From NCBI GenBank assembly GCA_001798595.1, contig MGSS01000002.1:1-34656 (forward strand): a stretch of 34,656 nt of DNA, in the 5' to 3' direction. Below the pieces are notes generated by a model. That model was not told the DNA's origin and searched no databases. It saw only the letters and a program-made list of their open reading frames with translations. A program made the translations under genes and the position numbers. The DNA is from Deltaproteobacteria bacterium RIFCSPLOWO2_12_FULL_60_19 (GTDB taxonomy: Bacteria; Desulfobacterota; Binatia; UBA9968). Positions 1 to 34,656 of the stretch are shown here, in pieces. Numbering within the stretch: the stretch's first letter is position 1; each line of letters starts with the position of its first letter.

Positions 1-1037
1 CGCGCCCAATTCACCGCTTCAGGCCCGTCCCGACGCACGTCGGCGTAAAATCCGGCGAGGTGGTGATAGTAGTGAACCCCGCCGCGCCCCACGGAGTCGA
101 GATAGCCGGCCAGCGCCTTGTCGTGCCACGGCCTGGCTCGCGCGGCTTTGCCCATAAAGAGGTAGAGGTCGCAGAGCGCCTGCTGTAATTCCGGCCGCGG
201 CGCCTGGACCGCGATTTGCTCGTAGAGCGCCGCCGCCTCGGTGAATTTTCTCTGCGCCGCGAGCAGCTCGGCCATGTGCTCGTCGACCAGCCAGAAGCCG
301 GAGTATGCCTTCCCGGCCTGGCGGTAATGGGCCAGCGCCTCTTCATGCCGGCCGCGCCGCAAGTCGAGCAGACCTCTCTGCAACTCCACCCAGGCATAGG
401 AGCGCATCTCCTTGACCCAGATCTCCTCTTGCGCCTGGCGGTAAATGCGGTCGGCGATATCGGGATCGCCGAATTTCGATTCCCAATAGGCAAGCCGCGC
501 CAGATTGTCCCAGGTCGGACTCTTCGCGATGGCGCTCAGGTATCCTTTTCTCGCCTCTTCGTACCGGCCTTTCTGAAATAAGATACCGGCCCGTAACGCC
601 TCGATCTGCGCGCCGCTGGCGGAGCGCGAGAGCGCTTCGAGGCCGCGCGCGGCGTCGGCGACGCGATGAAGCCGGAACTCGATATTCGCTTGCAGCAGGG
701 CCAGCTCCGGCGCGGGGCCGAGCTGTTCAACCGCGTTTTTCAGCGCGCCTTCCGCCCCGATGAACTCCGCGGCGTTGCCGGTAAGCGCGGCGCGGTTATA
801 GAGCCGGACCGCCAGCCGGACGGCCTTTTCGGTGTCGGTCGGGGTTGACGACGCGGCGTCCTTCAGGCCCGATAGTTCTTGATCGATCCGCCCCAACTCC
901 GCTTCATAGTCGGTTGCGACCCGCAACCTGGTGTTGATCAGGCTCACGATCGGGAGCGAAAAAAGGAGCGCGGCGAACGTCGCCCATGCGACTTTCCGCA
1001 GACGAGCTTTGCGATCCGGATTGGCAAAGGCTGTCAT
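1..1037 (-). CDS. Membrane-anchored TPR-repeat protein (C-terminus outside window)
   Basis: The frame reads open from an ATG at 1037 down to base 1 without a stop, so the gene runs off the window edge and at least 345 residues are present. The N-terminus (MTAFANPDRKAR...) is basic and followed by a hydrophobic segment at about residues 15-35 (WATFAALLFSLPIVSLI), suggesting a single membrane anchor. The rest is alpha-helical with TPR-like helix pairs, for example FQKGRYEEARKGYLSAI, LRRGRHEEALAHYRQA and AAQRKFTEAAALYEQI. A GAGAAAGAG stretch directly before the ATG could be the ribosome binding site. TPR arrays mediate protein-protein contacts; no catalytic domain is visible in the part seen. 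It may be an O-antigen-ligase-neighbour or cell-envelope TPR protein, but the partner genes lie outside the window, so no specific role is assigned. Confidence 0.75.
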   Translation of the reverse strand, partial: MTAFANPDRKARLRKVAWATFAALLFSLPIVSLINTRLRVATDYEAELGRIDQELSGLKDAASSTPTDTEKAVRLAVRLYNRAALTGNAAEFIGAEGALKNAVEQLGPAPELALLQANIEFRLHRVADAARGLEALSRSASGAQIEALRAGILFQKGRYEEARKGYLSAIAKSPTWDNLARLAYWESKFGDPDIADRIYRQAQEEIWVKEMRSYAWVELQRGLLDLRRGRHEEALAHYRQAGKAYSGFWLVDEHMAELLAAQRKFTEAAALYEQIAVQAPRPELQQALCDLYLFMGKAARARPWHDKALAGYLDSVGRGGVHYYHHLAGFYADVRRDGPEAVNWA

Positions 1038-1307
1038 CTCTTTCTCGAAGGGCGCCCTGCTACGAAGGTTCGGCTAAGGCGGATCTAACCAAGCTGGGAA
1101 TCCATCCATGGATTCATAGCGAGCGGCGCCGGAGCCGACCTGCCGTGGCGCCCCTTCGGGCTTCGGGCGCGCTTACAAAACTCTATAAACTTGATTTGGG
1201 ATACCGGTGCGGGACTACCACAGCGGCGTCATCTATGTCAATGACTATTTTTTAGTTATGCGGGACGGTGTTTTATTGAGCTCCGCCGGTGGCAAATGGC
1301 GCAGGGG
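1038..1307. other. Intergenic gap between two minus-strand genes
   Basis: No coding sequence supported on either strand. A perfect TTGACA box on the minus strand (1236-1241) has only a poor -10 partner (TAGTCC at 18 bp), so I do not call a promoter. A near-palindrome around a CCATGG core sits near 1100-1117. The gap leads into the TPR gene and follows the racemase-like gene. Confidence 0.4.
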
Positions 1308-2033
1308 CTACGGCATCTCTTCGAGCAGTTGGCCGTAGCCTTTCACGGGTTGTCTTACATGGAGGCGCTTTTGGAGCGACCAGACGCGGGCGGGAACGGG
1401 GTGGATGACGGGGACTTGCAGGTCTTCCTCCAGCGGCTTGATGATGTCGAGCGTGCGCCAGCCGGAGCCCAGCATGTAGATCGCGTCGGCGCCGGGGTGA
1501 CGCAAGAACGCCTTGCGCGTGTGGGCGTAGACTTCTTGCGAGGCGAGGCGGCCGACGTCCTCGAACGCGACCGACATCCCTTCCATCGCCAGGATTTCGA
1601 AGCCCGCCTCGGTAAAGTAACGGGTGAACGTATCGTTGATCTTGCCGGTGAAGTAAGTGACGCCGAGGATCTTTTTCACGCCGAGCGCCCGCATCGCTTC
1701 CACCTGAGTCTGTGACGCTGTGACAATCGGGCGTTTGTACTTTTCTTCCCATTGCTTGACGATCTTCTCTTCGCCTTTGTAGCCGTGGACCATAAACGGT
1801 GGCGCGCCTTCGGGGTGGATCAGATCGACGCCCAATTTGGCCAGCTCCTGCACCCGATCTTCATAAGCCTGCACCGCCGCGCGAAACTCCTCCTCGTCGC
1901 CGCGCTGAAAGCCGACGAACAGCGGAATCACGCCGATCCCCTCCGGCAGGAGCCGGATGAGTTCTTCCAGCGATCCCGGCCGATGCGTCGGCTTGATCAG
2001 ACCTACAACTCCGCGCCAGCTGGTATAAGACAT
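1308..2033 (-). CDS. Asp/Glu racemase superfamily protein (maleate isomerase/arylmalonate decarboxylase-like), cysteine-free
   Basis: A 241-residue protein beginning MSYTSWRGVVGLIKP. The start at 2033 is chosen because AGGAGG lies 4 nt upstream; the reading frame extends further upstream to 2369 but that part overlaps the divergent rhodanese gene. The pattern of an N-terminal GLIKP motif, an early PLFVGFQRGDEEEF segment, central VTASQTQVEAMRALGVKKILGVTYF and a late YMLGSGWRTLDII fits the maleate isomerase / arylmalonate decarboxylase branch, which isomerises or decarboxylates small dicarboxylates. In that family two cysteines act as acid/base pair; this protein contains no cysteine at all, and the second site reads LGSGWRT where a Cys-Thr would be expected. 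Substrate and even catalysis are therefore open. It is divergently transcribed from the rhodanese gene with a 130-bp shared control region. Confidence 0.75.
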   Translation of the reverse strand: MSYTSWRGVVGLIKPTHRPGSLEELIRLLPEGIGVIPLFVGFQRGDEEEFRAAVQAYEDRVQELAKLGVDLIHPEGAPPFMVHGYKGEEKIVKQWEEKYKRPIVTASQTQVEAMRALGVKKILGVTYFTGKINDTFTRYFTEAGFEILAMEGMSVAFEDVGRLASQEVYAHTRKAFLRHPGADAIYMLGSGWRTLDIIKPLEEDLQVPVIHPVPARVWSLQKRLHVRQPVKGYGQLLEEMP

Positions 2034-2065
2034 GGTTCCTCCTTCTGGACCGATGATTGATTCGA

Positions 2066-2094
2066 ATATTACGCCAACCAAAGGCAAAGTCCAA
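2066..2094 (-). promoter_or_regulatory. Predicted sigma70-type promoter of the racemase-like gene
   Basis: On the minus strand TTGGAC (2089-2094), a 17-bp spacer and TAATAT (2066-2071) form a plausible -35/-10 pair, giving a leader of about 25 nt before the ATG at 2033 with AGGAGG in it. The boxes match consensus only partly. Confidence 0.4.
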
Positions 2095-2100
2095 GGTCGG

Positions 2101-2129
2101 TTTCCAATCCGGCCGAAACATTCTATATT
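2101..2129 (+). promoter_or_regulatory. Predicted sigma70-type promoter of the rhodanese gene
   Basis: TTTCCA (2101-2106), 17-bp spacer, TATATT (2124-2129, five of six consensus). It lies just outside the oppositely directed promoter at 2066-2094, so the two -35 boxes are about 7 bp apart and the pair could be controlled together. A start near 2136 gives a leader of about 28 nt to the ATG at 2164. Confidence 0.45.
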
Positions 2130-2163
2130 CAACACCGAACTGTTTTTTACTGAGCGCCATACC

Positions 2164-3747
2164 ATGCAGAGTATTTCCTGCGACACTCTCCGGCGGATTC
2201 TGGATAAGGAACAAGAATATGCGCTCCTCGATATTCGCGAGCCGGGCGAATACAACCTGGGCCACATTGCAAGGTCCACGTTATTGCCGCGGCGCGATAT
2301 CGAGTTTCGGATAAGGTATCTGATTCCGGCACGGGATACCCTGATAATCCTTGTCGGCGATGGCGGCAAGCGCGAACTCCTGACCGCCGCGACTTTGGAA
2401 GCCGGCGGTTACCGCAAAGTCAAAATCTTGGAAGGCGGGTTTCCCGGCTGGTCGAAAGCCGGATATGCCACGGAAACCGGAGTCAACGTCCCGAGCAAAG
2501 AGTCCGGCGAGCGGGTCCACAGCGAGTTTAACGTCCCGGAGATTGAGCCCGCGGATCTTCGAAGCCGCATTGACCGCGGTGAACCTTTTCTTATTTTCGA
2601 TGCGCGCACGCCGGAAGAATACGCCCGCTTCTGCATTCCGAACGGACTCAATGTCCCGGGCGGCGATCTGATCCTCTGGGCGGAAGAACTCAAAAACAAC
2701 GCGAACATCCCGGTCGTCATCAACTGCGCAGGGCGCACGCGCGGCATTATCGGCGCGCAGTCTTTGCGGCGGCTCGGCCTCACGAACGTCTTCGCCCTGC
2801 GAAACGGAACCATGGGTTGGCTTCTGGCGGGATTCGATTTAGAGCGGGAACCGAAGCGAAATCTCGCGCAGCCGTCGGAACAAAGCGTTTCCGTTGCTGA
2901 GAAGCTGGCCTCGCAGGTTGCAGAAGAGGAACAAATCCCGTTCATGTCGGTTTTGGATCTGGGAGATTTGCTGAGCCGGCGGGAGAGGAAAACACTTTAT
3001 GCCATGGACGTCCGCTCTTTCGAAGAATATCTTTGCGGACACATTCCAGGCTTCATTTCGGTTCCGGGAGGCCAGGCCGTGCAACGCGCGGACGACTACG
3101 TCGCCGTCCGAACCGCTACGATCGTCTTCTCGTGCGACCGCGCGGCGAGGGCGACGATGGCCGCATACTGGTATCGCAAGATGGGGTTCAAGAATGTTTT
3201 TGTGCTTCGCGGCGGGATCTACGCGTGGGTGAAACACGGTCGAAAGCTTGAGATCGGCGATGTTCAAGAAAGTACCATTGGACTTGAACGCGCCCGCTCT
3301 TCGGTCCGCTGCATAGGCTCAAGTCATGCGGAGTCGCTGCCGACCGGCAAACCGGATCTCCTTATCGTAGACGTCGGCTTGAGCAGGCAATACGCCGAGG
3401 GGCATCTCCCCGGAGCCGTCTGGCTGTCCAGGGACTGGATCGAAGAGCGCATTCCCGCGCTCTACCCCGAGCGCCGGCAACCCATCCTCGTGACCTGTCC
3501 CGATGGACGTCAATCCGCTCTCGCGGGAGCCGCGCTCGTGGAGATGGGCTACAGCGATGTCAGCGTCCTTGAAGGCGGGACGCAAAAGTTGATCGAGCGC
3601 GGGCGAGCGATAGAGACGGGACTCACGAAGCCGCTGATCGAGCCGAACGACGTTGTTCTATCCGCCTCGATGAGCGGCGATAAGCGCGCGATGCGGCGGT
3701 ATCTCGATTGGGAGATCGAGTTGGCGGGAAAGACGGAGAAAAAGTGA
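2164..3747 (+). CDS. Four-domain rhodanese (sulfurtransferase) protein
   Basis: 527 residues from the ATG at 2164 (MQSISCDTLRRIL); the frame opens earlier at 2032 but those codons fall in the divergent promoter region. Four rhodanese-homology domains follow one another at about residues 1-105, 125-235, 265-365 and 385-500. Each has the DxR/DxG strand (LLDIREPGEY, IFDARTPEEY, AMDVRSFEEY, IVDVGLSRQY), the GHIP/GHLPGA-type turn and the LxGGxxxW end. Domains 2, 3 and 4 keep an active-site loop cysteine followed by arginine (NCAGR C188, SCDRA C324, TCPDGR C445). Domain 1 has VGDGGKR and lacks the cysteine, so it is probably structural. Rhodaneses carry sulfane sulfur as a cysteine persulfide. No signal peptide is seen, so cytoplasmic. 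It faces the thiol-dioxygenase-like gene convergently, 60 bp apart. Confidence 0.88.
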   Translation: MQSISCDTLRRILDKEQEYALLDIREPGEYNLGHIARSTLLPRRDIEFRIRYLIPARDTLIILVGDGGKRELLTAATLEAGGYRKVKILEGGFPGWSKAGYATETGVNVPSKESGERVHSEFNVPEIEPADLRSRIDRGEPFLIFDARTPEEYARFCIPNGLNVPGGDLILWAEELKNNANIPVVINCAGRTRGIIGAQSLRRLGLTNVFALRNGTMGWLLAGFDLEREPKRNLAQPSEQSVSVAEKLASQVAEEEQIPFMSVLDLGDLLSRRERKTLYAMDVRSFEEYLCGHIPGFISVPGGQAVQRADDYVAVRTATIVFSCDRAARATMAAYWYRKMGFKNVFVLRGGIYAWVKHGRKLEIGDVQESTIGLERARSSVRCIGSSHAESLPTGKPDLLIVDVGLSRQYAEGHLPGAVWLSRDWIEERIPALYPERRQPILVTCPDGRQSALAGAALVEMGYSDVSVLEGGTQKLIERGRAIETGLTKPLIEPNDVVLSASMSGDKRAMRRYLDWEIELAGKTEKK

Positions 3748-3807
3748 GAGCGGGTCGGGCGCGAGCCGGCAAGACCTTTGGGTAGTCAAGCCGCGCGGCA
3801 GCCGGCC

Positions 3808-4371
3808 TCAGCAGTTATCGTACTTGGGGCTGGCGAAGGTCGTAATCGTCCCTTCGTCCGGGTCGAACTTGAGTCGGTTGAGCCCAGTGAGATCTTTGCC
3901 GTAAACATGGATGTCCACGGTGTTGCGGTCCGTGGTGTTCAGGACCGCGTGGACGTCGTCGGGCGGCAGCAGGCAGGAAATGTCGCCGACCCGGTTGCGC
4001 AAAGTGCCGATGAATTCCAGACGGGCCGCGGTAACGGTGGCGCGATCATCGAGGCGGCGGAAGCGCTTCTCTTGAAGCTCGTTTTCCAGAACCCCTATCA
4101 GCCCCCAGGTGTCATGATTGTGCGGGCCGAGCCCGTCTCCCGGCCCCCAAACCACGACATTGACGTTGAATTTTTGCTCCCGGTGAATCATGTAGCGACC
4201 CTGGCCCATCGCGCCGCGTTTCTTGAATTCGGCGGGAATACAGTCGGGATTTTCGAGCAACTTTCGCAGCAAGGGCTTGCCGCGCTCCATGATCGCTTCG
4301 AGCGCGCTCTCCTCTCCGGTCACGCGCTGCATATCCGCGATGAAATCCGACACGCCGTAGAGACGTTTCAT
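3808..4371 (-). CDS. Cupin-fold thiol dioxygenase-like protein (cysteine dioxygenase type I family, COG5553-like)
   Basis: 187 residues. The cupin metal site is seen as GPHNHDTWG (H84, H86) with the later HAVLN histidine H141, and the motif DIHVYG gives D153-H155-Y157, matching in spacing the Ser-His-Tyr triad of cysteine dioxygenase. This family uses mononuclear Fe(II) and O2 to oxidise thiols such as cysteine or 3-mercaptopropionate to sulfinates; many COG5553-type members have unknown substrates. Its ATG (4371) overlaps the stop of the DapA-family gene by 4 nt (ATGA), so the two are translationally coupled and it is third in the UbiD operon. Placement there suggests a role on the same substrate path rather than general cysteine metabolism, but that is inference. 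Confidence 0.75.
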   Translation of the reverse strand: MKRLYGVSDFIADMQRVTGEESALEAIMERGKPLLRKLLENPDCIPAEFKKRGAMGQGRYMIHREQKFNVNVVVWGPGDGLGPHNHDTWGLIGVLENELQEKRFRRLDDRATVTAARLEFIGTLRNRVGDISCLLPPDDVHAVLNTTDRNTVDIHVYGKDLTGLNRLKFDPDEGTITTFASPKYDNC

Positions 4372-5333
4372 AAAGCGCCCCTGCCGTGGTCTCCGCGCTC
4401 GGAAGCGGACACCTTTTCAAGCATCCTGCCATAGCTCGCGACCAACCGCTTCTCTTCCTCTTCCGTGACGCCGAGCTGGGGCCGCCGGACCGCCGCGCTT
4501 GCAATCAGCCCTTCGTGCCTCAGGATGATTTTGATCCGAGCGACCGCCTCGACGATCGGCTCGGAGAATACGAGCTCCTTGAGCTCGCCGAGTTCCCTTT
4601 GTATCCTCATCGCTTCGCGGTAATCCTCCGCCCGGCCGGCGCGATCGATCTCTCCCCATTTTGCCGTCGCCAGATTCGCAACTCCGATCAGCGCCCCGCG
4701 CGCCCCGAGCATGTAGCTCTCGGCCACAAAGCGGTCGTTGCCTGTGAGCACCGCCATCTCGCTCCGCTCGGCCTCGAGCTGCCTCATGGTCTCGGTAAAA
4801 AGATTGATGTTGAACGAAGCCTCTTTGTAGGCGACGACCTTCTCTGAACGTCCGATTCGACAGACGGTCTCCGGATCGTACGCATAGCTGGCAACCGGGA
4901 CTTGGAACAGAACTATCGGAAGATTCGAGGCGACCGCGACTTCCTCGAAGAAACGGCATCTCAGTTCTCCACCGACTTTCCCCCAGGCGAAGAGCAGCGG
5001 AGGAAAGATCATCGCCGCGTCTACCGGAAGCCCTTCCAGCTCTCGCATGACCGCGATCGCCTCGGCGGTAGACTGAGGTGTAACGGCCGCGATGTGAATC
5101 TTATTGGCCTCTCGCGCGATGTCGCCGGCGACTTTATAAACTTCGCGTTTTTCTTCCAGCCGCAACACCGGCCCTTCGCCGATTCTGGCGCACGAGACAA
5201 GGCCTGCGACTCCTTTACAGGCGATTAAATGGCGCGCCAACCGTTCGAGGCTCTTGAGATCCAATTCTCCCGATGGAGTGAACGGTGTTACGTGCGGCAC
5301 GAACAGCCCCTGGAAGCGATCGTCCTTCAGCAT
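4368..5333 (-). CDS. DapA/N-acetylneuraminate lyase superfamily protein
   Basis: 321 residues starting MLKDDRFQGLFVPHVTPF; ATG at 5333 has GAGGAAG just upstream, while the longer open frame to 5966 lies inside the UbiD gene. It has the class I aldolase barrel layout with the Schiff-base lysine in VVAYKEAS (K170). Two other usual DHDPS residues differ: the Tyr of the YNxP motif is Phe (VLFQVP, F143) and the GTTGE loop reads ARIGEG around residue 49. The protein is therefore a pyruvate- or keto-acid-type lyase/hydratase of the superfamily rather than dihydrodipicolinate synthase. It lies 14 nt downstream of the UbiD gene and overlaps the cupin gene by 4 nt, so the three are one operon. Substrate unknown. 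Confidence 0.85.
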   Translation of the reverse strand: MLKDDRFQGLFVPHVTPFTPSGELDLKSLERLARHLIACKGVAGLVSCARIGEGPVLRLEEKREVYKVAGDIAREANKIHIAAVTPQSTAEAIAVMRELEGLPVDAAMIFPPLLFAWGKVGGELRCRFFEEVAVASNLPIVLFQVPVASYAYDPETVCRIGRSEKVVAYKEASFNINLFTETMRQLEAERSEMAVLTGNDRFVAESYMLGARGALIGVANLATAKWGEIDRAGRAEDYREAMRIQRELGELKELVFSEPIVEAVARIKIILRHEGLIASAAVRRPQLGVTEEEEKRLVASYGRMLEKVSASERGDHGRGAL

Positions 5334-5347
5334 TCTTCCTCTTTCCG

Positions 5348-6823
5348 TTAAACCGATTGAAGAATTTTCGCGAACTTCGCCTTCAGCTTCGCGCGCATCT
5401 CCGGACTCACATCGACGACCGTCGGGAATTTGCCTTTGAGTTTGCGGTCGTACGGAACGCAGGCGTCGATGAGGATACGGTTGTTGAAATTTCCCGGCAG
5501 AAACATCGGGTCCCGGCCCGACGACCAGGCTTTTTGAATCGTGTCGATGTCGGTCAGCGGATCGAAACGCGTGCACATAGCCCACAGAACCTGATCGAGG
5601 TCGGAGCAGTCGATGTCCTCGTCCACCACGACCGTCCACTTGCCGTTGTAAGCGCCAGCGGCGCAGTTGGCGGCGACGTGTAGCACGTTTCGCGAATGGC
5701 CGGGATAGCGCTGGAGAATCTGGATCGCCGTGAAGCGCGTCGCCGGCCCGCCCTCGTGATTCCACACGCCGAGAATGTCCGGCAGGCCGCACGCCTCCAG
5801 CGCCTTCCATATCTCCGCCGCGCCGGCGATCCCTTTGAGCAAGCCTGTCTCGTCCACCGGCTTGTGCTGCGGCGCGCAGGTAAGGATCGGGTCGTTGCGG
5901 TAGAGTACCGTCTTTACGTCGATGTAGGGGCGCGGCACGACATCGTCCGAGTAATATCCCATCCACTCGCCGAACGGCCCCTCCGGCTTGACATGGCCGG
6001 GCACCGCATCACCTTCGATGACGATCTCGGCGTCCGCCGGTATCGGAAAGCCGGTGTAGGGTCCTTTGACAACTTCGATCGGTTCTCCTCGGATGCCGCC
6101 GGCGAAGTCGTACTCCGAAACGCCGCGCGGCAGCGGACTGGACGACAACATGTAAAGCAGCGGGTCCTGGCCGCAGACCACGGCGACCTTCATGGTCTGG
6201 CCGCGTTCGAAATATTTGTCGCGATGAATCCTGCCGTGTTTCCCTTCGGTGATCTGGCAGCCGACGGTTTTGCCGTCATAGACCTGGCAGCGGTAGGCGC
6301 CCAGATTGTACCAGTCGCTGTCGGGATCTTTGGTGATCACCAGATCGGCGGTTCCAAGATAGCGGGCCTCGTCCAACTCATGGTGCACGGGCACGGGGAA
6401 TTTGAGAACGTCGACCTGATCGCCTTCGAGAACGTGATCGAGAATTGGTCCGGTCTTGACGAGCTTCGGCTTGATAAGCTCCATCTTCTCCATGCGGCCG
6501 TGATAGGCTTTGACGGTATCGACTTTCCGCTCGTATTCGAGCGGCAGGCCGAGGGTGAGGGCGACGCGCTTGATCGAGGAGAACTGGCCGTAGAGCGTGC
6601 GGAAGCCTTTGGGATAGCCGGGAACTTCATCGAAGAGAATCGCCGGCGCTTTGCCTTTGCTGCTCGCCGTCAACATCTGCGTCATCGAGCCCATCTCTCT
6701 GTCCCAGTGGGCCCCGTTGACCTTGAGCAGCTCGCCCATGCGCTCTACCTGCGCCAGCCAATCCCGCAGCCCACGATAGCTTACTTGCAGCTCCGACATT
6801 CTCGCTTTTTCCGGACGTGCCAT
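5348..6823 (-). CDS. UbiD family prenylated-FMN (de)carboxylase
   Basis: 491 residues from the ATG at 6823, preceded by GGGGGGAGACC; an in-frame GTG/ATG further out at 6847 lies at the predicted -10 region. UbiD enzymes reversibly decarboxylate aromatic or alpha,beta-unsaturated acids using prenylated FMN. The catalytic residues are present with the usual spacing: R168 in LGAYRCQV, and E271 and E276 in PEGPFGEWMGYYS. Length is normal for the family. It is the first gene of the operon UbiD, DapA-like, thiol-dioxygenase-like. No UbiX flavin prenyltransferase is in the window, so the cofactor must be made elsewhere. The substrate is unknown; the coupling to an aldolase suggests a catabolic route in which decarboxylation and C-C cleavage follow each other. 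Confidence 0.92.
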   Translation of the reverse strand: MARPEKARMSELQVSYRGLRDWLAQVERMGELLKVNGAHWDREMGSMTQMLTASSKGKAPAILFDEVPGYPKGFRTLYGQFSSIKRVALTLGLPLEYERKVDTVKAYHGRMEKMELIKPKLVKTGPILDHVLEGDQVDVLKFPVPVHHELDEARYLGTADLVITKDPDSDWYNLGAYRCQVYDGKTVGCQITEGKHGRIHRDKYFERGQTMKVAVVCGQDPLLYMLSSSPLPRGVSEYDFAGGIRGEPIEVVKGPYTGFPIPADAEIVIEGDAVPGHVKPEGPFGEWMGYYSDDVVPRPYIDVKTVLYRNDPILTCAPQHKPVDETGLLKGIAGAAEIWKALEACGLPDILGVWNHEGGPATRFTAIQILQRYPGHSRNVLHVAANCAAGAYNGKWTVVVDEDIDCSDLDQVLWAMCTRFDPLTDIDTIQKAWSSGRDPMFLPGNFNNRILIDACVPYDRKLKGKFPTVVDVSPEMRAKLKAKFAKILQSV

Positions 6824-6842
6824 GGTCTCCCCCCTTGCGCTC

Positions 6843-6872
6843 ACCATACGTTCCGCCCCCTCGCCTTGTCAA
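6843..6872 (-). promoter_or_regulatory. Predicted sigma70-type promoter of the UbiD operon
   Basis: Minus strand TTGACA (6867-6872, perfect), 18-bp spacer, TATGGT (6843-6848). Transcription would begin about 6836, giving a very short leader that still contains the GGGGGGAG ribosome binding site before the ATG at 6823. This also argues against the upstream start at 6847. Confidence 0.5.
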
Positions 6873-7668
6873 CCAAGCCAAGTTGAAGACGCCTTGAAAG
6901 AAAAACGGCTCGCTGGTGTCACTTCCGATTCCCGACCGTCTGAGCGAGATCACGTATGCCGATTTGACGTTCGGCAAAGTCTCGCTTGGCAAGCTCGTGG
7001 AAGACCTATCCGGTGGGGCACTTCGCTCTAAGCGACGAATTCACTGTTGTAACGTTCGAGCGCTTCGTCCTTTACCAGGCGTGTTAAAAAGCATCACAGA
7101 CCAAGACGACTTCTTTCGAAGACAGTCTTAAGCAAACACAAATGCGGGGGTGGAGAAAAGGGACATTCTGATTTCTGTTAGGCACACCGGCTTTAATTCG
7201 TGCGACGCGAGCATAATCGTGAGGAAAAGTTGAATATCCCCTTTTCGACCGGGGAAACAATCCGCCGCGATGTGCGACTGTGCACCTGCGGTGAATCCGG
7301 CGAGATTCTGGTGCCGTAGATGAAAATCAGGCGTGATGAGTCACGCCCCTACATCGGCCGAAATACGGGCGCCTGAATATCTCCTGTAGGGGCGCAATTT
7401 ATTGCGCCCTGGCTGCGATGAAATACGATCCGGACAAACATCATCGCCGATCGATTCGTTCGACGAGACAGAAAGGAAGAAGGCAAGTCTGCTCTTGGCC
7501 CTTTCTAATACCCCGCGGCGGCGCGACCCTTGGGAGCGGCGCTCGCGGAGAATCCCTGCTTCATCCACCACTCGGCAACCTCAGCCCGCATCGGCCAGGC
7601 GGAACTTCGATATATCGGCCACCACCACTCGATTTACGACTACGACCTGTTCAGGTAGGGCTAAACTC
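6873..7668. other. Long intergenic stretch with decayed sequence and repeats
   Basis: About 800 bp with no intact gene. Two short protein-like stretches remain on the plus strand: one beginning near 6919 (SLPIPDRLSEITYADLTF...) that ends by 7131, and one ending at a TAG near 7656 (...GQAELRYIGHHHSIYDYDL). Neither is long enough or recognisable, so they may be remnants or chance. An imperfect inverted repeat with arms near 7152-7171 and 7231-7249 (AAAAGGGACATTC type) and a REP pair at 7330-7409 are described separately. Confidence 0.45.
7330..7409. repeat. BIME-like pair of REP elements
   Basis: Two short palindromic units in opposite orientation. The first (7330-7352, read on the minus strand) and the second (7386-7409, plus strand) both begin GTAGGGGCG and continue into a hairpin: GGCGTGA/TCACGCC in one, GGGCGCAA/TTGCGCCC in the other. 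A GTAG tetranucleotide 5' of a palindrome is the known signature of REP sequences moved by RAYT (REP-associated tyrosine) transposases. No RAYT gene is in the window. The 33 nt between the units have no clear structure. Confidence 0.7.
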
Positions 7669-8655
7669 TCACGAACCAAACCCCTTAAAAAACCCTTCCT
7701 TCTCCAATTCATCCAGCAGCGAGTGATCGACGAATTCCTCCGGCTTGCGGTTTCTCATCTCCGGGCTGGTGGCGGCGTAAAAATCCAGCGTGTCCTTGAT
7801 GCCGGCCATGTTCACGCGCGGCGGAAAGGAAAAGCGCGGGGCGAAGTAGTCGTAGGTGTCGCGAAGGATTGCGGCGTCGTCCAGGCGCATTCTTTTGGCG
7901 AAGACCGCGAGCGTCCGCTCGCGGTCGGTCTTGATGACGTGAACGGCCTCGGCGTAAGCTTTCAGGAAGCGTTTGGCGATGTCGCGATTGTCGCGCAGGT
8001 AGCTGCGCCTCACGTAGAGAGTGGACTGAGAAAAGTTCGCCCGCATCTCCCCCATGTCGGCGAGAACCCGATAGCCGGCCTTTACGGCCATGGTCAGATG
8101 AGGCGGAGAGAGAATCGTGGCGTCGAGCGATCCTACCGTCAATGAGAGCAGGCGCGTGGGCGCATCTCCACCGATCATCACGCTCACCTCCTGCTGCTTG
8201 ATTCCCCATTCTTTGAGAGCGAGCTGGAGCGCGATGTCGTTGGAGCCGCCGAAGTTTAGGATGCCGATCTTCTTTCCGCGCAGGTCCTTGGGCGAGCCGA
8301 TATCGGGCTTGACGACGAAGGCATAGGGAAATTTGTTATACGATGCGGCGAGAATCACGGTGTCGGACCCCCGGGCGTAGGCTTGCAAAGGCGCCGTCCC
8401 CGAACCGGTGGCGAACTGCGTGCTGCCGCCGAGCAGCGCCGCCACCGAGCGCGCGCCGCCGGTGATCATCACCAGATCGGCATTGAGGCCGTGCTTCTCC
8501 AACAGTTTAAGATCTTTCGCCACCCACGACGCGCTCTGGAACCCGGACACCCCGCCGAAATCGGCAACGATCTTGTCCACGGCGTTCGCGTTAAGCTGGC
8601 CTATCTGCAGGCAAAAGAGAAAACCCACAAGTTTCAATCCAGCGGTCGAACTCAT
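7669..8655 (-). CDS. NMT1/THI5-like (NitT/TauT-type) ABC solute-binding protein
   Basis: 328 residues. The N-terminus is a plausible signal peptide (LKLVGFLFCLQIGQLNANA, cleavage after ANA near residue 25), so the protein is exported. The body follows the SsuA/THI5 periplasmic fold: an early FQSASWVAKDLKLLEKHGLNADLV segment, GGARSVAALLGGSTQFATGSG, DLRGKKIGILNFGG, and a long C-terminal helical part. Such proteins bind small organic anions or pyrimidine/sulfonate-like ligands for ABC importers. No permease or ATPase is adjacent. The ribosome binding site (GGGGGAA) is partly formed by a repeat tract at 8671-8698. The gene is downstream of the VOC gene on the same strand, 49 nt apart. Confidence 0.85.
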   Translation of the reverse strand: MSSTAGLKLVGFLFCLQIGQLNANAVDKIVADFGGVSGFQSASWVAKDLKLLEKHGLNADLVMITGGARSVAALLGGSTQFATGSGTAPLQAYARGSDTVILAASYNKFPYAFVVKPDIGSPKDLRGKKIGILNFGGSNDIALQLALKEWGIKQQEVSVMIGGDAPTRLLSLTVGSLDATILSPPHLTMAVKAGYRVLADMGEMRANFSQSTLYVRRSYLRDNRDIAKRFLKAYAEAVHVIKTDRERTLAVFAKRMRLDDAAILRDTYDYFAPRFSFPPRVNMAGIKDTLDFYAATSPEMRNRKPEEFVDHSLLDELEKEGFFKGFGS

Positions 8656-8670
8656 TTTCGTTGTTCCCCC

Positions 8671-8698
8671 AATTCCTAATTCCCAATCCCTAACCCCA
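8671..8698. repeat. Heptad repeat tract, single arm
   Basis: Four consecutive 7-nt units of the form AATTCCN (AATTCCT, AATTCCC, AATCCCT, AACCCCA) in the short gap between the VOC stop and the binding-protein start. No inverted second arm is visible, unlike the other tracts. Confidence 0.6.
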
Positions 8699-8704
8699 TC
8701 CTCA

Positions 8705-9397
8705 TCATGTCTTCCATCCCTTGACGGAGATATCTATGCCGTTTCCTTCCGGGTCATGCAGACGAAACTCCGCGAACGGAATCCGGTCCGGCCGCTTCGC
8801 TCCTCTTGGCACGCCGGCCTTCTCCGCGCGGTCCCTGGTTTCTTCGATGCTGTGGATGTGAAAACCGAAATGGTTGAAGCCGTTCTTCTCCTCGCCCACG
8901 CGCTGATACAGCAAGGCGACGTTGAAGTAGCCGTCCGAAACGAAGATCGAGGAGCGATCCGAGTAGGCGACTTCCTTCATCTTGAAAACGTTGGTGTAAA
9001 AGTCGGAAAGCCGCTTCGGGTCGGATGTATAGAGCGCGATGTGCCGGATGGGGAACGGAGTTTTTTCCGGCGCCACGCCGAAGCTGTTGGCTGAGAGATC
9101 GATGCGGTTGCCATCCGGGTCTGCAACCTGCGCCTGGCTGTGCGAGGCGGAGGCGGTGCCCGCCTTTCCGGCCTTCTCTTTCACGCCGTTCAAATCTTCC
9201 ACCTGAAAGCCGGTCGCATAAAGACCCCGCGCGCCTTCCGCCGGTTGTTTCAGGAAAGCCAGGGTAAAAGTCCCGTCCGACAGACGAACCAGCGAAGGCT
9301 CTTCCGAAACCGTCTTCAGATCGAATACCTGCCGATAAAAGTCGGCCAAGCGGCCCGGCTCCTTCGCGGCGATGGTTAGGCATCGTAAGTGTGGCAT
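8705..9397 (-). CDS. Two-domain VOC (glyoxalase/extradiol dioxygenase-like) protein
   Basis: 230 residues with two vicinal-oxygen-chelate modules, at about residues 1-105 and 115-228. Each module has the opening strand plus helix (LRCLTIAAKEPGRLADFYRQ; IRHIALYTSDPKRLSDFYTN) and the closing DPxGNxIDxS strand (VADPDGNRIDLS; LHDPEGNGIDIS). In typical metal VOC enzymes the first strand carries His and the last Glu. Here module 1 has Cys at the His position and both modules end with Asp instead of Glu, so the metal site, if any, is altered. A GGAGG lies 5 nt before the ATG. Substrate not assignable; VOC proteins of this size include ring-cleavage dioxygenases and lyases. Confidence 0.8.
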   Translation of the reverse strand: MPHLRCLTIAAKEPGRLADFYRQVFDLKTVSEEPSLVRLSDGTFTLAFLKQPAEGARGLYATGFQVEDLNGVKEKAGKAGTASASHSQAQVADPDGNRIDLSANSFGVAPEKTPFPIRHIALYTSDPKRLSDFYTNVFKMKEVAYSDRSSIFVSDGYFNVALLYQRVGEEKNGFNHFGFHIHSIEETRDRAEKAGVPRGAKRPDRIPFAEFRLHDPEGNGIDISVKGWKT

Positions 9398-9418
9398 AAA
9401 ACCTCCACTTCGTAATGT

Positions 9419-9495
9419 TGAATTTTAAATTTTTAGTTTTGAATTAGAATTCCCTTGTTCTTCAATTCAAAATTCACGATTAAAAATTCAAAATT
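9419..9495. repeat. Heptad-phased dyad tract, GAATTTT family
   Basis: Eleven contiguous 7-nt units in one phase. The first half has units such as TGAATTT, TAAATTT, TGAATTA; the second half is its inverted complement with units such as CAAAATT, AAAAATT, CAAAATT. The tract ends 3 nt before the stop codon of the M24 gene (minus strand) and begins about 20 nt upstream of the VOC start codon, filling most of the intergenic gap. Confidence 0.75.
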
Positions 9496-9497
9496 AT

Positions 9498-10751
9498 TTA
9501 TCTTGGCGCGACTAGAATCTCGTCTCTCGGGAACCGGTCCATGATCTCCGCGCCGTTTTTCGTCACAACCACCATATTTTCGAGTCGGACGCCGCCGACG
9601 CGCCGCTCGCCCTCGCGCCCCTCGACGGCAATCGTCATCCCCTGCTCGAACACCTGCGGGTACTTGAACGACCACTGCCGGTTGATGATCGGCATGTCGT
9701 AGCCGCTGCTGCCACCGCCCCCCAACCCCAACCCATGGCCGATCTCGCTCGCCAGCACCTCGACCTCTTCCTTATACCCCCAACTCGACGCCGGTGGAAA
9801 GTGCTTCGCCGCGTCCGCCGTGGTCCTGCCGGGCTTGATTTCCTCGATGATCGCGCTGATCCGGTCGACGACCCGCTTGTACCAGTCTTTTTCTTTTGCG
9901 GTCGGCTCTCTTCCAACAATGAAAGTCCGATAGGTGCAGGTCCCGTAGCCCATGTACGTAAGGCCGCACAGCGAGCCATAGACCAGATCGCCGACTTCGA
10001 TGATCCGGCTGGATTGATGAAACGCGCGATCGAAGGTGTTGGGCCCGGTGCGCCAGCCGCCGGGAATCGCGTTTTCCGCGCCGTACTCGCACCCTGCCGT
10101 GGAAGCGACGGTCGCCAAGTCGGTATCCTTGATGCCCGGCTTTAAATTTTCCCACACCCGGTACCAGACGCCGCTCACGATCGCCGCGGCGGTCTTCAAG
10201 CAATTGATCTCATCCTCGTTCTTGATCGATCGGGCTTCGAGCATCGTGGCCCGGGTATCGACGATGTTTTTGATGCCCGCAGCGTTCAGCGCCTCGCGAC
10301 CCATCCCGTCGAACCCGCCCAGCCCCAGCTTTTCTCCGAGCAAGCCGCGCTTCTCCAACTCGCTCTTGATGTCGGCGGCGAACTGTTTCGCCTCGTCCTG
10401 CGAAGCCTCCAGGCCGCAGGCGCCGGTGAGCCAGCAGCGCGCCGGACGCCACTCTTTAATCCAGGGCGCCTGATCGGGCATCATGTGGTAGTAGCCGTCA
10501 TGCTCGTACATCACCGGATCGTGCTCGGCGAAAAACAGCACGAAGCGGCACATCGGATAAGCGAAGCCTCGCAGCCCGGTGAGATAGCGAACGTTGACGC
10601 CGCTCGCTTCGAGCAGAACGGGGATGCCGTTCTTTTTCATGATGTTTCTGGCGCGCTCGGCGCGATACTGCCGCATGCGCTCCACGTTCAATCGCTGCTG
10701 CCAGTCCGCCGTGGCGGGACCGAAGGTGAGTTGCGACGCGAAATTAACCAT
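9498..10751 (-). CDS. M24 family (aminopeptidase P/creatinase-like) protein with altered metal site
   Basis: 417 residues: an N-terminal creatinase-like domain (about 20-165) and a C-terminal pita-bread domain (about 175-410). GGGAGG lies 8-14 nt upstream of the ATG. In metallo-aminopeptidases the C-terminal domain binds two metals with Asp, Asp, His, Glu, Glu. Here the Asp positions in GDLVYGSLCGLTYMGYGTCTYRTF-type context are Ser (S240) and Cys (C252), whereas H339 (EIGHGLG), E377 (AVEGRE) and E391 (RLENMV) remain. Loss of metal ligands is known in creatinase, a metal-free C-N hydrolase of the same fold, so a creatinase-type hydrolase is as likely as a peptidase. It is first in a minus-strand run with the VOC and binding-protein genes. 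Confidence 0.85.
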   Translation of the reverse strand: MVNFASQLTFGPATADWQQRLNVERMRQYRAERARNIMKKNGIPVLLEASGVNVRYLTGLRGFAYPMCRFVLFFAEHDPVMYEHDGYYHMMPDQAPWIKEWRPARCWLTGACGLEASQDEAKQFAADIKSELEKRGLLGEKLGLGGFDGMGREALNAAGIKNIVDTRATMLEARSIKNEDEINCLKTAAAIVSGVWYRVWENLKPGIKDTDLATVASTAGCEYGAENAIPGGWRTGPNTFDRAFHQSSRIIEVGDLVYGSLCGLTYMGYGTCTYRTFIVGREPTAKEKDWYKRVVDRISAIIEEIKPGRTTADAAKHFPPASSWGYKEEVEVLASEIGHGLGLGGGGSSGYDMPIINRQWSFKYPQVFEQGMTIAVEGREGERRVGGVRLENMVVVTKNGAEIMDRFPRDEILVAPR

Positions 10752-10819
10752 TTCCTTGACCTCCCTTATCTCTTTGCCGCGACTCTAGCGTAAATCCTCC
10801 CTCCCTCGCAATAGCTCCC

Positions 10820-10889
10820 CGATTTTCGATTTTAGATTTTGGATTTTCGATTTAAATCGGCGTTCAATCCAAAATCGGCAATCCAAAAT
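10820..10889. repeat. Heptad-phased dyad tract, GATTTT family
   Basis: Ten contiguous 7-nt units in one phase: CGATTTT (twice), AGATTTT, GGATTTT, CGATTTA, then the inverted half with CCAAAAT, CGGCAAT and CCAAAAT. It lies between two divergent genes, 69 nt from the M24 start and 9 nt before the predicted -35 box of the citryl-CoA-lyase-like operon. Confidence 0.8.
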
Positions 10890-10897
10890 AGTATGTC

Positions 10898-10926
10898 TTG
10901 ACAGTCGCCCCTCGTATTTCATATGT
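10898..10926 (+). promoter_or_regulatory. Predicted promoter of the citryl-CoA-lyase-like operon
   Basis: TTGACA (10898-10903, perfect), 17-bp spacer, ATATGT (10921-10926), or TATGTC with an 18-bp spacer. The AAGGAGGAG ribosome binding site and ATG at 10955 follow about 25 nt later. Confidence 0.45.
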
Positions 10927-10954
10927 CTGCCTTGGGGCAAGAAGGAGGAGTGAC

Positions 10955-11743
10955 ATGAGCCAGCAGGCGAAAATCGTTACCGGCCTGGGCAAAGCCGAAC
11001 TCCATCGAATTTTGGTTCGGGGCTACGACCTGACCGAGGAGCTTGTCGGCAAGATAACCTTCAGCCAGATGACTTTCCTGATGCTCATGGGCCGCATGCC
11101 GACGGCGGGACAGACCCGCATGATCGACGCCCTGCTCACCATTCTGGTCGAGCATGGGATGGTTTCGAGCATTGTCGCGGCCCGCCTGACTTACCACACC
11201 GCTCCCGAAGCGATTCAGGCCGCCGTGGCGACCGCCATTCTGGGCGCCGGCAGCGTTCATCTCGGCTCCTCCGAGTGGTGCGCGCGGATGCTCCAGGAAG
11301 CCCTCCCGCCGCACACCAACGACGCCGATCTCGACACCCTCGCGGCATCCGTGGTAAAGCGCTATGAAGAGAGAAAGCAGAGAGTCCCCGGTATCGGCCA
11401 TCGGACTCACGCAGAGGGCGACCCGCGCGCGGACCGCCTGTTTGAGATCGCTCGCGAGACTCAAGTCTACGGCCGCTACTGCGATCTTTTGCGGCGCATC
11501 GCCCGCGCGGCGGAGTCGCGGCGCGGACGCCGCCTGCCGGTGAACGTCACCGGCGCGATCGCCGCGATCGCTTCCGACCTGGGACTCCCGTGGCCCATGT
11601 CCAAGGCATTCGCGATCATCGGCAGGACTCTGGGCGCCATGGCTCACATCGGCGAGGAGATCCGCAATCCGATGGCCGGAAACATCGACGCCGCGATCAA
11701 GTCGGCTTTAGTCTACGAGGCGGGTGACAAGGAGAGAACATGA
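10955..11743 (+). CDS. Citryl-CoA lyase-like / short citrate synthase-fold protein
   Basis: 262 residues; start at 10955 has AAGGAGGAG at ideal distance, so the in-frame codon at 10898, which overlaps the -35 box, is rejected. It is a short citrate-synthase-fold protein, the size of stand-alone citryl-CoA lyases rather than citrate synthases (about 380-430). Conserved features are GAGSVHLG (H102), GIGHRTHAEGDPRADRL (H149, R158) and SDLGLPWPMSKAFAIIGRTLGAMAH. The third catalytic residue of citrate synthase, the Asp of NVDF, is Thr here (NVTG, T199). It probably cleaves or forms a citryl-CoA-like thioester, with the real substrate unknown. Its TGA overlaps the next gene by 4 nt, coupling it to a solute-binding protein. 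Confidence 0.82.
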   Translation: MSQQAKIVTGLGKAELHRILVRGYDLTEELVGKITFSQMTFLMLMGRMPTAGQTRMIDALLTILVEHGMVSSIVAARLTYHTAPEAIQAAVATAILGAGSVHLGSSEWCARMLQEALPPHTNDADLDTLAASVVKRYEERKQRVPGIGHRTHAEGDPRADRLFEIARETQVYGRYCDLLRRIARAAESRRGRRLPVNVTGAIAAIASDLGLPWPMSKAFAIIGRTLGAMAHIGEEIRNPMAGNIDAAIKSALVYEAGDKERT

Positions 11744-12741
11744 GAACGAACAAGCGGCTCCTCGGTCTCGCGCTGTGTTTAGTCGTTTTCTCGCTGCCGA
11801 TTCCGCGCGCGAATGCGCAGCTCAAGAAGCTCAACCTCTCCTACACTGCGACCAGCCCCTATCAAGCGGTCCTCATCATCGGCCAACAGGCGGGAATCTT
11901 CCGCAAGCACGGCATTGATGTATCGCTGATCTTTATGGCCGGCGGCTCGCTGGGGATTCAGGCCATGGTGGGAGGAGACGTGCCCATGACTCAGGCGGAC
12001 GGTTCGGCTTCGGTCGCCGCCGCGATCGCCGGAGTCGACGTGGTGATGATCGGGAGTTTTTTGAATACCTTCCCCTACAGCCTGGTATCCCTGCCGGAGA
12101 TAAAGACGGTCGAGCAGCTCAAGGGAGGAAAAATCGCCATCAGCCGCTTCGGCAGCGCGACCGACTTGAGCGTGAAAATGGCGCTCGCCAAAGTCGGCCT
12201 GAACGCCGAGAAGGATGTGGCTTTGCTGCAGGTCGGCGCCCAGACCGCCCGCGTCGTCGCGCTTCAGTCGAAAAGCGTCCAGGCGACGATCATCACGCCG
12301 CCGTTCACGTTGACCGCGCGCAAGCTCGGCTACAACACGTTGATCGACATGGCCCAGCTCAACATCCCCTATCAACTGACGGCCTTGGTCACTTCCAGGG
12401 CCTTTGTCAGATCACATCCGGACACCGTCATGTCCGTGATGCGAGCCGCCGTCGAGAGTATCCATTTCTATAAAACGCAAAAAGAGCCGAGCATCAAAAT
12501 CCTGAGCAAGTACCTCCAGACCGCGGATCGCGAAGCGCTGGAAGAGACCTATCGCGAAGTCAGTCTGAAAGTCGTGCCGGAAAAACCTTATCCGACGCTG
12601 CTCGGCATCCAGACGATTCTCGATGAGCTGGCGGTGAAAAATCCCAAGCTGAAGACCGCAAGGCCCGAGGACTTTGTCGACATGAGCTTCGTCAAAAAAT
12701 TGGATGATGAAAAATTATTCGACCGTCTCTACAAGCGCTAG
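11740..12741 (+). CDS. NMT1/THI5-like ABC solute-binding protein
   Basis: 333 residues. Residues 1-26 form a clear signal peptide (LLGLALCLVVFSLPIPRANA, cleavage before QLKK). The fold signature follows: SYTATSPYQAVLIIGQQAGIFRKHGIDV, GGSLGIQAMVGGDVPMTQADG, QLKGGKIAISRFGSATD. It is the same family as the gene at 7669-8655 but a distant paralogue. The ATG overlaps the TGA of the citryl-CoA-lyase-like gene (ATGA) with GGAGAG 4 nt before. Coupling with a lyase suggests that the ligand is an organic acid handled by that enzyme. No permease or ATPase accompanies it. Confidence 0.88.
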   Translation: MRTNKRLLGLALCLVVFSLPIPRANAQLKKLNLSYTATSPYQAVLIIGQQAGIFRKHGIDVSLIFMAGGSLGIQAMVGGDVPMTQADGSASVAAAIAGVDVVMIGSFLNTFPYSLVSLPEIKTVEQLKGGKIAISRFGSATDLSVKMALAKVGLNAEKDVALLQVGAQTARVVALQSKSVQATIITPPFTLTARKLGYNTLIDMAQLNIPYQLTALVTSRAFVRSHPDTVMSVMRAAVESIHFYKTQKEPSIKILSKYLQTADREALEETYREVSLKVVPEKPYPTLLGIQTILDELAVKNPKLKTARPEDFVDMSFVKKLDDEKLFDRLYKR

Positions 12742-12774
12742 CTCGCAGCGACCTGCGCGGAGGAGGGTCAACCG

Positions 12775-13815
12775 ATGAAAAAATTCGTCTTGCTTCTGAT
12801 CGCATCCCTGGGGTGCAGCCTCTCGTTCGTCTGCGGCGCTGAGGCCCAAACGGAGCCTTTTTACCAGGGTAAAACCATCAGGATCGTCGTCGGCTTCCCC
12901 ACCGGAGGCATCGTGGATGCGTGGGCACGCCTCCTCGCGATGCACATCGGCAAGCATCTTCCGGGAAAGCCCGATGTCATCGTCCAGAACATGGGCGGCG
13001 CCGGCTCCATGATCGCCGCCAACCACCTCTACAACCTCGCCAAACCCGACGGTCTGACGCTGGGAATGATCTCGACCGCGCTTTACTTCGATCAGTTGGC
13101 GGGAAAAAAAGAGGTCCAGTTCGATTGGGCCAAGTTCCAATGGATCGGTTCTCCGGTGCGCAATTACGAGATTTTCGCCGTGCGCTCGGACACGCTATTC
13201 AAGAGCGTCGAAGATATTCGCAAAGCCGCGCAGCCTCCAAAATGCGGCTCCACCGGCACGGGCACCACCAGCTACTATTTCCCGAAATTTTTGGAGGAAG
13301 CGCTTGGAATAAAGTTTCACATGGTTGCGGGCTATCCCGGCACGAGAGATATTGAAGTCGCCATGGAACGAGGCGAGGTTCACTGCTACGGCCAGACCAA
13401 GGAAATCCTGACCCGCGATCCGTCCAAAGGTTGGTTGAAGAGAGGATTCATTCGCGTGCTGGTCCAGGGGGGATCGAGCCGTGACGCGGGCATGGCGGAG
13501 GTCCCGACGATTTACGAGCTTATGGAAAAGTACAGGACGCCCGAGGAAATCAAGCGTGTCGCTCCGGTTCTGCTGTCTCCCGGCGCCAGCGGCCGTCCCA
13601 TGATCGCGCCGCCGGCTCTGCCGGCGGAACGGGTCAAGCATCTGCGCGACGCCTATCAGAAGACGCTCGGCGACCCGGATTTCCTGGACGCCGCCAAGAA
13701 ACGGGGTTGGGAGGTCGAGCGCATCACCGGCGAAGAGCTGGAGGCGATCGCCAGGAAGGCCGTCTCCCAACCTCCCGACACCGTCGAGCGATTGAAGAAG
13801 ATCATGGGGGAGTAG
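12775..13815 (+). CDS. TctC/Bug family tripartite tricarboxylate transporter solute-binding protein
   Basis: 346 residues with a signal peptide (KKFVLLLIASLGCSLSFVCGAEA, cleavage before QTEPF). FYQGKTIRIVVGFPTGGIVDAWARLLA is the typical Bug N-terminus, followed by VIVQNMGGAGSMIAANHLYNLAKPDG. In TctC proteins this region binds carboxylates through two water molecules. The family delivers di- or tricarboxylates to TctAB permeases; none are nearby, which is common in genomes with many Bug proteins. GGAGGAGGG precedes the ATG by 7 nt, and it lies 33 nt downstream of the NMT1-like gene, so it is probably the third gene of that operon. Confidence 0.9.
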   Translation: MKKFVLLLIASLGCSLSFVCGAEAQTEPFYQGKTIRIVVGFPTGGIVDAWARLLAMHIGKHLPGKPDVIVQNMGGAGSMIAANHLYNLAKPDGLTLGMISTALYFDQLAGKKEVQFDWAKFQWIGSPVRNYEIFAVRSDTLFKSVEDIRKAAQPPKCGSTGTGTTSYYFPKFLEEALGIKFHMVAGYPGTRDIEVAMERGEVHCYGQTKEILTRDPSKGWLKRGFIRVLVQGGSSRDAGMAEVPTIYELMEKYRTPEEIKRVAPVLLSPGASGRPMIAPPALPAERVKHLRDAYQKTLGDPDFLDAAKKRGWEVERITGEELEAIARKAVSQPPDTVERLKKIMGE

Positions 13816-13863
13816 TCCGGTCGGCGTAGATATTTTCTTGCGGACTCCTGAGGAGACGATGAA

Positions 13864-15018
13864 ATGGCCGCGCGCTGGGAAAATTACCTGAAGCGATGGA
13901 CGGAGGAGGGGCTGATCGAGCCTTCCGCCGCCGAGCGCATTCGCGCCTACGAGGCCGAGCAGGATAAGGCGCGCGGGCTGGGTTGGCCGGTGGTGCTGGT
14001 GATCAGCCTGGGCGGCCTGCTGCTGGGCGCGGGCGTGCTGCTGTTCGTCGCGGCGCACTGGGACACGCTTTCACCTTCTTTACGCTTCGGCCTGGTGTTG
14101 GCGCTGGTGGCGCTGTTTCACGTCTCAGGAGCGATGGCCGCCGGGCGATTTCCAGCGCTTGCCACGACGCTGCACGCCGTCGGCACGATTTGCCTGGGTG
14201 CGGGAATCTTCCTCGCGGGGCAGATTTTTAACCTGCAAGAGCACTGGCCCGGCGGCGTGATGCTCTGGGCCTTGGGGGCATGGATCGTATGGGCGCTGTT
14301 GCGCGACTGGCCGCAAGCAGCGCTCGCCGCCCTGCTCACGCCGATGTGGCTCAGCGGCGAGTGGCTGGAAGCCACGCGCGGTTGGGCCGTGAGCGAGAAA
14401 ATTCTGCTTGAAGGGCTGTTGCTGCTGAGCATCGCCTATCTATCGGCGCTCGCGCCGGCCAAGGAAACGTCGACCCGCAAGGCGCTGATGTGGATCGGCG
14501 GCCTGGCGCTGATCCCGCTTGCGGCGAGCCTGCCTTCCTTTCCATCCGGTGCCCCCTGGCAGCAGGTGGCGCTGCCGGAACACTACGGTGTGTTGGGATG
14601 GTCGGCCGCGTTCGCGCTCCCGCTCGTCGTCGCGTGCTGGCTCAGGCGCGGCAGCGCTTGGATAAACGTGATCGCGGCTCTTTGGGTCGTCGCGCTGGGC
14701 GCAACGAGTTTCTCCGCCGGAGCGCGTCAAGGGCTGTTGCACTACGCGTGGCGCGAGTTGGGACCATACGCAATGTGGGCGCTGGGCTCGCTCGGATTAA
14801 TTGCGTGGGGTTTGAAGGACGCACGCAAGGAGAGGATCAATTTAGGCGTCGCGGGATTTGCGCTGACCGTTCTCAGCTTCTACTTCTCCACCGTGATGGA
14901 TAAACTCGAGCGCTCAGCGAGCCTGATCGGCCTCGGCTTTCTGTTTTTGCTGGGCGGGTGGCTGCTTGAAAAAACGCGCCGTCGCCTCGTGGCGCGGCTT
15001 GAGAAAGGCGGAAAATGA
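13864..15018 (+). CDS. DUF2157 polytopic membrane protein
   Basis: 384 residues. A soluble N-terminal helix pair (MAARWENYLKRWTEEGLIEPSAAERIRAYEAEQ) of the DUF2157 type is followed by about ten hydrophobic segments, beginning with WPVVLVISLGGLLLGAGVLLFVAAHW. The GAGGAGA motif lies 9 nt upstream. The family has no established function. It overlaps by 4 nt (ATGA) with the following GDYXXLXY protein, and this pairing is recurrent in bacteria, so both probably act as one inner-membrane module. It is separated from the upstream binding-protein operon by 48 nt and could be co-transcribed with it. Confidence 0.88.
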   Translation: MAARWENYLKRWTEEGLIEPSAAERIRAYEAEQDKARGLGWPVVLVISLGGLLLGAGVLLFVAAHWDTLSPSLRFGLVLALVALFHVSGAMAAGRFPALATTLHAVGTICLGAGIFLAGQIFNLQEHWPGGVMLWALGAWIVWALLRDWPQAALAALLTPMWLSGEWLEATRGWAVSEKILLEGLLLLSIAYLSALAPAKETSTRKALMWIGGLALIPLAASLPSFPSGAPWQQVALPEHYGVLGWSAAFALPLVVACWLRRGSAWINVIAALWVVALGATSFSAGARQGLLHYAWRELGPYAMWALGSLGLIAWGLKDARKERINLGVAGFALTVLSFYFSTVMDKLERSASLIGLGFLFLLGGWLLEKTRRRLVARLEKGGK

Positions 15019-15542
15019 AGCCGTTGGCCAAGGGGCTGGTGATCGCCGTTGTGCACGTCGCCATAGTGGCCTCGCTCGGCGCCAAGCTGCTCTACGACCG
15101 CTCGACACAGCCCCGCGTGTGGGCGCTCGCCGCTCCTTATGATCCGAACCTTCCGATCCGCGGCCGCTACGTCCGCGTGCAACTCGTCGTCGAGCCTCGC
15201 GGGATTCAAGAGACAAAACCGGCGCCCGGCCAGCCCCTGCCGAAATCGGTCACTCTTCGCGTCGAGGCCGACCGGTTGGTCGCTGAACCGAATCCACAAG
15301 AGCGCGGCTACGATCCTTCCGCTCTGCACGTGCAGTTCATCCAGCGTCGCGGCGAAACACTCGCCGTGCTGGACCGGCCCGTAGCATTTTTCATCCCCGA
15401 ACATATCCCCGACCCTTCGATTCGTCAGCCGGACGAGGAACTCTGGGTCGAAGTCACCATTCCGAAAAAAGGCCCTCCCCGCCCGATCCGCCTTGGCGTG
15501 AAAAAAGGCGACGGGCCGATAACGCCGTTGGAGATTGAGTAA
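15015..15542 (+). CDS. GDYXXLXY domain membrane-anchored protein
   Basis: 175 residues with an N-terminal signal anchor (GLVIAVVHVAIVASLGAKLLYD). The stretch IRGRYVRVQ corresponds to the family motif GDYxxLxY in degenerate form (Arg for Asp, Val-Gln for Leu-Tyr). The remainder is beta-rich and presumably periplasmic. Its start overlaps the DUF2157 stop by 4 nt, indicating translational coupling. The assignment rests on the motif plus the known DUF2157 partner; the function of the pair is unknown. Confidence 0.75.
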   Translation: MKPLAKGLVIAVVHVAIVASLGAKLLYDRSTQPRVWALAAPYDPNLPIRGRYVRVQLVVEPRGIQETKPAPGQPLPKSVTLRVEADRLVAEPNPQERGYDPSALHVQFIQRRGETLAVLDRPVAFFIPEHIPDPSIRQPDEELWVEVTIPKKGPPRPIRLGVKKGDGPITPLEIE

Positions 15543-15594
15543 ACTCGGCCTGTCTCGTCGTGTGCTTTTGTTACCACAGTTTAGTGCTCCGCGC

Positions 15595-15623
15595 TTGACA
15601 ACCAACCGTCCCTCTCATATTTC
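15595..15623 (+). promoter_or_regulatory. Possible promoter upstream of the HyuA-type gene
   Basis: TTGACA (15595-15600, perfect), 17-bp spacer, TATTTC (15618-15623, weak). It sits 32 nt before the ATG at 15655, in the only sizeable gap before the carboxylase cluster. Confidence 0.35.
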
Positions 15624-15654
15624 TCCCTGAAGACCTTCGCGGGAAAAGAATGCA

Positions 15655-17766
15655 ATGGCGGCGCAGGGACAGTACATCATCGGCGTGGACACCGGCGGGA
15701 CATTCACGGATGTCGTCGTCATGAGCGAGGCGGGACAGGTGTGGACGGCGAAAGCCTCCACGACGCCGGACGATTTTTCGCGCGGGGTGATGGATGCGCT
15801 GACGGAGGCGGCGAGGACCGTCGGCGTCGACAGAAAAGATCTGCTCGGCCGCACTTCCCTCTTCAAGCACGGCAGCACGGTCGCGACCAACGCGCTGATT
15901 ACGCGCAGCGGCGTCAAAGTCGGCTTCATCACGACCAGGGGCTTCGAGGACACGACGGAGATCATGCGCGCCATCGGACGCGTCGACGGCCTCTCGGAAG
16001 AAGAGATCCGCCACGTCACCTGGGTGACCAAGCCCGAGCCGCTCGTCCCGCGTGAGCGCATCGCCGGCGTGCGCGAGCGCATTGACTACACCGGCCGGGA
16101 GATCGCGCCGCTCGACCGGGGCGACGTGATGGCCGCGGTGCGCAAACTCATGGATGAGGACAAAGTTGAGGCCATCGCCGTGAGTCTCCTCCATGCCTGG
16201 GTCAATCCGGCCCACGAGGAGCAGATCCGCTCGCTCGCGCTCGAAGCCGACCCGTCGCAGAAGCTCTACTGGTCGTTCGGCAGCGCGCTCTCGCAGATCG
16301 CCGGCGAATACGCCCGCGCCAACACCGCGATCCTCAACAGCTACCTCGGCCCGACGGTCGAGCGCTACTTGAAGGGACTTGAGCGCAAGCTCAGGGACGG
16401 TGGGTTGAAAAGCTCGCTGCTCATCATGCAGGGCAACGGCGGCGTCGGCCACCGCGAGCAGGTGTCGGCCATCGCCAATCTCCAGTCCGGCCCCGCGGGC
16501 GGCATGATCGCTTCGGCCCACGTGGCGAAAGTTCTCAAGCACAAAAACGTCATTACGACCGACATGGGCGGAACGAGCTTCGACGTGGGGCTGATCACCG
16601 ACGGCTACTGGCGCTACGCGCAGGAGCCGATCGTCGAGCGCTTTAGAATTCTTCAGCCCATTATCGACATCGAGTCGATCGGCGCGGGAGGCGGCACCAT
16701 CGCTCGTGTCGATCCGGAGACCGGCCGCCTCCTCGTCGGCCCCAAGAGCGCGGGCGCAAGCCCCGGCCCGGTCTGTTACGATGCCGGTGGCACGGAAGTC
16801 ACCGTCACCGACGCCGACCTGGCGTTGGGCATTATCGATCCGAACTACTTTCTCGGCGGAAGAAAGAGACTCAACAAGGAGAAGGCCCTCAAGATCATCG
16901 AAGAGAAGATCGCGCGCCCGCTCAAGCTGAAAGTCCAGCAGGCCGCCGCCGGCATTTACGACATCGTCAACAGCAAGATGTCCGATCTGATCCGGCGGCA
17001 GGTGGTGCGAACAGGTTACTTGCCCGAAGAATTCGTGATTTACGCCTTCGGCGGCGCCGGCGCGGTGCACGCCTCGGGTTTTGCCGTGGAGCTGGGCGTC
17101 AAGAAGATTTACATCTTCGCGACCTCCCCGGTCTTCTCCGCCTTCGGCGCAGCCGCCGCGGACGTGATTCATACGCGGGTGATGACCTGCCAATACATCC
17201 TGCCCGTCGAGCCCAAGGCGCTCAACGAGCGGCTGGGCCAGATCGAAGGCGAAATGAAACAGATCATGATCGGCGAAGGCTTCCGCCCCGCCGACATCGA
17301 GTTCCGGCGCTTCTTCACGATGCGCTACCGCCGCCAGACCGCCGGCGTCGAGCTTCCTGTGACCTCGGAGCCGTTTACGGCGGACAAGATTGCGAAGCTC
17401 CACCTTGCCTTTGAAAAGAAATACGAGGAGCTTTTCGGCGTCGGCGCCGGCTATACAAAGGCGGGCATCGAGATCAGCGCGATCCGCATCGATGCCGTGG
17501 GACGTGTAGCTAAGCCACGCCTCAAGCCGGAAAGAATTAAAACGAAACGGCTTGCCGCCGCGAAGAAGGGAAAACGACAAATCTTTTTCACGCGGCCCGA
17601 GCGCCGGCTGATCGAAGCCGACGTCTATGACTACGCCCGGCTCGGCGCCGGCGCGCGCATCGAGGGACCGGCGGTGATCGAGCTGCCCTTCACCACGACG
17701 CTGGTCCCGCCGGAATTTCACGTAACGATCGACAACTACCGTAACCTGGTGATGGAGGTGGGCTAG
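15655..17766 (+). CDS. Hydantoinase/oxoprolinase family protein, HyuA/AcxA-type subunit of an ATP-dependent carboxylase
   Basis: 703 residues. The N-terminal actin-like ATPase domain starts IIGVDTGGTFTDVVVMSEAG and a second nucleotide-binding motif is VITTDMGGTSFDVGL. The C-terminus contains the HyuA beta-rich part (YDYARLGAGARIEGPAVIELPFTTTLVPP). The family comprises N-methylhydantoinases, 5-oxoprolinase, and the beta subunit of acetone and acetophenone carboxylases, which phosphorylate the substrate or bicarbonate. No good Shine-Dalgarno is visible. Length is close to AcxA (about 717). The next gene is its obligate partner HyuB-type subunit, and that gene carries a gamma-subunit-like domain, which favours the carboxylase branch over hydantoinase. 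Confidence 0.9.
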   Translation: MAAQGQYIIGVDTGGTFTDVVVMSEAGQVWTAKASTTPDDFSRGVMDALTEAARTVGVDRKDLLGRTSLFKHGSTVATNALITRSGVKVGFITTRGFEDTTEIMRAIGRVDGLSEEEIRHVTWVTKPEPLVPRERIAGVRERIDYTGREIAPLDRGDVMAAVRKLMDEDKVEAIAVSLLHAWVNPAHEEQIRSLALEADPSQKLYWSFGSALSQIAGEYARANTAILNSYLGPTVERYLKGLERKLRDGGLKSSLLIMQGNGGVGHREQVSAIANLQSGPAGGMIASAHVAKVLKHKNVITTDMGGTSFDVGLITDGYWRYAQEPIVERFRILQPIIDIESIGAGGGTIARVDPETGRLLVGPKSAGASPGPVCYDAGGTEVTVTDADLALGIIDPNYFLGGRKRLNKEKALKIIEEKIARPLKLKVQQAAAGIYDIVNSKMSDLIRRQVVRTGYLPEEFVIYAFGGAGAVHASGFAVELGVKKIYIFATSPVFSAFGAAAADVIHTRVMTCQYILPVEPKALNERLGQIEGEMKQIMIGEGFRPADIEFRRFFTMRYRRQTAGVELPVTSEPFTADKIAKLHLAFEKKYEELFGVGAGYTKAGIEISAIRIDAVGRVAKPRLKPERIKTKRLAAAKKGKRQIFFTRPERRLIEADVYDYARLGAGARIEGPAVIELPFTTTLVPPEFHVTIDNYRNLVMEVG

Positions 17767-17784
17767 TGAGACGCTGGACGAGTT

Positions 17785-17889
17785 CAATTTTCGATTTTAG
17801 ATTTTGGATTTTGGATTGAGGTCCGAATCATGAAATTGAAAAGCGGCAATCGTTCGACTAAGCGCGCGACAGGTCGAAAATCGAAAATG
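17785..17889. repeat. Split repeat tract flanking the HyuB start, GATTTT family
   Basis: The forward arm (17785-17819) has units CAATTTT, CGATTTT, AGATTTT, GGATTTT and GGATTGA. A short inverted arm with GAAAATC and GAAAATG lies at 17874-17889. About 55 nt of ordinary sequence separates them, which includes the first codons of the HyuB-type frame. Same family as the tracts at 10820 and 31523 but with the second arm short and its phase shifted. Confidence 0.6.
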
Positions 17890-20124
17890 AAAGAGATCGA
17901 TCCCATACGCTTCGAGATGTTCTTCCATCGTCTGTGGGCGATCGGCGAGGAAGGCCGCATGACGCTCCAGCGCGTGACGGCGTCGCCGATCGTCTCCCAG
18001 GGCGGCGAGTGCATGAGCAGCTTCTACGACGAAGCGGGCCATATGGTGCTTGCCTGCTCCGGCCATCTAAGATTCGCCGCCGCAACTTCCGATGCGATCA
18101 AAAAGCTGATCGAGTGGTTCGGCGAATCGCCGGGCTTCTTTGACGGCGACCAGATCTTCTTTAACGACCCCTATGTGGCCGGGTCGCACACCTACGATAT
18201 GATGGTTATCAAGCCGATCTTTCTCCGCAAAAATCGATTGCTCGCCTGGACCGCTACCAGCACGCACACCGCGGACACCGGCGGCGTACTGCGCGGCGGG
18301 GCCTACGAAGTACACCACGAAGGCATCCGCATCATCGGCCTCAAGATCGTCGAGCGCGGCGAGTTTCGTGAGGACGTCTTTAGAACGCTGACCGAGCAGT
18401 GTCGCGACCCGCAGTACGTCGGCCTCGACTTGAAGGCCATGATCGCCGGCAACAACGTCTGCGCCCGGCGCTACCTCGGCCTGGTGGGGAAGTTCGGTCT
18501 CGACTTCGTTCGCGGGGCGGGCGAGAAGATGATCGCCGACTCCGAAAGCAAAGCGCGCGCGAAGCTCCGCTCCCTTCCCAACGGAACGTGGGTCACGCGC
18601 CAATACGTGACGACCCTGGACCGAAAGACGCGCAAGGCCGTCGCTCAGCAGCTCTTCTGCACGATGACGAAGGAAGACGACGAGCTGCGTTTGGACTTCA
18701 CCGGCACCAGCCCCCAGACCGACACCGATCACAATTCAACCCTCCCGAGCACCGTCGCCCATATTGCGCTGGCGCTCACCAACACGCTTTTCTGGGACGT
18801 GCCGTGGAGCGACGGCAAGATGCGGCCCGTAAAGATCGGCGTGCCCGAAGGCTCGATTCTCAACTGCCGCTATCCCGCCGCCTGCGGCGCCGCGCCGAGA
18901 ATCGGCAACGTGCTTGTCTCCACCGTCTGCGAGGGCGTGGCGAAGATGATCTACGCCTCGGGCCGTCTGGAAGACGTCAACTGCTCGACGACCGGCAATC
19001 TGGAATTCGTCGGCGGCCCCGGTTACTTCTACGGCGGCCGGACGCGCGAAGGCATTCCCGTCGCCCAGGGGCTTTACGACATTCACGGCGCGGGCATGGG
19101 GGCCACGCCCGAACGCGACGGCGTCAACACCGGCGGCCACATGAACATCCCCTCCGCCGGCATCGCCGACATCGAGCGGATCGAGATGCAGTACCCGTTT
19201 CTCTATTTCACGCGCGGCCACAACCGCGACGGCAGCGGCTTCGGCCAAAACCGCGGCGGGCTCGGCAGCTATCGGATGTTTCTCATCTACGGCTCGAAGG
19301 ATTGCTCGGCCGACTACAAACCCTACGGCGGCATCGCGCAGGGCGGCTTCGGTCTCTACGGCGGCTACCCGACGGGCATCAGCGCGACGCGCATGATGGC
19401 GTTCGCCGGCCTTGACATGCTCGATCGAGTGAGGAATGGCGATTATCCCGAGACCGACACGATCCGCGCCGGCGCGTGGGGACGACTCCACCATCCCGAG
19501 GGAGTGCCGGAGAGAATTCCGCTGCCCGAAGGAAGTCTGTTGGTTGACTATGTGGCAGGCGGCGGGGGCTTCGGCGATCCGCTCGACCGCGATCCCGAAG
19601 CGGTGCTGCGAGACTTCGGACGGGGCTGGGTGAGCCGCGACACGGCCCTGAGAATCCATGGCGTGGTTTTCGAATCCGGAGGAAAGAAAGTAAACCTCGA
19701 CGCCACGGCGCAAAAACGGGAGCAGATCCGCGAAGCGCGGCGGCGCGAGGCCGTTCCGCCCTCCGGAAAAACCAGCTCGCTCGGACGGGATGAAGCAAAA
19801 GAGATGAAGACGATCTTGAGATTTCACGCGATGCTGGAGATCGCCGGGAACGGAAGCGAGCCTGTGATCCGCTGCCGGCGCTGCGGCCATCTCTTCTGCG
19901 GCGCGACCGAGAACTACAAGCTCTACGCGCTCCATCGCGTGGTGCACCTGAGAGATTTCATGCCCTATCCCCTGCCGACCGGCGAGCCTTACATCGGCGA
20001 GTATCACGAATATTTCTGCCCCGGCTGCGCGACGCAGCTTCAGGTCGATCTCTTCTGTCCTCCTCTCGGCGGTGAGCCGATCTTGTGGGATATCCAAATA
20101 CTCAGGGACGCGGATGAGCCTTAG
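17830..20124 (+). CDS. Hydantoinase B/AcxB-type subunit fused to an acetone-carboxylase-gamma-like zinc ribbon
   Basis: 764 residues from the ATG at 17830, which has GAGG 8 nt upstream; the core begins only at EIDPIRFEMFFHRLW, so the ATG at 17887 is an alternative start and the first 19 basic residues may be artefact. The main part (about 20-600) is a HyuB domain: EGRMTLQRVTASPIVSQGGE, FNDPYVAGSHTYDMMVIKPIF, TSTHTADTGG, TDHNSTLPSTVAH and GGGGFGDPLDRDPEAVLRD. After a charged linker, residues about 664-764 form an extra domain with two CxxC knuckles (C682/C685, C730/C733: CRRCGH and CPGCATQLQVDL), resembling the separate gamma subunit (AcxC) of acetone carboxylase. A ketone or aromatic carboxylase is therefore favoured. 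Its stop overlaps the thiolase-like gene by 11 nt. Confidence 0.88.
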   Translation: MKLKSGNRSTKRATGRKSKMKEIDPIRFEMFFHRLWAIGEEGRMTLQRVTASPIVSQGGECMSSFYDEAGHMVLACSGHLRFAAATSDAIKKLIEWFGESPGFFDGDQIFFNDPYVAGSHTYDMMVIKPIFLRKNRLLAWTATSTHTADTGGVLRGGAYEVHHEGIRIIGLKIVERGEFREDVFRTLTEQCRDPQYVGLDLKAMIAGNNVCARRYLGLVGKFGLDFVRGAGEKMIADSESKARAKLRSLPNGTWVTRQYVTTLDRKTRKAVAQQLFCTMTKEDDELRLDFTGTSPQTDTDHNSTLPSTVAHIALALTNTLFWDVPWSDGKMRPVKIGVPEGSILNCRYPAACGAAPRIGNVLVSTVCEGVAKMIYASGRLEDVNCSTTGNLEFVGGPGYFYGGRTREGIPVAQGLYDIHGAGMGATPERDGVNTGGHMNIPSAGIADIERIEMQYPFLYFTRGHNRDGSGFGQNRGGLGSYRMFLIYGSKDCSADYKPYGGIAQGGFGLYGGYPTGISATRMMAFAGLDMLDRVRNGDYPETDTIRAGAWGRLHHPEGVPERIPLPEGSLLVDYVAGGGGFGDPLDRDPEAVLRDFGRGWVSRDTALRIHGVVFESGGKKVNLDATAQKREQIREARRREAVPPSGKTSSLGRDEAKEMKTILRFHAMLEIAGNGSEPVIRCRRCGHLFCGATENYKLYALHRVVHLRDFMPYPLPTGEPYIGEYHEYFCPGCATQLQVDLFCPPLGGEPILWDIQILRDADEP

Positions 20125-21307
20125 AGGGAAAGCGGCGATCGTCGGCGTCGGTGAGACGCCGGTGGATCGGCTCGGCGGAAAACCCGGCGAGCCGCGTAAG
20201 GTCACGGCCGAATATCTCTCTTGGGCGGCGCGTCTCGCGCTCGAAGACGCGGGGCTGACGAAAAAGGATCTCGACGGCCAAGGGCTCGCCGCGATCTACA
20301 CGACGAACCACTCGCAGCCCTTCTGGCCGGAGGAGGCGGCGAATATACTGGGAATCGCGCCGGCCGTTTCGCTCGCCGGAGGCAACGGCGGCGCAAGCGC
20401 GGTCTCCCTGCTGGGACACGGCGCGGCGATGATCGATTCCGGCGTCGTCGATCTCGTGCTCGTCGTCGCCGCCGCTGCCCCGTTCAGCGAGCGGGGCCGC
20501 ACCAGGGCCGAGCCGGCCGACACGCGCGACTTCGAGATGCCGTTCGGCGTGATGGGCCCCAATTGCAAGATCTCTTTCGTCATGAGCCGCTACATGCACG
20601 AGTCCGGCATGACGGTCGATCACTTCGGCAAGATCGCTGTCACGGCGCGCCACCACGCGACGCTGAACCCCGACGCTTACCTGAGAAAACCGTTGACGCT
20701 CGAAGAATACAAGAGTTCGCGCCTGATTTCCGATCCGATCCGTCTCTACGATTGCGTTCTGCCGGCCAACGGTGGCAAGGCCTACATCATGGCCTCGCCG
20801 GAGCGCGCCAAGACTCTTCGCCGGTCGCCGGTCTATCTGCTCGGCTGGGGCGAGCGCAACAACGCGAGCGCCGGTCCCCGCTCCAACGCGAATCCGTTGA
20901 TCACCGGCATCCTTGAGTCGGGCAAAGCCGCGTTCGAGATGGCCGGTGTCTCGCACAAAGATATTGCCCTCCTCGCTCTGTACGACGACTACGTTCCGAT
21001 CATTATGTTGCAGATCGAAGACCTGGGCTTCTGCGGGAAAAACGACCGAGTATTCTTTGAAAAGACCGATTTCACGATCAAAGGCGATCTGCCGATCCAG
21101 ACCGGAGGCGGCATGATCAATTGCGGTCAGCCCTCGACGACCGGCGGCATGCTCCACGTTATCGAAGTGGCGCGGCAGCTCCGAGGGGAAGGCGGCGCGC
21201 GGCAGGTGGCGGACGCGAAGGTCGGTCTGGCGACCGGTCTCGGCGCGGTGAATTACGGCAAGAACTTCGGCTGTACCGCCGCGGCGATTTTAGGGAGTGA
21301 GCCGTGA
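20114..21307 (+). CDS. Thiolase-fold protein (SCP2/lipid-transfer type) lacking the catalytic cysteine
   Basis: 397 residues from ATG 20114 (MSLRGKAAIVGVGETPVDRLG), which has AGGGA 6 nt upstream and lies inside the end of the HyuB gene; the frame opens earlier at 20072 without support. The thiolase layout is clear: LSWAARLALEDAGLTKKDLDG, LGHGAAMIDSGVVDLVLVV, and a C-terminal GGMINCGQPSTTGGML. The loading cysteine of thiolases (CxSG) is Gly (GGNGGASA) and the GHP histidine motif is GQP, so Claisen chemistry with an acyl-cysteine is not expected. Thiolase-like proteins without this cysteine that pair with DUF35 proteins include the Ltp2 retro-aldolase of steroid side-chain breakdown. The DUF35 gene is next but one repeat tract away. 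Confidence 0.87.
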   Translation: MSLRGKAAIVGVGETPVDRLGGKPGEPRKVTAEYLSWAARLALEDAGLTKKDLDGQGLAAIYTTNHSQPFWPEEAANILGIAPAVSLAGGNGGASAVSLLGHGAAMIDSGVVDLVLVVAAAAPFSERGRTRAEPADTRDFEMPFGVMGPNCKISFVMSRYMHESGMTVDHFGKIAVTARHHATLNPDAYLRKPLTLEEYKSSRLISDPIRLYDCVLPANGGKAYIMASPERAKTLRRSPVYLLGWGERNNASAGPRSNANPLITGILESGKAAFEMAGVSHKDIALLALYDDYVPIIMLQIEDLGFCGKNDRVFFEKTDFTIKGDLPIQTGGGMINCGQPSTTGGMLHVIEVARQLRGEGGARQVADAKVGLATGLGAVNYGKNFGCTAAAILGSEP

Positions 21308-21394
21308 GAAGTGAGAAAGTGAGTAGTCAGGAGGATTGGAGCTGTAATTCTCGTTTCCGCTCTGCTCACCACTCACTACTCACTGCTCACTGGG
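21304..21394. repeat. Heptad-phased dyad tract, GTGAGAA family
   Basis: Thirteen contiguous 7-nt units (91 nt). The first arm has GTGAGAA twice, AGTGAGT and AGTCAGG; the second arm is the inverted complement with CACCACT, CACTACT, CACTGCT and CACTGGG. The tract begins within the stop codon region of the thiolase-like gene and ends 6 nt before the DUF35 start. It has a completely different sequence from the AT-rich tracts but the same 7-nt phase and dyad design. Confidence 0.8.
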
Positions 21395-21400
21395 TTTGAT

Positions 21401-21832
21401 ATGGCTGAAGAGAAGAAAGAGATCCCAAAGCCCCTCCCTGAGATCACCCCCGTCACCCAGCTCTTCTGGGAAGCGGCGGCGAGCGGGAAGTTGGTCATGC
21501 AGCGCTGCGCCGAATGTCGCTCCTGGGTCTGGTGCCCGCGCCCGGCCTGCGTCGAGTGCGGCAGCGAAAAGCTTTCATGGACCCCCCTCGGCGGGCGCGG
21601 CAGAATCTTCGCCTTCACCGTGATCCGCGAAGTCGTCGGCCGCGCGTTACGCGGTTTCGCCGGCGATATTCCCTACGTCACCGCCTGGATCGATCTGGAC
21701 GAAGGGCCGAGGATCTGCAGTAACGTGATCGGCTGCCCGATCGAGCAGATCGCGATCGGGATGCCGGTGGAAGTCGTTTTCGAAAAGGCCGGCGTAGGCA
21801 TCTCCCTACCAAAGTTCAGACCGCGCTCCTGA
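21401..21832 (+). CDS. DUF35 (Zn-ribbon plus OB-fold) acyl-CoA-associated protein
   Basis: 143 residues. The N-terminal helix (PLPEITPVTQLFWEAAASGKLVMQ) is followed by a rubredoxin-like zinc ribbon with C36, C39, C50 and C53 (RCAECRSWVWC...CVECGS, where another Cys lies in WCPRPAC) and a C-terminal OB-fold (RIFAFTVIREVVGRALRGFAGDIPYVTAWIDLDEG). DUF35 proteins bind acyl-CoA and scaffold thiolase-fold partners, as in archaeal acetoacetyl-CoA thiolase/HMG-CoA synthase complexes and the ChsH2-Ltp2 retro-aldolase. Its position right after a thiolase-like gene fits exactly that partnership. It is the last gene of the 15655-21832 cluster. Confidence 0.9.
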   Translation: MAEEKKEIPKPLPEITPVTQLFWEAAASGKLVMQRCAECRSWVWCPRPACVECGSEKLSWTPLGGRGRIFAFTVIREVVGRALRGFAGDIPYVTAWIDLDEGPRICSNVIGCPIEQIAIGMPVEVVFEKAGVGISLPKFRPRS

Positions 21833-21837
21833 AGCCA

Positions 21838-22020
21838 GGGGGACAGGCAGCTTTTTGGATTCTGCTGAAAAACCCTAAGAATGCTTCGACTAGGCTCAGC
21901 ACGAACGGAAAATCTCCAATGATCTCAACCGCTCCACCGTTCGTCCTGAGGCTCTCGAAGGATGAACGGAGGGTTTTTCAGCAGAATCTTTTTGCAATAC
22001 AAAAAGGCAGCCGCTCCCCC
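21838..22020. repeat. Hairpin repeat interrupted by a MITE
   Basis: The left arm (21838-21857, GGGGGACAGGCAGCTTTTTG) pairs with the right arm (22000-22020), once the inserted element at 21858-21987 and one copy of its 7-nt duplication are removed. The reconstructed element would be a hairpin with a five-base CAATA loop. This indicates that the MITE jumped into an older repeat. Confidence 0.55.
21858..21987. mobile_element. MITE-like element with 18-bp terminal inverted repeats and 7-bp target duplication
   Basis: The ends are exact inverted copies: ATTCTGCTGAAAAACCCT near 21859-21876 and its complement at 21970-21987. The sequence CTTTTTG flanks the element on both sides (21851-21857 and 21988-21994), as expected for a target-site duplication. 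Inside, a second imperfect inverted repeat of the CTTCGACxxGGCTCAGxACGAACGG type appears at about 21884-21907 and 21938-21962. There is no open reading frame, so it depends on a transposase elsewhere. Confidence 0.75.
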
Positions 22021-22094
22021 GCGTTGTGGAATTGTCGTCAAAAGTATATGTTGCCGAAACCCGTGCTACGCGATTTCGACTTCCGGAGGTAAGA

Positions 22095-22622
22095 ATGAAT
22101 TTCGTCGTACGCTCCCTGGCCATCGCTTTGCTCACCACGGTCTGGTTTGTCGGAAACCTCTCCGCTCAGACTGCAAAAGGGACAAACGTCATCAAGAAAG
22201 GCTCGGCGGTCAGCTTGGAATACACCCTGTCGGACGAAAAGGGAAAGGTCATCGAGTCCAATAAGGGCGAACGGCCGTTGTACTACGTTCACGGCAGGAA
22301 CGAGATCGTTCCCGGGCTGGAGAAGGCCCTGGAAGGAATGGCGGTCGGCGGCGTGAAGCACGTCACCGTCAAGCCCGAAGACGGCTACGGTGCAATCGAC
22401 CCGGCCGCCTTTCGGGAGGTTCCGAAGGAAAACGTCCCCAAGGAGGCGCTCAAGGTCGGGACCGAGCTGGTCGCGAGCAACGGCCAGGGAGAGAGCATGC
22501 CGGTGCGGTTGCATGAAATCAAAGATAAGACCGTCGTCATAGATATGAACCACCCCATGGCGGGAAAGACGTTGGTGTTCGACATCAAGGTCCTGGACGT
22601 AAAATCCGCTGCCGCCAAGTAG
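22095..22622 (+). CDS. Exported SlyD-like FKBP-type peptidyl-prolyl isomerase
   Basis: 175 residues; ATG at 22095 has GGAGG 7 nt upstream, so the longer frame from 22026 is not used. Residues 1-26 are a signal peptide (VVRSLAIALLTTVWFVGNLSA, cleavage before QTAKG). The mature part is an FKBP domain of the SlyD type: VSLEYTLSDEKGKVIESN, YYVHGRNEIVPGLEKALEGM, HVTVKPEDGYGAIDP, then an insert-in-flap region and the closing NHPMAGKTLVFDIKVLDV. SlyD is normally cytoplasmic with a metal-binding tail; here there is a signal peptide and no histidine-rich tail, so a periplasmic folding helper is more likely. Confidence 0.9.
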   Translation: MNFVVRSLAIALLTTVWFVGNLSAQTAKGTNVIKKGSAVSLEYTLSDEKGKVIESNKGERPLYYVHGRNEIVPGLEKALEGMAVGGVKHVTVKPEDGYGAIDPAAFREVPKENVPKEALKVGTELVASNGQGESMPVRLHEIKDKTVVIDMNHPMAGKTLVFDIKVLDVKSAAAK

Positions 22623-22668
22623 CGCCCCCCGGTTTCCGGCAATCCACGTTTCGGTTCGCCGCGCCGCA

Positions 22669-23421
22669 ATGAAGCTGGAAGAGTTCGCCCGACAATTGAG
22701 GAGACGGAGCGAGGTCGTCTTCTTTACCGGCGCCGGAATCAGCACGGAATCAGGCGTCCCCGACTTCAGAAGCCCGGGCGGGATTTGGACCCGCTACGCG
22801 CCGGTTTATTACGATGAGTTCGTCAGCAGCGAAGCGGCCCGCATCCGCTACTGGAAGATGAAGCGGGAGACTCACGAGCTGTATAAAAACGTCCGTCCCA
22901 ACGTCGGCCATTACTCGATCGCGGCGTTTGAGCAGAGAGGGCAGTTGCTGGGGTTGATCACGCAGAACGTCGACGGGCTGCATACTCTGGCGGGGGTGTC
23001 GCCGGAACGGGTCGTTGAGTTGCACGGCACGGATCGGAAGGTGAGCTGCTTGAGCTGCGAGAAGGAATTCGATCCGGGGCCGATCTATGCGCGGCTCAGG
23101 GAGGGCGTCATGCCGGCGCCGTGCGATGCGTGCGGCGGCCTGCTCAAACCGGCGACAGTTTCCTTCGGCCAGTCCATGCCCGTGGCCGCGATGAAGCGCG
23201 CGCAGGAGTGGAGCGAAGCGGCGGGAGTCTTCATCGTCGTCGGCTCCTCCCTCGTCGTCCAGCCTGCGGCGACTTTTCCGGTGATCGCCAAACAAAACGG
23301 CGCGCTTCTCGCTATTGTCAACCGCGACCCGACGCCGCTTGATGCGATGGCCGACTACAATTTTCGCGGCGCGATCGGAGAATTTTTCACGCTGTTGAAC
23401 CCGCTGCTCTCCGACGGCTGA
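22669..23421 (+). CDS. NAD-dependent protein deacylase, sirtuin family
   Basis: 250 residues, a full-length bacterial sirtuin. The motifs are present in order: FFTGAGISTESGVPDFRSPGGIW (NAD binding), LITQNVDGLHTLAG (QNVD), VELHGT with the catalytic His, a four-cysteine zinc knot (CLSC and CDACGG), PATVSFGQSMP and VVGSSLVVQPAA. It removes acyl groups from protein lysines with NAD+ as co-substrate. The Ala-Gly/Tyr-Arg pattern of desuccinylases is not evident, so deacetylase specificity is the simplest reading. It lies 46 nt after the FKBP gene on the same strand. Confidence 0.93.
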   Translation: MKLEEFARQLRRRSEVVFFTGAGISTESGVPDFRSPGGIWTRYAPVYYDEFVSSEAARIRYWKMKRETHELYKNVRPNVGHYSIAAFEQRGQLLGLITQNVDGLHTLAGVSPERVVELHGTDRKVSCLSCEKEFDPGPIYARLREGVMPAPCDACGGLLKPATVSFGQSMPVAAMKRAQEWSEAAGVFIVVGSSLVVQPAATFPVIAKQNGALLAIVNRDPTPLDAMADYNFRGAIGEFFTLLNPLLSDG

Positions 23422-23436
23422 CGGGGGATCTGCGAA

Positions 23437-23847
23437 TCACACGTTCCATCTCCGGCAGAATGAGGCGGCACTCAGGATGGGGATTCCTTCGAAGATTCTG
23501 AGACGAAGAAGATGGTCATCGCCTGAGATCACGGCTTCAGCGTGACCCTCCACTGCGACTTCGAGGACACGGTTGTCGGACGGGTCTGCTTTGACCGTCT
23601 CGATGGCGCGCCGGGGAAAAACAATTCTCTCCGGTGCATGGAGCCATCGGAGGATCTGCGGAAGATCCGGGTGTTGGGTTACGACGCGAAGCCTGGGATA
23701 GGTCAGAACCCTGGTCAGCTCTTCGAGAACCTGGGGGCTCGTAAGAAGAAGGAATTGACCTGCTCGGCAGGCCCGGAGGATACGGGACGGTGGTCCTTTC
23801 CACCCGATCGCAGAGACCAGGACGTTGGTGTCCAGGACGATCTTCAA
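23437..23847 (-). CDS. PIN-domain toxin (VapC-like ribonuclease)
   Basis: 136 residues. The PIN fold is shown by VLDTNVLVSAIGW (first acidic residue D6), LEELTRVLTYP, and DPSDNRVLEVAVEGHAEAVISGDDHLL with the later catalytic aspartates. These endoribonucleases cut RNA when freed from their antitoxin. The ATG overlaps the antitoxin stop by 4 nt (ATGA), so this is a typical antitoxin-first operon. It belongs to the COG1569-like group of putative toxins. Confidence 0.88.
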   Translation of the reverse strand: MKIVLDTNVLVSAIGWKGPPSRILRACRAGQFLLLTSPQVLEELTRVLTYPRLRVVTQHPDLPQILRWLHAPERIVFPRRAIETVKADPSDNRVLEVAVEGHAEAVISGDDHLLRLRIFEGIPILSAASFCRRWNV

Positions 23848-24128
23848 GAGCGCCGGCTCTTGCGCACTGCTTCCTTGACGACTCCGGGCTTTAACCCCGC
23901 CTTGGCTACGGTGGAGTGAATCCGCTCCAGAGCCTCGTTAAACCGACTTTCCGCCGCCGCCGCTTCGTGAGCCCGAAGCCGGTCGTATTCCTCAACAGCG
24001 CTTCGCGTGGTCGAGATCACAGCCACGGTTTTTCCCCTCTCGGTAACCAGTATGCTCTCGCCTGCTTTGACTCTGCGAAGATACTCGGCAAGTTTGTCCT
24101 TCAGCTCTCTAACCGTAACGGTTATCAT
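23844..24128 (-). CDS. Phd/YefM family antitoxin
   Basis: 94 residues from ATG 24128 (MITVTVRELKDKLAEYLRRV), chosen because GGGGAG lies 6 nt upstream; ATGs at 24134 and 24170 are in frame but less well placed. The N-terminus is a Phd-type DNA-binding domain (VRELKDKLAEYLRRVKAGESILVTERGKTVAVI). The C-terminal alpha-helical tail, rich in Ala, Glu and Arg, would wrap the PIN toxin. It is the first gene of the antitoxin-toxin operon and probably represses it. Confidence 0.88.
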   Translation of the reverse strand: MITVTVRELKDKLAEYLRRVKAGESILVTERGKTVAVISTTRSAVEEYDRLRAHEAAAAESRFNEALERIHSTVAKAGLKPGVVKEAVRKSRRS

Positions 24129-24149
24129 GGCCATCTCCCCTATGGCTAC

Positions 24150-24178
24150 ATCGTTCCGTGTCGTCGGCAACTTGTCAA
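24150..24178 (-). promoter_or_regulatory. Predicted promoter of the Phd/PIN operon
   Basis: Minus strand TTGACA (24173-24178, perfect), 17-bp spacer, AACGAT (24150-24155, weak). It gives a leader of about 15 nt containing GGGGAG. It stands back to back with the HigBA promoter, 56 bp apart. Confidence 0.45.
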
Positions 24179-24233
24179 GGCAATGAAATTGCGGCCAGCC
24201 CGAGCGGCAATACTTGCCCGGAAGGGCCTGCCC

Positions 24234-24262
24234 TTGACGTGTGTACGGTCATTCCGTACAAT
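24234..24262 (+). promoter_or_regulatory. HigBA promoter with overlapping palindromic operator
   Basis: TTGACG (24234-24239), exactly 17 bp, TACAAT (24257-24262). The spacer and -10 box contain a perfect 7-bp dyad, TGTACGGTCATTCCGTACA (24242-24260), which is a natural site for HigA autorepression. The -10 box ends 5 nt before the HigB ATG at 24268, so the transcript would start at or within a base or two of the start codon. Confidence 0.7.
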
Positions 24263-24267
24263 CCCTC

Positions 24268-24552
24268 ATGACTATCGGGAAGTTCCGGCACAAAGGCCTC
24301 AGGCGCCTTTACGAAGATGACGACCCGAGCGGTGTGCCTGCCCACTCTGTCAAGAAGATTAAGGCGATCCTGGCCGCCCTGGAGTTTGCCGACAACCTCT
24401 CGCAAGTGGCGACTATGCCGGGCTGGAGACTTCATCCGCTCAAAGGTGAACGGAAAGGCGAATATAGCATCACTGTAACAGGCAACTGGCGGATTACTTT
24501 CATTCTTCAAGGCAATGCCGTCAGCGAAGTGAACTTTGAGGATTATCATTAG
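24268..24552 (+). CDS. higB: HigB/RelE-family mRNA interferase toxin
   Basis: 94 residues from ATG 24268 (MTIGKFRHKGLRRLYEDDD). The motifs FRHKGLRRLYE, KKIKAILAALEFADN, PGWRLHPLKGERKGEYSI and VTGNWRITFILQGN...NFEDYH match the HigB (plasmid maintenance killer) family closely. An in-frame GTG at 24241 lies inside the promoter spacer and cannot be used from that promoter. There is no ribosome binding site, and the predicted transcription start coincides with the ATG, so the mRNA is probably leaderless. Toxin-first order is normal for HigBA. HigB cuts ribosome-bound mRNA. Confidence 0.92.
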   Translation: MTIGKFRHKGLRRLYEDDDPSGVPAHSVKKIKAILAALEFADNLSQVATMPGWRLHPLKGERKGEYSITVTGNWRITFILQGNAVSEVNFEDYH

Positions 24553-24588
24553 TTCGGCAAAGCTCACTACAGGTAGGAGGAAAAACCC

Positions 24589-24888
24589 ATGGCTATGAAG
24601 AACCCGCCCCATCCGGGCGAAGTTATCCGTGAGCAGATCGTCGAAGCTCTGGGTCTGACTGTATCCAGGGCGGCCGAAATTCTCGGCGTTCGCCGCGCCA
24701 CGCTGTCCGATGTAACCAACGGCAAGGCCTCTGTTTCGGCTGAGATGGCCCTCCGCCTGGAAAAGGCCTTCGGCGTCAGTATGGATTTGCTCTTGAAAAT
24801 GCAGGCCGGTTACGATGCCGCTCAGGCCCGGATGCATGGCGACCGGATTAAGGTCAAGCGTTTCAAGCCCGACAACGCACGGCTATAA
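24589..24888 (+). CDS. higA: HigA family antitoxin, XRE helix-turn-helix
   Basis: 99 residues, with AGGAGG 8 nt before the ATG. PHPGEVIREQIVEALGLTVSRAAEILGVRRATLSDVTNGKASVSAEMALRLEKAFGVS is a typical HigA XRE helix-turn-helix. The C-terminal part (LLKMQAGYDAAQARMHGDRIKVKRF) is the toxin-binding tail. The gene follows higB by 36 nt with its own strong ribosome binding site, which would keep antitoxin supply above that of the leaderless toxin. It likely binds the dyad in the upstream promoter. Confidence 0.93.
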   Translation: MAMKNPPHPGEVIREQIVEALGLTVSRAAEILGVRRATLSDVTNGKASVSAEMALRLEKAFGVSMDLLLKMQAGYDAAQARMHGDRIKVKRFKPDNARL

Positions 24889-24906
24889 GAGGGAAAACGG
24901 CAGACA

Positions 24907-25857
24907 CTAGGCCCGCAGCAACACTTTGAGTGCCCCTGCCCTGCCCGCGTGCGCCACAGCCTCGATGCCGTCGCTCAACGGATATATTTTCTCGATCATC
25001 GGCGTAACTACGACTTTCTTTTGCGCGAGGGCGTCGAGGGCGGGAGGGAAGAGGCCGCAGCGGGAGCCGATGACGGTGATTTCGTTGATGACGAGCCGCG
25101 CGAGCGAAAGCGTCTGCTCTCCAGCGACGGTGCTCTTTAGCGCCAGCGTGCCGCGCGGGCGGACCGCGCTGAGCGCCAGCTCAAGGCCGGCGGTGGAGCC
25201 TGTCGCCTCGATAACCACGTCGGCCTGCTTGGATCGCCAGTCTGATAACAGCACCGTGCGAACGCCGAGTTTTTTCACCAGCGCAAGTTTTTCGGGATGC
25301 TTTCCGACGAGCGTCACGCGCGCGCCGGTGATGGCGAGCACCTGAGCGCACAGGAGCCCGAGCTTGCCGTCGCCGAGGACGAGAACTTCGTGCGTAAAGT
25401 CGATCTCGACCTGTTCCAGGATTTCAAAAGCCGCGGCCAGCGGCTCGGTGAACACCGCTTCTCCATCCGCCACGCCGTCCGGCACGATGTGAAGATTTGA
25501 GACCGGCGCGGCGACATATTCGGCGAAGCAGCCGTCCGCGCCGAGAATTCCCATGACCTTGCGTGTTGGGCAGTGGCGGCCGAGTCCGTGTTTACAGATC
25601 TCGCATTCGCCGCAGGCGAAATTGATCTCGCCGACGACTCGCTTCCCCACGAGCGCCGCCGGCCCTTGCGCCACCTCGCCGACAAACTCATGGCCCGGCA
25701 CGCCGCGAAATCCCATATAGCCTTTGAATATTTGGAGATCGGTAGAGCAGACGCCGGCGAGGCGGACGCGGACAAGAGCGGTCTGCTCGGAAGCCGAAGG
25801 CGCAGCGTATGAAGAGTCCAGGGTCAGTGCTTGTCCGTTCCAGTGAAGCGCCCTCAT
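24907..25857 (-). CDS. Zinc-dependent medium-chain alcohol dehydrogenase family protein
   Basis: 316 residues, somewhat shorter than usual (about 340-350). The catalytic zinc site is marked by AGVCSTDLQ (C37) and GHEFVGEV, and the structural zinc by four cysteines in CGECEICKHGLGRHC. The Rossmann motif is VLVLGDGKLGLLCAQVL, changed from GxGxxG to GDGKLG. The C-terminal half has lost part of the usual region, with the substrate pocket more open. GGAGATGAC before ATG gives the start. It would oxidise an alcohol or polyol with NAD(P)+; substrate not assignable. It shares a strand with the DUF427 and molybdopterin genes but gaps of 124 and 241 bp suggest separate units. Confidence 0.87.
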   Translation of the reverse strand: MRALHWNGQALTLDSSYAAPSASEQTALVRVRLAGVCSTDLQIFKGYMGFRGVPGHEFVGEVAQGPAALVGKRVVGEINFACGECEICKHGLGRHCPTRKVMGILGADGCFAEYVAAPVSNLHIVPDGVADGEAVFTEPLAAAFEILEQVEIDFTHEVLVLGDGKLGLLCAQVLAITGARVTLVGKHPEKLALVKKLGVRTVLLSDWRSKQADVVIEATGSTAGLELALSAVRPRGTLALKSTVAGEQTLSLARLVINEITVIGSRCGLFPPALDALAQKKVVVTPMIEKIYPLSDGIEAVAHAGRAGALKVLLRA

Positions 25858-25875
25858 GTCATCTCCGCTTTCACC

Positions 25876-25956
25876 CTTGGCGCCCTTTGCGGCTTTGCGC
25901 GAGTCATGGGTTGTCCGATCCTTATCTCATCGCGCCAAGACGCCAAGCCCGCAAAG
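25876..25956. repeat. Inverted repeat tract, CTTTGCG/CTTGGCG family
   Basis: A forward arm starting at 25876 with units of the CTTGGCG/CTTTGCG type is followed, after about 30 nt, by the inverted arm ending at 25956 (GCCAAG, GCCAAG, GCAAAG at 8-nt steps). The period is 7 to 9 nt rather than strict. It occupies the gap between the dehydrogenase start and the DUF427 stop. Confidence 0.55.
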
Positions 25957-25981
25957 TTACAAATTTAATTCGCAGCCCACC

Positions 25982-26800
25982 CTACCGCGACCACTTCGTC
26001 CGAAGCGCAGGTAGTTGCTCCCCGTCCACATGGATTACGGCTTCGCGCTCCTGGAAGAAACAGACAAGATCCTTGATCTTAAGGGATTCGCGCGTCGGCT
26101 CGACGTAGCTCCAGCAGATGTCGGTGTAACGTTTGCCGTGCAGCCAGGCGGACCAGTAGGCCGCGATGCCCTTGTACGGACATCGGCTGCGCGTGGGGCT
26201 CGGCTCCAGAACGTCCATGTGGAGATCTTCCCCGCGGATGTAATAACGCAGAGGATGGCCGGGTTCGATGACGATTGTCGGCCGATGCGTCTCCGCGATG
26301 GTCTCGCCGGCGATCTCCACCCGCACGTAACGCGAGCTTTGCAAAGCGTCGATGCGTTTATAGGGATCGCGCGCGTGGACGAAGACCTCTTCTTCCTCTT
26401 CATGCCAGCGATCCATCTTGGCCCATTCGAAGGAGAAGCAGCCTTTGATCGCGGCACAATTCGACGGCGGTTCCAAATAGCTCCACGCCGCATTTTCAGC
26501 GACTCGATCCCGAACCTTCAAAGTCCAGTACGACGCATCGCTTTTGTAGGGACAGGTTGTCTTGAAGTCCGTCGGCGTCAGGAGATCGGTACGAACATCG
26601 TCTTTGACGAAGTAGTAGAGCGGGAGGCAGTGGGCTTCGCGGAGGAGCAGGACGCGCCGGCTGTCGGCGATGGTCTCGCCGCCGAAGATCACGCGCAGCC
26701 GCTTCGGAACTTCGACGATGTGAATCCAGTGGCCGGAATCGGCCGTCGCCGCGCCGTCCCAGGGGCGGAAGACGGGAAAGATGGATTTGTCGACCTGCAT
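25982..26800 (-). CDS. Tandem DUF427 domain protein
   Basis: 272 residues with an internal duplication. The first copy (about 33-110) runs RLRVIFGGETIADSRRVLLL through CPYKSDASYWTL to AAWSYLEP. The second (about 155-235) runs YVRVEIAGETIAETHRPTIV through CPYKGIAAYWSA to ICWSYVEP. Shared landmarks are the GETIA, CPYK and WSYxEP motifs. DUF427 is a small beta-rich fold of unknown function. A GGCAGG stretch precedes the ATG. Neighbours give no clear clue. Confidence 0.88.
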   Translation of the reverse strand: MQVDKSIFPVFRPWDGAATADSGHWIHIVEVPKRLRVIFGGETIADSRRVLLLREAHCLPLYYFVKDDVRTDLLTPTDFKTTCPYKSDASYWTLKVRDRVAENAAWSYLEPPSNCAAIKGCFSFEWAKMDRWHEEEEEVFVHARDPYKRIDALQSSRYVRVEIAGETIAETHRPTIVIEPGHPLRYYIRGEDLHMDVLEPSPTRSRCPYKGIAAYWSAWLHGKRYTDICWSYVEPTRESLKIKDLVCFFQEREAVIHVDGEQLPALRTKWSR

Positions 26801-27041
26801 AGCCTGCCGTTATTCTAGCAGACTCTCCAAACAGTCTTTCTTCAGGCCGGTCAAAGTCGAGCGCAACTATCACTCCCGCCCGCCTGGGGGTCTCTCGAAG
26901 GGCCTATGCGTGGGACGAGGAGTACGAATCGTATCCCCCGGTTACTCTCATCTCGTAGGAGCAGCGCAATATCGACGTATCGCGTCGGCCCGGAGAGAGA
27001 TTCCCGGGCGGGCTGAGGGCAGATACGCCATTTTCAACGGC
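26801..27041. other. Intergenic gap without recognised features
   Basis: About 240 bp between the DUF427 start and the stop of the molybdopterin subunit. I see no convincing gene, terminator or long inverted repeat. The stretch near 26876-26905 is GC-rich. Confidence 0.4.
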
Positions 27042-29261
27042 CTACGCCCCTCTCAACGCCGAAAGCACTTTCTCCGGCGTGATCGGCAGCGAGTTGATCC
27101 GCACGCCGACGGCGTCTTCGACGGCGTTGGCAATCGCCGCTGCCGCGGGAATGTTGGAGGTCTCCCCGATCGGCATGCTGTTGTACGGCCCGGCGCCCTT
27201 CTGCCTTTCGGTCACAGACGTCTTGAACTTCGGGATATCTTGAATCGTGGGAATTTTATAGTCGCCGAAGTTGGCCGTGACGACCTTCCCGTCGGCGATC
27301 ATCAACTGCTCCATCAAGGCATAGCCGACTCCCATTATGGAGCCGCCTTCGATCTGCCCTTGATGCATGAGCGGATTCAGCACTCTGCCCGTGTTGTGCG
27401 CGGAAGTCAGCTTTGTCAGCTTCACCTGCCCGGTCTCCGGATCGACCTCGACTTCGGCCACTTGAGCGCACATCGACGCCTCGTGGACTTTGGAAGTATC
27501 GCTGTAGGTCGCCTCGACCGCGATCGGCGCGCGCCTGGCCTTGACCAGGTCGGCGTACTTCAGCCGGCGACCGCCCCGCTTGTGCCGCACCGCGCCGTTG
27601 GCGAGCACCAGACGATCCGGCGTCGCGCCCATCTGCTCGGCCGCCGCTTGCTTGATCGCCTCGACTGCCTTGAGCGCGGCCTGGTAAGCCGCATTGCCAT
27701 AGACTCTTGTCGCCCGGCTGGCGCCGACGCCGGTATCCTGCTTGCCGGTTTTCGTATTTAGAGTCTCGACTTTAATGTGACTCAGAGGAAGCTTCAGCTC
27801 CTCGCCGACGATCTCGCACAGCAGCGTGTAGGTCCCGGCCCCCTGGTCGAGCATCGCCGAAGAGATCGTAATCACGCCATTTTCATCGAGCTTGATGCCG
27901 ACGGTGCCAGTGCCGCCATTGGGAAACCACTGCACCAGCGCGACGCCGCGCCCGACGTTTTTCGCCTTGGGCTTGTAATAGCCCGCTTCCCTGAGCGCGC
28001 GCTGCAGCGTCTCTTCGGTCTTGATGTAGTCCACTTTCATGCCGGTCGGATCGAGGTCGCCGTCGCGCATTAAATTTTTCTGCCTGAACTTGATGCGGTC
28101 CATGCCGAGTTTCTTCGCCACCAGGTCTAACTGGCTCTCGTTGGCGAAAAAGCCCTGCGGATCGCCCGGCGAGCGCATGTGGCCGCACGGGACCTTGTTC
28201 GTATAGACCATGTGCTCCTCGATGAGCACGTGAGGAATGTTGTAGGGCCCGGCGGAAACGTGCGGACCGTTCAGAAACGCGTTGGGCTTGAACGCGCCGT
28301 AGGCGCCGCTGTCGAAGACGAATTCCATGTGGTGGGCGACGATCGTGCCGTCTTTCTTGACGCCGGTCTTGACTCGGATGATCGAAGCGTGCCGGGGATT
28401 GCCGGCCAGGAATTCCTCGCTGTAATCCATCACCATCTTCACCGGCCGTCCGCTCTTCTTCGACAGGAAGTAGACCACCGCGACATCCATGAAGTCGCCT
28501 TTGCCGCCGAAGTCGCCGCCGATATAGCAGGGATGAATCACGAGCTTCTCCGGGTTGATGCGGATCGCGTTGGCCACCTGATCGCGGATCGCGTAGGGCA
28601 CCTTGCTGCAGGCCCAGATCTCCGCCGAGCCGTCGGGCGCCGTTTTCACCACGCAGGAATGCGGCTCGATGTAGGCCTGATGGACCTGGTTGGTGGTGAA
28701 CGTGTTGTCGACGACGACATCCGCCTGCGAGAAGCCGGCCTGGATGTCGCCTTTTTTCCAGGTGATATAGATGAAGTCGTTGCTCGCCGAGGTTAGTTTG
28801 TTGGGCAGGCCTTTATAATTCGGCACGTCGGGGTGAAGCAGCGGCGCGGATGATTCCATCGCCTTGAGCGGATCCAGCACCGGCTCCCACTCTTCGTACT
28901 CCACGTCGATCAGATTCAGCGCCTCTTCGGCGATCAACTCGTCGTCCGCCGCGACCGCCACCACCTTCTCGCCGATGAAGCGCACGACGCCGTCGGCGAG
29001 AATCGGCATGTCGTAGAGCTTTCTGCCGATCTTGAGTCCGGCGACATCTTTGCCCGTAACCACCGCCCTGACGCCGGGCAGTTGCAGCGCGCGGCTCGCG
29101 TCGATGCTCTTGATGCGCCCGTAGGAAATCGGGCTGCGCAGCACCTTGCCCCAAAGCATGCCGGGCAACGTCACATCGACCGCGTAGATGGCCTTGCCGG
29201 TGACTTTGGATTCGCCTTCAACTCGCGGAGTCGGAACGCCTACGACTTTTTTCTGCGCCAT
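27042..29261 (-). CDS. Xanthine dehydrogenase family molybdopterin-binding (large) subunit
   Basis: 739 residues; ATG 29261 has GAGGTG 7 nt upstream, favoured over the in-frame TTG 3 nt earlier. Molybdenum hydroxylase large subunits hydroxylate aromatic heterocycles, aldehydes or CO. Visible motifs are VTGKAIYAVDVTLPGMLWGKVLRSP, GGDFGGKGD, MLDQGAGTYTLL, and the C-terminal IGETSNIPAAAAIANAVEDAVGVRINSLPITPEKVLSAL with the catalytic-type Glu in IGE. The region normally reading AYRGAG or AYxCSFR is CGHMRSPGDPQGF, so it is not a form I CO dehydrogenase. The usual FeS (about 160 aa) and FAD (about 290 aa) subunits are missing on both sides, so it is an orphan large subunit in this window. Confidence 0.9.
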   Translation of the reverse strand: MAQKKVVGVPTPRVEGESKVTGKAIYAVDVTLPGMLWGKVLRSPISYGRIKSIDASRALQLPGVRAVVTGKDVAGLKIGRKLYDMPILADGVVRFIGEKVVAVAADDELIAEEALNLIDVEYEEWEPVLDPLKAMESSAPLLHPDVPNYKGLPNKLTSASNDFIYITWKKGDIQAGFSQADVVVDNTFTTNQVHQAYIEPHSCVVKTAPDGSAEIWACSKVPYAIRDQVANAIRINPEKLVIHPCYIGGDFGGKGDFMDVAVVYFLSKKSGRPVKMVMDYSEEFLAGNPRHASIIRVKTGVKKDGTIVAHHMEFVFDSGAYGAFKPNAFLNGPHVSAGPYNIPHVLIEEHMVYTNKVPCGHMRSPGDPQGFFANESQLDLVAKKLGMDRIKFRQKNLMRDGDLDPTGMKVDYIKTEETLQRALREAGYYKPKAKNVGRGVALVQWFPNGGTGTVGIKLDENGVITISSAMLDQGAGTYTLLCEIVGEELKLPLSHIKVETLNTKTGKQDTGVGASRATRVYGNAAYQAALKAVEAIKQAAAEQMGATPDRLVLANGAVRHKRGGRRLKYADLVKARRAPIAVEATYSDTSKVHEASMCAQVAEVEVDPETGQVKLTKLTSAHNTGRVLNPLMHQGQIEGGSIMGVGYALMEQLMIADGKVVTANFGDYKIPTIQDIPKFKTSVTERQKGAGPYNSMPIGETSNIPAAAAIANAVEDAVGVRINSLPITPEKVLSALRGA

Positions 29262-29280
29262 CAATGCACCTCGATCTCAT

Positions 29281-29353
29281 TCGTGCTCGTGCACGTGATT
29301 CGTGGCCGTTCCCCTGATCCCCTTACGAGCACGAGAGACGGACACGAACACGG
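29281..29353. repeat. Inverted hexamer tract, CGTGCN family
   Basis: The forward arm is TCGTGC units at 6-nt steps (29281-29304) and the inverted arm at about 29325-29353 has ACGAGC, ACGAGA and CACGAA. A 20-nt spacer separates them. It sits 20 nt upstream of the molybdopterin subunit start, again next to a start codon. Confidence 0.55.
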
Positions 29354-29421
29354 TATTTCCGACCTCTTGAAACTCCATCTCGCCCAGGCCGAATTTATGC
29401 GGACGAGGCGAAGTATTTTGT

Positions 29422-29497
29422 TGGCTCCCCGGGAGGGACTCGAACCCCCGACCTAGTGATTAACAGTCACCCGCTCTACCGACTGAGCTACCGGGGA
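29422..29497 (-). tRNA. tRNA-Asn (anticodon GTT), CCA encoded
   Basis: On the minus strand the 76-nt cloverleaf starts TCCCCGGTAGCTCAGTCGG and ends with an encoded CCA. The acceptor stem TCCCCGG pairs with CCGGGGA. The anticodon arm is GGTGA-CTGTTAA-TCACT, giving anticodon GTT (Asn). The T arm has the GGTTCGAGT sequence. All stems pair well. Confidence 0.97.
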
Positions 29498-29536
29498 AAC
29501 AATTAGCGAACTTGTTTTAATTAACACACGGGCTGC

Positions 29537-30025
29537 TCAAATTCCAGGCGATTCCGACCCCAGAGCCTTCAGCTCTTCCAGCATTTTCCGCTGATGCGTG
29601 GCCGGCCAGTAGATGCGTTGGCACCTGCGGCAAAAAGAGAATCTCTCCTGCGTGGCGAAGACGTAGGGGGGCACTTTGCCCTCGACCTCGGCCTTCGTAA
29701 TCGCCTCGAACGGCGTGTTGCACTCCACACAACGGCTAAAGGCATTTCTCAGCGGGTCGAGCCGGCATGCCTCGATCACCTGCTTTAGCTGCTCGCGGAA
29801 CCGGTCGCTTTCGATAAAAAGGTAAGGCGGCGGACTCTTTTTGCCGATCCCGCCGTCGCGCGTGAGGATCAGCCTTCCCTCTTGCCGCGCGGCGCGCACC
29901 AGGCCGTAGCCCGACAGATGCGGGCCATAGATCACGTCCTGACCAATGACCCTGAGCCACCGCGCCAGCCGCCCGAGCATCTTGTCCGCCGCGAATTTCA
30001 CGTTCCCGGAAAATTCCATAGTCAT
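29537..30025 (-). CDS. Mut7-C RNase domain / DUF5615-like Zn-ribbon protein
   Basis: 162 residues. The N-terminus FAADKMLGRLARWLRVIGQDV and the LILTRD motif are characteristic of the Mut7-C (PF01927) PIN-related domain, with acidic residues typical of a nuclease. The C-terminal half carries a zinc ribbon with CVEC and CRRC knuckles. The family is predicted RNase; many members are stand-alone proteins of this size. It is encoded just upstream of the tRNA-Asn on the same strand, and divergent from the transglutaminase gene. Confidence 0.9.
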   Translation of the reverse strand: MTMEFSGNVKFAADKMLGRLARWLRVIGQDVIYGPHLSGYGLVRAARQEGRLILTRDGGIGKKSPPPYLFIESDRFREQLKQVIEACRLDPLRNAFSRCVECNTPFEAITKAEVEGKVPPYVFATQERFSFCRRCQRIYWPATHQRKMLEELKALGSESPGI

Positions 30026-30057
30026 CGCGCTGCTCTTAGTATATAATCCCTCGCAGC

Positions 30058-31521
30058 ATGATTTTGAAGAGAGCCTTGGGCGTAGCCATCGTTCTCTTCT
30101 GGTGTTTCATGAACGTTCTGCTCGTGAAACGCCAGCTCGCCTCCGCGCCTCCTCCGGTCACGCTCGCCACCGTAAGCGTCGTCACTGAGTCGCTCGAAGA
30201 GTGGTGGGGGGTTTACTTTCGCGCGGAAAAGATCGGCTATGCCAGCCAGAAACTGGTCCCCCAGAAGGACGGCTATCGCCTGCAAAGCGAATCGGTGCTG
30301 CGCCTGAATCTGCTCGGTACGACACAGGACGTGCGCACCCGTCTGGAGATGAGCGCCAATGCCGATTGGACGATGAGACAGTTCGATTTCGAACTCAATT
30401 CAACCAACGTGCGTTTCAGCGCGCGCGGCGAATTCGCCGGCAACAAGCTCAGCGTCGAAACAAGTTCCGGGGGCGCCGCCACGAAGACTGAATTGACCAT
30501 GCGCCAGCCACCCTACTTGCTGGCGGCGCTCAAGCCCTACGTAGTCACCCAACAGCTTGAGCCCGGCAAGCCGAATATTTTTCCGACCTTCGATCCGGCG
30601 ACTCTCTCCCAGCAATTCACCACCGTCGTCGTGGAAGGCCGCGAGCGCGTGCGCATCGGCGACAACGTCGAGCCGGCCATCCGCGTGCGCCAGGAGTTCA
30701 GGGGACTCTCGGTGACTTCATGGCTCGACGGCAACGGCAGGACGCTCAAGGAAGAGAGCCCGACGGGGCTGTCGCTCGTGAAAGAGAAGGCCGAAGACGC
30801 GGTGGTCATCCCCGGCGCAAAGTCGATCGCCCTCGATCTGGTCGCGCAGACCGCTGTGCCGGTCGAAGAGCCGATCGCCGAGCCGCAGCGCAAAGAGCGG
30901 CTGAAGCTCAGGCTCTCCGGTTTTAACCTGAACCACTTCCCGCTCAACGGCCAGCGCCAGCGGCTCGCCGGGGACACGTTGGAGATACGGCGCGAAGATC
31001 TCAGCGCGATCGGCTCCTACAAGCTCCCCGCAACCGGAGCGCGATACGCCGCCTATCTTCAGCCTTCTCCTTTCGTGCAGAGCGACCACCCGCGGATCCG
31101 CGCCCTCGCCCGCAAGATTCTAAAGAAGGAAAGGGACGCCATGAAAGCCGCCGTCAAGCTCAAAGACTGGGTCTACCGCGAGCTGGCCAAAGAGCCGACC
31201 GTGAGTATCCCTAACGCGCTCGAGGTGCTCCAGACCAAGAGAGGCGATTGCAACGAGCACACGGTGCTTTTCACCGCGCTCGCGCGCGCCGCCGGTATTC
31301 CGGCCAAGACCGTCGTCGGCGTGGTCTACCTCCGGGGCTCGTTTTACTACCATGCATGGTCGGAGGTCTGGGTCGGCGAGTGGGTCTCGCTGGATTCGGT
31401 CTTGAACCAATTCCCGGCGGACGTCACCCATCTTAAATTTCTCGAAGGCGAGATCGACCGCCAGATCGACATGCTCCAGTTGATCGGCAGCTTGAAGATC
31501 AAGGTGGTGGAAGCCTCTTGA
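30058..31521 (+). CDS. Membrane-anchored transglutaminase-like protein
   Basis: 487 residues. An N-terminal hydrophobic stretch (LGVAIVLFWCFMNVLLV) anchors it or acts as a signal. The middle part (about 45-340) is beta-rich without a known domain. The C-terminal transglutaminase-like domain (about 345-470) has the catalytic Cys (RGDCNEHT, C398), His (YYHAWSEVWVG, H432) and Asp (SLDSVLNQ, D446). Such bacterial domains act as proteases or peptide amidases in the periplasm. It heads an apparent operon with an ABC ATPase and permease, separated only by a repeat tract of about 90 nt. Confidence 0.9.
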   Translation: MILKRALGVAIVLFWCFMNVLLVKRQLASAPPPVTLATVSVVTESLEEWWGVYFRAEKIGYASQKLVPQKDGYRLQSESVLRLNLLGTTQDVRTRLEMSANADWTMRQFDFELNSTNVRFSARGEFAGNKLSVETSSGGAATKTELTMRQPPYLLAALKPYVVTQQLEPGKPNIFPTFDPATLSQQFTTVVVEGRERVRIGDNVEPAIRVRQEFRGLSVTSWLDGNGRTLKEESPTGLSLVKEKAEDAVVIPGAKSIALDLVAQTAVPVEEPIAEPQRKERLKLRLSGFNLNHFPLNGQRQRLAGDTLEIRREDLSAIGSYKLPATGARYAAYLQPSPFVQSDHPRIRALARKILKKERDAMKAAVKLKDWVYRELAKEPTVSIPNALEVLQTKRGDCNEHTVLFTALARAAGIPAKTVVGVVYLRGSFYYHAWSEVWVGEWVSLDSVLNQFPADVTHLKFLEGEIDRQIDMLQLIGSLKIKVVEAS

Positions 31522-31522
31522 A

Positions 31523-31613
31523 GAATTTTGGATTTTGGATTGCCGATTTTAAATTCGCCGGATCTGGAATCTAAATCCGAATAATCGAAAATCGAAAATC
31601 GAAAATCGACAGA
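31523..31613. repeat. Heptad-phased dyad tract, GATTTT family
   Basis: Thirteen units of 7 nt (91 nt) in one phase: GAATTTT, GGATTTT, GGATTGC, CGATTTT and then, after degenerate centre units, CGAAAAT three times. The second arm inverts the first. The tract begins 2 nt after the transglutaminase stop and its last unit contains the A of the ABC ATPase start codon. Confidence 0.85.
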
Positions 31614-32344
31614 TGATTCACCTCGACAACCTCTCGAAACACTACGGCAAGCTCGCGGCCGTGGACGGTCTCAGCCTGGAGATCCCCGCGGGCGAGATTT
31701 TCGGCTTCCTGGGGCCGAACGGCGCCGGCAAGACAACGACGATCAAAGTGATGATGGGGATACTGCGGGCGACGTCGGGCCGCGTCGTGTTGGGAGACTA
31801 TGACGTGGAAAAGGAGCCTGAGAAGGCCAAGGCGATCACCGGCTACATCCCCGACCGGCCTTTTATTTACGAGAAGTTGACCGGAGGCGAGTTTTTGAAA
31901 TTCGTCGCCGCGCTCCACCACGTAAACAGCACGGCCGTCGAAGAGCGAAGCGCCGAGCTGCTGGAGCACTTCGACCTCTCCGACTGGAAAGACGAGCTGG
32001 TCGAAGGTTATTCGCACGGCATGAAGCAGCGGCTGGTGCTCTGCGCCGCGCTGATCCACCGGCCGAAAATTCTGATCGTCGACGAGCCGATGGTGGGGAT
32101 CGACCCAAGGGGGACACGGAAGCTCAAGGACCTCTTCATCGCGCTGGGCAAAACCGGCGTGACGGTCTTTTTCTCGACGCATAGCGTAGGCGTCGCCGAA
32201 GAGCTGTGCCAGCGGGTCGGCATCATCCACAAAGGGAAGCTCATCGCCTGCGGCACGATGGCCGAGCTGAGGCAGCTTGCCAACATGAATGAAGGCAGTC
32301 TGGAAGCCGCCTTTCTGGAACTGACGAGAGACGGGTCACAATAA
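31613..32344 (+). CDS. ABC transporter ATP-binding protein
   Basis: 243 residues with all ABC motifs: Walker A GPNGAGKTT, a Q-loop region near YIPDRPFIYEK, a signature read as YSHGMKQRL in place of LSGGQ, Walker B ILIVDEPMVGIDPRG, and the H-loop STHS. It belongs to the ABC-2 type exporter/CcmA-like group. It lacks a good ribosome binding site, being preceded directly by a repeat tract. The partner permease starts 9 nt after its stop. Confidence 0.94.
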   Translation: MIHLDNLSKHYGKLAAVDGLSLEIPAGEIFGFLGPNGAGKTTTIKVMMGILRATSGRVVLGDYDVEKEPEKAKAITGYIPDRPFIYEKLTGGEFLKFVAALHHVNSTAVEERSAELLEHFDLSDWKDELVEGYSHGMKQRLVLCAALIHRPKILIVDEPMVGIDPRGTRKLKDLFIALGKTGVTVFFSTHSVGVAEELCQRVGIIHKGKLIACGTMAELRQLANMNEGSLEAAFLELTRDGSQ

Positions 32345-32412
32345 TTTTGAATTATGAATTTTCAATTCTTAATTAGAAATTCAAAACTCAACATTCAAAA
32401 TCCAAAATTTGT
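32343..32412. repeat. Heptad-phased dyad tract, AATTNNN family
   Basis: Ten units of 7 nt in one phase: AATTTTG, AATTATG, AATTTTC, AATTCTT, AATTAGA, AATTCAA, then CATTCAA, AATCCAA. It covers the ATPase stop and the permease start, including its first 19 codons. Confidence 0.85.
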
Positions 32413-34093
32413 ACTGTTACTCTCCCCCATCCTCCTTTCCTGGAAAAACGAGCTTTTCCACCGGCGCGAACGCAACTGGCTGCGACGGCTGTTTATAATC
32501 TCCCTGGGGGCCGGCTTTTGGCTCGGCACCTACTGGGTCGTGAGACGGGTGCTCCTCTATTTCGAAACGGTTCACGGTCTCGGCCCCGCGCTCGCCTATC
32601 AACTGCTGCTGATCATCCTGCTCACCTTTTTGTCCATGCTGCTGTTCAGCAACCTCATCACCGCCCTCTCCTCTTTCTTTCTCGCGCGCGATCTCGACCT
32701 TCTGCTCTCGGCGCCCACGCCGGCCAACCCCTTCTTCATCGCCCGGCTCATCGGCACGACGCTCAACTCCTCCTGGATGGTGCTGTTCTTCAGCCTGCCG
32801 ATACTTTTGGCTTACGACTCGGTGTTCCACGGCGGGGCTCTCTACTACCTGTGGGTCGCGCTCGTCTTGCCGCCGCTGCTCCTCATTCCCGCGGCTGTCG
32901 GGGTTCTTCTGATGCACATGCTGGTCTACTTTCTGCCTGCGCGGCGAATCCGCGACGTGCTGTTCTTTGTCGGCCTGCTCACGTTCGTTGTGTTGTATTT
33001 GTTGTTTCGCTTCTCCCGCCCTGAGCAACTGGTGCAGCCGGAGACCTTCGGTCACTTTCTCCAGTTCCTGGCGGCGATGGAGACTCCCTCCGCCCCCTAT
33101 CTCCCGAGCAGCTGGGCCGCCGAGATCCTGGGCGCGGCCCTCTTCAAGAGGAAAGCCGTGAACCTCTGGTTCTTCTACCCACTCCTCGTGAGTTACGCCC
33201 TTTTCTTCCCCCTGGTCGCTTGTTGGGTATCCGGGCTGGTGCATCTTGCCGGCTGGTCCAAGGCGCAGGAATCCCGCCAGGGCAGCCATAAGTCGGCGCT
33301 GCTCGACGCGCTGCTTGGACTTGTCACCCGACCATTTTCGGAAGCTTCGCGCGCGATGATCGTCAAAGACACTAAAAGTTTTATCCGCGACACCACTCAG
33401 TGGTCACAGCTTTTTCTGCTCGTCGCCCTGGTGGTCGTCTACGTTTACAACTTCAAGGCGCTGCCGCTCGACCGCTCCCCCCTGCCGACGGCCACGCTGC
33501 GCACGGTGGTCTCCTTCGCCAATCTCGCGCTGGCGGGCTTTGTCCTGAGCGCGGTCGCCGTCCGGTTCGCCTTTCCCGCGGTCAGCCTGGAGGGACAAGC
33601 CTTCTGGATAGTCCAGACCTCGCCCATCGCGCTCCGTTTTCTGCTGCGCAGCAAGTTCTGGCTGAACTTCGCGCCCCTGGTCATCCTCGGTGAGCTGTTG
33701 GTCTATTTCAGCAACACGCTCTTGAGAGTTCCCGATTGGATGATGGCGCTCTCGCTGGCGACGATATTTCTCATGACCTTCGGCATCACGGCGATCGGCG
33801 TGGGCGTCGGCGCGATGCATCCGAAATTCGACTACGAACACGCGGCGCAAATCCCGACCAGCTACGGCGGAGTCCTGTGCATGATTCTGAGCGTCGCTTT
33901 CATCGGCGTCTGCGTGATGATCGAGGCCTGGCCGGTCTATCTGCTGGCCGTGCATGCGCTCAAGCCCGGCATGGCGCAACCGAGTTTGTGGGTGCTCGCC
34001 CCGTCGCTCGCCGCGGTGGCGGGGGTCACCGCTCTCGCGGTGGCGATGCCGCTGAAATTCGGTTTGAAAGGGCTGGAGAATATGAGAGAGTAG
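32354..34093 (+). CDS. ABC-2 type transporter permease
   Basis: 579 residues, polytopic, with about 12 hydrophobic segments such as RRLFIISLGAGFWLGTYWVV, LAYQLLLIILLTFLSMLLF and LFLLVALVVVYVY. It is the partner of the ATPase 9 nt upstream. The first 19 residues (MNFQFLIRNSKLNIQNPKF) are encoded by the heptad repeat tract; the natural protein appears to begin VLLLSPILLSWKNELFHRRERNW, but no other start codon lies between 32354 and that point, and the next in-frame ATG/GTG would remove the first membrane segment. So the tract probably supplies the start. The substrate is unknown. Confidence 0.87.
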   Translation: MNFQFLIRNSKLNIQNPKFVLLLSPILLSWKNELFHRRERNWLRRLFIISLGAGFWLGTYWVVRRVLLYFETVHGLGPALAYQLLLIILLTFLSMLLFSNLITALSSFFLARDLDLLLSAPTPANPFFIARLIGTTLNSSWMVLFFSLPILLAYDSVFHGGALYYLWVALVLPPLLLIPAAVGVLLMHMLVYFLPARRIRDVLFFVGLLTFVVLYLLFRFSRPEQLVQPETFGHFLQFLAAMETPSAPYLPSSWAAEILGAALFKRKAVNLWFFYPLLVSYALFFPLVACWVSGLVHLAGWSKAQESRQGSHKSALLDALLGLVTRPFSEASRAMIVKDTKSFIRDTTQWSQLFLLVALVVVYVYNFKALPLDRSPLPTATLRTVVSFANLALAGFVLSAVAVRFAFPAVSLEGQAFWIVQTSPIALRFLLRSKFWLNFAPLVILGELLVYFSNTLLRVPDWMMALSLATIFLMTFGITAIGVGVGAMHPKFDYEHAAQIPTSYGGVLCMILSVAFIGVCVMIEAWPVYLLAVHALKPGMAQPSLWVLAPSLAAVAGVTALAVAMPLKFGLKGLENMRE

Positions 34094-34123
34094 GCGAGAT
34101 TTCCGCCGTTTGAAGGAGAGACA

Positions 34124-34656
34124 ATGCAACTCGTTCACGCCATCTCGGAACCGATCGGCGAGGGGCCGCACCCGACGATCTTCGCGCTGCACGGCTGGGG
34201 CGCCAGCGCGATGGATCTGCTGGGACTTGCGCCGCATCTGTGCGACGGTCGCTTTCTCGTCATCTGCCCCCAAGGGCCGGTGGATGTTCCGCTCGGTCCC
34301 AGAATGGTCGGCTACGGCTGGTTTCCGCTCACGATGGGCGGCCCCGCCAACATTCCGGCGATCACATCGGCCAGAGATCGGTTACGTGCTTTCCTTGACG
34401 CAGCCTCCAACCGCTACCCAATCGATCAGAGAAAGAGCATCGTCCTCGGCTTCAGCCAGGGCGGCGTCATGGCCTACGGCCTGGCTCTCGCCGAGCCTGA
34501 GCGCTTTGCCGCTGTCGTGGCGCTAAGCTCGTGGCTGCCGCAGGAGCTGGCGGCGGCTTTTTCAAGCTTGAACGCGGGACGCTTCCCGGCGACGCTGGTG
34601 CATCACGGCTCGGAGGACGATCTGATCCAAGTGGACCGCGCGAGGGAGTCCGTCGA
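34124..34656 (+). CDS. Alpha/beta hydrolase of the phospholipase/carboxylesterase family (truncated by window)
   Basis: At least 177 residues from ATG 34124, with GAAGGAGAG just upstream, continuing past the window end. Motifs: FALHGWGASAMDLL (oxyanion hole), LVICPQGPVDVP, the nucleophile elbow LGFSQGGVMAYGLAL (Ser), and VHHGSEDDLIQVDRA containing the catalytic Asp. The His lies beyond the window. It hydrolyses carboxylic esters or lysophospholipid-like substrates. It follows the permease by 30 nt and could be in the same transcript. Confidence 0.92.
   Translation, partial: MQLVHAISEPIGEGPHPTIFALHGWGASAMDLLGLAPHLCDGRFLVICPQGPVDVPLGPRMVGYGWFPLTMGGPANIPAITSARDRLRAFLDAASNRYPIDQRKSIVLGFSQGGVMAYGLALAEPERFAAVVALSSWLPQELAAAFSSLNAGRFPATLVHHGSEDDLIQVDRARESV

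Follow-up and report, generated by a model that had tools for sequence, protein, structure and literature searches.

The fusion of a HyuB-type catalytic subunit with a gamma domain is a real and conserved architectural variant of the ketone-carboxylase family, undescribed in the library that we searched; by homology, the fused protein (HyuB-gamma) and its HyuA partner would, slightly more probably than not, represent a third line of enzymes that carboxylate carbonyl compounds with ATP. To our knowledge, very few ketone carboxylases that depend on ATP but not on biotin have been characterised. We know of no function demonstrated so far for their gamma subunit, so that the presence of a gamma domain does not by itself prove carboxylation. 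In these enzymes, a distance of about 40–50 Å has to be bridged between the ATP site and the site where the C–C bond is formed.

The window (the whole stretch of 34,656 nucleotides that was analysed) comes from an uncultured Binatia bacterium of soil and groundwater. The four genes under study (HyuA, HyuB-gamma, thiolase-fold and DUF35) are all present as open reading frames on a single strand, in the order given by an earlier reading of the DNA, hereafter the sequence-only reading (Table 1). The ATG of the thiolase-fold gene (20114) lies within HyuB, giving an overlap of 11 nt with the HyuB stop, while the conserved HyuB start is probably the ATG at 17887 (yielding a protein of 745 aa), because the 19 residues ahead of it are not conserved. 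All four genes are under purifying selection when compared with the related locus L003 (dN/dS of 0.11, 0.13, 0.07 and 0.06). The T-rich tract 5' of HyuB is made of a 7-nt repeat, GATTTTN, with 45 matches across the genome, some of them overlapping; such a dispersed repeat is not cluster-specific, and we rejected it as a regulatory element of the cluster. The spacer that separates the thiolase-fold gene from the DUF35 gene is palindromic (z -2.9), and this TGAG/CTCACT palindrome has four further matches elsewhere in the genome.

Table 1. Features of the locus and of its upstream neighbourhood (window coordinates).
Feature	Position	Strand	Evidence
Citryl-CoA lyase subfamily protein	10898..11743	+	NF004868, 290 bits vs cut-off 193
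SsuA/NMT1-type solute-binding protein	11740-12741	+	PF09084
TctC-type solute-binding protein	12775-13815	+	PF03401
HyuA-type (alpha) ATP-dependent subunit, 703 aa	15655..17766	+	PF05378, PF01968, PF19278
HyuB-type catalytic subunit fused to gamma domain, 764 aa	17830..20124	+	PF02538 (24-584), PF08882 (680-757)
Predicted metal-site residues Glu60, His120, Asp123, His146 of fused HyuB	18007..18267	+	Alignment
Gamma domain, zinc cysteines Cys682, 685, 730, 733 and ENYK motif	19807..20100	+	Pfam, alignment, fold
Thiolase-fold protein, 397 aa	20114..21307	+	PF22691
YDDY aldolase-like active site in thiolase-fold protein	20981-20992	+	
DUF35 protein, ChsH2-type zinc ribbon and OB fold	21401..21832	+	zf-ChsH2 PF12172 and OB_ChsH2_C PF01796, over cut-off

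The C-terminus of HyuB is a true acetone-carboxylase gamma domain. The sequence-only reading had noted the resemblance and set an HMM search as its check beforehand; the profile PF08882 (Acetone_carb_G) indeed matches this region with 32.2 bits for a cut-off of 21, and a genome-level profile search returned the same match (E 1.8e-8) and none in 14 control genomes. At the sequence level, phmmer aligned the AcxC chain 5m45_C with residues 679-742 of HyuB-gamma (E 3.5e-4), and hhalign matched a profile of the domain to one of genuine Acx and Apc gammas, the latter built from relatives within the same phylum (probability 99, E 4e-18). Modelled alone (pLDDT 88.7), the domain superposes on 5svc_C (AcxC) with a Z-score of 11.2 and an rmsd of 2.9 over 100 residues, and on 5l9w_C (Apc gamma) with a Z-score of 10.3, the next unrelated structure scoring 3.9; the full-length HyuB model, of mean pLDDT 64.8, served for fold matching only. 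Finally, its four zinc cysteines are invariant in an alignment of 30 fused HyuBs (the window protein and 29 relatives with the same fusion).

The beta-type part and the gamma domain thus share one conserved open reading frame, which differs from the separate subunits of acetone carboxylase and bears out the earlier remark that this is not the textbook three-subunit arrangement. An assembly artefact or a frameshift is ruled out by fused reading frames in many independent assemblies and by purifying selection. PF08882 occurs in 30 of the 35 genomes of the window's order, mostly in reading frames of 730-830 aa, i.e., fused to HyuB. Close relatives are metagenome-assembled genomes labelled Deltaproteobacteria or Candidatus Binatia, plus one of the Chloroflexi SAR202, while distant fused forms (27-29% identity, both over the PF08882 cut-off) are encoded by Mycobacterium branderi and Niveispirillum. 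On haloarchaeal plasmids, HyuA, HyuB and gamma are separate genes, and fused and split versions are therefore both natural. A search of one library yielded no paper on a HyuB-gamma fusion or on PF08882 in Binatia, and the Binatota genome paper makes no mention of acetone, ketones, hydantoinase or thiolase.

HyuA has the Apc alpha chain 5l9w_B as its best PDB match (426 bits) and carries all three ATP motifs (phosphate DTGGTFTD and DMGGT, adenosine GASPGP), along with the interface fingerprint of Apc alpha, R/KERiDsxG, in the form RERIDYTG (Y for s). Among NCBIfam models, that of the caprolactamase subunit CapA scores higher (539) than ApcC (459), both below their own cut-offs. It is the single HyuA among the open reading frames and Pfam matches of the window, which is devoid of a second HyuA-type subunit comparable to Apc alpha'. 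In HyuB, Glu60, His120, Asp123 and His146 are invariant in all 30 fused proteins and align with Glu89, His150, Asp153 and His175 of XaAc alpha; in acetone carboxylase, the tunnel is gated by Glu89. The fused HyuBs have this Glu gate and an SPIVxxxGE motif in common with acetone carboxylase. An Asp occupies the gate position in the nine hydrolase-type HyuBs of our tree set (9/9), in the Apc proteins and in C158, the HyuB copy of the same genome that has an unfused gamma; as it is also found in an outlying fused protein (L060) and in one Acx-like protein (L063), the Glu gate is not a strict marker.

Quick phylogenetic trees, with SH-aLRT as the sole support measure, were computed for both large subunits. 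In the HyuB tree, the fused, Acx and Apc proteins and C158 are grouped together and split from the nine hydrolase-type HyuBs with a support of 100, the main fused, Acx and Apc clades being each distinct. This agrees with the predicted metal site, and both uphold the kinship to gamma-bearing carboxylases rather than to hydrolases that had been read from the DNA. The fused L060 groups with the unfused C158, so that fusion may have happened twice, or a fission may have taken place. The window proteins fall outside the Acx clade (support of 100 in both trees) and outside the Apc clade in both trees; together with the shared reading frame of HyuB and gamma, this rules out an acetone or acetophenone carboxylase proper. 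The HyuA tree gathers the partners of HyuB-gamma into one clade, whose neighbours are C158 and then the hydrolases, with Acx and Apc further off; the window HyuA is closer to hydrolase HyuAs than to those of Acx and Apc (support of 90), yet in a separate clade. Because the two trees partly conflict on the nearest kin, our confidence in carboxylation is only moderate.

At face value, the placement of HyuA and its best score with the caprolactamase alpha model might suggest a hydantoinase, lactamase or imidase, which would hydrolyse cyclic amides at the expense of ATP and would have retained a gamma domain, HyuA phosphorylating the amide carbonyl and HyuB hydrolysing it, all the more as the caprolactamase HyuB shares this metal fold (Asp taking the place of Glu) and as hydrolysis yields an acid too. 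We nevertheless regard such an enzyme as rather unlikely, since the HyuB lies outside the hydrolase side of its tree and has Glu at the gate, and since the hydrolase complexes described in the 2017 paper on Apc and its family are without gamma, the subunit being found there in Apc and Acx and in no hydantoinase complex. For HyuB, we rejected a plain hydantoinase identity on the grounds of the gamma domain and of the tree placement, a rejection that bears on its kinship and not on its activity.

Relative to known systems, the window complex is like acetone carboxylase (AcxABC of Xanthobacter autotrophicus, 5m45/5svb) in its single HyuA, its Glu-His-Asp-His site, its SPIV...GE motif, its Cys4 zinc gamma and its alpha-beta-gamma gene order, but its gamma is fused, both subunits lie outside the Acx clade and, in the fold alignment, HyuB shows about 24% identity. 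Both large subunits find their best PDB match in acetophenone carboxylase (ApcABCDE of Aromatoleum aromaticum, 5l9w), which also shares the alpha interface fingerprint and a similar gamma fold, whereas it has an Asp gate, the alpha' subunit that the window lacks, and a separate gamma encoded ahead of alpha, in a clade of its own. As for caprolactamase CapAB and N-methylhydantoinase (6yra, 7hk5/9h03), they have the same two large folds, and CapA is the closest NCBIfam model for HyuA, but they are without gamma, have an Asp gate and are separated from the window HyuB by the best-supported branch.

By analogy with these enzymes, HyuA would spend ATP to convert a carbonyl substrate into an enol phosphate and bicarbonate into carboxyphosphate, both phosphorylations presumably following each other at its one ATP site, on the model of acetone carboxylase. 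Both intermediates would then travel through an internal channel, past the Glu60 gate, to a metal predicted on Glu60, His120, Asp123 and His146 of HyuB, where the C–C bond would be made and a beta-keto acid released. The gamma domain would hold a structural zinc and brace HyuB, covalently rather than as a separate subunit.

The thiolase-fold protein, of which the best PDB matches are 4u4e, 9myr and 6ok1, shows GGNGGAS in place of the thiolase CASGGAA and is thus without the nucleophilic Cys, CGQP in place of GHP, without the catalytic His, and YDDY instead of HDxF. GGNGG(A/S)S, CGQP and YDDY are kept in all orthologs of at least 78% identity wherever the stretch is covered. Ordinary beta-ketoacyl-CoA thiolysis is therefore unlikely, a beta-ketothiolase identity being ruled out by these active-site residues, and the earlier suggestion that the thiolase-fold/DUF35 pair could act on the CoA form of the carboxylation product becomes less likely. 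Its features point to the Sal and Ltp2 steroid side-chain retro-aldolases instead (9myr, 6ok1), which are also devoid of the nucleophilic Cys and use as a base the Tyr of YDCY or YDHF (PMC12329534). This Tyr of YDx(F/Y) is present, YDDY being invariant where the motif is covered, the GQ is as in the Sal-like 9myr, and the DUF35 partner has its counterpart in the adjacent zf-ChsH2 and OB_ChsH2_C gene, whose product is the predicted partner of the thiolase-fold protein. Differences are that the third motif residue, an essential Cys in Sal (its general acid, in YDCY) and a His in Ltp2, is an Asp here, for which we found no measured counterpart; that the TGGGMINCGQPST stretch aligned with the Ltp2 general acid Tyr344 contains no Tyr, the Ltp2 alignment being gapped there; and that the window pair is distant in sequence and without a MaoC hydratase domain. 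On a Cupriavidus plasmid, a 43% identical YDDY protein is encoded beside genes for an enoyl-CoA hydratase, a DUF35 protein, an acyl-CoA dehydrogenase and an acyl-CoA ligase, a neighbourhood that fits hydration followed by retro-aldol cleavage. The pair is thus probably a retro-aldolase acting on a beta-hydroxyacyl-CoA, which could supply a ketone or an aldehyde, and these retro-aldolase-like features would make the order aldolase then carboxylase likelier than carboxylase then thiolase.

Whether the pair is the second half of the cluster, as first proposed, receives a mixed answer: the adjacency stands, given the overlap and the recurring order, but the pairing is loose, for each half also occurs alone. 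The order HyuA–HyuB-gamma–thiolase recurs in L003, L005, L007, L008 and L012, with DUF35 next in L003, L005 and L008; in L006, an additional gene for a binding protein separates HyuA from HyuB. L009-L011 and L013-L016 have HyuA and HyuB-gamma but not the pair; conversely, genus g204 and G312 (L068, L069, L070, L080) have the pair, followed by FKBP and MFS genes (and SIR2 in some cases), but not HyuAB. Accordingly, it is quite conceivable, if somewhat less than probable, that the pair serves a pathway of its own and adjoins HyuAB by chance; the overlap with the HyuB stop and the recurring order argue against this, as does the distant L058 (HyuB 47% identical), in which a different thiolase-fold gene overlaps the HyuB-gamma stop. 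A loose link between the pair and HyuAB is plausible.

Other neighbours bear on the substrate and on the fate of the product. The citryl-CoA lyase subfamily gene, upstream of the cluster in the window, L003, L006 and L008, and directly 3' of HyuB-gamma in L013 (NF004868) and L014, possibly encodes a part of the same pathway, while the SsuA gene is kept upstream in L003, L006 and L008, substrate uptake being a possible role for the SsuA/NMT1-type and TctC-type binding proteins. A fused HyuB is followed after 4-5 nt by a CoA-transferase gene in both L023, where Pfam assigns it to class III, and L031; this would fit the transfer of an acid product to CoA but, hydrolysis also giving an acid, does not discriminate between a carboxylase and a hydrolase; no CoA ligase or transferase gene lies beside the window copy of HyuAB. 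Nitronate monooxygenase genes adjoin HyuB-gamma in L019-L021 and luciferase-like monooxygenase genes in L003, L023 and L031. Such neighbours, along with several divergent HyuB-gamma paralogs suggesting several substrates, would suit a carboxylase whose substrate is not a simple ketone but, for instance, a CoA thioester, a compound of phenol or N-heterocycle type, or another C-H acid issued from the flavin monooxygenases; however, the neighbours vary between HyuB-gamma copies, and we hold this to be unlikely.

Across the order, genomes have zero or one HyuA of this clade (counted at a threshold of at least 60% identity) and up to five HyuB-gammas (at least 56%). Completeness is 90% or more in 23 genomes, of which 16 encode both proteins and six encode neither; HyuB-gamma stands alone in one fragmented genome and HyuA alone in none, for totals of 16 HyuAs and 36 HyuB-gammas. 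The tally was made by hand with partial genes included, and the corresponding Fisher test (p of 7e-5) takes no account of shared ancestry. G305 (a single contig), G306 and G300 each combine one clade HyuA with five HyuB-gammas. On the chromosome OX638375, whose coordinates match G305, a tblastn check of the 8 kb flanking L021, L023 and L037 on each side revealed no HyuA; these three orphan HyuB-gammas keep all the catalytic and zinc residues. The orphans would rely either on the single clade HyuA or on one of the more distant HyuAs, roughly 42% identical, that the genome also encodes. Having at most one clade HyuA for up to five HyuB-gammas, several of them without a HyuA nearby, suggests a shared kinase subunit, and we tentatively raise the idea, which we hold to be somewhat improbable, of a modular system in which one HyuA kinase per genome serves interchangeable, scattered HyuB-gammas, each carboxylating a different carbonyl. 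The gamma fusion would then make each HyuB catalytic cartridge self-contained.

In practical terms, the natural beta-gamma fusion offers a simpler, two-protein system to express. Should a single ATPase subunit indeed supply several catalytic ones, this family would amount to a modular platform for CO2 fixation, and the “hydantoinase B” label would have to be revised for many genes of uncultured Binatia and Chloroflexi.

HyuB-gamma copies, in which a HyuB-type catalytic subunit is fused to the acetone-carboxylase gamma domain (PF08882), outnumber their ATP-dependent partner: the genomes OX638375 and OY282432 each encode one clade HyuA and five HyuB-gamma, and no HyuA lies within 8 kb of three copies in the former (L021, L023, L037) and two in the latter (L019, L031). 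Elsewhere, a single HyuA is flanked by a HyuB copy on either side (L009, L061); at L018 and L029 HyuB copies are close to one HyuA on the same contig. The window's own genome also encodes a gamma-HyuA-HyuB set with unfused gamma (L050, contig C158, 15236-19360), whose HyuB has Asp at the gate position of the metal site (Glu60 in the window HyuB); a second fused HyuB, L060, clusters with this unfused HyuB.

Features in the window and in related loci
Feature	Location	Strand	Remark
Nitronate monooxygenase-like gene	L019, L020, L021		upstream of HyuB-gamma
Luciferase-like monooxygenase gene	L003 3898-5034; L023 6583-7692
Citryl-CoA lyase subfamily protein	window 10898-11743; L013 10342-11148
Class III CoA-transferase	L023 10215-11393		PF02515
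CoA-transferase	L031 10264-11439		same cluster as L023 gene
UbiD-family decarboxylase	window 5348-6847	-	above TIGR00148 cut-off
Palindrome, TGAG/CTCACT units	window 21308-21400		between thiolase-fold and DUF35 genes; z -2.9
GATTTTN 7-nt tandem repeat	window 17784-17817, 10819-10852

The window's palindrome has four more matches to one of its arms elsewhere in the genome, and the tandem repeat recurs at dozens of sites across it. The UbiD-family protein matches phenylphosphate carboxylase beta best, under that model's cut-off.

Several HyuB-gamma copies are adjoined by flavin monooxygenase genes, either nitronate monooxygenase-like or luciferase-like. In several lineages, a citryl-CoA lyase subfamily gene is linked to HyuB-gamma, upstream or directly downstream, and the CoA-transferase genes of L023 and L031 start 4-5 nt past the end of an orphan HyuB-gamma.
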